Part shown: positions 1 to 53,276 of the stretch, one piece after another
Position numbering within the stretch: position 1 is the stretch's first letter
Layout: each line of letters starts with the position of its first letter
Assembly (NCBI GenBank): GCA_003152695.1
Contig: PMAT01000119.1
Location: 4,222 to 57,497 of the forward strand
Source: Acidobacteriaceae bacterium
GTDB taxonomy: Bacteria; Acidobacteriota; Terriglobia; Terriglobales; Acidobacteriaceae
Direction of reading: 5' to 3'
Length of the DNA: 53,276 bases
Program-made: the position numbers and the translations under genes
Notes under the pieces: generated by a model
The model's database searches: none
Told to the model about the DNA's origin: nothing
Seen by the model: the letters and a program-made list of their open reading frames with translations, nothing else

Positions 1-443
1 GCGATGTAGAGCGGCTTGATGCCCACACGATCGCGCGCCAACACCAGCCGCCGAGTGGAATTTGTCCACAGCGCCACGGCGAACATGCCGCGCAATCGGC
101 GGAAACACTGGGTGTCCCATTCCAGAAACGCGTGCAGGACCGTCTCCGTGTCGCAGTGCGTATGAAAGCGATGGCCTAGCTTGTCCAACTCGGCCCGCAC
201 TTCGAGATGATTGTAGATTTCGCCGTTGAACACGATGACGGTGTCGCCGTCTTCGGTCGCGATGGGTTGATCGCCGTGCTGGAGGTCAAGGATCTTCAGG
301 CGCGTCGCGCCCATCGAGCATGTCTGGGATTGATAAACACCAAGCTGGTCTGGTCCGCGGTGGATCAGAGTGGAGGTGGCGTTCCGAATGCGATCCGGAG
401 GTGGAGACCAATCTTTATGAGTAAATCCGACAATGCCGCACAA
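1..443 (-). CDS. asnB: Asparagine synthetase (glutamine-hydrolysing), 5' part, runs off the window
   Basis: The reverse strand from 443 encodes the glutaminase (class II amidotransferase) domain of AsnB, which releases ammonia from glutamine to amidate aspartate in the cytosol. After the start the protein reads CGIVGF, so the nucleophilic Cys is residue 2, as the family requires once Met is removed. HRGPD and FNGEIYNH motifs and the RDRVGIKPLY segment near the window edge also fit. The start codon is TTG (443-441), chosen because it puts Cys at position 2; a GAGGGA Shine-Dalgarno (453-458) lies 9 nt upstream. About 147 residues are visible; the synthetase domain lies outside the window. Identification is firm; the exact paralogue cannot be judged from the N-terminal third. 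Confidence 0.93.
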   Translation of the reverse strand, partial: MCGIVGFTHKDWSPPPDRIRNATSTLIHRGPDQLGVYQSQTCSMGATRLKILDLQHGDQPIATEDGDTVIVFNGEIYNHLEVRAELDKLGHRFHTHCDTETVLHAFLEWDTQCFRRLRGMFAVALWTNSTRRLVLARDRVGIKPLYI

Positions 444-778
444 ATCGATCAGTCCCTCGATACCCAATCATCGGCCGATTGCCCGTTGCCGCCTTGAGCA
501 AAGGTGACGGCGGTGTGGCTATGCGGCCCAGGCAACATTTGTCTCCCCAATTGTGGGAGTTGTTCCGAAAACCAATACCCTAGAATAGCATTTTACGATC
601 TTCGGGATGCCCGCCGCTGGGTGCTCGACTTGCTCCGTCGCAGTCTCCCATCTCGGATGCCTTGAACCGCAGTTGACCGCTGCGAATGCGCATGCGCTTG
701 CTGCCTCTCTTGGTCGCGGGTTGATTGATATACCATATGGATATGTTTCTTCACGGTTGGAGCGACTGACCACAGCCA
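444..778. other. Intergenic region between divergent asnB and transporter genes
   Basis: This 335-nt stretch separates two divergently transcribed units and should hold both promoters. Short open frames here lack recognisable protein character. No terminator, RNA or repeat was recognised. Confidence 0.5.
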
Positions 779-1195
779 ATGGAATCCCCCAGGCGACTGC
801 ATCTCAAAACCCTTATTTTGATTTTCATCATGGTGCTTGCCGGCCCTTTGGGCAACGTTCTACTCGGCAAAGGCATGAAGCACGTGGGAGCGGTGCGACT
901 TTGGCCTCCCGCGGAACTGCTGCACGTCTTCATCCGCGTTTTCACCGCCGGAACGATATGGCTCGGAGTCGGTTCCCTGCTGGTTTTTTTCGCAGCCTAC
1001 ATGATCGTGCTGTCGTGGGCTGACTATAGCTATGTGCAACCCGCCTCTTCTATTTCTTACGTGGTAGTGGCGCTATTGGCCTCGGCGTGGTTGGGTGAAT
1101 TCGTCCCTCCCTTGCGCTGGGCCGGCATCGCGGTCATATGTATCGGAGTGTTTCTTGTCGGCCACACCCATCCTAGTACCACGGAGAATGGCTAG
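779..1195 (+). CDS. Half-size EamA/DMT-family membrane protein, first of a pair
   Basis: This is a 138-residue very hydrophobic protein with four predicted membrane helices (about residues 10-30, 58-78, 83-105 and 112-130), the size of one half of a drug/metabolite transporter. The GPLGN...GKGMK segment in helix 1 and the P-A-S-S-I-S-Y-V-V helix are typical of the small EamA class that includes ArnE/ArnF and SMR proteins. It ends 2 nt before a second protein of the same type, so the two probably form a heterodimer moving a small or lipid-linked substrate across the inner membrane. The substrate cannot be told from sequence. The ATG at 779 is used because the N-terminus then aligns with family starts; its Shine-Dalgarno is weak. 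Confidence 0.85.
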   Translation: MESPRRLHLKTLILIFIMVLAGPLGNVLLGKGMKHVGAVRLWPPAELLHVFIRVFTAGTIWLGVGSLLVFFAAYMIVLSWADYSYVQPASSISYVVVALLASAWLGEFVPPLRWAGIAVICIGVFLVGHTHPSTTENG

Positions 1196-1197
1196 CC

Positions 1198-1575
1198 GTG
1201 TTTGAATTCATCCTCCTGATGTTCTTCATTGTTGTTTTCGGGACCGTGGGCGAAATATTCGTTTCGCGCGCGATGAAGGAGAATGGCGAGGTGAAAAACT
1301 TCCGCCCAGTTGCGCTCATCGGGGTGATTCTGCGCGCTTTGCGCGTCAAGTGGATGTGGCTGGGTGTGGGGATGATGGCGATTGGGTTCTTCTCGCTGCT
1401 GGCGGTGTTTTCCTTTGCCAACGTAAGCTTTGTCGTGCCTGTGACCGCCCTGAGCTATGTGGTGGGCGCAGTGGGAGGCAGTTTTTTCCTGGGAGAACGG
1501 GTCAACGTGCAGCGTTGGATCGGCATTCTTCTGGTTTGTGCCGGTGTAGTACTAGTGCTCATCGGCAGGAGATAG
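1198..1575 (+). CDS. Half-size EamA/DMT-family membrane protein, second of a pair
   Basis: This 125-residue protein has four predicted membrane helices and is related to the preceding gene: a helix-1 GTVGEIFVSRAMKENG segment, then a V-V-P-V-T-A-L-S-Y-V-V helix and FFLGERV before the last helix. It starts with GTG at 1198, two nucleotides after the upstream stop, so the pair is translationally coupled. Tandem half-size DMT genes usually encode opposite-topology partners. Membrane location is clear; the cargo is unknown. Confidence 0.85.
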   Translation: MFEFILLMFFIVVFGTVGEIFVSRAMKENGEVKNFRPVALIGVILRALRVKWMWLGVGMMAIGFFSLLAVFSFANVSFVVPVTALSYVVGAVGGSFFLGERVNVQRWIGILLVCAGVVLVLIGRR

Positions 1576-1581
1576 CGGTTG

Positions 1582-2844
1582 ATGCCCCGCCCGGCAAAAG
1601 TGCGCTCCATCTCGTGGACCGTGTCGCCCAAGAGCACGTTGGTCTTGCGCGAGATTCTGGCGATCGCGGTGAATTCCTTCCGCGCCGACAAAGTGCGTGC
1701 CACCATGACCGCCCTGGGGATGGTGATTGGCACTTTCTCGCTGGTTCTGGTGGTCACCATTGCGCTCACCGGAAAACAGTACGTGCTAAATGAAATCCAG
1801 AACATTGGCGCCAATCTCATCTGGGCCGAATATGCAGGTGCAGCCAATGCAGGCGCGAGCGCCGGCACGGCAGATTATCTGACCGTGGATGACATGAGTG
1901 CTGTGCAACAGCAGGTGCCAGGCGTGCAAGCAGCATCGCCGGTGCTCAATTTGCATGAACCGATCCTTGTCGGCAACGGCAAACAGCGGGACTTGTTGAT
2001 CCTCGGGGTTAATCCGGAATATGTGAATGTGCGCCGCATCGTCGTGAGTTCAGGCAGGTTTTTCGATCAACAGGACTCCCAGTCCCATCACAAAGTCGCC
2101 CTGGTCACCGAAGACTTCGCCATCCGGCAGTACGGCGGAATCCAGTTCGCGTCGGGATACGAAATAAACATCCAGGGATTGCCGTTTATTGTGATCGGTA
2201 CCTTCCGTGAGAGCGTCGAGACATTCGGCCAATCGGAAATACAGGACGACACCGTCCTAATTCCCTATTCCATGGCGCGTTATTTGACCGACACCAACGC
2301 GGTCAACCAGATTTATTTTTCCATGTCGGATGGCAGTAGCATTCCCCGGGCCACGGAAAAAATCCTCGCGGTGTTAAAGGCGCGGCATCGGGCCGAGTCG
2401 GTCTATAACGTCGGCAACCTGACCCAAGTCCTCAGTTTGGTGGCCAAAACCGCCAACGCCTTTACCATCGTTCTCCTGCTGTTTGCGACCATCACCCTGG
2501 TGGCCGGTGGCGTAGGCATCATGAACATCATGCTCGCCACCGTGAGCGCCCGTATTCGAGAAATCGGTATTCGCAAGGCGGTTGGGGCCACGCGCCGCGA
2601 AATCCAACTGCAATTCCTTTCCGAGGCGGTAATGATCTCCTTAATCGGCGGAGCCATCGGCACTCTGGCCGGACTGGCGCTCCCGTTTTCGCTCTGGGCC
2701 TTCACTCAGTACAGGCTCCCCGTCTCCGGGCTCTCCGCCCTGATCGCCATGCTGGTCTCCTGCCTGATCGGGATCACCTTCGGCACCCTGCCGGCCAAGA
2801 ATGCTTCCAGATTGGATCCGGTGGAATCTCTAAAACACGAATGA
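1582..2844 (+). CDS. ABC transporter permease, MacB/FtsX type
   Basis: This 420-residue inner-membrane protein has the MacB-like layout: an N-terminal helix (about residues 40-62, after the RADKVRATMTALGMVIGT segment), a large periplasmic MacB_PCD-like domain (about 65-280) and three C-terminal helices forming the FtsX domain. MacB-type systems act as mechanotransmission exporters and need a separate ATPase, which is not in the window. The ATG at 1582 follows AGGAGA (1567-1572) and lies 6 nt after the stop of the second DMT gene, so all three membrane genes look like one operon. The motif EIGIRKAVGATRREI before the last helices is diagnostic of the family. The exported substrate is not predictable. 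Confidence 0.9.
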   Translation: MPRPAKVRSISWTVSPKSTLVLREILAIAVNSFRADKVRATMTALGMVIGTFSLVLVVTIALTGKQYVLNEIQNIGANLIWAEYAGAANAGASAGTADYLTVDDMSAVQQQVPGVQAASPVLNLHEPILVGNGKQRDLLILGVNPEYVNVRRIVVSSGRFFDQQDSQSHHKVALVTEDFAIRQYGGIQFASGYEINIQGLPFIVIGTFRESVETFGQSEIQDDTVLIPYSMARYLTDTNAVNQIYFSMSDGSSIPRATEKILAVLKARHRAESVYNVGNLTQVLSLVAKTANAFTIVLLLFATITLVAGGVGIMNIMLATVSARIREIGIRKAVGATRREIQLQFLSEAVMISLIGGAIGTLAGLALPFSLWAFTQYRLPVSGLSALIAMLVSCLIGITFGTLPAKNASRLDPVESLKHE

Positions 2845-2890
2845 GAGAAGACGTGAAGATATTTTGATTGGCCATCCGGTCCGCGGCTCT

Positions 2891-3751
2891 TTACTTCCGC
2901 TCCCCACTCTTGGGCTGGTTGTAGGTCAGACCCTTGGTCTCGAACATCGTGGGCGGGAAGCCGTTGTTGTAGGTCACAGACGTGATAAAGCGCTGACTGG
3001 TCATTTCCCCGTTGCGATGCCGCACAACGCTCATGGGTGTCTGAATACCCTGCACCAGGCGATAGTTGCTGAAAACTTCCGCCTCGTCATCGAGCTGCCG
3101 ATCGAGCGGATCGCGGTAGCTATAGGTTTTCCTCACCGGCAGGTGGGAGCGCGGATCAACCGACAAGGTCACGCTGTCGTTCGTGGAATTGAGGATCGTG
3201 ACCTCGTCGGTGAGCTTCTGCTCTACCATTGCCGTCCCGTCGTACAGGATCATGGTGTCGGGTGCTGCCAGCCATTTGCGGACCACCCACTCCAACGAGT
3301 GGTCGCGGCGGCGCAGATAATCCTGCATTTCCTTCGGGTCCTGGGTCGCCGTGCCTTTGTAGGTGATCTCGTATCCCTTATCGCCAACAAAGAGTTCGAT
3401 CACGTCACGCTGCTTGGTAAACTCGACCCGCTCTTTGTCGGGCCACTCCCAGAACCGCCAGAATAAATTGCCCTGCCCACTCGGTTGCCCGTGATAGAAG
3501 GCATAACCGCGGCCTTCGGTCTTCACATCGCGCACATTCAAATACGTATCGCCGCCCAGGGCTTTGATCATGTCGTTGAGGATCTGGAACGCCTTCTGCA
3601 CGCTGGGGTCTTTGGTCGAAGCGAAGTGGGCAATGGGCCACGCGGCCGGAGTGGTTGGAGTCAACGCCGGTGTGGCTGGCGGTGGGGTTGTCTGAGCGAG
3701 TACAGACGCCGCCGCCAGGACAAAGAAGCCGAATATCGCAACTTTACGCAT
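2891..3751 (-). CDS. Secreted LolA-like/outer-membrane lipoprotein-sorting-like protein
   Basis: This 286-residue protein begins with a clear signal peptide (MRKVAIFGFFVLAAASVLAQ, cleavage likely after the final Ala) followed by a Pro/Thr-rich linker. The mature part has the alternating beta-strand pattern of LolA/LppX-like periplasmic lipid-binding folds (for example RVEFTKQRDVIELFVGDKGYEI and DSVTLSVDPRSHLPVRKTYS). I placed the start at 3751 because the signal peptide begins there and a GGAG lies a few nucleotides upstream. It is transcribed toward the converging permease gene. It probably binds a lipid or polysaccharide in the envelope; the fold assignment is by pattern, not by a diagnostic residue. 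Confidence 0.7.
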   Translation of the reverse strand: MRKVAIFGFFVLAAASVLAQTTPPPATPALTPTTPAAWPIAHFASTKDPSVQKAFQILNDMIKALGGDTYLNVRDVKTEGRGYAFYHGQPSGQGNLFWRFWEWPDKERVEFTKQRDVIELFVGDKGYEITYKGTATQDPKEMQDYLRRRDHSLEWVVRKWLAAPDTMILYDGTAMVEQKLTDEVTILNSTNDSVTLSVDPRSHLPVRKTYSYRDPLDRQLDDEAEVFSNYRLVQGIQTPMSVVRHRNGEMTSQRFITSVTYNNGFPPTMFETKGLTYNQPKSGERK

Positions 3752-3913
3752 GATCTCCAGAGCAGTTTGGGTTTGTGCGACTGCTTTCTGCGATTGTAAA
3801 CACATTTTGGCGACAGTCGCTCGCGCGTATGCGCAGCACTGGCCTCCGACCAGCGCTGGAACAATCGATCTATCGATAGACGCCTCGAATTGCCATTCGT
3901 CAGCCGAACGATA

Positions 3914-6514
3914 CTACGCCTTCTCGTGCTTGCGCCTGGCCGGCGTCGGCCGCTCCTCGACCAATGCGAACTGAATGCGCTTCTGCACGCGGTCGATGCG
4001 ATCCACCAGCACGCGCACGGGATCGCCCATCGAGTAGGTCTTGCGGCTGTGCTGCCCGATGATCTGCCGGGTGTTCTCGTGATACTGGTAGCGGTCGTCG
4101 GTCAGCGACGCGAGCGGCACCAGCCCTTCGATGAACATGTCGATCAGCTCCACGAACAGCCCAAACTTGGTGACGCTCACGATCAGTCCCGCAAACTCTT
4201 CGCCCACGCGGTCTGTCATGAACTTGACCTTCTTCCATTCCATCAGCTCGCGTTCGGCGTCGTCGGCGCGGCGTTCGGACTGGCTGGACTCCTCCGCGAT
4301 GTCGTGCAGCGTGTCCTCGGGAATCGGTCCGCCCAGAGGCGCAAGGTGCTCCCTCTCGTGCGCGTCTCGCTTCTTCATTGGCGAGACCGGCGGCAGCCGC
4401 TTCGACCACGGAGAAGGTGACTCGCTGTGCGCGATCTCTCCCACGCCGACGGAAACGCCGTGCTCTTCTTGCTCCCCCGATTCGCGCAGCACATCCTTCA
4501 GGATGCGGTGCACGATCAGGTCGGGATAGCGACGGATGGGCGACGTAAAGTGGGTGTAAACCGGTGCGGCCAGCGCGAAGTGGCCCTCGTTGACCTCGGA
4601 GTAGCGCGCTTGCTTGAGGGAACGCAGCATCAGGTACGACAAGATGCGCTCTTCCGGTTTGCCCGCAATCTTCTGGGTCAGCTTCTGATACATGCGCGGC
4701 GTGATGTGAACCTCTTCGGGAATCTCGACGACGAGCGGGTTGTGTCCGCTGCTATGGCGATCGCGCCGGTCAGCACGGATCTGCATTCGCTTCACCGGCA
4801 GCGCACCTACACCGAGCGAGTAGCCAAAGGTGGCGGCGATGGTCTCGAAGTCGAAGACCCGCTTGGGATCGGGCTTTTCGTGGATGCGATAGAGCGAGCC
4901 TACCCGCTTGTTCTCGAGGTAGCTGGCCACGCACTCATTCGCCGACAGCATAAACTCCTCGATGATGCGGTTGGCAATATTGCGCTCGGAGCGCGTGACC
5001 CCCTTCATCAATCCGTGCTCGTCAAATTGGATGACCGGCTCAGGCAAATCAAAATCAATGGACCCGCGACGCACGCGCTTGCGATTGAGCACCATTGCCA
5101 GCTCGCGCATCAGCTCAAAGACATCGACCAGCTCGTGATAGCGCTGGCGCAAACCAACGTCTCCTTCGAGGATGAGATTCACGTTGGTGTAGGTCATGCG
5201 TTCGGCCGAGCGGATGACGCCCTGATTCAGGGTGTAGCCAACAATCTCGCCCTGGGGATCGATCTTCATCACGCAGGACAGCACCAGCCGGTCAACCTGC
5301 GGGAGCAGGCTGCACAGGTCAGTGGAAAGCTCCATGGGCAACATGGGCACGGCCCGGTCGGGGAAATAGACCGAGGTCCCGCGCAGGCGCGCTTCCAGAT
5401 CAATGGTCGAGCCTTCGTGGACATAATGCGCGACATCCGCGATGTGGACCTGCAACTCGAAATGGCCATTCTCCATGCGACTCACGGTGACGGCGTCGTC
5501 GAAGTCACGCGCGGTTTCGCCGTCGATGGTGACGATGGGCAACGCGCGATAGTCTCGCCGATGGCGCAACTCTTTGGGCGGGATGACCGGCTCGAACTGC
5601 TGCGCCTCCTGTAAAACCTCGACAGGGAAACGATGCGGCAGGTGGAACTTGCGGATGATGATCTCAACATCCACGCCGAAGTCGTCTTCGTAGCCGAGAA
5701 TCTCGACTACGCGGCCACGCGGGTTCTCGGCCGGCGACGGCCAATCGGTAATCTCAACGTCCACCACCAAGCCTTCGAGATCGTCCCACTCACGGCGGCG
5801 CGCCTCTTCCCCGAGGACGCGGTCGGCATCCGCATGCGCCGGGCGGTGCGCCTTGGATTGCTTCGCCAGCGTGGCTCCCGCCTGGCCATGGAAGGCGGCC
5901 CCAGCTTTGGATTCCGCTCCACTCTGGCTGGCTGGCCACTCCATCCCGCGCGGAATGATGATCTCTCTGGTGACCTTCTCGTCGATAGGCGTCACGTAGT
6001 TTTGGTGCGATCCGTAATGAAAGGTGCCCACGACGGTGGGGTTACCACGTGTCAGCACGCGCAGGATGCGCCCCTCGGCACGGCCGTCGTCACCCACCCC
6101 AGCACGCGCAAAACCGGCGCGCGCTGGGGACCCCGGAGTATCGCGCTTGCGTCCCAGTTCCACCAGCACCTGATCGCCATGCATGGCCGCACCGATGGCC
6201 TGCGGGTTGATGTAGATGTCGCCGCTGAACGTGCTGCGCTGGCCGGCGTTGGGGATGACGAAGCCGTAGCCGTCGCGGTGCATGGTCAGGCGTCCCGCGA
6301 TCAGGTTCTGATGAGCTGCCGCATGTTCCGCCAGGGTGTAGCGGTCGCGTCCGGTCTCGATCAGCCGCGCGCTTTTCACCAGCGCCTGCAACCGTTCGGC
6401 GAGCTGCCGCCGCTCGTCGCCCCGCAGGCCCATCTCGCGGACGAGTTGCTTGAACCCCGCCGAGCGGTGGGGCTGGCGTTCGATGTGGCTTAGGATGGCT
6501 TGATCAGTCAGCAT
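3914..6514 (-). CDS. rnr: Ribonuclease R, processive 3'-5' exoribonuclease
   Basis: RNase R degrades structured RNA 3'-5' hydrolytically. The 866-residue product has the family order: an N-terminal winged-helix region (LSHIERQPHRSAGFKQLVREMG), a cold-shock domain (GYGFVIP...GDIYINPQAIGAAMHGDQVLVEL, about 83-120), the RNB catalytic domain with the Asp cluster in TIDGETARDFDDAV (about 335-348), an S1 domain (GEEFAGLIVSVTKFGLFVEL, about 765-785) and a basic tail (ARRKHEKA). Two insertions are unusual: an Ala/Gly-rich stretch around residues 205-255 in the second cold-shock domain, and about 55 residues rich in Ser, Pro and charged amino acids just before S1. The ATG at 6514 gives the expected N-terminus. 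It is probably monocistronic. Confidence 0.95.
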   Translation of the reverse strand: MLTDQAILSHIERQPHRSAGFKQLVREMGLRGDERRQLAERLQALVKSARLIETGRDRYTLAEHAAAHQNLIAGRLTMHRDGYGFVIPNAGQRSTFSGDIYINPQAIGAAMHGDQVLVELGRKRDTPGSPARAGFARAGVGDDGRAEGRILRVLTRGNPTVVGTFHYGSHQNYVTPIDEKVTREIIIPRGMEWPASQSGAESKAGAAFHGQAGATLAKQSKAHRPAHADADRVLGEEARRREWDDLEGLVVDVEITDWPSPAENPRGRVVEILGYEDDFGVDVEIIIRKFHLPHRFPVEVLQEAQQFEPVIPPKELRHRRDYRALPIVTIDGETARDFDDAVTVSRMENGHFELQVHIADVAHYVHEGSTIDLEARLRGTSVYFPDRAVPMLPMELSTDLCSLLPQVDRLVLSCVMKIDPQGEIVGYTLNQGVIRSAERMTYTNVNLILEGDVGLRQRYHELVDVFELMRELAMVLNRKRVRRGSIDFDLPEPVIQFDEHGLMKGVTRSERNIANRIIEEFMLSANECVASYLENKRVGSLYRIHEKPDPKRVFDFETIAATFGYSLGVGALPVKRMQIRADRRDRHSSGHNPLVVEIPEEVHITPRMYQKLTQKIAGKPEERILSYLMLRSLKQARYSEVNEGHFALAAPVYTHFTSPIRRYPDLIVHRILKDVLRESGEQEEHGVSVGVGEIAHSESPSPWSKRLPPVSPMKKRDAHEREHLAPLGGPIPEDTLHDIAEESSQSERRADDAERELMEWKKVKFMTDRVGEEFAGLIVSVTKFGLFVELIDMFIEGLVPLASLTDDRYQYHENTRQIIGQHSRKTYSMGDPVRVLVDRIDRVQKRIQFALVEERPTPARRKHEKA

Positions 6515-6691
6515 AAGAAATCTGATCCGCGTCCACGGCGGATCCGCGGTCCGAGGTTTGTCCGTTTGCTTAGTCCTTTTCCCTTAGACCATTAACTAAC
6601 CATGCACTGAGTGCGCATGAAAAAATTGCGTAGGCGTATTCCCCTCATACAGGAACTCGCTGTATGGTAGCAATAATCACATGGCACAAGG

Positions 6692-6711
6692 GTGCCCGCT
6701 TTGGCGGGCAC
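6692..6711 (+). promoter_or_regulatory. Perfect hairpin in the leader of the first bactofilin gene
   Basis: GTGCCCGC and GCGGGCAC pair perfectly around a TTTG tetraloop, with no following T-tract, so it is not an intrinsic terminator. It lies about 175 nt upstream of the bactofilin start in the 372-nt gap after rnr. It may be a 5'-UTR structure or an end-protecting stem; no riboswitch class was recognised. Confidence 0.4.
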
Positions 6712-6814
6712 TGACGATAAGCCCAGACAAACCGCGCCAAAGCGTCAGTTGGGAAGAAAAGCAAGAGCAGTGGAGCGCGGGTTTGGCCAAACCAGTGCCT
6801 CTCCTGCCGGGCCC

Positions 6815-6843
6815 CCAATGACCGCTGCTTTTGCGGTTGTTGG
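6815..6843 (+). promoter_or_regulatory. Second leader hairpin, 43 nt before the bactofilin start
   Basis: An 11-bp stem (CCAATGACCGC with GCGGTTGTTGG, two G-U pairs) closes a TGCTTTT loop just upstream of the bactofilin coding region. It is not followed by a T-run. Together with the hairpin at 6692 it suggests a structured leader that could affect translation or stability. Confidence 0.4.
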
Positions 6844-6886
6844 GGTGGAAGCACTTACAACATCAGAAAGGACTCGTTTACCGATC

Positions 6887-7417
6887 ATGTGGAAACCTAC
6901 CAATACTCCATCTTCGACTCCCACTCCTAACCCCGAGCCGCAGCGCAGCTACTCCCCGGCCGTACCCGAGCCGCCGAGCGCGCCCCGCCCCGCCAGCCCT
7001 CCCATCAATACCCAGGAACAGGCCACGCTGGGCAAGTCGTTGGTCATTAAGGGAGAGGTCACGGGTTCGGAGTCGCTTTACATTGACGGGCGGGTGGAGG
7101 GGTCTATCCACCTGCCGGGCAACCGCGTCACCGTGGGACGCAACGGCGTCGTGGCTGCCAACATTTCGGCGCGCGAGATTGTGGTGCTGGGCAAGGTTCG
7201 CGGCAACATGACCGCCAGCGATCGCGTGGACATTCGCGGCGAAGGCTCGCTCACCGGCGATGTGGTCGCCCAGCGCATCAGCATTGAAGATGGCGCCTAC
7301 TTCAAGGGTGGCATTGATATCCGTAAACCCGGGCAGAAAGCCAATGGCGAATCCAAGGAGATCGGCGCGACGACCGCGGGCGAGACCGGTGCTTCGGCAG
7401 CAGCAGCCCGGGTGTAA
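6887..7417 (+). CDS. Bactofilin (first paralogue)
   Basis: This 176-residue protein has the bactofilin layout: a disordered Pro-rich N-terminus (about residues 1-42), a central beta-helix with repeated short strands (GKSLVIKGEVTGSESLYIDG, then GSIHLPGNRVTVGRNGVV, then ASDRVDIRGEGSLTGDV; about 45-150) and an Ala/Gly-rich tail. Bactofilins polymerise into nucleotide-free cytoskeletal filaments at the membrane and often organise cell-wall synthesis. The ATG at 6887 is preferred because the protein then begins MWKP, matching the MWK start of the second bactofilin at 51358; a frame open further upstream would cross the leader hairpins. MurJ, also a cell-wall factor, is encoded nearby on the other strand. 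Confidence 0.92.
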   Translation: MWKPTNTPSSTPTPNPEPQRSYSPAVPEPPSAPRPASPPINTQEQATLGKSLVIKGEVTGSESLYIDGRVEGSIHLPGNRVTVGRNGVVAANISAREIVVLGKVRGNMTASDRVDIRGEGSLTGDVVAQRISIEDGAYFKGGIDIRKPGQKANGESKEIGATTAGETGASAAAARV

Positions 7418-7584
7418 TCATTCCCGGAACGCGGCTGTGGTCAACCAGATTCAAACGTGGGTTACCGAGGATGCTCTAAGGTTTTCCTCTTCTTGACTGC
7501 ATTGCACACCAGAGAGACTCTCAGAGTTGCGGGCGGCGGTATTGGCCGTCGCTTGCAATGTCTCTCGAAAGAAGGTGCACTCCG

Positions 7585-7794
7585 ATGTGGGAGAGAGTGC
7601 TTCAGTTGCTTGCCGTGCATTGCCGGCATAGCCATCTCTCGAAACCGTTCTCGGCTGCGTCATCGAGCCGGCAGGACTCCCGTCACAGTGAATGGGAGAG
7701 CGTCTCCAGCAAGCAGGCGACGCCTTACGTCGTCTGTCTGGATTGCGGCAAACACTTCGGCTATGACTGGTCGCGCATGCAGGTGATGAAGTAG
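7585..7794 (+). CDS. Small CxxC-containing protein of unknown function
   Basis: This 69-residue protein starts MWERVLQLLAVHCRH and ends with VVCLDCGKHFGYDWSRMQ, a CxxC half zinc ribbon followed by a conserved-looking aromatic segment. The His/Cys pair near the N-terminus (HCRHSH) could complete a metal site. The ATG at 7585 was chosen over an in-frame ATG 27 nt upstream because GAAAGAAGGTG lies just before it. It ends 15 nt from the 3' end of convergent murJ. I recognise the type as a recurrent small protein in this kind of genome but know no function. Confidence 0.6.
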   Translation: MWERVLQLLAVHCRHSHLSKPFSAASSSRQDSRHSEWESVSSKQATPYVVCLDCGKHFGYDWSRMQVMK

Positions 7795-7809
7795 CCGTCG
7801 GCCGGGCAG

Positions 7810-9483
7810 CTACGGTTCCATTCCCCCGGTAGTCCTCTCAATGACCGGTTCCGGTAGCGTGACGTTCGGTACTGCCGCATCCTTCTTTCTGCGCAGCTCG
7901 CGCGGCAGGTTCGATTTCGTCAGCCACAGCCCCACCGCTATCGCTGCCAGCCAAGTCACGCTGATCAGTGCCAAGGATTGCAGATCGGCCTTCCGGCTGC
8001 CATCAATGGCAATCGTCCTGCCGACAAAATAGCAGACCACAGCAGCGAAGCCCGCCGTTCCCACAGCCTTCGTCAATTCCGGCCACGGCATTCCACCCAG
8101 TGGGACGAGCTTCTTCCGACTTAGCAGCCAGGCGAGCACAACCGTATGCAGCAAGATGCCGACGTCCGAAGCCATGGCCAATCCGGTCACGCCAAAATGG
8201 TGGAAGAACGCCGAGTACACGGGCAACGATGCCGCCACAATGATGGTGCTGGCGATCATCGGCGTCAGGGTGTCGCCCGCGGCATAGAAAGCGCGAGCGT
8301 ATAGCGCCTGCGCCGACCACAGCGCCAGCGAGAGCGCGAACCAGAAAAAGTAGAGTGCCGTCTCCTGCGAGTCCTGGAAGCTGAATCGCCCGCGGCGATA
8401 GACGAGGTCAATGAGCGGCAAGGCTGCCGGCATCATCCACGCAGCCGAGAGAAACGATGCCGCTGAGATGCGATACACCGACCCGTTGACCGTGTTGGCG
8501 AAGTCCTTGCGCCTGCCCTCGCCAAAGAGGCGCGCGAAGAAAGGCATCGAAGCCTGGCCGGTCGCCTGTCCCAGAATCGAGATGGGTACCGCGAACAGGC
8601 GCTTGGCATAGTTCAGCCGGGTGATGTCGCCAGTCCCGCCGGAGGCGAAATAGCGCAGGATCCAGTCATCGGCGGAAACCAGCGACACTCCCAGCATCAG
8701 GGGAATGGAAAGCTTTACCCATTCGCGAAATTCCGGATTGTGCCAGTCGAAGTTGAAGCGGTAGGTCAGGCCGTCGCGCGCCGCGCCGATGGCGTTGATC
8801 AGAAATGGGCCGACGAAGGCGCCGAACAGCGCGCCGTAAGCCAGCGACGCGATGCCAAACCGGCGCGCGCCGATCACCCCACCCACGATGATGAACAGGT
8901 TGTAGAAGATGGGGCTGAACGCCGGGTACAGAAACATCCGCCGCGAGAACAGCACCGCGGAAACAATTCCGCCAGCGTAGAAGAAGATCTGGCCGGGCAG
9001 CAGAATGCGCGTGAGATGAACGCACAACTGCAACTGGTCGGCCGAAAAGTGCGGGAAGATAAGCCGCTCCAGTTGCGGCGTGAAGATCTCCAGCAGCACC
9101 GTGCCCAGGCACACCACCGCGGTCATGATGGTGATGGTGGAGTTGAAGGCGTCCTGCGCCTCCCGGTCGCGTCCCTTGGAGGTGTGGCGCGTATAGATCG
9201 AAATGAAAGTGATGGAGGCGGTGCCGCCCGCGAGAATGTAGTTGAGGAAGTCCGGTAGGTTAAAGGCGCCGACGTAGGCGTCGGTATTCAGGCCGGCGCC
9301 GAAGGCCCACGCAATGTAGGCTTCGCGCAGGTAGCCGATCACGCGCGACAGCATCACGGCGGAAATCATCAGGAGCGTGGCCGAGAAAGCCGTGTGCTGG
9401 TGCGACGGCCGCAGGATACGCAGCAGCCGCGCCCAGAAACTGGGACCTGCTGGGCTTGCGTTGTGGGCGGCCGAAGGCGGCAT
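7810..9483 (-). CDS. murJ: Lipid II flippase MurJ
   Basis: MurJ flips undecaprenyl-linked lipid II across the inner membrane for peptidoglycan assembly (MOP exporter superfamily). The 557-residue product has about 14 predicted membrane helices and family landmarks: SRVIGYLREAYIAWAFG in the first helix, TDAYVGAFNLPDFLNYILAGG following it, and the GQATGQASMPFFARLFGEGR loop near the middle. The length is typical. The start at 9483 gives a short cytosolic Ala/Pro tail before helix 1. It is the last intact chromosomal gene before the island; its 5' end lies 44 bp from the left direct repeat. Bactofilin next door is consistent with a wall-synthesis neighbourhood. Confidence 0.95.
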   Translation of the reverse strand: MPPSAAHNASPAGPSFWARLLRILRPSHQHTAFSATLLMISAVMLSRVIGYLREAYIAWAFGAGLNTDAYVGAFNLPDFLNYILAGGTASITFISIYTRHTSKGRDREAQDAFNSTITIMTAVVCLGTVLLEIFTPQLERLIFPHFSADQLQLCVHLTRILLPGQIFFYAGGIVSAVLFSRRMFLYPAFSPIFYNLFIIVGGVIGARRFGIASLAYGALFGAFVGPFLINAIGAARDGLTYRFNFDWHNPEFREWVKLSIPLMLGVSLVSADDWILRYFASGGTGDITRLNYAKRLFAVPISILGQATGQASMPFFARLFGEGRRKDFANTVNGSVYRISAASFLSAAWMMPAALPLIDLVYRRGRFSFQDSQETALYFFWFALSLALWSAQALYARAFYAAGDTLTPMIASTIIVAASLPVYSAFFHHFGVTGLAMASDVGILLHTVVLAWLLSRKKLVPLGGMPWPELTKAVGTAGFAAVVCYFVGRTIAIDGSRKADLQSLALISVTWLAAIAVGLWLTKSNLPRELRRKKDAAVPNVTLPEPVIERTTGGMEP

Positions 9484-9526
9484 TAGACAGCGATTTTACA
9501 CGCTGAAGCCACGCCTTCCGGCGGTG

Positions 9527-9604
9527 AGACTTTGGAATTGTTGGAATTCAGTTGCAGCAACGTTTGAATTGCGTTGCAGCGTTTCGGAATTAAGCTGCAG
9601 TGAC
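9527..9604. repeat. Left island repeat: three tandem imperfect 20-22-bp motifs
   Basis: Positions 9527-9580 match 49413-49466 at 51 of 54 positions in direct orientation. The block consists of three tandem units (9541-9562, 9563-9582, 9583-9604) sharing a GAATT..GTTGCAG core. Such arrays next to a tRNA relic resemble recombinase-binding arm sites. Confidence 0.75.
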
Positions 9605-9762
9605 GTAGATATGCCAGCTGCTCAGGCCGCGGCGGAGTTGGCCAAGCACGTCCCGCAAATCACGATGCACCCGGCCGACCAAAACGGTGATCGAAACTAC
9701 GTTTGTCAGGGAGACTGGAGCTTGCGGGGAAACCTTACCTACCACGGGCACGTTCTGATGGT

Positions 9763-9808
9763 CGCGGGGGGTGGATTTAAGCCCCCGACCTTTGGGTTAT
9801 GAGCCCAA
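9763..9808 (-). pseudogene. Degenerate 3' half of a tRNA-Met(CAU)-like gene, probable att relic (left)
   Basis: Read on the minus strand it has a 5-bp anticodon stem TTGGG/CCCAA around the loop CTCATAA (anticodon CAU), a five-base variable loop AGGTC, a T-arm-like GGGGG-CTTAAAT-CCACC and an acceptor-like CCCCGC end. There is no D-arm or 5' acceptor strand, so it cannot be a working tRNA. Positions 9785-9805 are identical to 49571-49591 (21 bp), the likely crossover core of a tRNA-targeting integrase. Confidence 0.7.
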
Positions 9809-9914
9809 GGGGTCATCATCAAGTCCCGTTGATTTCATTGCTCTTCCCCGCAACAAACGGCAGAAAAGCAGCAGGAGTACGCCGATTCTGCACGGTAGTT
9901 GCACGTTGAAATCA

Positions 9915-9957
9915 GGCGCGCCCGAAAAAAATTGAACTCCCGACCTATTGCTCCGGA
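9915..9957 (-). pseudogene. Degenerate 3' half of a tRNA-Arg(CCG)-like gene
   Basis: On the minus strand the segment reads an anticodon-loop-like CTCCGGA (anticodon CCG), a 3' stem, a variable loop AGGTC, a T-arm start GGGAGTTCAAT and an acceptor end CGGGCGC-G-CC, which fits tRNA-Arg. The T-stem 3' strand is replaced by a T-run and the 5' half is missing. It lies 110 bp inside the left boundary and may mark the attachment site of a second, nested element. Confidence 0.5.
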
Positions 9958-10581
9958 GGACTCGCCGCACGATAAATCAACGGTTTAGCGCGGCTTGTGC
10001 GGAGTGAGATTGCCTAGTATTTATGCGGGTTTCCCGCTCCGCTGCCCTTTCAGATACAAGCGTGACTAAACAGCCACTGGGCACAATTTTGGGCACAGTC
10101 ACGTGGGGTGACCCCCTCCGTTGAGCAACCCTCGATTCTGGGGCGAATCCCTCGCTTGAGACAATCCTCACCGGACGCTAATCGAGGACGGCCAATGCCA
10201 GCGAGAACGCGGCTCCCTGACCTCTACCGTGTCAAAATAAGACTGTTAGGTTTTACAACGACTTACAAGACCGCGGGGACTGCCTAAGTACGCGGAAGTC
10301 ATACAAGACATCGCTTTTTGTGGGTTGCCGATTCCACCGAGGCCCGTCACCTGTGCAATGTCCTGCCCACCCGCCCGAGTGATCTGCGCAACCCTGGTTT
10401 TATGCAGCGCGGAATGTATCTTCCACATCTCGTGGAAACGGCCGACGAATATGCCATCGCTGATCGACGTGCGCGCCGCTCGCAGTTGCTCGGCCTGCGG
10501 CGCCATCATGATTCTGAGTGGGCGCAGTGAATGGCCTGTGATGCACGTCACGGAATCGCAGACACAATCCAGCTATAAAGG
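9958..10581. other. Gene-poor left end of the island
   Basis: No intact gene is recognisable. A minus-strand open frame (9977-10171) contains TVPKIVPSGCL, a type of sequence I associate loosely with integrase C-termini abutting attachment sites; this is weak. A plus-strand frame near 10450-10560 contains an ACxxC-like SCSACGAIMILSG segment that could be the remains of a small zinc-ribbon protein. Both are best treated as decayed sequence. Confidence 0.3.
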
Positions 10582-10611
10582 AGCCCAGCGTAATCTGGGC
10601 TTTTTGTTTTT
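10582..10611 (+). terminator. Intrinsic terminator
   Basis: AGCCCAG and CTGGGCT form a perfect 7-bp stem around CGTAAT, followed by TTTTGTTTTT. It points in the + direction, about 190 nt before the ATPase gene, and has no intact gene upstream. It may end a lost gene or an unrecognised short RNA, and it insulates the following operon. Confidence 0.75.
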
Positions 10612-10795
10612 GCTTGAAACTCGAAACTAGACTTTTAGGACTGTTTCGGTTGCCATCACCAGCGCAGCAAGGGAGCAGCGGTTGACGCAACAAAGCTCCC
10701 ACCCTCCGCAAAGAGCGGCGAAAGGGCGGGGCACCCAGCCTGTCTGCCTTCCTACCACCATCACCGATACTGATGGGAGTAACTAGGGAAGCGCC

Positions 10796-13489
10796 ATGTC
10801 AATGAATAGTGAACTCTTAGAATTCGCGAGAACCCGCCCAGTTTGGCAGCAGGATTTGATTCGTCGGATTTGCACGCAACCAGACGTTTCGAGTAATGAC
10901 ATTGACCAAGTGCTCCAGAGCATTAAGTCCGTGGAAGGATTGGCTGAAGCGCAGGAAACGACACCAGTCGCAGAGAGTCATCTGTCACAGCGCGCTGCGG
11001 GTCAACATTTGACCGCAAGACTAGCTGCAATTAGCGATGTCAGGAACGCGAATCAACTAGCACCAAGCCAGCATCTTCCCTTCGCGCTCAAAGGGATCAC
11101 CCTTATTTATGGCGGTAACGGCAGTGGAAAGACAGGATACGCACGAATCGTGAAACAGCTATGCCGGGCAAGGCGAGACAAACAGGAACCACTTCTTGGG
11201 AACGTGTACAAGGTGCCGAGCGGATCTGCTCGGGCCAAAATCACGTACTTCATCGGCGACCAGCAACATGTGTTCGACTGGGAAGATGGCACGTCCACGC
11301 CCCCTGAATTGTCAAGAATTTCTGTATTTGATGCTGCCTGTGCTCCGCTCTATGCAGATCGCCAGAATGAAATTGAATTCCTTCCCCTGGGGCTAGACGT
11401 CCTACCTCGATTGGGAAGAGTGTGCGAAATACTCGCTCAGAAGTTGCAGCAGGAGATCATTGCCCTCAGTAAATCAATTTCAGTGCCTCTACCAGCACAA
11501 ACTCCCGGAACAAACGCTGACAAACTGGCACGACGACTGACGCTGGAAACGCCTCAAATCAACCTTCCTGCTGAGGAGGAAATCCAGCAAGGCGCTGATT
11601 GGTCGAATGAACACCAGCAAAGGCTTTTGGAAATTGAGGAAGAACTTCGGAAGCTCTCCGAGCCTGCAAAAGTCGCGGCGCAATATCGCAGATTGAAGAT
11701 TACCGTCGACGCTTTCGAGCAACGCTTAGCCGTAGTCGACAAGCTAGTAGGCACGGAAGCTGTTACCGAATACCGAACTCAATTCAATAAGACTAAAGCA
11801 GCACGACTCGCCGCATCTATCGTTGCCGAAGGGCAATTTGGCCGCGACCCCCTCGGAAAAGCTGTGGGTAACACGGCTTGGCGAAGGCTGTACGAATATG
11901 CGGAACAGTTTAGTGCCGAGGTTTATCCTGGCGAGTCGTTTCCTGCGACGGGCAAGGATCGTGTATGCCTATTGTGTCAGCAGCCCTATGACGAATCGGC
12001 AGCGGACAGGATGAGGCGATTCAGACTCTTCATTGAAGACACGTCCCAGAAAGAAGCAGAAAAAGAGGACGACCTCCTGAAGGGACAGATCCGAAAGATT
12101 TCAGATCTGAATATCCCCAAATCGCAAGAGCTCGACTTGCAGTTTATGGAACTGTCAGAACGTGAGCCATCATTCGAGCCAATAAAGACTGGCCTATCTC
12201 TTTTCATTCAGGCGGCTGCGAAGCAAAAGGAGGCCGTAGTCGCAGCTCTAAATGGTGAGTCCTCATTCGATGCTGCGAGTACCCTGAGCAGTGGCGCGTT
12301 GAGCGCTGCGCGTGACTTTGCCGTAGTTCTGGACGACACTGCAAAGAAGTTTGACGAAGCAGCCGTGAGCGGTGCTGCCACGGAGAAACTCAAGAGTGAA
12401 CATACGGAACTGTTAGCTCGTCAGAAGCTAAATGGATCAATAGCCACCGTGTTGTCACGCCGAATCGACATCGCGACGTTTCACAAGCTGCAGCAGTGCA
12501 AGGATCAATGCGACACAACTCAAATTTCTAGAAGAAATAGTGAATTCAGAGAGAAATACCTTACCCCTGAATTCGCTGATCAGATTCGTAAAGAAATCGA
12601 ATTCCTCGGTTTGGGATACTTGCCAGTCAAGATCGACGCAAAAACTGAGAAAGGCACAAGCTACATCGGCGTTACGCTAAGCAAGATTGTAAACGCTCGG
12701 ACTTCCAATATCCTGAGCGAAGGAGAATTTCGGGCGTTGGCGCTGGCGTGCTTCTTTGCGGAGATCGCAAACATTCCGAACCATGATGGAGTTGTCGTCG
12801 ACGACCCGGTTTCGTCACTAGACCATCGACACATTAGGCAAGTCGCGCTTCGGCTTATCGAAGAGGCTAAGGCGCGGCCGCAGCTGATTGTGTTCACCCA
12901 CGATCTGTCATTTTATTACGGCCTGTGGATCAGTGCTGCGGAAGCCCAAATCCCCATATATCGCAATTGGTTACATAACAGTGCCCTCGGGTTCGGAGTC
13001 GTCGCGGCGGACGATGGGCCTTGGGTTGTAAAGAAGACAAAGGAGCGGATGAATGTATTAGAGATAATGCTCGCCGGCATGCCTTTGCAGGACAGTGTCC
13101 CGCCATCAGTCTTAGGAAAATATGTAAACGAGTTCTATGCTAGATTGCGTGAGACTTGGGAGCGGCTAATAGAGGAGAAGTTGCTTAACGGTGTGGTCGG
13201 ACGCTTTCAGCCGGGCGTAGCCACGCAATCGCTCAAAGGTGTGAATGTCACAGATGAGGACTATCAAAAAGTGTTCTTTGCTATGAGGAAGGCATCTGAA
13301 TTCTCGGGCCACGATTGGGCTCTCGGCCGCGAGGGAGATCTACCGACCATAAGTATGATGCGGGGAGAATTGGCGGCCATAAGGGAATACGACAAAGAGC
13401 TGACAAAACGTGCCGAGCAGCTTGAAAAACAAAGACGGGAATTGGAGCAACCACCGAAGGGTGAGGTTGTCCAAGCGCCGTTAAAGTGA
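10796..13489 (+). CDS. AAA_13/RloC-PrrC-like ABC-type ATPase with CxxC hook
   Basis: This 897-residue protein has an SMC-like split ABC ATPase: Walker A GGNGSGKT (residues 106-113), a central coiled-coil region, a CLLCQQPY zinc-hook-like motif (about residue 395), an ABC signature LSEGEFRALALACFF (about 640), Walker B/D-loop GVVVDDPVSSLDHRH (about 665) and a switch His in IVFTHDLSFY. This order is shared with Rad50, RloC and PrrC-type proteins and with AAA_13 ATPases in restriction loci. The C-terminal 190 residues end in a helical SGHDWALG-containing domain; I could not confirm the anticodon-nuclease triad of RloC/PrrC. The ATG at 10796 follows AGGGA. It is the first gene of the + strand cluster. 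A defence or DNA-break-sensing role is inference. Confidence 0.75.
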   Translation: MSMNSELLEFARTRPVWQQDLIRRICTQPDVSSNDIDQVLQSIKSVEGLAEAQETTPVAESHLSQRAAGQHLTARLAAISDVRNANQLAPSQHLPFALKGITLIYGGNGSGKTGYARIVKQLCRARRDKQEPLLGNVYKVPSGSARAKITYFIGDQQHVFDWEDGTSTPPELSRISVFDAACAPLYADRQNEIEFLPLGLDVLPRLGRVCEILAQKLQQEIIALSKSISVPLPAQTPGTNADKLARRLTLETPQINLPAEEEIQQGADWSNEHQQRLLEIEEELRKLSEPAKVAAQYRRLKITVDAFEQRLAVVDKLVGTEAVTEYRTQFNKTKAARLAASIVAEGQFGRDPLGKAVGNTAWRRLYEYAEQFSAEVYPGESFPATGKDRVCLLCQQPYDESAADRMRRFRLFIEDTSQKEAEKEDDLLKGQIRKISDLNIPKSQELDLQFMELSEREPSFEPIKTGLSLFIQAAAKQKEAVVAALNGESSFDAASTLSSGALSAARDFAVVLDDTAKKFDEAAVSGAATEKLKSEHTELLARQKLNGSIATVLSRRIDIATFHKLQQCKDQCDTTQISRRNSEFREKYLTPEFADQIRKEIEFLGLGYLPVKIDAKTEKGTSYIGVTLSKIVNARTSNILSEGEFRALALACFFAEIANIPNHDGVVVDDPVSSLDHRHIRQVALRLIEEAKARPQLIVFTHDLSFYYGLWISAAEAQIPIYRNWLHNSALGFGVVAADDGPWVVKKTKERMNVLEIMLAGMPLQDSVPPSVLGKYVNEFYARLRETWERLIEEKLLNGVVGRFQPGVATQSLKGVNVTDEDYQKVFFAMRKASEFSGHDWALGREGDLPTISMMRGELAAIREYDKELTKRAEQLEKQRRELEQPPKGEVVQAPLK

Positions 13490-13713
13490 AGGAAACACCC
13501 CGACCGACCAAGCGATGCTTGTACGGGCCATCCGCCATTAGCCACTGTCGTAATTCATTCAATCGGACCCGGGTGTTCCAATCACAGAGGATATCTCCCT
13601 CGCCGTGTATGGCCAGTTCTCAGCAGAGAAGACGTTGATTCAAGCAATAGCCAGTATGTGAATGTCGGCCCTTAGTGGTGAGCGGCACTATTATTCCGAT
13701 TTGGGATTAATTA

Positions 13714-14955
13714 ATGCGGATACTTCATACTTCAGACTGGCACCTTGGCCAAGAGTTGTACGGACACGATCGAGGACCGGAGCACGACGTCTTTCTGCAA
13801 TGGCTTCTCGAAACGATTGATGCACGAGAAGTCGATGCGTTAATCATCACCGGCGACATCTACGATGTCGTCAACCCACCGATCGAGGCTCAACAGCGCT
13901 TTTACCGGTTTCTCAACTCGGCGTTGTCGCAATCAGATCATATGCAAATCGTCGTGATCGGCGGCAACCACGATTCCGGGAGCAGGGTGGAGCTGCCGAA
14001 GGCGTTGCTACCGCACAATCGCGTGTACCTCGTTGGGGGAATGCCGCGGGCGGTTGGCGTGGTCGATCCGGCGGGCGCTATCCTCGAACTCAAGGATAAG
14101 TACGGAGTAACTGGCGCCGTCTGTGCCGCTATCCCCTACTTGCGGCCAGGAGACCTACCGGCAGGGCAATCCGGGTCAAATCCCGTCGCTCAACTCTATG
14201 CAGCATCAATTCAGGCAGCCAATCAACGAGCGTCAGGCGTTCCCGTGATCGCCACGGGCCACCTCCACATTGCCGGCGGAGCAGTATCGGAACTTAGTGA
14301 GCGCCGAATCTTCGTCGGCGGAGAGGAAGCAGTGAGTGCGGACATCTTTCCGTCTGATGTGGCATACGTCGCCCTCGGTCACCTGCATAACCCGCAGCTA
14401 ATCCCGGGATCTACTTTAATCCGTTACGCAGGCTCGCCCTTCCCATTGTCCTCGACCGAGCGAGGTTACGAGCACAGCGTTGTTTTGCTTGACCTGTCAG
14501 GAGGGGGTTCCGTACCCACGCTCATTCGAACTCCGAGGCCTGTGCCGTTTTTGCGCGTACCGAATGACGGATTCGCATCCCTTGCCGAAATCGAGTCGCT
14601 GCTTGCAGCACTCCCGCTTCCAGAGGTTCCGTCAAATCTGCGTCCATTTCTCGAGATCGCGATCACAATGGACTCTCCTATCCCGGATCTGCGCCAAAGG
14701 ATCGACGCTGCTCTCCAGGGTAAGCCAGTTCGCCTCACTCGGCTCCTAAGACAGAGCAACGCTGTGGCTTCTGACGGACAGCCCGGCAGCGCCACTAAGG
14801 AGCTATCAGAATTCGATCCGCTGCAAGTGTTTGTTCGCAGATACATGAAAGAGTACGGGGTTGAGCCGCCCGAGCCATTAAAGAAAGCATTCCTTCAACT
14901 TGTGGCCGCTTTGGCTGAGAGTGGCCCTGACCAGACAGCATCAGGTGCAGCATGA
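13714..14955 (+). CDS. sbcD: SbcD (MRE11-type) nuclease subunit
   Basis: SbcD is the Mn-dependent phosphoesterase of the SbcCD complex, which trims hairpins and protein-blocked DNA ends. The 413-residue product has all MRE11 motifs: TSDWHLG (6-12), ITGDIYD (about 45-51), GGNHDSG (about 88-94), ATGHLH (about 187) and ALGHLHNP (about 221-228). A C-terminal capping domain follows. Its stop overlaps the sbcC start by 4 nt (ATGA), so the two are translationally coupled. Catalytic residues appear intact, so an active enzyme is expected. Its place inside an island rather than with core genes suggests an accessory copy. Confidence 0.93.
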   Translation: MRILHTSDWHLGQELYGHDRGPEHDVFLQWLLETIDAREVDALIITGDIYDVVNPPIEAQQRFYRFLNSALSQSDHMQIVVIGGNHDSGSRVELPKALLPHNRVYLVGGMPRAVGVVDPAGAILELKDKYGVTGAVCAAIPYLRPGDLPAGQSGSNPVAQLYAASIQAANQRASGVPVIATGHLHIAGGAVSELSERRIFVGGEEAVSADIFPSDVAYVALGHLHNPQLIPGSTLIRYAGSPFPLSSTERGYEHSVVLLDLSGGGSVPTLIRTPRPVPFLRVPNDGFASLAEIESLLAALPLPEVPSNLRPFLEIAITMDSPIPDLRQRIDAALQGKPVRLTRLLRQSNAVASDGQPGSATKELSEFDPLQVFVRRYMKEYGVEPPEPLKKAFLQLVAALAESGPDQTASGAA

Positions 14956-17900
14956 GAATACTAGCCGTAAGAGGTCAGAATCTCGCAAGCCTTACGCAGT
15001 TCTCTATCAACTTCGAAGAAGAACCAATTTTCAGCTCGGGCATCTTTGCGATCACTGGACCTACTGGCTCTGGCAAATCGACCATTCTTGACGCGATATG
15101 CTTGGCTCTATATGACGCGTTGCCTCGACTTTCCAGCGCAGAGTCCGGAATCATGGTCGGGAAGGAGGGCGATAATTCAGAGCACCTGAAGTACAACGAC
15201 GTCAGATCAATCCTGCGGCACGGAGCGGCGAACGCAAGTGCTGAGGTCGATTTCGTCGGCCAAGATGGGAGGAGATACTCCGCGCGGTGGGAGGTTAGAA
15301 GAGCAAGAGACCGCGCACACGGCCGTCTCCAAAACCAGAAGGTGTCGCTGAAGGACCTCGAATCCGGCGTTCCTTTAGGCGATAACAAAGTCGACACGCT
15401 TACCTTGATTGAGAAGCTGGTCGGACTTGGGTTTGAGCAGTTTCGGCGAGCAGTCCTTCTTGCGCAGGGTGAGTTCGATGCATTCGTGCAAGCCGATTCC
15501 AAAGAGCGCGCCGAATTGCTCGAACGGATCACTGGAACTCAAATCTACACGCAGATTTCCATCGCTGCCTTCAACCGCGCTAAGCAGGAGAAGCAGGAGC
15601 TTGAGATGCTACAGGCTCAAGCTGGCGAGTACCACCTGTTCAGTGACGATGAGTGTATCGAGCATGAACAGCAGATTAACACTCACACGCATGAACTTGC
15701 AGCGGCCGACCAGTATAAGAGGAGATTGCAAGAAGCCCGCGAGTGGTTCGAGCAGCGGGATCGATTAGCTGGTCGAATCGAGGAGGCGCGCAATCAATGG
15801 CAGTCTGCACAACAACCCTTCGATGCCGCGGAAGAGGAGAGAAACCGTTTAGATACATACAAGAAGGGCCTCGCCGCTCGATCGGAGCTGGAATCTGCCG
15901 AACAGGAACGCACACGGGTCGCTAGCTTAGAAGCGCAGATACGCACTCTCAACACTAAGCGCGCCGCAGCGGCTGTGAACCGCGATAAAGCGCACGAAGA
16001 ACACTTAGCTGCGACGCGACACAGTGAGGAGAAATCGAAGGCATACGACGAGATTGGTCCACAGCTTGATTTGGCAAAGGAGCTTGACGCGACCATTGAT
16101 GAAAGATCCCAGCAGCTTTCCCGATCTCAGAAGGAGTTGGAAACACTGAGCCTGGCGGCGGCAATGGCGGATCAGCAGCACCGAGCGGCCATCACTGAGA
16201 AACAAGAACTGCTTCAGGGGCAAGAGAACGATCGCGCATGGTTGGAGGAGCACAAGGCAGTCGAAAGACTGGCCATTCGCCTCGATGACATAACAGCACA
16301 ATTAAGTACCATCACCAAGGTTTCGAATGAAATCACGGCACTGGTGGAGAAAGCGATCGCTGCTCGCACACGACTAGATTCCGCCCTAGGTGAGCAGAGA
16401 GCGGCAGAGCTCCAGCTTGCCGCGTTAGATCGGCGAATTGTCGAGATCGATGCCGCCTTACAGAAGTTGAGCGGAGAGATCGCCAACGAGAATCGAGATG
16501 CATTAGAAGGTCAGAAGGATGCTATTCATTCTGCCGCTGTTACGGCCACTGCTGCTTCATCGGCTGCAAAAGCGTGGGCTGAGGCAAGCGGGAGTACAAA
16601 GGCGGAACAAGAAGAGGAAGATAATCAGAATCACGCAGCAGAACAAGCCTCAAGTACAGTTGCCGATTCCTCGCGGCTGTTACTGATCGAGGCTAGTGCG
16701 CTGGAAGAGGCTCGCCGTAGCCTCGAATTATCAGATGCTACGGCATCGGAGCAGGCCGAACGGTTGCGTTCGAAACTTGCTGACGGCAAGCCGTGTCCGG
16801 TATGCGGTTCGCTCGAACATCCCTTACACGAAATTGGTGAGACCCTCCGACGGAGAGTTGAAGCAGACAAACGCCGTGTGGCGGAGCTGGAAACGAGTGT
16901 TCAGCGACTAACGCGCGAGGGCGCCACCGCTACCGCACAGCAGGAGGCCGCAGTGAAAGCGGCTAATGCCGCGAATGTCAGGAAATTGCGAGCTCAAGAG
17001 ATTCTGGAGGCGAATGCGGCGGAATGGGCGCGGACAATAACCGACTTACGGCGAGTTGTCCCCTCGGCGGGTCTCTCCTTCCCATTCGAGATTACGCTTG
17101 AGGCGGATCCCACGGCAGTTCTTATCGTCTTACAAAAAGGCATCGCGGGCGCAGAGTCCCTTCTTAACTCCCGGCTGCAGAAGCTCACTAACGCGGAGAA
17201 GCAGGCGGGGAAACTGGTGTCGGAGCGGGATCAAGCTCGATCAAATCGCGATAAGCAGAACAAAGTTATCGGAGAACTTACAACCCGCCGTACCCGACTC
17301 GAGTATGAGATTACGCTCACCGAGGCGAACGCGGCAGGACTCCAGAGACAAAAGGATACTGCTGTCTCTTTGGCGAATGGAATTCTCCAACACATTGTTA
17401 CTGATTGGACCAGCAGGTTAGATGCGGGGCCCGATGACTTCGTGCGGTTCTGTTCTGAATCCGCTGCCGAATGGATGAGGCGGAGCGAGCGAGCGGATGC
17501 GGTTAAGACCGAGTTGCAAGGGCTGCAGAGCCAGATCGCGACTTTGCAAGCGACTGCGAAGGAGAGATCGGATGCTGTTGCCGCCGCTGAGAATCGGCAC
17601 AACGATACGTGTTCCTCAGTAGAAGCGTGTAAAGCTGAGCGTTCAAAGGTTATCGGCGGCCGCCCTCACGGCGAAGTGCGTACCGAATACCGACTCGCAA
17701 GAGAGGCCGCAGAGGTCAACTTGCGGAATTCAGCCGAACAACTGAACGGTTGTGAGCACGCGCTGCTCGCCGCAGGTACAGAGCTCTCATCAGCTGAGCA
17801 GCAAGTCGAAGCTGCTCGCCTCGCACACGCAAATGCCGTAACAAACCGAGACAAGCGGCTCGTAGAATTGGGCGTTTCACCCGACGAAGCTAACGACTCA

Positions 17901-18716
17901 CTTCGAGTTGGAGAGGCATGGATCCAAGCCGAGGAAATCCGGCTTCGCCAGCTCGAAGATGCCAGAAATAGTAGCAGGACTATTCTGCAGGAACGAGAAG
18001 GCGCTCTGAAGACGCACGAAAGCACCGGCAAGCCGTCTCCTGACCCGCAGGAGTTGACCACCAAGCTAACCGAAACGCAAGCCCACATCGACGGGCTCTC
18101 CGCCACCCTTGTTCAGGCTCGGGCTGTGCAAGAGAATGACCGGAAGGCACGGGAGCGGGTTGCTGAGCTAAGTCAGCTCATTGAGACGCGATCCGCGGGC
18201 GCAATGCTTTGGGCCACTCTGAACGACCTCATCGGTTCAGCGGATGGAGCAAGGTTCCGTAGGTTCGCACAGTCTCTCACATTCGAACAGCTTGTACTCT
18301 TTGCGAATCAGCGCTTGTCGGAACTGAAGCCGCGGTACGAACTACAACGAGCCCCGGGAAGCGATCATCTGGGATTGCAAGTTATCGACCACGACATGGC
18401 AGATGAGGTCCGTGGGGTCCACAGTTTGTCCGGTGGCGAACGCTTTCTTGTCAGCCTCGCGTTAGCGTTGGGCCTCGCCAGTATGTCTTCAAACCAAGGC
18501 GTCAAGGTCGAGAGCCTATTCATTGACGAAGGATTCGGCGCACTCGATTCGGCAAGTCTCGGCATAGCACTGTCAGTACTTGAGCGCCTACAAGCTAGTG
18601 GACGAAGAATCGGTGTGATTAGCCACGTCGACGAGCTTAAAGAGAGGATTGCTGTGAGGGTCGATGTCTCGCCTGATGGAAACGGCCGTAGTTCGGTTCG
18701 GGTTTTGGCTGGATAA
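14952..18716 (+). CDS. sbcC: SbcC (Rad50-type) ATPase subunit
   Basis: SbcC is the ABC/SMC ATPase partner of SbcD. The 1254-residue protein carries Walker A GPTGSGKS (36-43), Q-loop region LAQGEFDAFVQ, long coiled coils, the zinc hook CPVC (C615 and C618), signature LSGGERFLVSLALALG (about 1159) and Walker B/D-loop SLFIDEGFGALD (about 1190), ending with a VISHVDEL switch. The length is slightly above the E. coli protein. It begins at the ATGA overlap with sbcD. All motifs needed for hook dimerisation and ATP hydrolysis are present. Confidence 0.94.
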   Translation: MRILAVRGQNLASLTQFSINFEEEPIFSSGIFAITGPTGSGKSTILDAICLALYDALPRLSSAESGIMVGKEGDNSEHLKYNDVRSILRHGAANASAEVDFVGQDGRRYSARWEVRRARDRAHGRLQNQKVSLKDLESGVPLGDNKVDTLTLIEKLVGLGFEQFRRAVLLAQGEFDAFVQADSKERAELLERITGTQIYTQISIAAFNRAKQEKQELEMLQAQAGEYHLFSDDECIEHEQQINTHTHELAAADQYKRRLQEAREWFEQRDRLAGRIEEARNQWQSAQQPFDAAEEERNRLDTYKKGLAARSELESAEQERTRVASLEAQIRTLNTKRAAAAVNRDKAHEEHLAATRHSEEKSKAYDEIGPQLDLAKELDATIDERSQQLSRSQKELETLSLAAAMADQQHRAAITEKQELLQGQENDRAWLEEHKAVERLAIRLDDITAQLSTITKVSNEITALVEKAIAARTRLDSALGEQRAAELQLAALDRRIVEIDAALQKLSGEIANENRDALEGQKDAIHSAAVTATAASSAAKAWAEASGSTKAEQEEEDNQNHAAEQASSTVADSSRLLLIEASALEEARRSLELSDATASEQAERLRSKLADGKPCPVCGSLEHPLHEIGETLRRRVEADKRRVAELETSVQRLTREGATATAQQEAAVKAANAANVRKLRAQEILEANAAEWARTITDLRRVVPSAGLSFPFEITLEADPTAVLIVLQKGIAGAESLLNSRLQKLTNAEKQAGKLVSERDQARSNRDKQNKVIGELTTRRTRLEYEITLTEANAAGLQRQKDTAVSLANGILQHIVTDWTSRLDAGPDDFVRFCSESAAEWMRRSERADAVKTELQGLQSQIATLQATAKERSDAVAAAENRHNDTCSSVEACKAERSKVIGGRPHGEVRTEYRLAREAAEVNLRNSAEQLNGCEHALLAAGTELSSAEQQVEAARLAHANAVTNRDKRLVELGVSPDEANDSLRVGEAWIQAEEIRLRQLEDARNSSRTILQEREGALKTHESTGKPSPDPQELTTKLTETQAHIDGLSATLVQARAVQENDRKARERVAELSQLIETRSAGAMLWATLNDLIGSADGARFRRFAQSLTFEQLVLFANQRLSELKPRYELQRAPGSDHLGLQVIDHDMADEVRGVHSLSGGERFLVSLALALGLASMSSNQGVKVESLFIDEGFGALDSASLGIALSVLERLQASGRRIGVISHVDELKERIAVRVDVSPDGNGRSSVRVLAG

Positions 18717-18721
18717 TCCTC

Positions 18722-19403
18722 CGCCTTCAGAGCAGTTTTGCAACAGATCTAATCCGGGGTGTCGACAACTGGAGCGGATCCTACTGGTCTCAAGAGGGCA
18801 AGCGGAGGAGAGCTTTTCACCGGGGGACTTCCAAGTCGGGGAAACCCAAAGAAAAAGATTGCGTCCATCCCTTTCATTAGAAACCTTATCGAGTTTACCA
18901 AGGGAGAAACAGACCCACAATTTGCAAAGCTGACATCTCTTCTACACTGGAAGGCCGATTCTCCAACGATTACCGAGGCTGATTTGAACGCAATCTATAA
19001 CGCCGTGTTTGGTGTAGCAGGCGCTTCGGCGAACGGCAAGAGGCCAATGGTTGATGTGATCCGCGATGAAGCGAAGGCATGTCTGGCCGCTGGGGTCGGG
19101 GTCAACTTTGAGAACAAGATAGTTCTTGCGATTGCGATACGAATGTACGCAGAAAAGTTCATGATAGGCAGGATTAACGACAGTGCGTTTGTGGCCGGTA
19201 TTGCGTCCCATCAAACGCAGACATTGGTCGAGAAATTTAAAGCCTCGTTCGGCAGTGAAACCAAAACCATTGAAGTCCTGGATCGTGTTGCACTGATGAC
19301 TCCTGAAAATATTCATTTAAACTCGTTCATGTACGAACCGATTGTTGACATGTCGGACGAACACCTGAAGAAGCTATATAAGAATGTAATGGCGTTGAAG
19401 TAA
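18722..19403 (+). pseudogene. Frameshifted C-terminal remnant of an AAA-type ATPase
   Basis: Directly after sbcC the frame beginning near 18722 reads TDLIRGVDNWSGSYWSQEGK (18743-18802) and then loses sense, while the next frame continues from ASGGELFTGG through IASIPFIRNLIEF to a C-terminus LNSFMYEPIVDMSDEHLKKLY. The two parts fit as one protein with a frameshift near 18795. The N-terminal ATPase core is absent. The ending resembles a family of defence-associated AAA ATPases that I know only by this C-terminal pattern, so the family assignment is tentative. The decay itself is visible directly. Confidence 0.55.
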
Positions 19404-19495
19404 TATGGCAGGTCGGCAGCCTCCGAGACGCTGCCCAGCATCTCGACCAGCTTTAACAGCCTGCCGTGGCCGGCTGCAGGAGCGTGGCATAGGAC

Positions 19496-20281
19496 ATGAA
19501 ACCTAGCAATCGCAGTCGTCGGTTTCAGCACGAACGGCCGGTCGCCTTTATCGATCTCGAGACGACTGGTACGAATATCGCGACGGACCGAGTGGTGCAA
19601 ATAGCGGTCCTAAAACTGGCCTCCGATGGACCGGACCAGGAGTTTCACACCCTGGTCAACCCTCAAATCGATATTCCCGCAGACGCGACTCGCGTCCACG
19701 GCATTACCAACGCAGACGTTTACGGCAAACCCACATTCCGCGAGCTTGCACCCACGCTCCTGGAGCTTTTATGCGGGTGTGATCTTGTTGGATTCAATTT
19801 GTCCCGATTTGACCTGCCGCTGCTGCAAGCGGAATTCCGGCGTGCAGGCAATCTCTTTCCGCTTGATGGCCGATCTATCATCGACGTGATGACTATCTTC
19901 CACGCTAAGGAACCGCGCGACCTGTCTGCTGCCGTCAAGTTCTATTGCGGTTACGAGCACAGAGAAGCGCATTCAGCTCTTGGCGATGTGCGTGCCACAC
20001 GCGCAGTACTCGAATCGCAGCTGCAAATGTATGAAGATCTCCCAACCACGCCTGAGCAGCTGGCAGCGTTCTGCAGTGATATCCGCCCATCGATATTCCT
20101 GGACTCGGGCTGCTGGTTTCATATGAAGAATGGACAGGTCGTCTTTGCCAAGGGAAAGAAACACAATGGCGAGCGACTGCAGTCAGTGGCCGCAGAAGAC
20201 CTGAGCTACCTTGAATGGATTCTGGCGTTGGACGACGTTCCCGATGATACGAAGGAAGTTATCCGGAAGGCGTTGAGATAG
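19496..20281 (+). CDS. DEDDh 3'-5' exonuclease (DnaQ/PolC-epsilon type)
   Basis: The 261-residue protein has the full DEDDh set: D20 and E22 in FIDLETTG, D106 in NLSRFDLPLL, and H159/D164 in HSALGDVRAT. This is the two-metal 3'-5' exonuclease fold of DnaQ, ExoX and RNase T, acting on DNA or RNA ends. After residue 180 there is an extra C-terminal domain (SDIRPSIFLDSGCWFHMKNGQVVFAKGKKHNGE...) with the K-H-N-G-x-x-L pattern seen in exonucleases carrying a DUF3820-like tail. It sits 215 nt from the phosphatase gene. The substrate is unknown; its neighbours suggest DNA end processing. Confidence 0.88.
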   Translation: MKPSNRSRRFQHERPVAFIDLETTGTNIATDRVVQIAVLKLASDGPDQEFHTLVNPQIDIPADATRVHGITNADVYGKPTFRELAPTLLELLCGCDLVGFNLSRFDLPLLQAEFRRAGNLFPLDGRSIIDVMTIFHAKEPRDLSAAVKFYCGYEHREAHSALGDVRATRAVLESQLQMYEDLPTTPEQLAAFCSDIRPSIFLDSGCWFHMKNGQVVFAKGKKHNGERLQSVAAEDLSYLEWILALDDVPDDTKEVIRKALR

Positions 20282-20492
20282 CAGGCGAAGGCTCAACGCG
20301 GTGAACCATTCCTGCCTGTTGCTTTTGTTCCACGAGCTTGCGGGTACGTGACACGCTTCGCCCCCGGCGTACACTTCTCTTGGAGAGAGGGCGTTTGATA
20401 TCTCATGAGTATGTAGCCGTTGAGGTTGGGCGCGTAGCGGGATACTGGATACGTCCGACGCTGCCTTCGGTGTGACGGGAGGGGAGCATGTG

Positions 20493-20996
20493 ATGATTGA
20501 GGTCCATCCAGGTTTATTCGTTGGTGAACAAGCGTCCTACGAGTCAGGTGTGCGACTAGAGAGCGACTGGGCTGTCGTTCACGCTTGTAAGGAGCCTTAT
20601 CATCGGCAGGAGCTGGGCTATAGTGGTCGGGCAGCTCCAAAGAACCATCCAGAGTACTTGATTGCCCGGCGTGACAATCGGCTAGTCCTTAACCTCGTCG
20701 ATGCTGACGATCCCGCATACATTCCTGCCGAAATCATGGATGCAGCCGTGACGTTTATTCATGAGCATTTGAGTGCCGGTCGCCGGGTGCTGGTCCACTG
20801 CAACCAGGGATTGTCGCGTTCACCCGCAATTGCCATGCTTTACTTGGGGACACATACGGATCGGCTGTCACGCGGCTCGTTTGAGCAGGCGCTCACCTCG
20901 TTCCGTGAGCTCTATCCGCCGTTTGCGCCAGCCCGGGGCGTGCTTGGTTTTCTGCGTGGACGTTGGGCTTCGGGCCTGGCTGCAAGGCCTGTATAA
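20493..20996 (+). CDS. Dual-specificity/tyrosine phosphatase-like protein
   Basis: This 167-residue protein carries the cysteine-phosphatase P-loop HCNQGLSRS (102-110; C103 nucleophile, R109), preceded by a strand-helix region and an Asp-rich loop VDADDPAYI (69-77) that could supply the general acid. These enzymes hydrolyse phospho-tyrosine/serine/threonine or other phosphomonoesters. The ATG at 20493 (or GTG at 20490) lies just after a strong GGAGGGGAG. A phosphatase of this type between DNA nucleases is unusual; it may regulate a phosphorylated partner, act on phosphorylated nucleic-acid ends, or be unrelated cargo. Confidence 0.8.
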   Translation: MIEVHPGLFVGEQASYESGVRLESDWAVVHACKEPYHRQELGYSGRAAPKNHPEYLIARRDNRLVLNLVDADDPAYIPAEIMDAAVTFIHEHLSAGRRVLVHCNQGLSRSPAIAMLYLGTHTDRLSRGSFEQALTSFRELYPPFAPARGVLGFLRGRWASGLAARPV

Positions 20997-21499
20997 GCAA
21001 TCTAACCTGCTGCTATTGGCCGGTCCAATCGGGTGCATGAGCCGTCGAATTTCGAATGACCTGCACGAAGAGAACCTGTGCATGGCGACCAACTGTGGGA
21101 TGAAAATTCCTGCTTGAGAATTGCCGATCTGACCGATGCACCGTTCTCAAATAGAAGTGTGACAATTGTGGTCTTCCGGGTTGGCTACCCAATCTTCAAC
21201 AGCCCGTGTCTTCAGGAAGAAGTCCGTCAGTGATCCCGAAGAAGTCATCTTCGGCTTCGCGTGTGCAGGGGCTTGGAACATCTACATCGAATCGTACGGC
21301 CAAGGCAATGCGATTTAGACGGCAATTAAACCTGCGCTGCCTAATCCCGGCGGATGCTCTCTTGAGTTTAATTTTAGATGACGGTCAGCTTAACTTGCCC
21401 TTGACGACGAACTCTACTTGACCAGCAATGCAGCAATAGTAAACTCGACATGCACTTTAGCGACACTGGCCCGAGAATGCTGGGTAGCTGGGAGTGGCG
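20997..21499. other. 503-nt gap with a possible gene tail
   Basis: The only protein-like stretch is the possible tail listed at 21182-21318. The rest shows no recognisable gene, terminator or repeat. A promoter for the downstream nuclease-helicase pair is expected here. Confidence 0.4.
21182..21318 (+). pseudogene. Protein-like C-terminal tail, unknown family
   Basis: The frame ending at the TAG 21316-21318 reads SDPEEVIFGFACAGAWNIYI and then ESYGQGNAI, which looks like a true protein terminus although there is no convincing start. It may be the end of a deleted gene or a very small protein starting at TTG 21182. No family was recognised. Confidence 0.25.
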
Positions 21500-24148
21500 A
21501 TGAAGCACACCGTCCTGGTCGGTACGCCGGTTGCGTGGCAGCGGTACCGTTTTGCAGCGTGTGAAGCGACAAAATCGGGCACTGAGCTGCTGAATCTGGT
21601 ACAGGTTGCTTGCAAGCTCGCGGGTGGCTTTGCTCGGCTGGTTGAGCATGAGCGCTTGCAGCAGATCATTCGAGACGCCCTTTCAGTCCTACCGCTCTCA
21701 ACGATGAGCAGCATTTTGGCCCTGCCGGGCACGTCCCGCGCCATTGCGACAACGCTTGGGAGAGCATGGGAAACGGGGCTCGATCTGCAGGCATCTGCTG
21801 ACCAGCCTCGCGTTCGCGATCTCGTCACGATCGAGAACTACGTGCGAGCGCGGGTAGGGGCCGGCGTGTTGCTGTTGCCGGATCTTATTCGGGCAGCGGA
21901 AAGTCGGGTTAGACACGCACCCCGGCTTTTCGGCAGTATTCGCGCCGAGGGATTTGTTCATATCGCCCCTGCCTGGCGTCCATTGCTCAGCTCCCTTGCT
22001 GAGTCGGTTGATTTAACCGTTCATGTGCCGTCGTGCGTATCAGCCCAGTTCACATGGACTGGAGGCACAAACGTACGGGTTGTAGTGTTGGATGACAACG
22101 TCGTGTCTTCCAGGGAAATTGTTGTATGTGCTAATCCCCGTCACGAGGTTGTTGAGGCCTTGCGGTGGGCCCGTGGACTTATCGCATCCGGTCAGGCGCA
22201 GTCACATGAAATCGCAATCATTGCGGCTAATGCCGGCGACTACGATGACGACCTCCGCACTATGACCGCGGATTCTCAGCTCCCGGTGCACTTCGCGCAC
22301 GGACGGCTTGCGATCTCGGAATTCTTTGGACAGCAAGCGGCGTCGTTGGCCGACATCGTCCGCAATGGCCTGAGCCAAGACCGGGTCGTCCGCGTGTTGC
22401 GTCTGGTACATAAGAACATCAGTGGGTTCGACGAACTGCCCTCTGATTGGTACGCACGCCTTCCGCGGGAAGCCCCGCTGCTCAATCCCGATCAGTGGGA
22501 ACGAGCATTAGCTGCAGCCTCCGTCGAGCCAGGTTATGAAAGAGTCAGCGAGATCGTTCTGCCTGTGGTCGCGTTGATGAACGAAGGGGTAGCGGCGGCC
22601 GCGAAGATGGGTACTGAGCTGCTGAGTGGGCGTGCTGCAGCATTATGGAATCGTGCCCTGGCCGTTGGCCCTGCGGCGGCGGTCGACAGCACAGTGGAAG
22701 AGTTGCGATTTCCAGACGCGTCCGATCAAGAGGCCTCTATCTTATGGGGCCCCTCGGATCTATTGGTCGGCAGCGGGCGCAAATTCATACGCCTCCTCGG
22801 AATGACCAGCCGCGGCTGGCCACGAACGGACAGCGAAGACCCTCTGCTTCCCGATCGCATAGTCCCGACCAATGTGCTTCAGCCGTTGTCGCGCGCATGG
22901 CGCGACCGCTTGAGTTTGGGGTTTTGTATTAGTGAGGCCGGGGCGGCTGTTTATTCGCATAGCCGACGCGACCGGGAAGGACGGCTGTTGGCTGCCAGTC
23001 CATTGCTTCCAGCAGCCATTACTCCGACTTCTATTCAACGTGCTGCTGTGCCTCGGCACGCGTTCAGCCAAAGCGACCGTTTACTCGCCCGCCCAGAAGA
23101 ATTCGCGCAAGGCTCGCTGGCGCGGTCAGCATCGATTTGCGTCCGCGATTGGGCGCGTAATCAGATTACGGCTCACGACGGCTTGGTTCGAGCTGGGCAT
23201 CCTGTACTTACCGCGGCATTAGCTCGAAAACATTCAGCGTCTTCGTTGCGCAGCCTCTTAACAGACCCGCTCGGATTCGTGTGGCGGTACGTATTCCGTT
23301 GGCACGAGCCGCAGGACAGCGAGGGAGAAGAGCCGCTTACGTTAGACCGCCTGCAAATCGGGACTCTGGTGCACGAGATCCTAGAAGAAGCCGTAAGCCA
23401 ACTGGAACCTGCTCCTGGCATCTTGCATGCCAGCGAGGATCAGGTAAAGGCCAGCGTGATCGGGGCTGCGGCCAAGGTGGCGAGCAAATGGGAATTGGAA
23501 ACGCCGTTGCCTCCTCGGTGTGTTTGGCAGGCCGCGATGCAAGAAGCGATTTCCAGCGCGCAACGTGCTCTGACATTCCCGCTTCCGCCCGCACCATCAG
23601 GATCGCAGCGGACATACGTTGAGGTCGCGTTCAACGATGACGCAGCTTCCGAACTTGCGGAGCCATGGAACGCACGAAGCAGGGTGGAGCTTACGGGCGC
23701 AGGACTATTAGTGACCGGGCGCATCGACCGTCTGGAACTCGACACTCAAGGCTGGGCGCGAGTCGTTGATTACAAGGTAAAGCGTTGCCCGAAGGAAGAT
23801 CCCGGCCTAGACGGCGGGAAGGAGCTACAACGCTGCCTATATGCATTCGCTGTCAAACAGCTTCTGCCGGCGGTGCAAACGATCGAAAGCATTCTGCTTT
23901 TCGTCAACGGCGAGGTCAATGCATTCAAGCTCCTGGACACGGATGCTGCGCTTGCCGACGTCGTACATTACACGAACGCTGCGATCCAGTATCTGGAACA
24001 CGGGAATGCGCTGGCCGGTCCCGATCACGACTATGACGACCTGATATTCGCGTATCCCGCGAATGCATTGGGCACGTATTTCGGTCGCAAAAGTAACGCG
24101 CGTAACGAGATGCTGGCAAACCTGGTGCCGTTGTGGGGAGCAAGGTAA
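21500..24148 (+). CDS. AddB-like PD-(D/E)XK nuclease/inactive helicase subunit
   Basis: This 882-residue protein is followed, with a 1-nt stop-start overlap (TAATG), by an AddA-like helicase, the same order as addB-addA. The C-terminal quarter has a RecB-family nuclease: GRIDRLELD (about 740-748), VVDYK (about 755-759) and a Q-containing KELQRCLYA helix. Upstream it shows a PDDEXK entry (SSLRSLLTDPLGFVWRYVFRW) typical of AddB/RexB-like proteins. I see no Walker A, as in the catalytically inactive helicase domain of some AddB proteins, and no Fe-S Cys set. ATG 21500 has GGGAG 5 nt upstream. It probably forms a heterodimer with the next gene to resect double-strand DNA ends. Confidence 0.75.
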   Translation: MKHTVLVGTPVAWQRYRFAACEATKSGTELLNLVQVACKLAGGFARLVEHERLQQIIRDALSVLPLSTMSSILALPGTSRAIATTLGRAWETGLDLQASADQPRVRDLVTIENYVRARVGAGVLLLPDLIRAAESRVRHAPRLFGSIRAEGFVHIAPAWRPLLSSLAESVDLTVHVPSCVSAQFTWTGGTNVRVVVLDDNVVSSREIVVCANPRHEVVEALRWARGLIASGQAQSHEIAIIAANAGDYDDDLRTMTADSQLPVHFAHGRLAISEFFGQQAASLADIVRNGLSQDRVVRVLRLVHKNISGFDELPSDWYARLPREAPLLNPDQWERALAAASVEPGYERVSEIVLPVVALMNEGVAAAAKMGTELLSGRAAALWNRALAVGPAAAVDSTVEELRFPDASDQEASILWGPSDLLVGSGRKFIRLLGMTSRGWPRTDSEDPLLPDRIVPTNVLQPLSRAWRDRLSLGFCISEAGAAVYSHSRRDREGRLLAASPLLPAAITPTSIQRAAVPRHAFSQSDRLLARPEEFAQGSLARSASICVRDWARNQITAHDGLVRAGHPVLTAALARKHSASSLRSLLTDPLGFVWRYVFRWHEPQDSEGEEPLTLDRLQIGTLVHEILEEAVSQLEPAPGILHASEDQVKASVIGAAAKVASKWELETPLPPRCVWQAAMQEAISSAQRALTFPLPPAPSGSQRTYVEVAFNDDAASELAEPWNARSRVELTGAGLLVTGRIDRLELDTQGWARVVDYKVKRCPKEDPGLDGGKELQRCLYAFAVKQLLPAVQTIESILLFVNGEVNAFKLLDTDAALADVVHYTNAAIQYLEHGNALAGPDHDYDDLIFAYPANALGTYFGRKSNARNEMLANLVPLWGAR

Positions 24149-27100
24149 TGGCGCTCCAAGACTCCAGCTTCAGAAGACGGGCACTCACGGAACACGGCTC
24201 CACGCTGCTCATCGAGGCAGGTGCCGGCACTGGCAAAACGGCTCTGATGGCGGGACGTGTTGTCCTTCTGCTTGCTTCCGGTATTCCGCCCCGCAGTATC
24301 GCAGCAATCACGTTTACGGAGCTCGCAGCGAGTGAATTGTTGCTACGCGTGACGGAATACGCCAAGCTCCTAGCAGCAGGAATCGTTCCGGAACCCTTGC
24401 TGGATGCACTGCCGGATGGGCTTAGCCCAGAGCAGACACAGCACCTAGCGGAGGGCGGGTCGTTGCTGGATGAGCTCACCTGCACAACCATACACGGCTT
24501 CTGCCAACGGCTCATAAAGCCGTACCCGGTGGAATGCTCGATGGATCCGGGTGCGACTGTGATGGACGAAGCCGACACACAGCTCGCTTATGAGTTTGAA
24601 TTCAACGCATGGCTCCGACAACGACTCAATACCGACTCGCTGGAGGATCCGCTGGCGTTGGCGGTAGTGAAGTGCGGTGATGCCGCCATTGGGCTGCTCC
24701 GTGACCTGGCTGAGATTCGTCGTCGTTGGCGGGGAACTGTGACCGAAGTGCCACCCGTGCCTTCGGCGGCGGTTCAGGAGTTGCTGACAGCAATTGATCA
24801 GTACATCGGGTACTACGACTCCTGCGCAATCGACGAGCCCGAAAAGGTGGGTTTGTGCGCAACAGAGTTTGCAGCGTTGCGCAAGTACTACTCGTCTGGG
24901 CTGGCGTTCGACAAGCCGCTTCTGAGAGTGTGGAACGTTTCACAACCGCCGAGAGTTAGTGCGATGTACGCGGGACAAGCCGCGTTCAAAGAGCTCAAGG
25001 GAGCAACGAAGTTTCGCGGGGCTGGCAAGAAACTCGGTAAGTCGCAAGCGGAGTGCGATAAGATCTACGGCGAACTCGAGAAACGGTACGCGCGCGTTGG
25101 CGAGGCATTGACGAAAGTGGTTGATGGCTGTGCCGAGCACATCCTCGCCCAGCTTATTGCCGGTGTAGGCGACTTCGACGAGCGATATTCACAGTACAAG
25201 CGTTCGGCAGCGCTTATTGACTTTGATGACATGCTGTATGTCGCGCGGGACCTGCTCCGCAGCAACCTAGCAGTTCGTGAAGACTTGAGAAGGCGTTACA
25301 CACATGTACTAGTGGACGAATTCCAGGATACAGATCCGATTCAGTGCGAAATCCTCTTTCATCTATGCGGCGGCGACTGTGGTGGAGCATCGTGGATTGA
25401 TCAGCCACTTCGTCCCGGCGCACTCTTTCTCGTTGGAGATCCGAAACAGTCGATCTACCGCTTCCGGCGCGCCGACATTGTGACATACCAGAGGGTGCGC
25501 GAACGCGTTCAAGCCGGCGGGGGCGCAGTCGTGCCGGTTACGGCGAACTTCCGTTCTCGGCCGCAAGTGCTTGAATTCGTAAATTCCCGCTTCGCCAGTC
25601 CTCTGGCAAATTTGGGATTCGCCGCTTTGCAGGCCACCGTCGGCGATGCCGCTGGCGCATTGCACGTATCAAAGCTTGATGTCACACCGTGCGAAGAGGC
25701 GAAAGATTCCGCCGACAAGCGCCGACTGCGGGAAGCGCGCGCCGTTGCGGAGCTTTGCACGTCTGTTGTGGGGCGGCTTACGATCCGCACGAGAACTGGC
25801 GAGCGCACGTGCCAATTCGGAGACATCGCACTACTGGCCCCGTCCAGCACGAAATTGTGGATATACGAGCGGGCGCTGGAAGAACTCGGAGTTCCGATTG
25901 CGACTCAAGCTGGCAAGGGGCTTTTCCTTCGACAGGAGATCCAGGATTTGATCGCTGTCGCGCGGGTGCTTTCAAGCAGCCGCGACACGCTCGCTCTGGG
26001 AGCTGTTCTGCGCGGCCCGCTAGTGGGCCTCACTGAGGAGGAATTGCTCGACATCGTCGAAGCGCTCCCGAGGGACTCGAAGGGGAACTTCAGCCGGGTG
26101 ACGCTGTTCACGCCCTGCGATCAGGTCTGCAATGCGGTTGCGCGAGAAGCCCTTGGAATTCTGCAGGGGCTAGCACGCCGGGCGTACAACACCGCGCCGT
26201 ACGACATACTTTCGGCGGCCATCGACGAATTGCGTGTCCGTCCATTACTTGTGCAACGTCATGCCCGCTACGCGGAACGTGCGTTATCTAATATTGATCA
26301 GTTTCTTGAGATGGCGCGGCCCTTCGGGACCCGTGGCCTACGCTCGTTTGCGCAATTTGTGACGCAGCGCTGGCGCGACAACGAACGCGTGCCGGAAGGT
26401 CGTGGCGACGCGGCGCTGGATGCGATTCCGTTGGTCAGTATTCACAGCGCAAAAGGCCTGGAATGGCCGGTCGTGGTGGCTGTTAACATGGTGACCGAGG
26501 CGGGAGGAGAACGGGCCTCAGTTCTCTACGATGCACAGCGGAACGCGATCTGCGCCCGACTTCCAGGCTTGGAGCCCTCATCGTTTACGGCGGTGAAACA
26601 GGCCGAAGAAGCCCAACAAGCGGAAGAAAGAAAACGCTTGTGGTACGTTCTGTGTACCCGCGCACGGGATTTCCTGTTCCTCCCGCATCATACCAATCTC
26701 GACAGCCGGTGCTGGTTTAACGAGGTTGAACTGAACATTCCATCATTACCAACGTACGCCGTTGCTGGGTCAACCCCTGCAGCCACGTTAACTGCAGCCG
26801 CCGTGACCAACGAGCAGGATGCGGCGGCTTTCATTGCAGAAGCAGGTCGAGTCGTCGCTGCCACGCGAGATATCCGCTGGCTAACACCTAGCAGTGCCGA
26901 GCCCGACGAATCGGCTATCAGACAGCCAATGCCGGAAATGCTCGAATTGGTCGAAGGCACGACCGAGGTCCGCGGAAGTGCAGCCCGCGGAAGAATCTTG
27001 CATAAGCTCATGGAAGAAGTACTGAACGGTCTGACTGCGGATACCAGGGAGACACTCGCCGCGCGCGCGGCTGAACTCGTTCAGCAACTAGGGCCCGTCG

Positions 27101-27477
27101 AGGCCGCCTCACCTTCCGCTGGGCTACACGGCGAGGAGATCGCGGACTCAATTACACGTACTCTTACACGAGATCTCGTCCAGCACTTTCGAAGTTCGCT
27201 CGTGCCGGAGTTCTCGGTCTTTGGACTCAGCCATTCTGACGGACACCTCGATGCCTGTGCTGGAGTCGCAGACGCGGTTGCGTTAAACAGTTCTGGAAAT
27301 CCCGACTTTGTTTTCGACTGGAAGAGCACTGTATCGCCTACTCCGGATGATATGCAAAAGCACGCTGCGCAACTCCGTATCTATCTTGATCGGCTCAATG
27401 TCGAAAAGGGCGCGCTCGTCTATATGACGACCGGACAGGTGGTCGAAGTCACACGGGCCACAGCAGCGGGGGCATGA
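24148..27477 (+). CDS. AddA-like UvrD-family helicase-nuclease
   Basis: The 1109-residue product is an SF1 helicase with a C-terminal RecB-type nuclease. Motifs in order: Walker A GAGTGKT (25-31), motif Ia ITFTELAASEL, motif II LVDEFQDTDPIQ (about 387), motif III FLVGDPKQSIYRFRRAD (about 427), motif V SIHSAKGLEWPVVV (about 765), motif VI KRLWYVLCTRAR (about 830), then a PD-(D/E)XK core with GVADAVALNSSGNPDFVFDWKS (about 1038-1060). The start ATG overlaps the AddB-like stop (TAATG), so the two are made together. AddAB/RecBCD enzymes degrade linear phage DNA and load recombinase; this accessory pair with SbcCD suggests an alternative end-resection or defence machine. Confidence 0.85.
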   Translation: MALQDSSFRRRALTEHGSTLLIEAGAGTGKTALMAGRVVLLLASGIPPRSIAAITFTELAASELLLRVTEYAKLLAAGIVPEPLLDALPDGLSPEQTQHLAEGGSLLDELTCTTIHGFCQRLIKPYPVECSMDPGATVMDEADTQLAYEFEFNAWLRQRLNTDSLEDPLALAVVKCGDAAIGLLRDLAEIRRRWRGTVTEVPPVPSAAVQELLTAIDQYIGYYDSCAIDEPEKVGLCATEFAALRKYYSSGLAFDKPLLRVWNVSQPPRVSAMYAGQAAFKELKGATKFRGAGKKLGKSQAECDKIYGELEKRYARVGEALTKVVDGCAEHILAQLIAGVGDFDERYSQYKRSAALIDFDDMLYVARDLLRSNLAVREDLRRRYTHVLVDEFQDTDPIQCEILFHLCGGDCGGASWIDQPLRPGALFLVGDPKQSIYRFRRADIVTYQRVRERVQAGGGAVVPVTANFRSRPQVLEFVNSRFASPLANLGFAALQATVGDAAGALHVSKLDVTPCEEAKDSADKRRLREARAVAELCTSVVGRLTIRTRTGERTCQFGDIALLAPSSTKLWIYERALEELGVPIATQAGKGLFLRQEIQDLIAVARVLSSSRDTLALGAVLRGPLVGLTEEELLDIVEALPRDSKGNFSRVTLFTPCDQVCNAVAREALGILQGLARRAYNTAPYDILSAAIDELRVRPLLVQRHARYAERALSNIDQFLEMARPFGTRGLRSFAQFVTQRWRDNERVPEGRGDAALDAIPLVSIHSAKGLEWPVVVAVNMVTEAGGERASVLYDAQRNAICARLPGLEPSSFTAVKQAEEAQQAEERKRLWYVLCTRARDFLFLPHHTNLDSRCWFNEVELNIPSLPTYAVAGSTPAATLTAAAVTNEQDAAAFIAEAGRVVAATRDIRWLTPSSAEPDESAIRQPMPEMLELVEGTTEVRGSAARGRILHKLMEEVLNGLTADTRETLAARAAELVQQLGPVEAASPSAGLHGEEIADSITRTLTRDLVQHFRSSLVPEFSVFGLSHSDGHLDACAGVADAVALNSSGNPDFVFDWKSTVSPTPDDMQKHAAQLRIYLDRLNVEKGALVYMTTGQVVEVTRATAAGA

Positions 27478-27569
27478 GTTCGGGATGTGTGTGACCCCGC
27501 CCGACTCCTAAGCGGAACCCAACCGGTACAATGGGCTCGCGTGATCCAGCTTCTCTGGAAGGAGGTACT

Positions 27570-28050
27570 GTGGGCATAGCTTTTATTCACACGGCCGATT
27601 GGAAGAGTGTTTGGCAATGTTGGTGCGGACGCCGGCGTCCTGCTACGCAGGCAAAGAATAGAGACTGTGCAGCGCATTGCTGAACTGGCCACTGAGCGTC
27701 GAGTAGATGGGGTGCTGGTCGCGGGTGATGTGATTGCCGGCAAGATCGCAGCAGAGGAATATGAGCGCCTGCTGAACATCGCGTCGCGCCGGATGTACGG
27801 GCGGCCGTTGCGCCGGGAAAAGGGTGCTGCTGGACAACTGCTCGCGGATATAGCTGCCCGTGGAGTCATCGACTTGGCCTTGGTGACAGAACTTCAACTC
27901 GTTTGGGACCTGCGAAACCGGGTTGTCCATCCGGATAACCAGCCCGTGACGCCCGAAGAAGTGGAGCGGATGGTGGAGACGGTGGAACGGGTTTGCCGAC
28001 CGTGGGGAAGCTCCACCGAGCGGTTCAGGGTTGCGAAGCCCTCCAAGTGA
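27570..28050 (+). pseudogene. Chimeric scar: MRE11-like N-terminus fused to another gene's tail
   Basis: A textbook Shine-Dalgarno (AAGGAGG, 27559-27565) precedes GTG 27570, which starts GIAFIHTADWK, the first motif of an MRE11/SbcD-like nuclease. After TGG-AAG the frame shifts by +1: the sense continues as VFGNVGADAG...VLVAGDV (27607-27735), so part of the usual QIG segment is deleted. From about 27736 the sequence changes to unrelated protein ending in LVWDLRNRVVHPDNQPVTPEE, which resembles tails of small helical proteins of unknown function. The nuclease core and capping domain are missing. It is read as a deletion fusion of two genes, not a working protein. Confidence 0.6.
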
Positions 28051-28239
28051 CTGCAGCGCCTTTTTCGAAGCTGGACTTGGTTCGGTGCCGGTGATTGCCA
28101 ATGGGGTGGTGACGGCGTTGTCTTCGGTGTCAGACGCCTTCTGTGGAACGACGGTGGCTCTGATGGTATCGCCCTCAACAAGGGAGATGGTCAACAGCAG
28201 CCTTCGTTTGCTTAGCAATGGCATCAGTTCTGAAAACAT
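28036..28239 (-). pseudogene. 5' fragment of PRTRC system protein E
   Basis: On the minus strand from ATG 28239, preceded by GGAGGAAAACC, the protein begins MFSELMPLLSKRRLLLTISL and continues with IRATVVPQ and AVTTPLAITGT, matching my recollection of PRTRC protein E N-termini. PRTRC cassettes (ParB- and ThiF-related) are carried by plasmids and integrative elements. After about 67 residues the sequence becomes the antisense of the neighbouring + strand tail, so the gene is truncated at a junction near 28040. No other PRTRC gene was seen. Confidence 0.5.
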
Positions 28240-29087
28240 GGTTTTCCTCCGTGTGTGATCGTGGACGAGATTCAAATGAACGTAGGGATAAAAGGCGGAG
28301 ATGCATTCCGCCCGGCCATGATTAGGTGCGGAATACCGAGCAATATGCGACGTTAAAACACGCTAGAAGTGGCAAGGCCCGCGCTCATCGCATGAAACAT
28401 GGCTTCCTGCACTGATGACCGCTCAGTGATCTCGCCCGCCGACCCGCGTGAACCCTGGGGCTGAGGCTGCAGAGTGTGCCGAATGTTTGCCGCGAAATGG
28501 TGTCAACCGACTGATCTCGGCAAGACATGGGATTCGACCTTGGCCGGCCCAAAAGGGTGCCTGCAGCAGCCGCCATGCCGACGCCTTTTGAGACGGCCTG
28601 ACACTCGACTTTCTCGTGGTCTGCAGTCCAAAAGGCTCGCCGTCGCGCCCAACGTAACATACTGATTACAAAACCCCACAATCCATGGTTCATCACGTCT
28701 CAAAAGGTATGGGTTGTGAGATGCCTCGTTTTAGTTGAGAACACGGCGGTGTTGAGGCTTATTCATACCGCTTCCCGATCTTCAGGAGGGGCACTCACAC
28801 CTCACACGCCCAACCGCCGTGCCACGCTAAAAGCCGCGCACCATCAATAGAGCGCCCTCCCCGCTGCCATTCGTCGCCCCGCACCATGACGAGTGATGCT
28901 CGTCACAGTACCTGCCCCTGCTTCGGCTTCACACTGACAGTTCCAGATCGGGCGACGCTCATGCTTTAGGCCTGACTGTATGAGAGATTAGACTGGGAGA
29001 CGATAATCCATCTCCCTTGGATTCCTGGGAAGGATTTGCTTCAGCCGCAAGCTAGGAATCGAATGGAGAGAGTGGAGAAAAGTTATC
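28240..29087. other. 848-nt gene-poor junction between the two island modules
   Basis: No convincing gene is present on either strand; short frames are low in protein character. It separates the nuclease cluster from the BREX-like operon and presumably includes the promoter of the latter. The PRTRC fragment at its left edge suggests that it is a deletion or recombination junction. Confidence 0.4.
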
Positions 29088-29915
29088 GTGCCTAGAGAAC
29101 GAATCGATACTACATTTCACGAGACCTTTGCGCTGAATATTCCATCTGTGGCATCAGTGCTACGGGTGTCTGATGAACATGAAGGTGATGTGACTGCCGA
29201 GATAATTAGAGCTGAGACGAATCTCGGACCTAACTATGTGAAGGCAATGCCTCGGTACGCCCGAGGATGTGGGCTTCTCGATTTAGGCACCTATCGGCTG
29301 ACTCCCTTCGCTCGTGCCGCGCTCGACAAAGACCCGAACCTCATGAGCGTTGAGACCCTATGGCTCATGCATTACCATTTGAGCGCGCCACACGGTCCGG
29401 GTCCTCGGTTTTGGAACGAATTGATAACTAATACGGTCCGGATCGGTCAACCGCTCGGACGATCAGACGTGTCTGAAGCTATCGGTAAATATCTTCAAGA
29501 GAAAACTCGCAAGACACTTAGCCGCCGGGCACTCGAGAGTACGGCCACGGCATTTCTCGGAACCTACGCCAAGTCCGATGCGCTAGGCAAGCTCGGGCTC
29601 GTCGAGCTGGCCGAGGAATCCCAAGGCTTGTATGATGTCAGGCAGCCCGACGCGCCGCCCCTCTGGGTCGTAGCATATGCGCTCGCCGATTACTGGGAAG
29701 CTTTGAGCCAAGGCGCCTCGGAGTTGCTATTGAAAGACCTCGGCCGGCAGGACGGATTTGCAGGACTGTTCTTTATGGGCCCTGGAATGCTTGGTACTTT
29801 CCTGTCCGAGCTCCAGTCAGCGGGTGTCGTTAATATTAAACGCGACGCACCGCCATTCGTTGTGACTAGATTGTGGCGAGATACTCAGGAACTTAGGGCT
29901 CGTCTATATGCCTGA
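29088..29915 (+). CDS. Divergent DUF4007 (SspB-like) protein, first gene of BREX-like operon
   Basis: This 275-residue protein parallels the DUF4007 protein at 44021-44962: FHETFALN (10-17) against SGHETFILR, LGPNYVKAMPRYARGCGLL (46-64) against LGVGKNMVRSIRHW, LTPFARA, and DPNLMSVETLWLMHYHLS against DPFLEDTNSIWLLHWQ. These are the winged-helix hallmarks of DUF4007, the domain of SspB in DNA phosphorothioation systems. Compared with the second copy it lacks the Ser-Gly before HETF. The GTG start at 29088 has GGAG 10 nt upstream. Its stop overlaps the next gene by 8 nt. It may serve as the DNA- or phosphorothioate-recognition part of the effector operon; that role is inference. Confidence 0.7.
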   Translation: MPRERIDTTFHETFALNIPSVASVLRVSDEHEGDVTAEIIRAETNLGPNYVKAMPRYARGCGLLDLGTYRLTPFARAALDKDPNLMSVETLWLMHYHLSAPHGPGPRFWNELITNTVRIGQPLGRSDVSEAIGKYLQEKTRKTLSRRALESTATAFLGTYAKSDALGKLGLVELAEESQGLYDVRQPDAPPLWVVAYALADYWEALSQGASELLLKDLGRQDGFAGLFFMGPGMLGTFLSELQSAGVVNIKRDAPPFVVTRLWRDTQELRARLYA

Positions 29916-30381
29916 ACCAAGTCCGCAAGTACTTGTCGAACTCCTTGCGCGAAATGAATTGCGAATCCGCACAGGCGTCTTGGAGCTTCCGGTCGGAATT
30001 CTCGGGAAGGAATGCGATCTAGCAGTCAGTCTCGGTGTAGGATACTGTGACCTTTGCACCTGGAAGATCGACGGAACGCCCGCTGAACGCACTCGCCTGG
30101 GGCTTAGCTGGGAGATGATAGCTCAAGATCTCGTCAGCTTGCTTTCGGATCTGTCGCTGCCCGGGTATTGTGTGTGGGTTTCGAGTGTCGATGTACTGCT
30201 CGCGGGTATACCGTTCGACGATCGCCGGCGTTTTTGGGAGTTCATGAGGAGTACTTTCCGTCAGCCTCGAGGACTCCTCCTTTCAATGCCATTGGGGGCC
30301 GCCCATCTACTGCCCGATGATGAGCGCGCTCTATGGATTGAGTACGGCCGACTTTCGGTTTGGACAAAGTGCAACAGCTAA
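29908..30381 (+). CDS. Small BREX-associated protein, BrxF-like, degenerate P-loop
   Basis: This 157-residue protein overlaps its neighbour by 8 nt and precedes the large ATPase by 18 nt. The middle and end (SLGVGYCDLCTWKI, then DVLLAGIPFDDRRRFWEFM, then RGLLLSMPLGAAHLLP) have the spacing of small BrxF-type P-loop proteins: a Walker B-like strand before a helix and a final strand. However, the site where a Walker A should stand reads GILGKECD, without the GK[ST] end. It may be a non-hydrolysing adaptor for the BrxC-like ATPase. I cannot assign it to a named family with certainty. Confidence 0.55.
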   Translation: MPEPSPQVLVELLARNELRIRTGVLELPVGILGKECDLAVSLGVGYCDLCTWKIDGTPAERTRLGLSWEMIAQDLVSLLSDLSLPGYCVWVSSVDVLLAGIPFDDRRRFWEFMRSTFRQPRGLLLSMPLGAAHLLPDDERALWIEYGRLSVWTKCNS

Positions 30382-30399
30382 TTGTGATAGAGAATCAAA

Positions 30400-33300
30400 A
30401 TGACCCCACGGAATCCACAGAACACCTTGACACCGCTGATCGAAGACGTCGTTAGCGCAAGCTCAAGCGCTAAATTTCGTAACGATGTTCAACTGGCTCA
30501 GTACCACAGTGAGCACAATCTTGAACTGGCAGAAGACTTCATTTTTACACGGAAGGCAGCCGCCGGTCGCAAGTCCTCCATCGAGCTCTTGAAGCATACG
30601 TGCGAGGCGTTCATGCCTGGTGCTCCACCAAATCGCTTCGTTTTCATAGCCACTTATGGTCACGGGAAGAGTCACTTCGCTGTGGCAATGGCCAACTATT
30701 TCGGAAAGGCACTCAACTCGCCGGAATTGGAGGGGGTTCTGGCGAGTATCAAGCACGCTCTCCAGGATGCTCCTCTTTATGGTTTTTTTGATGACTTCAA
30801 GCGCAACAAAAAGCCCTTCCTGATCTTAATTCTTCGAGGCGATGAGCCAAGCGATTTGCAGACGAAATTTTTTCGGGCCGTGGAAGATGCATTGCGGTTC
30901 GATTCTGAATCAGGTGAAATTAGAGCACCTTTTTGGTACTCAGATGCTGAACGTTTCGTGAAAGCCGTCAGGAATGACACGAATGAACGGCGCGCAAGCG
31001 CAAATGCGTTTCTCAGTCGGTATCAATTGGATCTCGATTTGCTACTTGACCGAATCACGGCTCAGGAAGCATCGACGTACGAAATCACGCGTGAATTGTG
31101 TGGACATTTGAATCAGTTCACGCCTGACTTTGGGACTGGTCTTAGCTTGAAGGAAGGAGTCGAATGGCTGGGAAAGAACCTAGTCGGAGAAGGAAAACCC
31201 TACGGTGGGGTCTTGATACTTTTTGACGAGTTTAGCTCGTTCGTTTGGGATTACGCCCTCAGTATTCGGCACCGGCCAGGTGCCCCGCTCCAAGATCTCT
31301 TGAACGGCGTGGAATCGATGCGTGGCAGAGTTGCGTTTGTTGCGTTCGCGCAGCGAGACCCTGAAATTGTAGCAAAGAGTCTCCTAGGCGGGGATTCACT
31401 GCAAAGCCTTATAACGCAATTGAATCGGTTACCCAGGCCTCAGCATTACCAAATGCATTCGTCGCTTGAGGAGGTGCTGGACGCATATCTTAAACAAAAT
31501 GACGACGCATGGAAGAAGCTTTTGGCGAATCCCAGCTTCAGCAGTGCCATCGGCCAGGCAAATGATCTATGCTTCGACATTTTTTCGACAAGATATGTGG
31601 AAGTCCTCGAATGGGATATCGAGCATTTCCAGGAGGTTGTTACGCAAGGTTGTTTTCCTCTGCACCCGGCGGCGACAGCCTTGCTGTCTAGTGTGGAGCT
31701 TGAGACAACTAATAATCCTCGATCCGTACTAGGGTTTGTATTGACACACCTTGATGCCATGCAGGGTGCGGACGCATGGGACCACGACGGACCTAATTGG
31801 GTCTTTCCTATTACGCTCACCGACTATTTCAGGGAGATGCTAGGTGAAAAGAGCTGGGGAGATTTCAGTGACGGATTGGGTCAGGCCGGCGGACCAGACG
31901 CTCCACCGGATCAGCTAGCCGTTCTAAAAGCAATGTTGCTCCAAACAGCCGGCAAGGTGGCTACTAAGGGGGCCTATAGTCGCGTTGTCGCGCATTTTGC
32001 CGGGCTGCCCCTAGAAAGCGCGAACAAGGAACTTCGCGCGCTCGCGGCAAGTGGAGTGATTCGATATGATCCCCCCAACAGAATTTACACGTTTTGGCCT
32101 GCTGGGAGAGGCGCTAACAAAGTCGATCAGGTCTTATCGGAAAAACTACGTGGTCGTACCCTCGATGGCTCAATAATCGATGCAGTGATGCAGCCGTTGC
32201 GATCGGAAGGGCTATTCGACAGCATATCGATAGCCATACCTTGGGGGCATCAAGATGACTGGCGGGCAGAACAAATCCTTGCTTCGCGCCACACGTTCAC
32301 ATTGGAAGGGCTTCAGAAATTAGCTGTCGACAAGATCCATTGGCGTGCAGATGGCGCGGAGCGGTCCCGAGGACTGGTAGTTTGGCTGATTGCTGACAGT
32401 CCGGAGGATGCGGCATGGCTTCGAGACAACGCGACCGACGTGTTGGCGAACGCGTTTCCAGGGCAAAATGTTCCGATCTTGGTCATGAAGCCTGAGACAG
32501 CGGAACCGGATTTTGCCAGGCAGCTCCTGCGTCTTTATGGACTTAGACTTTTTGCGAATAATGACGTTGCGGAGGTTGGCCACGAGCAGTACTCGGCCGT
32601 CCTGCAACTGACGACTGACTCTCTCAAGTCTGGATTTCGCATCCTCAAAGAAGAAGCGGAAATAGAAGTGCCTACGCCCTTCAAAGCTCGTATCAGTGCC
32701 GTCAGGCTTAGCGACGTAGAATCCGTTCTTGCTGAAGTATTTAAGATGGCCTATAGTCAGGGGCCAAGACGCTGGTTTACTCAGTACAAGTCCACCTCCA
32801 CTAGGTTGAGGAACGCAACCGCACGGGTTACTGCATATCTCCTAGGTAATGCCTTAGACACCCCAGAAATATTTGCTGCAGACAACGTCGCCAAGGAAGT
32901 CGCTCAGGAGCTTAAGTCTGAGTGGGGACTCCTGGCGGGTGATCTGCGGATTAAGCAACCACAAGTCATGTCACCTGTACGGGCCGCCTGGGACGTGTTG
33001 GAGCAGTACTTTCCTGCTGGTGGTGGGACCAAAAGGGCGAATGAGGTGGTATCGCGGTTATTGAATGTGCCATATGGATACGACTACAACACGCTGAGCT
33101 TAATGTTCGCAGCATGGCTCGGCTTCCATCGTCATGACTTAGAGGTAAGCCGGGACGGTAAGCTGCAGTCGATGAAGCTCATCGCTAATGATCTGAAGCC
33201 GAAAGAGTTCGTAGAAGCTGTCGCAAGTCTCTCCATTAAGAAGACCGACGCAGACGCGGTGCGAAACAAGGTTAGACAGTTGCTGGAGAGGGTTGACCGC

Positions 33301-34575
33301 GGCAGTTTTTCAAAGACAGAGGCTCAGGAAGCGTTGCATCTTTTCGCGGAAGCAATGGAACGCGATGACGTCGATCAAAAGGCAGCAATTGAAATCGCAT
33401 TCACCAAACTAAAACGAGCCTTCGAGTCAGCGGAACAATATGATCAGACAGCTGGCGAGATTGAGCGCCTCATCGATACACATAAGAACCTGGTAGATCT
33501 AGCGAAACTATTCGCGCGTTTCGCGACAATACAGATGCCAGAGAGTGTGAAGCCGGAGAAACTCGCCCCGGGGGCGCTTCGTGCCCGTTTACTTGAACGA
33601 ATACGGAATCTGACGGAGCAGCTATGCACTCAGTATATGCAACTGAGGGCGATAACCGATTGTAAACTCAACGAGCAGCAACTGAAAATCATTAAGCGAA
33701 CGTTGGAAGGAATACAACTTCCGGACTTGGTATCGGTCGTAGACTCGGCACTGATGACTTTAGAGGACGCAAGGAGCAACCTCGAGCGAAGGCAACGAGA
33801 TGAGACCTTCCTGGCGGTGTTGCAGTCGATCGATTTAAAAGGTGGAGTGACGCAACTCAATAAAGAGATAGCGACGATTGTGGGCATGGCTTTTTCTACA
33901 GAAGTCGCTAAGAAAATTGCCGCTGACAAATTGAATGCACTGCGCCGTGAGGTACAGAGGCTCGAAGACTTTCGAACTGGTATTCCGAAACGGTTAGCTG
34001 ATGCTCGAGACATACGCTCTGTGGAGGACGTACAGTCTGACATTCTACGTCATTTGAATTTGTTTGAAGACTCCGATGGGGCTGTCGAGCTGCAAGACTC
34101 TCTTGAGCGGTGCAAGCACCTGCGAGAGTTCTTCGAGACTGTTGAGGTACATCGGCGCAGCGTTGTTCGGACTCCTAGCGATGCGAGACATCTGATCGAA
34201 CAGTTACAGTCGCTTCCCCATGAGTATGCCTCACGGCTAAGCGCCGTACAGGAAACTGTCGTCTCGAAAGCCATAGCGGAGATCGAGGAACAAGTGGCTA
34301 AGCAATCAAACGCTGCCGTCGAATGGCTCAGTGAATGCGAGAAAGCACTTAATGAAGGCAAGAACCTAGATGAACTGGCTGGCAGACTGAAATTACCTCC
34401 CCCGTTTCTTCCAGAGGATAAGAATCTTCTTCTTACCGAATTGGCCAAAGAGGCTGGACGTCGGATCGATGATGACCAGGTCTTGCAGGTTGTGGTGCAC
34501 TTCAAGCTAATTACTGACGCTCCCAAGCGCATTGAATGCCTAGACCGCCTGAAGGCCCTGATCGACGAAGGCTGA
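30400..34575 (+). CDS. Large BrxC/PglY-like P-loop ATPase
   Basis: This 1391-residue ATPase has Walker A YGHGKSH (86-92) and Walker B LILFDEFSSF (272-281), followed by extended helical and coiled-coil regions to the C-terminus, the layout of BrxC/PglY ATPases of BREX. FVFIATYGHGKSHFAVAMANYF near the N-terminus is the characteristic entry. It is co-directional with pglZ, whose start is 5 nt after its stop. In BREX it is essential for defence and interacts with other Brx proteins; in the phosphorothioate-linked SspFGH variant a comparable ATPase is part of the effector. No methyltransferase accompanies it here. Confidence 0.85.
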   Translation: MTPRNPQNTLTPLIEDVVSASSSAKFRNDVQLAQYHSEHNLELAEDFIFTRKAAAGRKSSIELLKHTCEAFMPGAPPNRFVFIATYGHGKSHFAVAMANYFGKALNSPELEGVLASIKHALQDAPLYGFFDDFKRNKKPFLILILRGDEPSDLQTKFFRAVEDALRFDSESGEIRAPFWYSDAERFVKAVRNDTNERRASANAFLSRYQLDLDLLLDRITAQEASTYEITRELCGHLNQFTPDFGTGLSLKEGVEWLGKNLVGEGKPYGGVLILFDEFSSFVWDYALSIRHRPGAPLQDLLNGVESMRGRVAFVAFAQRDPEIVAKSLLGGDSLQSLITQLNRLPRPQHYQMHSSLEEVLDAYLKQNDDAWKKLLANPSFSSAIGQANDLCFDIFSTRYVEVLEWDIEHFQEVVTQGCFPLHPAATALLSSVELETTNNPRSVLGFVLTHLDAMQGADAWDHDGPNWVFPITLTDYFREMLGEKSWGDFSDGLGQAGGPDAPPDQLAVLKAMLLQTAGKVATKGAYSRVVAHFAGLPLESANKELRALAASGVIRYDPPNRIYTFWPAGRGANKVDQVLSEKLRGRTLDGSIIDAVMQPLRSEGLFDSISIAIPWGHQDDWRAEQILASRHTFTLEGLQKLAVDKIHWRADGAERSRGLVVWLIADSPEDAAWLRDNATDVLANAFPGQNVPILVMKPETAEPDFARQLLRLYGLRLFANNDVAEVGHEQYSAVLQLTTDSLKSGFRILKEEAEIEVPTPFKARISAVRLSDVESVLAEVFKMAYSQGPRRWFTQYKSTSTRLRNATARVTAYLLGNALDTPEIFAADNVAKEVAQELKSEWGLLAGDLRIKQPQVMSPVRAAWDVLEQYFPAGGGTKRANEVVSRLLNVPYGYDYNTLSLMFAAWLGFHRHDLEVSRDGKLQSMKLIANDLKPKEFVEAVASLSIKKTDADAVRNKVRQLLERVDRGSFSKTEAQEALHLFAEAMERDDVDQKAAIEIAFTKLKRAFESAEQYDQTAGEIERLIDTHKNLVDLAKLFARFATIQMPESVKPEKLAPGALRARLLERIRNLTEQLCTQYMQLRAITDCKLNEQQLKIIKRTLEGIQLPDLVSVVDSALMTLEDARSNLERRQRDETFLAVLQSIDLKGGVTQLNKEIATIVGMAFSTEVAKKIAADKLNALRREVQRLEDFRTGIPKRLADARDIRSVEDVQSDILRHLNLFEDSDGAVELQDSLERCKHLREFFETVEVHRRSVVRTPSDARHLIEQLQSLPHEYASRLSAVQETVVSKAIAEIEEQVAKQSNAAVEWLSECEKALNEGKNLDELAGRLKLPPPFLPEDKNLLLTELAKEAGRRIDDDQVLQVVVHFKLITDAPKRIECLDRLKALIDEG

Positions 34576-34580
34576 CCAAC

Positions 34581-36731
34581 ATGATTACTGAAATAGTACT
34601 TGATCCTTACGGCGAAAATTCTGCGGAACCAGGATTTCTTGAGGTGCGAGACGAGGTTACTTTTCTCAAATGTGTAAACAGTTCAGCCATGCTTTTCATT
34701 CAAGGGAATGTTTTGTGCACCTGGGCAGCCGACGTCGCACGAGCGAGAGGATGGCAGATTAGTTGGCTAAACGCTCCGTCGTTGGAGCTTCGTCAGGCAT
34801 GTCCATCTCTCAGTACGGCAGAAGCGAAGACATTTATCTTGCGCCTTGGTATCCTGCACGGAGTCAGGCGGCCTCTTTCCCTTCTTGACTTGGGAATTAC
34901 AAGGTGGCCTGAAATCGATCCCGCAGGCAAATCTGAGGCGGAGCAAGCATGGTCTTGGTTGTTGTGGAGAGTCCGGGCCGACCTTGCGCCCGACGAGCAA
35001 ATTGTCGCCGCTTCATTGGCAAGTGCCTATCACACTGAAGAGACTCCAGCTCTGCGAATAGCGTACGCTGTGTCCGATTCTGATCAGGCCTGGCAAGTTA
35101 TTAAGGAATGGTTGCGTTGCGATACGCCTCGTCTCGAGTTCCCGAGCTGTCCGGCGGATAAGCTGCCCAACTGGGCCTTACTCCGATTGGAGGACGAATG
35201 GAGGTTAAGCGCAGTTCAAACCCAAGGATCGTTCTTTAGGGAACTGGTTGAGTCAGGCGCCCCACGAATGATTCTAAAGACTGCGGCGCCAGTTGCCCTG
35301 GCTTACTACCGAAATAATCCGGAGTCCCTCAGTTCGGATCTTTTGAGCCTGCTCAAGCCTTACCTCGGTATCCGAGAATGGCAGAGCCTGCAGGATCTGC
35401 TCCCGCCTGACGATCCGGGGTCACCTCCCACCAGCCTGCCTGAGCTCTCCATCTGGTTTTCGGATAGATACCTGAAATATCGCCGTCGGAATGGCGATAT
35501 ATCGGGGCACCTTGATCGTACTCGTGATCTAGGGCGGGAGTTCGGCTTGTGGTATCTGAAATTCTATTCCAATGCAAGAGCAGGTGGTGAGGGCGGCAAG
35601 CTCATGAGCTGGAGTAGGACGGCCGAACTAGCTAAAGAGTCTGGATTTGTGAATCTATTGATCGTCCTCGACGGCCTAGGCTATGCCGATGCACAGCAGA
35701 TCACGGAGTTCATATCCTCTGAGACCCCACGGCTTTCTTTGGATGATCTTGAGCTTCTATTCGCGCCGCTGCCAACGGTAACACATTTTGCCAAACCGTC
35801 GCTCATGGCTGGAGTCACTCCGGTACAAGCTTTTGAAGAGGAGGAGGTCGGCTCAATTGAGAAGCGAGATCCAGATGTCGTAAGGGCCTTGAGCTCAGCT
35901 AAAGCCGGAGGGCTCATCATCTGGAGTGTCCTCGAGCCCGACAAGACATACCACAAGCCTCTCGACGTGCAGACCTTACACTACGAGGTTGAAGGGCGGC
36001 TTCGGAGCATTGCCCAGCGCGTCGCCCGCATTGTGAATGAGGTAGATGGCCGCCAGAAACTGCGGGTTTTTATCACGACTGATCATGGGCGGTTGCTGTC
36101 CGTTTCGCGGCGAGTCCACGAGATACCACCTAAGATGCAAGCCCATGGGCGCGCAGCTTGGGGTCCTGTCTCTGTGCCTTTTGACAATCATGGGATCTAT
36201 GTCGACGGCGCTTTGGCGTATATTGACGCAGAGCGGTTTGGACTCCCAGAAACAGCGGCGATAATTCTGTCTGATGACGCATTCCTCACCTCTGATGGAA
36301 GGACTGGTGCCGAGTGGTTCCCACATGGGGGTGTTTTCCCCGAGGAGGTATTAATACCATGGGTCCAGTTCACGCGAGATCGTGACCCAGTTTCTCTCTC
36401 CGTACGCCTCACGGGGCGCGGCGTGGCAGGAGCTTCTGGGCAGATGAAGCTGGAGGCGACCAATGCAAGTGACGTTCGCGTTGAGATAGTTCAGGTCAAT
36501 CTTACTTTTATGAACGTTCGCATAAGTACTAGCCTTAGCGTAGCGCCGCTCAAGCGGGGTAGTATCGACTTGACGCTCACTAACTGGCCACAGCGAAAGG
36601 ATCTAGCGACGATGGAAGCCACAATTACGTACGCCATGCCGACTGGCGACCGACAGATCCATAGTTTAGTTCCTGAGCTCACAGTTGAAGAGATGTATAG
36701 TCGCGAGACGATCTTGGATGATCTGCTCTAG
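34581..36731 (+). CDS. pglZ: PglZ-domain phosphatase-like protein
   Basis: The 716-residue product has a helical N-terminal half and a C-terminal alkaline-phosphatase-like PglZ domain: LLIVLDGLGYADA (359-371, metal and nucleophile region), the TVTHFAKPSLMAG segment (399-411) and the second metal motif VFITTDHGRL (496-505), then HGRAAWG (522-528). PglZ is the hallmark of BREX. The true start is the ATG at 34581 with GAAGG upstream; the frame stays open further 5' into the ATPase gene, but that part has no family character. A beta-rich C-terminal domain (600-716) follows. It is downstream of the ATPase and 9 nt before the BrxL-like gene. Confidence 0.88.
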   Translation: MITEIVLDPYGENSAEPGFLEVRDEVTFLKCVNSSAMLFIQGNVLCTWAADVARARGWQISWLNAPSLELRQACPSLSTAEAKTFILRLGILHGVRRPLSLLDLGITRWPEIDPAGKSEAEQAWSWLLWRVRADLAPDEQIVAASLASAYHTEETPALRIAYAVSDSDQAWQVIKEWLRCDTPRLEFPSCPADKLPNWALLRLEDEWRLSAVQTQGSFFRELVESGAPRMILKTAAPVALAYYRNNPESLSSDLLSLLKPYLGIREWQSLQDLLPPDDPGSPPTSLPELSIWFSDRYLKYRRRNGDISGHLDRTRDLGREFGLWYLKFYSNARAGGEGGKLMSWSRTAELAKESGFVNLLIVLDGLGYADAQQITEFISSETPRLSLDDLELLFAPLPTVTHFAKPSLMAGVTPVQAFEEEEVGSIEKRDPDVVRALSSAKAGGLIIWSVLEPDKTYHKPLDVQTLHYEVEGRLRSIAQRVARIVNEVDGRQKLRVFITTDHGRLLSVSRRVHEIPPKMQAHGRAAWGPVSVPFDNHGIYVDGALAYIDAERFGLPETAAIILSDDAFLTSDGRTGAEWFPHGGVFPEEVLIPWVQFTRDRDPVSLSVRLTGRGVAGASGQMKLEATNASDVRVEIVQVNLTFMNVRISTSLSVAPLKRGSIDLTLTNWPQRKDLATMEATITYAMPTGDRQIHSLVPELTVEEMYSRETILDDLL

Positions 36732-36740
36732 GGAGAGCGA

Positions 36741-38174
36741 ATGGATATTGAAATACCAGAAGACAGCGAAACGACCGCACAGAAGGTGACCAGAGTCTTT
36801 GGACGCTTGGCAATCGACAAGCGGCGACTAGGTTTGAGTCAGCTGCAGAAGCGAGGAGTGCCGGCCTATGTTGCGGAATGGGTTTTGGATTCAATCGTGC
36901 CAGGTACAGGTCCGCTCACGCAAGGTGAAGCGGACAAGGTGCAGACATGGGCTTCTCAACGTATCCCTAGTTCGGGGGATCAGGAGGTCATAAAGTATCG
37001 TCTCGTACAAGGCGAAACCGTCAAGATCTTGACTCCCGTTCAGGCAGAGGTTCGACTCCGCCGCGGCAACAGTGAAATCCTTGCAGAATTGAGCTTGCTT
37101 GGTCTCGATGACGTACTGATCGGCGACGACCTATTGCAAGAGTACCCGGATCTTTTGAAGCAGGGTATGTGGGGTGTGACCGAGGTCGTGAACACCTCGA
37201 GTGGCGTAGCCATCACCACATTTCATCCGATGCAGGCGCTCGTGAACTTGGAACTTTACAAAAAGGCCCGCAAGGAGTTTACGTTGCCCGAATGGCAAGA
37301 CCTAATGCTGTTATCAATGGGCTACAGCTCGGATGCCTTTACAGAACACGAGCAGCTGATCCTCCTCAGCCGTTTGTTGCCACTCGTACAGAAGAATCTC
37401 CACGTGATGGAACTCGCTCCCAAAGGAACGGGCAAGAGTTACCTATATGAAAATATTAGTCCTAAAGTACGATTGATCAGTGGTGGGAACATCTCACCTG
37501 CGGTACTGTTTGTCAATAACGCTACTGGCCAATGGGGACTCCTTGCAAGGTTTGCGGTGGTGGTTCTAGATGAAGTTCAAACACTGAAGTTTCTCCAGCC
37601 TGAGGAGATAGTCGGTGGACTAAAGGGTTATCTGGCAAACGGTGTACTCACCCGAGGAGGCCTCTACCAAACTGCGAGTGACTGTAGTTTCGTATTGCTG
37701 GCCAACATTACTCTTGATGAACAACAGCGACCCGTTCGTGATAACCTCGTGGAGGAACTGCCAGATTTTCTTCGTGAGACCGCCTTTTTGGATCGTATCA
37801 AGGGCATCATTCCGGGGTGGGAGACACAAAAGCTCACCAGCCGCTCGTTCGCGGATTCGCTGGGGCTGAAAGCAGACTTCTTCGGGGATGCGTTACTGGC
37901 TCTCCGAGATGATCTAGAGGCCGACCAGTATGCAGCGCGTAGGATTCAGCTGTTGGGCGAGCGGCCCTACAAACGTAATCATGAGGCAGTTCAGTCGATC
38001 GCAAGTGGCATGATGAAGATTCTGTTTCCCCATGGACAGGTTTCAGATCACGATTTTGACAGATTCTGTTTGAAGCCAGCGATGAGGATGCGGCAGCTGA
38101 TATGGGATCAGCTCTACACTCTCGACGCTGAATATCGCCAGTATGAGAAGCTTATAAGATGTTCGTTAACGTGA
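36741..38174 (+). CDS. brxL: Short BrxL-like AAA protein
   Basis: This 477-residue protein has the BrxL ATPase core: the EFTLPEWQDLMLLSMGY segment (179-195), Walker A LAPKGTGKSYLYENIS (225-240), sensor-like LISGGNISPAVLF (245-257), Walker B AVVVLDEVQ (272-280) and LRETAFLDRIKGIIPGWE. It ends shortly after the region where longer BrxL proteins continue into a Lon-like domain, and no Lon remnant is visible downstream. Shorter BrxL-type families of about 450-470 residues exist, so this may be a normal short form, not a truncation. ATG 36741 has GGGAGAG just upstream. It is expected to form a DNA-binding AAA ring with BREX functions. Confidence 0.82.
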   Translation: MDIEIPEDSETTAQKVTRVFGRLAIDKRRLGLSQLQKRGVPAYVAEWVLDSIVPGTGPLTQGEADKVQTWASQRIPSSGDQEVIKYRLVQGETVKILTPVQAEVRLRRGNSEILAELSLLGLDDVLIGDDLLQEYPDLLKQGMWGVTEVVNTSSGVAITTFHPMQALVNLELYKKARKEFTLPEWQDLMLLSMGYSSDAFTEHEQLILLSRLLPLVQKNLHVMELAPKGTGKSYLYENISPKVRLISGGNISPAVLFVNNATGQWGLLARFAVVVLDEVQTLKFLQPEEIVGGLKGYLANGVLTRGGLYQTASDCSFVLLANITLDEQQRPVRDNLVEELPDFLRETAFLDRIKGIIPGWETQKLTSRSFADSLGLKADFFGDALLALRDDLEADQYAARRIQLLGERPYKRNHEAVQSIASGMMKILFPHGQVSDHDFDRFCLKPAMRMRQLIWDQLYTLDAEYRQYEKLIRCSLT

Positions 38175-38344
38175 TGTCCTGCAATGACTTTAGAGTCAGT
38201 AGATCGCTGGAAGTGCTGATTTAAACTGCGTTTACTGGTGTAAAGATAGATTGAATAAGGCTAGTGCCAAGTTGAGAGAGCTTGGGATTTAAGAAATCGC
38301 GGCAATCAGCTTGAATGTTGCGAACGGTGGACTCCGATTTCATC

Positions 38345-39433
38345 ATGGACATTACCGACACAAACCTTTGGCAACAGGCGGCGGGCGATACGGATCGCAA
38401 TTACTCCGAGCTGTGCATCAAGTGGGATGTGATCCTCAATGGACCGGGTTATGCTGGCCCATGGCCAGACTGCGTAAGCACTCTCCGAGCAGATCAATGG
38501 GCTGGGCGGAAGATCACTGATTTGAAGCGATTTTCTGAAGAGATGACGGAGGGTGACCTTGTCGTGTTACGAATTGGTACGGCCACAGTTGTTGCGGTGG
38601 GTCAAATTGTTGGCCGCTACGAATGGCATGACGAATTTGGTGACATAGATGGCTGGGACTTGCAGCACGTCCGTAGGGTCCGATGGCTCTGGAAAAACCT
38701 TGGTTCTCCGAAAGTCTTCGACACATACGATCTTAAGTTAGGTGATACAACGCAAAAACTAAGCGATGGAGCCGTGAAAGAATGGCTTTCTTCACTTGTG
38801 ATTTCAGGAGAAACTTCCAACCGTCCCGTGGTAGAGTTGCCCGCTTTGCAGGAGGACAATGAAGTTTCTATTGCCGCATTATCTGAATTTCTTTTCGATC
38901 ATGGTGTCGCAAGCGCGTCGATTACAAACCTGGTCAACGAAATCGGCGAACTCAGCCGAATTGCAAAGTGGTATCAACGTTCAAGCATGCCGTCCGAACA
39001 TGAAACGGTGGCCTACCTTGTAGTTCCACTATTGCGCGCCTTGGGTTGGACACCGCAGCGAATGGCTGTTGAATGGAACCATGTTGATGTTGCCCTTTTC
39101 GAGCAACTTCCCCGAGCGGATCAATCTCTTCAAGTTGTAGTAGAGGCCAAGAAGATGGACAAATCTTGCCTCAGTGCAAAACCACAGGCAATGGCATATG
39201 CGGACGGTAAGCCTGGATGTCAGCGGCTAATCGTCACTGATGGTCTTCGTTACGGCGTCTATGTCCGTCAGGGGAAACAAGAAGTCTTTCACCTGAATGC
39301 ATATTTAAACTTAACGCGACTGAGACGCAGTTGCCCTGTTTATGAGTGCAGGGGAGCCAAAGACGCTCTATTGGCAATGGCTCCAGAATGGAAGTCGATA
39401 GAAAATATAGGGACTTCTGAACCAGACATTTGA
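38345..39433 (+). CDS. EVE/PUA-like domain fused to PD-(D/E)XK (HsdR-N/Mrr-like) nuclease
   Basis: This 362-residue protein has two parts. Residues 8-116 (WQQAAGDTDRNY, then EGDLVVLRIGTATVVAVGQIV, then DGWDLQHVRRVRW) look like the EVE/PUA fold, which reads modified bases. Residues 215-300 carry a nuclease core: E219, D248 in NHVDVAL and EAKK (267-270), the type I HsdR-N/Mrr pattern. ATG 38345 is preferred to an in-frame TTG 30 nt upstream because the MDITDTNLWQQAAGD start matches the domain. It is the last + strand gene, tail-to-tail with the PAPS-reductase gene. A modification-sensing nuclease in this setting could discriminate phosphorothioated or glucosylated DNA; that is inference. Confidence 0.7.
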   Translation: MDITDTNLWQQAAGDTDRNYSELCIKWDVILNGPGYAGPWPDCVSTLRADQWAGRKITDLKRFSEEMTEGDLVVLRIGTATVVAVGQIVGRYEWHDEFGDIDGWDLQHVRRVRWLWKNLGSPKVFDTYDLKLGDTTQKLSDGAVKEWLSSLVISGETSNRPVVELPALQEDNEVSIAALSEFLFDHGVASASITNLVNEIGELSRIAKWYQRSSMPSEHETVAYLVVPLLRALGWTPQRMAVEWNHVDVALFEQLPRADQSLQVVVEAKKMDKSCLSAKPQAMAYADGKPGCQRLIVTDGLRYGVYVRQGKQEVFHLNAYLNLTRLRRSCPVYECRGAKDALLAMAPEWKSIENIGTSEPDI

Positions 39434-39700
39434 AACGCGCCAACCCCGCGATTTACCGGGCTTCCGGCGATGATGCAAATATCACCCTTTGTGAAACGTT
39501 CTCGAATGTGCTGGTAAGCGGGCAGGGGGAGCAAACGCCAATTACCTCCTCCGGAACCAAACTTCAGCCGCCAAGAAGCTCCGTCAGTCAAGCTGGGGAT
39601 GACACTTGCTAGGCGGGATAGGTGCCATTTCAAAGATGTAGTTTGAATACTGCTAAAGCGTTTCGCTCCAGAGTAATATATTAGAAGCTAGATTCGAACC
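39434..39700. other. 267-nt gap between convergent operons
   Basis: The two stop codons face each other here. No clear hairpin with a T-run was seen in either direction, and no repeat or small gene. Confidence 0.4.
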
Positions 39701-40507
39701 CTATAAGGAGCAAATCAGGCACGGCTCGGTGTCATCTTCATCATCAAGCACGTTGCCGAGAATCTGAAACAGTTTCTGCTCCTTGTTGTTATGCTTCTCT
39801 TTTTCAAGCGCCTCCAGATGCTTCCGCTTGATCTCGGCGATGCGCTCCGGGTTCTCCAGTTCCTCTAAACTCTCACTCTGACTCCATGTGTAGCGAGCTC
39901 CCGTAATCGAATCGTACTTTTCATATTCCTTTGCCTTCTCGAAGTATTCTGGATGCCGCTCTTTTAAGCCTACCCATTCTGCCTTTCGCTGAAAAAAGCA
40001 AAAATAACATCCGGATCGAGTGCGCCACTCGTAGTACTTGGGTAGTCCTAGGCCGGCTTCTTCTAAGATCCGCAGAACGTCAGCCTCGACGATTCCGCCT
40101 TCTTTGAATGGGTACACCGCCTTGATGTTGGGCTTTGTCGAGAGGTACCCATCTCGATACTCATCAGCGCGTATGCCCACATAACTGATGACGTCGTCCT
40201 CGCCGACGAACTCCTCAAACGGACGGATTTTCAGCATCTTGGTGCACCACCGCATTCGGCTTGAGGGCAGATAATTCCCGTACATCTTGAGCCAGTGGTC
40301 GAAGCCTTTGGCAGCATTTAGCCGTATAACGGGTTTCCCAAGATACGCCTGGAGACGGTCAAGGAACTCGTACGTTTCGGGCAGCTCCTTGTCGGTGTCG
40401 CAAAATACGTACTCCATCTGCGGCACCTTGTCGCGCATGTAAACTGCAAGAGCGGCACTATCTTTGCCGCCAGACAAACCCAAGATGTGGCGAACAACTT
40501 TACCCAC
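39701..40507 (-). CDS. PAPS-reductase-family ATP pyrophosphatase (SspD/DndC/BrxP-like)
   Basis: The 268-residue protein has the PP-loop SGGKDS (12-17), a family Cys in WCTKMLKIRPFE (C88), and GCYFC (C167, C170) plus a C-terminal CLIC (C263, C266), a plausible Fe-S or metal set. DndC and SspD use this chemistry to activate the DNA backbone for sulfur insertion; BrxP of BREX type 4 is the same family. The start is GTG 40507, with AGGAG about 8 nt upstream, overlapping the ATPase stop by 8 nt. It is the last gene of the - strand operon. No cysteine desulfurase (SspA/DndA) is in the window, so sulfur would have to come from a host IscS-type enzyme. Confidence 0.82.
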   Translation of the reverse strand: MGKVVRHILGLSGGKDSAALAVYMRDKVPQMEYVFCDTDKELPETYEFLDRLQAYLGKPVIRLNAAKGFDHWLKMYGNYLPSSRMRWCTKMLKIRPFEEFVGEDDVISYVGIRADEYRDGYLSTKPNIKAVYPFKEGGIVEADVLRILEEAGLGLPKYYEWRTRSGCYFCFFQRKAEWVGLKERHPEYFEKAKEYEKYDSITGARYTWSQSESLEELENPERIAEIKRKHLEALEKEKHNNKEQKLFQILGNVLDDEDDTEPCLICSL

Positions 40508-43500
40508 GAACTATGCTCCTTTCTTGCGCGAGCTGAGCTGAAGGCTTCTTGTCTTGCAATTCGGTCAGAAATCGCTTGGAGATGTTAGCTAATACCGCCA
40601 AGCATAGCTCCGGATTCTCGTCGATCCCGAGGGAGCTCATCAGAGCCTGAAGGCTCTCGCTAACCTCAAATAACTTCGACCTCTCCTCCGCTTTAACCGA
40701 CACCACCTCCTCAAGCTCTCTTGAGTACCGATCGGTGATACCGATTCGATAAATTTCGGCCTGAGGGGAAGACCCAACCTCGCGGCGAGCCAATTCAAAA
40801 GCTATCTTAAAGATATGACGGAAGTTGCGACTAAGATCTGCTAATACGACCTCGTAACGAGCCCGATCGGAATCGTTCCACGATCGAGGAGGCTTTCCAA
40901 CCAAGAGTGTACCGACAGCTTCAATCCATTGCGTGTCGTCTAGCTCTGCATCAACGAGGTGGGTCACAAACGCAACCATTCGCGGCTCAACAGCAAATGT
41001 GGCAACCGACTGAGCCCGCTCCCTGAGTGCTACGCGTGCTGTTGCCCCCGAAACATTCATCGTCTCACATAGCAGCTGCTCGATTTCGGAGAGAAGATGA
41101 CTATATGCTCGTTGCAATTCCAGAAGAGCAGATCTCAGAGACTCGAAGTACTCTTTCGCCGCCTGCTGGCTTGCGTCTGCGTCAAACGCTGGGAACCCAC
41201 ACGCGGCAGGCAAATCGACAAAAAGCAATTCATCTGGCTGTCGAGCAGCAAACAACGCACTTCGTACTTCAATCGCCTGTGTTGAGATGCGTTTCGTTTG
41301 GCGCGTGTATGGTGGAAGCGAGTTAAAAAACTTGAAGAGAGATTTTAGTGCCGAAACGAGACTTGGACTTGTTGAATCCGGCGCTGGACCAAACAAACTC
41401 GCAAACTGCTGAAATACTTCCCTTCGCACGCCTTGCACCTGGTATGTCCGAATTGCAAATGTACTGGGACGGCGTACTAACCGCTCGATCAGTTCCTGGC
41501 TAATCTCTGGAACAAAGGCATCATTCTCATAAAACGTGATCTCAGTCTCATGCGCAAGAACTGCAGCGCACAAGATCACCGGAATGAGACCCATTTTCAG
41601 CCCATATGGCGGACGCTGGAGGATCTCAAACAGTTCTGTGACACTTCTCTTCCTCAGTTCGCACTCCGAGAAAAACAATTCAATCCTCTTCCACACGGCC
41701 GACAAGCCTGGATCATTGCTAGGCGGACCAAAGCAGTATTCACCCTCTCGAAGAGAGTGGATCCCAGTCGCTTCCAGCACTGAGAAATAGATGCCGGCCT
41801 CTGCCGGCGTGCCCTCCATTCCGAGCCGTCGTTCTTTAGCGTGTTCGATCATCCTGCGAATTAGCACACCTCTTGCAGCTGCTGCCGAAGAAGATAGTGT
41901 GCGGCGGTTAATAAGCTCGTTTCTTAGCCTGGGTGTGTCCGGGTATGCGCGGTCACTGACCTCAGAAAGGAACGTGGCTAATCCGCGAGCGACCCTTCCG
42001 TCAGCCAGCCCCCGGTAAAACCATTGAGTGTGCTGGCCTGTCGAAGCGCGTGGATCCGAGAGATCCGCCATTTCTTTTATGACACGCTCTTCCGCGATCA
42101 TTACACGACTATTCAGCTCGCGGCGAGCAGTGGGATCTCCGTTCAATTCAGGCGTGTTGCGTTCGATCCAGCGAAGCACTTCCAGCTCACAAACCGCATC
42201 TTTGAGCGGACCAATCGCTTTCGGGATCGCCACAACGATGTCTTCCCGATCCCGAACCGTCGAGCTCTGAGCCAAAGTCACAAGTTGCGCTACATCGTCC
42301 GCCGAATCTGGAATTGCAAACAAGATCAGCCCATCCGAACCATCCTTTTGCTCTAATGAATTCCAGAAATTCTGGACACCAACGAATCGGAAAGAGAAGA
42401 AACGCAGTGTACCTGTTTCGTACGAATGTCGTTTTGCAATCACTGGGCGCGGCGTCCACACCCCATCCAATTTCGAAGCCAAGGCAACAGAATCGCCGAT
42501 CCGCGCGGCGGCCTCTTTGCTTCTTGCTTCTAGGTCAACATCACTTCCATGCCAAAGCGAAAATGCGCCCATGTGGCGGCGAAAGATCAGAATCGATGCA
42601 TTCAGTAGCTGTTGAACTGCTGCCTTCACCATCTTGCGACCTGAGCCCGATGCGAAATCCACCACGTCTGGGGAGGCTTTGAGGTTTCCGTATGCACCAA
42701 TTGCACCCAACATCCCGACGCATTTGATGACCTGGGCCTCTTCCTTACTCGCCGAAATATATCGATCGAGTGTCACTTGAGTTTCACCCCAGCGGGTCCC
42801 ATTCTCACCGACGAGCAAGCCCGATCCAAGGCTTTGTGTCAGGTAATCAAACAAATCGGCAATGGTGTAGAAACCAGCGCCCTCCTGCGCTCGCAAGAAC
42901 CCTGAAAATGAACCCGGTTCGTTGGACGTCAAGAACGCAAACAGCGACCTTTGATTCTGTCCGATCTTCTTGCAAAGTCTTACCAGTGCCAAGGCGGCAA
43001 CGGGATGTAGTGGTGCGCAATCCGTTAGAGTCTGAATGAACTGATGCCGCGTCAGCCCGGGTGGGCAAAGCTTTAACTGGTATGCCTCCGCAGCTAGCAG
43101 CCTCGCTTTCGCTCGTAAAGGTCTTAAGTCGGAAGAACTGTCGTGCCGGATAGCATGTGCCAGTAATTGCAAAATCTGCTCAGGCGGTTCCTGGAAAGCA
43201 ACGTCTTCGAATCGACCCTGGACTTTTGCCCACTCATTCCGAGCGGTGCTCTGTAGCGACGATGCATAGCTGTCGAACGACTGATGAAGAATCGTAAATA
43301 AAACCAGCCCGGTAGCAGACGGCGTCGCCTCAGCCAGTTGTTGCAGCACAAAGATATCGCCCTTGTTCGTCTCCCGCGCTGCATACTCCAGAAACTTACC
43401 CAACTCGTCAACGATAATCATTATGCCGTTTGAGCTTCGTTTCTGAATGAGCTCCCCAGCGATGTCAGAAAGCGCCTCAACCACTGCGCGTGACTCAATG

Positions 43501-44024
43501 TGGCCGCCACTTTGCAACCGTCGCTTCATTTTCCGCAACTGATCTAGCGCCCTTGGAGCTTTAAACTTTCGGCAATAGTCCTCAATCCACCAGATTGAGT
43601 TGTCGACAAGACGTGCTAACAGCGGTTCCGCCGCTCCAGCTACCACGATCGGGCAAAAACCTCGGTCAGCGATCCTCGCCGACTTCCGTCGATCGAAAAG
43701 AATTCGGAGAATCTCAGAATCGTGCTGCTTCAGTAGTTCCCGGGCGAACTGCGAAGCATCGCTGGCTGGGGAAAATAGAGCCGCAAGGAAGACCGCGAAG
43801 GCAGACTTGCCCGATCCGTAGGGCCCGGTCAGCGTCCATGCACGATACGCCAGTGGATCGGCAAAGGCTGCAACGAGCCGCCTGAGCACGTCGAGGCCGC
43901 TGCTGGTGAGCACGTATCCTTCTAGTGCTGCTTTGTCGCCAAAATCGCGTTCCACATTGATAGAACGGGCAAAACGAGGGGCGACGTCAATGTGATCTGA
44001 AAGTTTCACTCTTCGCTCTCTCAC
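40500..44024 (-). CDS. Large P-loop ATPase (SspC/BrxC-like)
   Basis: This 1174-residue ATPase starts most plausibly at GTG 44024, making a GTGA overlap with the upstream stop; a TTG 6 nt earlier is possible. It has Walker A TGPYGSGKSAF (66-76) and Walker B IMIIVDELGKFLEY (201-214), followed by long helical regions to the end. In the sspBCD cassette the ATPase lies between DUF4007 and the PAPS-reductase-like gene, exactly the order here. The ATPase probably powers strand handling during backbone sulfur modification. It is related in layout to the 1391-residue ATPase on the other strand, but the motifs are clearly different, so the two are not recent duplicates. Confidence 0.8.
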   Translation of the reverse strand: MRERRVKLSDHIDVAPRFARSINVERDFGDKAALEGYVLTSSGLDVLRRLVAAFADPLAYRAWTLTGPYGSGKSAFAVFLAALFSPASDASQFARELLKQHDSEILRILFDRRKSARIADRGFCPIVVAGAAEPLLARLVDNSIWWIEDYCRKFKAPRALDQLRKMKRRLQSGGHIESRAVVEALSDIAGELIQKRSSNGIMIIVDELGKFLEYAARETNKGDIFVLQQLAEATPSATGLVLFTILHQSFDSYASSLQSTARNEWAKVQGRFEDVAFQEPPEQILQLLAHAIRHDSSSDLRPLRAKARLLAAEAYQLKLCPPGLTRHQFIQTLTDCAPLHPVAALALVRLCKKIGQNQRSLFAFLTSNEPGSFSGFLRAQEGAGFYTIADLFDYLTQSLGSGLLVGENGTRWGETQVTLDRYISASKEEAQVIKCVGMLGAIGAYGNLKASPDVVDFASGSGRKMVKAAVQQLLNASILIFRRHMGAFSLWHGSDVDLEARSKEAAARIGDSVALASKLDGVWTPRPVIAKRHSYETGTLRFFSFRFVGVQNFWNSLEQKDGSDGLILFAIPDSADDVAQLVTLAQSSTVRDREDIVVAIPKAIGPLKDAVCELEVLRWIERNTPELNGDPTARRELNSRVMIAEERVIKEMADLSDPRASTGQHTQWFYRGLADGRVARGLATFLSEVSDRAYPDTPRLRNELINRRTLSSSAAAARGVLIRRMIEHAKERRLGMEGTPAEAGIYFSVLEATGIHSLREGEYCFGPPSNDPGLSAVWKRIELFFSECELRKRSVTELFEILQRPPYGLKMGLIPVILCAAVLAHETEITFYENDAFVPEISQELIERLVRRPSTFAIRTYQVQGVRREVFQQFASLFGPAPDSTSPSLVSALKSLFKFFNSLPPYTRQTKRISTQAIEVRSALFAARQPDELLFVDLPAACGFPAFDADASQQAAKEYFESLRSALLELQRAYSHLLSEIEQLLCETMNVSGATARVALRERAQSVATFAVEPRMVAFVTHLVDAELDDTQWIEAVGTLLVGKPPRSWNDSDRARYEVVLADLSRNFRHIFKIAFELARREVGSSPQAEIYRIGITDRYSRELEEVVSVKAEERSKLFEVSESLQALMSSLGIDENPELCLAVLANISKRFLTELQDKKPSAQLAQERSIVRG

Positions 44025-44962
44025 ACGCAAACCAACCGATAGTCAAAATAGCTTGTAAACAGAGACTCTGGAACAACGGCTCTCCTTCTATATATTTGCT
44101 TGAGTCCGGCAGTATCGGCATACAGCAATGCCCCGTTGGTCACCTTCTCGAGACTCTCTAGTCGTTCAACCAAACTGTTCTCATCCAGCTTCAGAATCGA
44201 TCCGGGGCTACAGAACCCGTAGGCTATTTCATTAAAAGTCAATGTCTCTCGGGTGCCAGCCTGCCTATTCCAAAAATCGAGCACACAAAAGGCAAAGATT
44301 TCATCCGCTAGCGTCTTCTTTGGACCGCGTCGGAAACTTAACAACCCGTCATGCCCGATTTGCTCGATGAGACGGAGTTCTGAAAGGGGACTATCGAGCG
44401 TGTCTTCGGCAAGAGTTGCAGAACGTACCGGGACGTAGCTCCGCACGAAACACTCTATGTCCCGTTTGAGCGTGTTCGCAGTTGGCGCCTTCATCCCGCG
44501 TTTCTCGAGCTCCCCCAGGATCATGTTCCGCAAGATCGTCGGAGTAAACTCAGTGCCCCGCAGCAAACTGAAGGCCCAGACCCACGTGGTCGCTCTTGAC
44601 GCATTGGTACAAATCTGCCAGTGCAGCAACCATATCGAGTTGGTATCCTCTAGAAACGGGTCGACTCCGCCTGTCGGGAAGATTAGGCTTCCGAAGTTCG
44701 TCGGCTGCAACCTCAGGCCCCTAGTTCCAGGCTCTTCCTTCAGAATCCCAGTAACGAGTGCCCAATGACGTATGGAACGGACCATGTTTTTTCCGACGCC
44801 AAGGGTAACAATCGCGCCTTCGCGGGAAAAAGCTTCGGGGTCGTCGGTCACCGCGTCGAAGGCTTTTTTGAGCCAGCCATAGCGCAGAATGAAAGTCTCA
44901 TGTCCTGAGAACGATACCGATTCAGGGAGGGATGGGGGCTGCAAGATTAAGCGTTTGGTCAT
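44021..44962 (-). CDS. DUF4007 protein, SspB-like
   Basis: This 313-residue protein is a clear DUF4007: FSGHETFILRYGWLKKAFD (18-36), LGVGKNMVRSIRHW (54-67) and DPFLEDTNSIWLLHWQI (101-117), plus a conserved C-terminal region. SspB nicks DNA and is needed for single-strand phosphorothioation. It overlaps the upstream RHH gene by 4 nt (ATGA) and the downstream ATPase by 4 nt (GTGA), so all four genes of the operon are translationally coupled. The operon order RHH, DUF4007, ATPase, PAPS-reductase supports assignment to an SspBCD-like modification module. Confidence 0.85.
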   Translation of the reverse strand: MTKRLILQPPSLPESVSFSGHETFILRYGWLKKAFDAVTDDPEAFSREGAIVTLGVGKNMVRSIRHWALVTGILKEEPGTRGLRLQPTNFGSLIFPTGGVDPFLEDTNSIWLLHWQICTNASRATTWVWAFSLLRGTEFTPTILRNMILGELEKRGMKAPTANTLKRDIECFVRSYVPVRSATLAEDTLDSPLSELRLIEQIGHDGLLSFRRGPKKTLADEIFAFCVLDFWNRQAGTRETLTFNEIAYGFCSPGSILKLDENSLVERLESLEKVTNGALLYADTAGLKQIYRRRAVVPESLFTSYFDYRLVCV

Positions 44963-45174
44963 TCGACCCCCAGCGGCAGCTCTAGCTGTCCACTCCCCAG
45001 CTGTATGAGGAGCCGACCGACTGCTATCCGGACCAGCGCAGCCTTCGGCACGCTTCGCTCCCGAGCCACGGCTTCCAGCTTACGAGCGAGGCCGTCCTCG
45101 AAATAAACCACCAATGGAATACCCGATCTCTTAGGGGCTGCGGATCTATTTTTGCGGGGCATGAGGCTTGCCAT
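44959..45174 (-). CDS. Ribbon-helix-helix (CopG/Arc-type) DNA-binding protein
   Basis: This 71-residue basic protein has an Arc/CopG pattern: a beta-strand IPLVVYFEDGLARKL followed by two helices EAVARERSVPKAALVRIAVGRLLI. Such dimers bind inverted repeats. A perfect 20-bp palindrome lies 4 nt upstream of its first codon, making autoregulation of the operon likely. The start at 45174 has no Shine-Dalgarno, consistent with a leaderless mRNA; an ATG 12 nt downstream (45162) is the alternative. It overlaps the DUF4007 gene by 4 nt. It could control expression of the modification module so that self-marking precedes restriction. Confidence 0.75.
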   Translation of the reverse strand: MASLMPRKNRSAAPKRSGIPLVVYFEDGLARKLEAVARERSVPKAALVRIAVGRLLIQLGSGQLELPLGVE

Positions 45175-45178
45175 GAGT

Positions 45179-45210
45179 TGTATTTACATGTAAATACAGA
45201 GTTCAGTCAA
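45179..45210 (-). promoter_or_regulatory. Promoter with overlapping palindromic operator
   Basis: On the minus strand a TTGACT -35 box (45205-45210) lies 17-18 nt before a weak -10 region inside a perfect 20-bp palindrome at 45179-45198 (half site TGTATTTACA). The palindrome ends 4 nt before the RHH start codon. Transcription would begin close to the ATG, implying a leaderless transcript, and a repressor on the palindrome would block the -10 box. The RHH protein is the obvious ligand. Confidence 0.65.
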
Positions 45211-45438
45211 CTGAAATCTTTTGAAAATAGGCGCTCATGACCGTGCTCGGCCAAAATGCAGATTTGGTTTCCGATGCAACTTCTGCGTAGGACAGGGTCC
45301 CGACCGCCTATAAACGCTGTGTTCCTCGTCCACCCAAGAGCTGAGCTCACCGCGCCTGAAACGGGGATTCTTGCGAGGAGTTCGGCGAGGACATTGTGGG
45401 CTGATGTTGCGCCAGGTTCGCTCACGACATCCTCATTA
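45211..45438. other. 228-nt gap between the RHH promoter and the transposon ATPase
   Basis: This stretch probably contains one end of the Mu-type transposon, but no terminal repeat could be identified by eye. No gene was recognised. Confidence 0.35.
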
Positions 45439-46431
45439 TTATTGATGACGAGGGTGTGTTGATTCTCCGTTGGCGACAGCTTGCAACTCGCGAATGACCC
45501 AGAACAGCCTCCGGGCCGATACATAGCTGTGCTGACCACCGTGGCGAAGATCGGTGATACGGGATTTCGAGATCAGCTTTTGGATTTTCCGCTGCGACAG
45601 TCCCAATCCTAGCTCCGAGTGCACGATAGCGGCTGCTTCTTCTTCCGAGATGCCGGGCAAAGCCTGGCCGGCATGAAACCGGGAACGCCATTGCTCCAGC
45701 TCCAAGGCCTGGCGGGTGAAGATTGCCTCCAGTTCGTGGGTGCCGGCAAACAACAACCCGCAGTGCGGCGGTTGATCCAGCAGTTCCCGTAGGGTCTCCA
45801 GGCACGCAATCGACAGATGCTGGGCTTCGTCAAAGACCAGCACCACCTTGCGCGGACTGAGATCGAAACGCAGATTGCGCAGAATCCGGTCGACCGTGCC
45901 CATTCCGACTGCTCCACAGCTTTGGGCTACCCGCTTCATCAGATCCAGCGAGTGAATTCCCTGACGAACGTAGACGTAGTAAGCTCTCCGGCCCTCTCCG
46001 TTCTTGGCGATCTCTGACCGGTTCAACTCTGCTATCAGGTGCTGCAGGACGTAGGTCTTCTGGGTTCCCGGGGCGCCGTAGAGGTAATAGGCCCGGCCAT
46101 GATCCAGGGCTTCGTAGAAGTACCGTCGCAGCAAGCGGGCATTCTCGGTTTCATAGAGCTTGCCTGAGCTGACTGCGGGAGTCGCAATGGGGTGGGTCGC
46201 AATGAAATCGCGGATCGCGGTCCGGATGAGCCCGTCGTTGGAGGAGATCCGGCTGTAGTGGCCATTCAGAAACTGATAGACCGTTTCCCGGGCGTAGTTG
46301 ATGCGGCGGGCAAAATCTGGCGGTGTCATGCCGGTCCGGGCCAGGTAATCCTGCAATTCCAGCCGGACTTCGGTGGCTTCCGGCAAGCTTGCCGCCAGCA
46401 GCTGTCGGCGTACCGCGTAGGAAAGAGCCAT
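45439..46431 (-). CDS. MuB/TnsC-like transposition ATPase with N-terminal HTH
   Basis: This 330-residue protein has an N-terminal Cro-like helix-turn-helix (PDFARRINYARETVYQFLNGHYS, about 38-60), as in MuB, then an AAA core with Walker A GAPGTQKTYVL (119-129) and Walker B VVLVFDEAQHL (about 196-206). The Walker A has Gln where Gly normally precedes Lys; this variant should be checked for ATP binding, although conservative family use is possible. It starts 3 nt after the transposase stop. MuB-type proteins choose target DNA and activate the transposase. Confidence 0.8.
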   Translation of the reverse strand: MALSYAVRRQLLAASLPEATEVRLELQDYLARTGMTPPDFARRINYARETVYQFLNGHYSRISSNDGLIRTAIRDFIATHPIATPAVSSGKLYETENARLLRRYFYEALDHGRAYYLYGAPGTQKTYVLQHLIAELNRSEIAKNGEGRRAYYVYVRQGIHSLDLMKRVAQSCGAVGMGTVDRILRNLRFDLSPRKVVLVFDEAQHLSIACLETLRELLDQPPHCGLLFAGTHELEAIFTRQALELEQWRSRFHAGQALPGISEEEAAAIVHSELGLGLSQRKIQKLISKSRITDLRHGGQHSYVSARRLFWVIRELQAVANGESTHPRHQ

Positions 46432-46434
46432 GGC

Positions 46435-48447
46435 TTATTCTCCGTCCGTCAGTTCCCGAACAATGTCGTCGATGAAGTCGGGACGGGCTACGGTGTGCAG
46501 ATCTTGCGACCGTACCAAGGTTGGCGGCGGCGACTGTTCTGCTCTTGGCGTTTCGGCTCGATCTCCATTCTGGAGCTGCGAGATCTCGCTACGGTCTCCA
46601 GCACGAGCCCGTATCCCCGACAAGCCAGTAACGTAATCGGCGATTGCCTTACGAGCCGTGCGCCTGATCCGCATTGAAGCTCGAATGTCTTCGTGGCTCA
46701 CCGGCCCGCGGGTGATCAGCTTCTGGGCCCGCAGCCGTCCCAGGAGCCGGCCGTCCAGATCCAGGGCGATGGCTTCACCCAGATTGGCTGGGTCGCAAGC
46801 CACTAGGACATCGCGCTCGATTTCCAGAAAGAGCTTGGCCAGACTCTCGCCATCGGCCGGTTCGTAGCGCTCGCCGTACAATTGCACGCATCCGCCCTCC
46901 GACACCTTGCGCCGCTGCCGGTCCCAGAACAAGGCATAGAGAACTTCCGGACTCTCAATCAGTCTTTTCTGGCCTGGTAGGAGCAGCTCGTTAAAGACCT
47001 CATCCGGAGTACGGCCTCGCATGCCTCGCCCAGTATGGGGGTGCTGCGAGTTGTATTCTGCGATCCATTGCCGTGCCGTAGCGATGAACTCGCTGGCCAG
47101 GGGTAAAGGGGAGCTTTTCCGTTTGCCCTTCAGAAAGGCCTGGTGCTCCTTCAGGGCAGCCGTGCACTGCTCCGGCCGGTCTTTTGGACCTGGTCCGCAG
47201 TAGGAGGGCCAGAGGCAATCAAATCGCTTGCGCACCGTTCCAAACCAGCTCTCGATCAGCTTCGACTGGGGATGGCGGGGTAGGCAGTACTGGGGCTGGA
47301 TGCCCAGCCTGACCAGTACGCCACTACATTCCGGAGAAAAGTCGATGCGACCGACTTTCTCGTAGTCTTTGCCGTTATCCACATAGAGGATCTGGGGAAT
47401 CCCAAAGCTCTCAATCCCCACTCGCAGGGCCGAGCTGATGGTGTGTGAGCTGGGGGTGGCCGACCAGGCGGTGCCGACGATCTTGCGGGAGCGCATATCA
47501 ATGATGGCAGTCAGCCAGGGCCGGACCGCCGCATTGGTCGATACGCCGGAGAACAGGTCGTTGCGCACCCAGACATCATGCTGGCCATGGTCAGAGACCC
47601 AGATCTGGTTAGGTACCAGCGTTTCGAAGTCGGTCAGCAGGTAGGGTTCACAACGTTCCTGAAACTGTCGCTCGCCTTCCCGGCTCAGAATCAGCAAGGG
47701 CTTGGGCAGCTGTTGCAGGTAAGACCGGACGGCGCTGTAGCTGGGTGGTCTGGTGCAATCAGGCTCGAGGCTCCGCAGATCGCGCAGCAAGGCCCGGTAG
47801 ACCAGCCGAATCGACAGCCGCTCACCCAGGTACTTGTTCTCCAGATATGCGCGGACCGCGGGATGGGCTTTGAGAAACCGCGACTTTCCCTTATCCGAGC
47901 GAACTCGGTCGACCAGACCCGCATAGCCCAGCTTGCGGTACTGTGCATACCAGTTCCAGAGCGTTCGGGCGCTGAGGTGGTGCTGATTGGCGAGGTAGCC
48001 GACCAACGAGCTCATACTTCGCACGGCAACTCCGCCGGCGGTACGAAACGTTGGACGGGATCGCTGGCTGCGGCTGCGGAATTCCACCAGCGGTGCAATG
48101 GCCTCCAGGCGCTTCACGGCCTGGGCGTTCTGCCTTGCGGAAAAGTTGAGGCGTTCGGGTTCGGTGACCTCGGGCAGAGAAGCAAACAGGTTGGATTGGT
48201 TCAGATTCGAGCGAAGCGCCAGAGCCGTGCAGTCTGGTCCAGACAGCAGCGGCTGCTTGAGGAATTTCAACTGCGCTTCGACTGGCAAGGACGATAGCGC
48301 ATATTCGCGCTGGCCTCGTCCGTCGCGCCTTACTTGTTTCGAGGGCCGGTGCCGCAACTGGCCCTCTCTCGCCAACCGGCGCACATGCTGAGGGTGCCAG
48401 CCGGTCAGATCAGTCACATCTTGAATACTCAGCCAATTGTTGGGCAT
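46435..48447 (-). CDS. Mu-like DDE transposase
   Basis: This 670-residue transposase begins with a MerR-like HTH (SIQDVTDLTGWHPQHVRRLAREGQL), a second DNA-binding region, and an RNase H-fold catalytic core: D in WVSDHGQHDVW (about 282), D in YVDNGKDYEKV (about 354) and E in KLIESWFGTVRKRF (about 399), then a beta-barrel (VQLYGERYEP). This matches MuA/Tn552-type DDE enzymes. The ATG at 48447 is used; a TTG 9 nt upstream is possible. Its stop is 3 nt from the ATPase start. It catalyses strand transfer at transposon ends. Confidence 0.9.
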   Translation of the reverse strand: MPNNWLSIQDVTDLTGWHPQHVRRLAREGQLRHRPSKQVRRDGRGQREYALSSLPVEAQLKFLKQPLLSGPDCTALALRSNLNQSNLFASLPEVTEPERLNFSARQNAQAVKRLEAIAPLVEFRSRSQRSRPTFRTAGGVAVRSMSSLVGYLANQHHLSARTLWNWYAQYRKLGYAGLVDRVRSDKGKSRFLKAHPAVRAYLENKYLGERLSIRLVYRALLRDLRSLEPDCTRPPSYSAVRSYLQQLPKPLLILSREGERQFQERCEPYLLTDFETLVPNQIWVSDHGQHDVWVRNDLFSGVSTNAAVRPWLTAIIDMRSRKIVGTAWSATPSSHTISSALRVGIESFGIPQILYVDNGKDYEKVGRIDFSPECSGVLVRLGIQPQYCLPRHPQSKLIESWFGTVRKRFDCLWPSYCGPGPKDRPEQCTAALKEHQAFLKGKRKSSPLPLASEFIATARQWIAEYNSQHPHTGRGMRGRTPDEVFNELLLPGQKRLIESPEVLYALFWDRQRRKVSEGGCVQLYGERYEPADGESLAKLFLEIERDVLVACDPANLGEAIALDLDGRLLGRLRAQKLITRGPVSHEDIRASMRIRRTARKAIADYVTGLSGIRARAGDRSEISQLQNGDRAETPRAEQSPPPTLVRSQDLHTVARPDFIDDIVRELTDGE

Positions 48448-48456
48448 GAAAACCAA

Positions 48457-48745
48457 CTGTTTCCAAAGAGATCACAGTCATGAGTCAAGAAACCAATGCC
48501 GCGAGGCACCAACGGACGAAACTGCGTGATAGCGTGATGACGTCGCAGGGACGAATCTCCTTTGCCAACGGCAAGGGACCATTGACATCGCGGTCTTTGG
48601 AGAGATTGCCGTATTCTTTCTTAAAGGGAAGCCGCCTGGCTGGCGAGACTGCCAGCGCAGCTTCTTTGCGGTCGTTTGGAGAAGTGCGCATATCAGTATC
48701 AGTGAACTACCATATCAAAATAGCTTTATATTATCAAGTCTTTTT
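48457..48745. other. 289-nt region at the transposon/excisionase border
   Basis: This divergent gap probably contains the second transposon end and the promoter of the HTH gene. A long plus-strand frame starting at 48480 has no protein character before the HTH gene and is disregarded. Confidence 0.35.
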
Positions 48746-48964
48746 GTGCGACAAAACTTTAAACCAAACGAATGGATCTCTCAGGCGGAAGCAGCACGAA
48801 TTAGAGGTGTCTCCCCCCAAGCAATCACACAGCTGATTCAAAAGGGCAGGTTTAAGCCGCTGGAAATCGGAGGTCGTTTGCTGCTGAGGCGCGTTGAAGT
48901 CGAAAACTATCGGGCCAAGCCACCTGGGCGTCCGAAGAATCAGCGAAAAAACAGAAAGCGTTAA
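48746..48964 (+). CDS. Excisionase/AlpA-like helix-turn-helix protein
   Basis: This 72-residue protein has WISQAEAARIRGVSPQAITQLIQKGRFKPLEIGGRLLLRRVEVENY followed by a basic PPGRPKNQRKNRKR tail, the winged-helix pattern of MerR-like excisionase proteins. It starts with GTG at 48746; the Shine-Dalgarno is weak. It lies about 450-850 bp from the right repeat array and tRNA relic, where a directionality factor for the island would be expected, but it could equally be a plasmid/phage regulator. Confidence 0.65.
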   Translation: MRQNFKPNEWISQAEAARIRGVSPQAITQLIQKGRFKPLEIGGRLLLRRVEVENYRAKPPGRPKNQRKNRKR

Positions 48965-49340
48965 AGAGGGGATCCTCACTTCATCGGAAACTACAGAGCT
49001 CGCGTTCTTATCCTGTGCTAGAAACTCCTACAGCATGAATTGAAGCAAAATGGGGCCTTCGGTTACGGGACGATTTTTGCCGCCATATACCACTGACAGC
49101 AGGTTCGTGGGATGTTCGCGGGGCCGCTCCACGCTCATGCACCGATTCATCACGTAAGTTATTTGGCTTGAACAGGTTGCCGGACTCTGCACTGCGCTCC
49201 TAAAGATAGGTTCGCGAGAAATGCACGAAAAGCCTTGATCGTTCACGAAGAATCAATCAGTTACAAGCGTTTTATCCCGCAGCACTGAAAATCAATTCCG
49301 CACGGAAGATCGAGTTTCGGCGCAATTTTGGTGGGATACA
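48965..49340. other. Non-coding stretch before the right island boundary
   Basis: No gene was recognised in this 376-nt stretch. A minus-strand frame (49028-49246) lacks family character and is not called. Confidence 0.35.
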
Positions 49341-49390
49341 TACCGCCAATTACCGCGAATTACCGCCATCTACCGCGAATTACCGCCAAT
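49341..49390. repeat. Five tandem 10-bp repeats (TACCGCSAWY type)
   Basis: Five consecutive 10-mers follow the pattern TACCGCCAAT, TACCGCGAAT, TACCGCCATC, TACCGCGAAT, TACCGCCAAT, arranged symmetrically (first equals last, second equals fourth). The array ends 23 bp before the right direct repeat block. One repeat per helical turn suggests a protein-binding array such as iterons or recombinase/directionality-factor sites. Confidence 0.85.
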
Positions 49391-49412
49391 GCAAAATAAC
49401 TCAGAAACGCAC

Positions 49413-49489
49413 AGACTTTGTAATTGTTGGAATTCAGTTGCAGTAATGTTTGAATTGCGTTGCAGCAAGTTTGAAGTATTCTGCAGTGG
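49413..49489. repeat. Right island repeat: three tandem imperfect 20-22-bp motifs
   Basis: Positions 49413-49466 match 9527-9580 at 51/54, same orientation. Units lie at 49427-49448, 49449-49469 and 49470-49489. The third unit is more diverged in both copies. The distance to the tRNA relic is shorter here (about 105 bp) than on the left. Confidence 0.75.
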
Positions 49490-49550
49490 CAGCAGGCCAC
49501 CCACAGGACCAGGGAGGCAGACGTTTCAAGTCCGCTATGATTCCCTGAGT

Positions 49551-49594
49551 TGCAGGGGGGATTTGAACCACCGACCTTTGGGTTATGAGCCTAA
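49551..49594 (-). pseudogene. Degenerate 3' half of a tRNA-Met(CAU)-like gene, probable att relic (right)
   Basis: On the minus strand it reads an anticodon stem TTAGG/CCCAA (one mismatch) with loop CTCATAA, variable loop AGGTC, T-arm GGTGG-TTCAAAT-CCCCC and an acceptor-like CCTGCA end. The 5' half is absent. Positions 49571-49591 are identical to 9785-9805. Confidence 0.7.
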
Positions 49595-49793
49595 GTTCCT
49601 TACAAAATTTGGCGACGTGCCGCGGCCAAGAATGACAAGGGTCTGCGCCACTAAAACAATCATTATCAACTACTTGCTTCATTTCACCGGAGCGTGTTGA
49701 AAGGTGCCGCGGGGTGCCGTGGGGCGCGGGAGAACACGGTAAGAAAGCGGTAAAGAGTAGCGGCCCGAAAAGAAGAGCTGCTTGTTCCCGCGG
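49595..49793. other. Short non-coding gap at the right junction
   Basis: No gene or RNA was recognised. This region joins the tRNA relic to the helicase remnant of the right flank. Confidence 0.35.
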
Positions 49794-50147
49794 TCACAAC
49801 TTGTTCGAACCCGCATTGTCCCACGCTTGCTGAAGGCCGTCGATTAAGTGCTTGAATGCAGGCTCTAATACCGCCAAACAGGCTGCTGAATACGCAGGTT
49901 CTCCATCTAGGAACCGTTTTCTGATAGCTGCGTGCCCACCCCTGATAATGGCAAGGTGCAGAGAGGTGAGGGCAGAGGCCTGCGCTTCGCTACGCTCAGT
50001 GTCCAGCTTCTTCCGGTCCAAGCGACAGACGACGATTGTCTTATCGCCCCTCTCGGTCAGGGCAGAGATGGTACCAACGGGGGTTTCTCCCACGGGAGGT
50101 GCGAATGTTGGAGAAGCTCGGCTGGCGATTTCACCGCATCTGGTCAA
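49794..50147 (-). CDS. Uncertain small protein
   Basis: A 117-residue minus-strand frame with a plausible helical C-terminus (HLAIIRGGHAAIRKRFLDGE, then AACLAVLEPAFKHLIDGLQQ). Its N-terminal part overlaps the helicase remnant on the other strand, so if real it probably starts further in. No family is recognised and no ribosome-binding site is obvious. Confidence 0.25.
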   Translation of the reverse strand: MTRCGEIASRASPTFAPPVGETPVGTISALTERGDKTIVVCRLDRKKLDTERSEAQASALTSLHLAIIRGGHAAIRKRFLDGEPAYSAACLAVLEPAFKHLIDGLQQAWDNAGSNKL

Positions 50148-50536
50148 CGGACTGGTTTATGCGGAAAGAGGATGAGGTTAAGCGGGCAATGCTGGCACTT
50201 CAAGCCGCGGTGGAGTATGCTGACCAACTCGACGCGGGTCTGGTGCGCAACGGTACTGGAGACGACGGCGGTAAGGACAAGCGGACCGCCAACGGTGGGA
50301 ACGGGTCTGACAAGAAAAGGGGCCCGCGCCCGGTTCCACTACGAACCTCAATCACACAGTGCAGCTCTTCTGATCTCGTGCGACTGATCGGGTGGCTGTC
50401 CTCCGATGAGCAGTTGCGCACTGACGACGAGATCGTGTCCGAGATGGTTTCGATGCTGGGATTTAGCCGCCGCGGCGCCAGGATCGAAGCTGCGGTTCGG
50501 AATGCCCTCCAGATATTCCGTACCCGCCCGCAATAA
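50096..50536 (+). pseudogene. C-terminal remnant of a large SF1 helicase (DUF4011/DUF559-type)
   Basis: The frame reads REVRMLEKLGWRFHRIWSTDWF, the typical DUF559-like/Vsr-fold end, then KRAMLALQAAVEYAD, and finishes SSSDLVRLIGWLSSDEQLRTDDEIVSEMVSMLGFSRRGARIEAAV, the conserved terminal domain of large defence-associated helicases. The helicase motor and everything upstream are gone, and there is no proper start. It is a truncated relic abutting the island boundary and suggests that insertion or deletion destroyed a previous defence gene. Confidence 0.65.
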
Positions 50537-51357
50537 ACAGCGTGTGGTTCGCGCGGGCCCCAAAGTTAAGGACGCCGGACCTCTGCAGCATGAACAGTGA
50601 CGGAGGGCCGCCGCAGCCGTTTGCCATTCGCTCGCCCGGTCCAGTTTGCTTGATCTGAAGTAAAGAGGAATTCTAATCCGTTCCCGGAGAACCTCGCCCT
50701 TCGGCATCTGTCGTCCCCGCATGATATGGATTCGCTCTTGGCTCCTGTGAACAAGATGTAAATTGATATTGGATAACTCAGGGCGAGAATCAGAACTTGT
50801 CTGTTTTCTGTCACTTGGGAAACATAATTCGCACATGAAAACTAATTGCATTTGCACCAACCTTGGGCGTTGACAATTGAAATTGCTGTATTAGTATCGT
50901 CCAAGTCGACGGCAGAAAAGGGCTGACAAACGTAAGAGTAGCTGGCCTGAAGTAAGCTGGGTGATGGGTTCGGCTGGGCGACCTGTTGAACCTCCAGACC
51001 CGAAAAAACCGACGGCGCTGCGGGGTGACCGTTGGGGCTTGGAACTGCGAAAGCAGTGATCGCATCAAGGGCTGTGACGGTACATGCGTCCACGTTGTTG
51101 GCTCCCTCGCAGGAGTTGGCGGATGGAGCATAACCAAAGTCACAGCCTTTTCTATTGCTGTGGTGCGCAAAAATTGCGTCGGGCATGAATTTGCCACTTC
51201 AACGTTCGAGTGAAAAGGCATCATAGGTCGCCCGTCAAGCAGGAGCCATAGCCGTTCGCTTCCAGCACCTGATAAAGGTGCACCTGGTACAAATAGGAGG
51301 CGAGCAGGTATCTTACTTGCCACTTAGGAGATCAGAAGGGAGATCTCGATCAAGATC
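50537..51357. other. 821-nt gap before the second bactofilin
   Basis: No supported gene. A minus-strand frame 50842-51186 (114 residues, two Cys near each end) has no family match and weak initiation signals. A GCACCT/AGGTGC hairpin near 51268-51285 lies in the bactofilin leader. Confidence 0.3.
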
Positions 51358-51939
51358 ATGTGGAAGTCATCGCGAAGCGGAGATGAAGTCTCGACGCCAG
51401 ACAAAGAGACGAGTGCGCCCTCCTCTAAATCAATTCCGACTGCGAGTGCGCCATCGTCCGCGGCTGAAGCTCTGCGTAGCCACAGCGTGCAAAGCCACCC
51501 TACCACCTTCGTTGGAAAGTTGCTGGTGGTGAAAGGCGAACTTTCGGGCAATGAAGCCTTGGTTGTGGACGGCGAAGTGGAGGGCTCGATCACGCTGCAC
51601 GGTCAGCGCCTGACGGTCCGTCCCAATGGCCGCATACGCGGCAATATCGAGGCCCGCCATGTGATTCTGCAAGGGCGGGTGGAAGGTGACATCCAGGCCA
51701 GCGATCGCGTCGAATTGTTTAGAAGCGCGTCCTTTACAGGCGACATGTCGACCGCGCGGATTTCGATCGAAGAGGGTGCCTTCTTCAAGGGTAAACTTGA
51801 CATCAAGAAGCCGGAAGCTGCCCTAATGATCGCGACGAAACCCCGGGCAACCGCAGCCATTCCGGTGGCTAGCACCTCGCAACAGGGATCGCTTCTCGAA
51901 GGGGCTGCTAAGAAATCGGGCAAAAGTTGGTATAAGTAG
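51358..51939 (+). CDS. Bactofilin (second paralogue)
   Basis: This 193-residue protein has a Ser/Pro/Ala-rich disordered N-terminus (1-48), the bactofilin beta-helix (VGKLLVVKGELSGNEALVVDG, then GSITLHGQRLTVRPNGRIRG, then ASDRVELFRSASFTGDM, then FFKGKLDIKKP; about 50-155) and a Ser/Lys tail. It is about half identical to the bactofilin at 6887 and shares its MWK start. GGGAG lies about 18 nt upstream. Bactofilin polymers scaffold envelope processes. Two paralogues on opposite sides of the island may have been near neighbours before insertion. Confidence 0.92.
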   Translation: MWKSSRSGDEVSTPDKETSAPSSKSIPTASAPSSAAEALRSHSVQSHPTTFVGKLLVVKGELSGNEALVVDGEVEGSITLHGQRLTVRPNGRIRGNIEARHVILQGRVEGDIQASDRVELFRSASFTGDMSTARISIEEGAFFKGKLDIKKPEAALMIATKPRATAAIPVASTSQQGSLLEGAAKKSGKSWYK

Positions 51940-51981
51940 CTGTAATTCACTTGTGCCAAACGATCGTGGCTCTCGAAAACC

Positions 51982-51999
51982 TCGCTTCCTCGGAAGCGA
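51982..51999 (+). terminator. Possible weak terminator hairpin after the bactofilin gene
   Basis: TCGCTTC and GAAGCGA form a 7-bp stem closing a CTCG tetraloop 42 nt after the stop. There is no T-run, so intrinsic termination is doubtful; it may only protect the 3' end. Confidence 0.3.
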
Positions 52000-52282
52000 A
52001 GATGAGTTTCTTGACCATAGGGGTTCAGAAAGCAGCTGTGCGCGGAAATTATGAGGCCGGAAACCAAGCCTTTTCAAAGCGTTTGAGATTTTTGACCACA
52101 AGAGTCGCTTGCATTCGGGATCGCGCTGTGCGTTTTCCTTCTTTTTGTCGCCGTTTTTTATTTGTATGTCGTCCCATTGATAAATTATTAGACTTGTGAA
52201 TATGAAAGCCGAATACAAAGAGGGGCCAGAAGCAAGAGAAAACTTTGAGCGGCTGGCGGGGTGTGCTAGGCGTTTTTTGCCG
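52000..52282. other. Intergenic region between the second bactofilin and a convergent gene
   Basis: AT-richer sequence with no recognisable gene; short frames on both strands are not supported. Confidence 0.3.
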
Positions 52283-52489
52283 TTACTTGCCTTCCTTGGA
52301 CTCGCGCACGATCCGCAGAGCGTTCTGGCTGCTGTCTACAGGCTTGCACTTGTGCACGTTGAACCGCTCCTGAATATCCTCCCTGGCCGCTTCGACCGGC
52401 ATCAGCCCGCAGGAGAACTGCATGTTGCAGTATTCACAGATGCCGAGCAGGGGATGGTCACGCACGATCCGAAGTTTTCTCTTTGCCAC
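52283..52489 (-). CDS. Small Cys-containing (zinc-binding) protein
   Basis: The 68-residue basic protein has GICEYCNMQFSCG, a CxxC pair plus a further Cys and a later HKC, consistent with a single zinc site. It then has AAREDIQERFNVHKCKPVDSSQNALRIVRESKEGK. The start is GTG 52489. I know similar small proteins from this type of genome only as uncharacterised. Confidence 0.6.
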   Translation of the reverse strand: MAKRKLRIVRDHPLLGICEYCNMQFSCGLMPVEAAREDIQERFNVHKCKPVDSSQNALRIVRESKEGK

Positions 52490-52570
52490 GCTCCAAGTTT
52501 ACGCCGTCCGTGCTGGCATTCAATCCCTGTGGAAATCAAATGGCACCACTACCAAATTTCAGGTAGTAGG

Positions 52571-52756
52571 CTAATTGTGTGTTGCTGGAGGGCGTGACTT
52601 CTTCCGCACCTTCTCCGATGCGATTAGTCGGCGCTCCAAGTGAGATTGCGGACGGACGCCACCAATGACACGCTCACACCGCGTTCCAGGAGGAGCGCCA
52701 CACGTGGGGCAGAGCACTTTGAGGGCCTGGGCTTCAACGAGAGGGCCGGATTTCAT
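52571..52756 (-). CDS. Small zinc-finger protein
   Basis: This 61-residue protein contains LCPTCGAPPGTRCE, then a late SHLERRLIASEKVRKK: a CxxC...C...H set that fits one zinc. The PxGxxC...R...SHxxR pattern recalls the short zinc fingers often found in phage and actinobacterial proteins. The start is ATG 52756. It is transcribed in the same direction as the gene at 52283. Role unknown; nucleic-acid binding is plausible. Confidence 0.55.
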   Translation of the reverse strand: MKSGPLVEAQALKVLCPTCGAPPGTRCERVIGGVRPQSHLERRLIASEKVRKKSRPPATHN

Positions 52757-53276
52757 TTCGTTATTGTGGAGGCCGCCGAGTATGGAGTCTGGTCAATTTT
52801 AAACAATCTCTGAAGCTTTTGCTTAGAACTGGTTTCATAAATACCTGATGCCAAGGTTGCCGTCTGGTAAGTACTTCAGAATCAGTGCCATGCATTTCTC
52901 ACAACGGCGCTGCAGCTGTTTATGAAACCACCTCTAGCAGCCTGTGGTGCAAGTTTGGATTCGGAGCAGAACGGGCTGAGGAACCCACAGGCCCACAGGC
53001 GTTATTCGCAAATCAAATCCAGGGCAGCACAGTTTTATGCAGGATCGTCACAGTCAAGGCTTCCGCTGATGATGTGTATTGGTGACCAACCCCATGTTCC
53101 CCCGGGTGAATGAGTCTGGCCGATAATCTTCATGTCAAACCATTCTTCTCGGATGAAAGCGTGGAGGGTGGATTGACGCATGTTGAGCGTCAAGTCGTCG
53201 AAGCTCTGTGAAGGCGCTTCGGCGGACTGAACTCGCAGTGCAGGCATTTCCGGTAGTGTCCTAAACTTGCGTTGAT
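52757..53276. other. Right window edge, mostly unassigned
   Basis: Upstream of the zinc-finger gene no feature is certain. A minus-strand frame open from the window end to 53035 (LNMRQSTLHAFIREEWFDMK, then SPGGTWGWSPIHIIS) looks moderately protein-like and could be the end of a gene starting beyond the window; I could not recognise it. Confidence 0.3.

Follow-up and report, generated by a model that had tools for sequence, protein, structure and literature searches.

Fusions that join an EVE or a YTH-like domain to a PD-(D/E)XK nuclease have been published, and the accessible part of that survey counts the EVE-PD(D/E)XK proteins among the putative type IV enzymes (PMC7641849). According to the same text, the McrB protein of T. 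gammatolerans is said to bind 6mA in DNA via its YTH domain (PMC7641849). VcaM4I, a characterised EVE-HNH modification-dependent endonuclease, flips the base that carries the modification and takes it up in a hydrophobic pocket made by P24, W82 and Y130, as described in the available sections of its report (PMC7897488). In addition, auxiliary PD-(D/E)XK nucleases that adjoin BREX cores are described in the accessible part of PMC12839542. Here, we analysed a stretch of 53,276 nucleotides (hereafter, the window) from the 4.5-Mb genome of an Acidobacteriaceae bacterium (assembly GCA_003152695.1, contig PMAT01000119.1). It encodes, between a BREX-type block on the forward strand and an Ssp-type phosphorothioation block on the reverse strand, a protein composed of an N-terminal reader domain and a C-terminal nuclease domain. 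This fusion type is already described, and the window protein is a further example of it. The protein has a two-domain architecture in which both folds are seen by model, it has conserved catalytic residues, and it is under selection at the protein level. Probably, this single chain works without an NTPase as a modification-dependent (type IV-like) restriction nuclease.

The coordinates of the gene, of its domains and of its neighbours are given in Table 1. The second of the two starts is favoured because Met11 aligns with the first residue of all six other rows of the reader alignment A4, one of which (L044) is a remote reader-only protein. Residues are numbered here in the 372-aa ORF, in which D258, E277 and K279 correspond to D248, E267 and K269 counted from position 38345. 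The best identity was found with a homologue from Cupriavidus, 64.6 % over 94 % of the length (E 2e-150), and both domains are conserved far beyond chance. In ten pairs drawn from five genes, pN was lower than pS in every pair (pN 0.19-0.42; pS 0.72-0.88, near saturation), and the protein is therefore under selection. Between positions 38000 and 39900, scans returned one promoter-like site against 1.9 expected and two terminator-like sites against 1.8 expected, which is the level of shuffled sequence.

Table 1 Features of the locus, in positions of the window.
Feature	Position	Strand	Basis or remark
EVE/YTH-like-PD-(D/E)XK protein ORF	38315..39433	+	372 aa from first ATG; likelier start 38345 (362 aa)
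Reader domain, predicted EVE/YTH-type PUA fold, residues ~16-170	38360..38824	+	AlphaFold2 model, Foldseek, VIA, PADLOC, hhalign
Helical lead-in and predicted HsdR-N-type PD-(D/E)XK nuclease, residues ~181-356	38855..39382	+	Alignment, model, structure matches
Conserved E228	38996	+	Alignments A1, A2, A5
Catalytic core, D258 to E277-x-K279	39086..39151	+	Alignments A1, A2, A5
Conserved Q291	39185	+	Alignments A1, A2, A5
Divergent DUF4007/SspB-like protein	29088	+	Pfam/PADLOC scans
157-aa protein	29908	+	Without family match
1391-aa ATPase-sized protein	30400	+	Weak SspC match only, 2.4e-7
PglZ	34536	+	Pfam/PADLOC scans
BrxL	36741..38174	+	Pfam BrxL_ATPase 7.9e-95; PADLOC BrxL 1.5e-220
SspD, PAPS-reductase-like, convergent	39701..40507	-	Pfam PAPS_reduct 8.6e-12; PADLOC SspD 9.5e-122
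SspC	40500	-	Convergent with ORF; Pfam/PADLOC scans
SspB	44021	-	Convergent with ORF; Pfam/PADLOC scans

On the forward strand, the distance from the end of BrxL to the ORF is 140 bases, or 170 if the likelier start is taken; SspD, SspC and SspB converge on the gene from the other side. The segment 29088-44962 can be described as two blocks, the SspBCD set standing apart from the second one; together they hold two DUF4007-type proteins, SspC and a second large protein (1391 aa), SspD, PglZ and BrxL. Next to SspB, positions 45439-48456 of the reverse strand encode an AAA ATPase and an rve/Mu-type integrase (TniB/TniA-like by eye), which suggests that a transposon carries or borders the island. 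Further upstream, the segment 10796-27477 holds a cluster in which an AAA protein, SbcD-like and SbcC-like proteins, an exonuclease-like gene and an AddB/AddA-like nuclease-helicase pair were recognised by eye from the translations.

The full-length AlphaFold2 model, made from six sequences, is modest (mean pLDDT 63.8, pTM 0.46), and the mutual placement of reader and nuclease is not fixed by it. Across the 17 ten-residue blocks of residues 11-180, pLDDT lies at 66-91. In VIA, the top match of this model is PH1033, which we take to be an EVE-type protein (Z 11.4, rmsd 2.5, 117 residues), followed by 2hd9 (PH1033 again, Z 11.3), MJECL36 (Z 11.1) and, at rank 4, VcaM4I (6yex; Z 10.6, rmsd 3.7, 130 residues). 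The EVE-type entries PH1033 and VcaM4I stand near YTHDC1 in this comparison (Z 10.1, rmsd 3.4, 135 residues), whereas in Foldseek the YTH domains lead, with YTHDF2 first and PH1033 at rank 13. Four Foldseek reader matches have E <= 0.001, and the target TM-scores of the first rows are moderate, about 0.43-0.64. No SRA or ASCH entry is among the best 50 VIA rows for the full-length model, which is an absence only and excludes nothing. The Pfam EVE model (PF01878) does not match the window protein at E <= 1 and is not among the five families matched by any of the seven members of alignment A1; the domain is called EVE/YTH-like here because the Pfam EVE model does not match.

Profile comparisons agree with the structural matches. 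The PADLOC model PDC-S02 matches residues 68-129 with its positions 64-121 of 346 (E 8.1e-8); a match over the whole of PDC-S02 was not found, the best model covering this segment only. Aligned by hhalign with five reader domains, four from McrB-like proteins and one from an Mrr-like protein, the seven family readers match with 98.8 % probability over 105 columns (residues ~17-127) and an E-value of 6.6e-17, which is valid for one single comparison; the five domains were found via the PDC-S02 model and are not fully independent of the PADLOC match. Pfam confirmed an AAA_5 ATPase in the one of the four McrB-like proteins that was submitted to it. Furthermore, in tblastn with the relative from a viral contig (L040), the reader half reaches plasmid AAA-family ATPases at E 1e-3 to 7e-3. 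Six aromatic residues, W19, F73, Y102, F108, W114 and W124, are identical in all six rows of alignment A3. The VcaM4I pocket residues could not be mapped onto the window protein by rough numbering, and the reader profile A4 found three chance-level rows only among PDB sequences. Model comparison and profile alignment together support a predicted EVE/PUA-superfamily fold for the N-terminal domain.

The C-terminal half has a single Pfam match at E <= 1, HSDR_N (E 0.2). The same Pfam search shows no NTPase domain, and little of the chain lies outside the two modelled domains. Alignment A5 consists of the window protein, three family members and five remote HsdR-N-like proteins; residues E228, D258, E277, K279, Q291 and Y295 are kept in all nine rows. 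Four of the remote rows were chosen from 24 PF13588 places with an E-x-K filter, and in these E277 and K279 follow from the choice; no motif filter was applied to the family members or to the other positions. The nuclease model built on A5 is good (pLDDT 88.2, pTM 0.85). The best solved match by sequence profile, which includes the remote rows, is the HsdR subunit 3h1t (E 0.0013). It is also the best match of the model in Foldseek, at E 2.2e-3, with no match at E <= 0.001, and in VIA it has Z 11.6 with an rmsd of 5.8 over 119 residues and 21 % identity. The type IIG enzymes DrdV (Z 9.9) and BpuSI (Z 8.7) come next in VIA, where the background for this model is marked by a mitoribosomal protein at Z 7.1. 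These data support the prediction that the C-terminal domain is a PD-(D/E)XK nuclease of the HsdR-N type, and its active site, D258, E277 and K279, is intact in the window protein.

The first-pass annotation, made from the sequence alone, had placed the start at 38345, a modified-base reader of EVE/PUA type in the region WQQAAGD...RRVRWLW and a restriction nuclease core in VDVAL...EAKK. The start agrees with the alignment given above, the first region lies in the conserved reader domain and the second is part of the predicted PD-(D/E)XK core. The annotation would have been abandoned for lack of an EVE/PUA fold or for loss of the catalytic residues in relatives; the fold is predicted, and D258, E277 and K279 are present in all five relatives with a readable nuclease (L003, L005, L006, L007 and L040).

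Since most of the displayed reader matches are eukaryotic m6A-RNA readers, we considered an effector whose YTH-like domain would read methylated RNA and whose nuclease would attack RNA or serve in abortive infection. RNA is indeed the predicted target of some YTH-like-domain relatives of McrBC, in the accessible text of PMC11090510. However, the HsdR-N type is a DNA-cutting fold, and the DNA-binding reader of VcaM4I scores on a par with the RNA readers. We regard an RNA target as very improbable.

Compared with described enzymes, the window protein shares with the EVE- and YTH-like-PD(D/E)XK fusions a PUA-superfamily reader, a PD-(D/E)XK nuclease and a presumed defence role; it differs in that its nuclease is of the HsdR-N type and its reader has no Pfam EVE match, although the exact family may be in the published list, part of which is accessible (PMC7641849). 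With VcaM4I it shares the order of an N-terminal EVE fold, a helical linker and a C-terminal nuclease. The VcaM4I nuclease is HNH and not PD-(D/E)XK, the identity is 6 %, and activity on 5mC/5hmC is shown for VcaM4I only. The McrB-like ATPases with EVE/YTH-type specificity domains have a reader that is homologous by profile, but McrB itself is an AAA+ motor and acts together with McrC, while the window protein has its own nuclease and no ATPase match. The PADLOC candidate PDC-S02 shares the reader-domain match; its models match the reader only, and those of its full-length members that were examined end in an Mrr-like half (by eye). Finally, the type I HsdR N-terminal nuclease (3h1t) shares the nuclease fold and the order of motifs, and differs from the window protein, which has no helicase/translocase and is fused to a reader.

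Seven homologue loci were found besides the window. They are in a C. metallidurans CH34 megaplasmid (64.6 %; the record of a second strain scores equal), Paraburkholderia sp. (63 %), an IMG/VR viral contig (L040, 61 %), the genomes G190 (46 %) and G026 (35 %), a Photobacterium plasmid (30 %) and the genome G429, which has a stand-alone reader only. Remote reader-only matches, a 178-aa Pseudoalteromonas protein and three AAA ATPases, were not counted. The family is rare, present in 3 of the 396 genomes sampled in the phylum of the window, its own genome included. Both domains are intact in four of the seven homologues (L003, L005, L007 and L040). The Photobacterium gene starts beside an IS3 element and is without the first half of the reader, and the nuclease frame of the G026 copy is broken. 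No match was found in a PDB sequence search, with the window protein alone or with profile A1, and no relative in the phage record search. NCBIfam has no match to the window protein; other members gave three weak rows, the best of them restrict_EcoAI (E 0.0044). Of three viral-contig scans, the first found no relative and the second and third found L040. In Foldseek against viral models, a 336-aa Myoviridae protein gave the sole row with E < 0.001 (rmsd 22), and rank 4 was a 396-aa phage protein annotated as a type I restriction R N-terminal domain (E 5.1e-3); neither was used, given the weak full-length model.

The copies occur in unrelated genomic settings. The Paraburkholderia gene lies 3.5 kb after a phage tip-protein gene, itself after a minor-tail gene, the viral-contig copy is 1.4 kb from two recombinase genes (one tested by Pfam), and the C. 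metallidurans copy has a TnsB-like gene at a distance of about 5 kb. The neighbours of the G190 copy are ordinary-looking by eye, with no defence island, and a defence or mobile setting is therefore not common to all copies. In G026 (L042 8081-8934), the gene is flanked by a DUF499 ATPase and a methylase with DUF1156, a domain which we take to mark the methylase of DUF499-centred BREX-related systems. This setting resembles such systems as described in the accessible part of PMC12839542. The reader is kept in this copy. A nuclease lost next to a methylase would be in line with self-toxicity, but this is a single example, and the break could come from a faulty assembly. The reader type also occurs with other partners. 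It is joined to an Mrr-like nuclease (L014/L015) and to a different PD-(D/E)XK-like nuclease (L021/L032), types assigned by eye. A stand-alone reader of 159 aa lies directly upstream of an AbiE-like gene pair (L008 1339-1818, by eye), and an McrB-like AAA protein of 831 aa (L020 796-3291) has this reader followed by a Pfam EVE stretch (residues 400-527, E 6.5e-6), that is, tandem readers.

The prophage-like surroundings of L007 and L040 are in keeping with an anti-phage gene that acts by itself. In such surroundings, and in those with mobile elements, a nuclease could also serve for exclusion, and modification dependence is itself a prediction; the protein could then be a modification-independent nuclease, type II-like or serving mobile-element exclusion, with a PUA-type domain for DNA binding only. 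Such an enzyme would need to spare its host, usually through a partner methylase, and none is adjacent in the window; G026 has an adjacent methylase, but the nuclease frame is broken there. We find this alternative quite unlikely.

The position of the gene in the window raises another possibility, that it is a functional part of the PT (phosphorothioate)-based BREX/Ssp machinery, and that phosphorothioate marks or BrxL/PglZ guide this effector, license it or keep it inhibited. It lies between BrxL and SspD on the strand of BrxL, and its GC content (0.50) is near that of its neighbours (0.51-0.54) and below that of the other measured window genes (0.56-0.63). The DUF499-DUF1156 setting of the G026 relative and the auxiliary nucleases described beside BREX cores point the same way. 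Against this, the gene was found in none of six PT/BREX loci (L077-L082; tblastn, E <= 1e-3). Four of these have relatives of PglZ and BrxL and comprise all non-self PglZ matches found (1 of 395 other genomes of the phylum, and 3 of 3 plasmid records). The other two have only the SspBCD block and were taken from 64 plasmid records with an SspD relative, among which Thermomicrobium and Pseudanabaena galeata also appear, although they entered via PglZ. The core of the window comprises eight genes, those for SspB, SspC, SspD, the DUF4007-like protein, the 157-aa protein, the large ATPase, PglZ and BrxL; the Thermomicrobium roseum plasmid (L077) has a relative of each, all in one direction, together with a cysteine desulfurase, and no relative of the reader-nuclease gene. 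Seven of the eight were found by tblastn in Pseudanabaena (the small one was unmatched), four in Annamia (DUF4007-like, ATPase, PglZ and BrxL) and two in G235 (PglZ and BrxL), where the contig ends just before PglZ (L078: 225 bases). Chlorohelix and Trichormus have the SspB-C-D block with other partners. In Pseudanabaena, genes annotated as a MazF-family toxin and a Uma2-family endonuclease lie inside the SspBCD/BREX block (L079 4966-7418).

In the opposite direction, relatives of the window BREX/Ssp genes were found around none of the seven homologues (tblastn, E <= 1e-3) in 3.8-37 kb of flanking DNA (L043 3.8 kb, L040 10.8 kb, the other five 19-37 kb); weak matches in L005 and L006 were only to other window genes, AddA-like and TniA-like. 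A conserved association with BREX/Ssp was thus rejected both ways, and so was a core component of these systems, which would be present in related loci. Since the gene is absent from all six PT/BREX loci, it is accessory here. No family or fold match points to phosphorothioate binding. With these data, membership of the gene in the PT-based machinery appears unlikely. A narrower form of it, a dedicated partner whose reader would sense base-modified phage DNA or DNA without the host sulfur mark, and whose nuclease would be licensed by BrxL/PglZ or SspBCD, seems to us rather improbable; if true, a single island would check incoming DNA for its backbone mark as well as for its bases. In the 15 literature matches listed, of 23, for the gene block, the word SspBCD was not found. 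No account of this fusion beside an Ssp/BREX block is among the literature matches listed for the fusion; the supplementary lists of PMC12839542, a source accessible in part, may hold it. The first-pass annotation was right to put the gene at the centre of a convergent locus and outside the standard BREX and Ssp sets. Conservation of the fusion next to sspD/brxL, which it had proposed to check, was not found in the six PT/BREX loci or the seven homologue loci, and its suggestion of guidance or inhibition by phosphorothioate marks is unsupported.

We therefore return to the modification-dependent restriction nuclease as the preferred reading. We infer modification dependence because the chain joins a reader to a nuclease, has no NTPase match, and has a reader homologous to those of McrB-like and Mrr-like proteins. 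The N-terminal EVE/YTH-like domain would bind incoming DNA and hold a modified base which, by analogy with VcaM4I, is probably flipped and received by a pocket of aromatic residues. The HsdR-N-type PD-(D/E)XK domain would then cleave the bound DNA; use of Mg2+ and action as a dimer are probable. In the window, the enzyme would act as an independent second layer inside the PT-based BREX/Ssp island: the host would carry its self-mark on the backbone of its DNA, and the presumed targets of the enzyme would be phages that use modified bases as a cover. A PT mark sits on the backbone, and one cell could therefore have a PT-marking system and a base reader side by side. Points against this reading are the modest full-length model, the moderate TM-scores, the missing Pfam EVE match and the ordinary neighbours in G190, and, for the predicted nuclease, the Foldseek E-values above 0.001 and the mitoribosomal protein in VIA.

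The nature of the trigger can be narrowed by the host genome, which has C5-methylase matches in two frames (C8 and C114), N6_N4_Mtase matches in two places and N6_Mtase matches in three places, one of them weak. Because the host encodes homologues of C5- and N6-type methylases, a generic 5mC/6mA trigger is disfavoured; an enzyme with a broad reader would turn on its own host if neither context nor regulation held it back. A hypermodification of phage DNA, or a mark read within a narrow sequence context, would agree better with these matches.

The window protein thus adds a compact, mobile candidate to the modification-dependent enzymes, with a reader that may see something other than 5mC/6mA. 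A possible use is the detection of modified phage DNA. Moreover, the locus offers a testable idea, that base-modification-dependent nucleases can be kept safely by hosts whose self-mark is on the DNA backbone.
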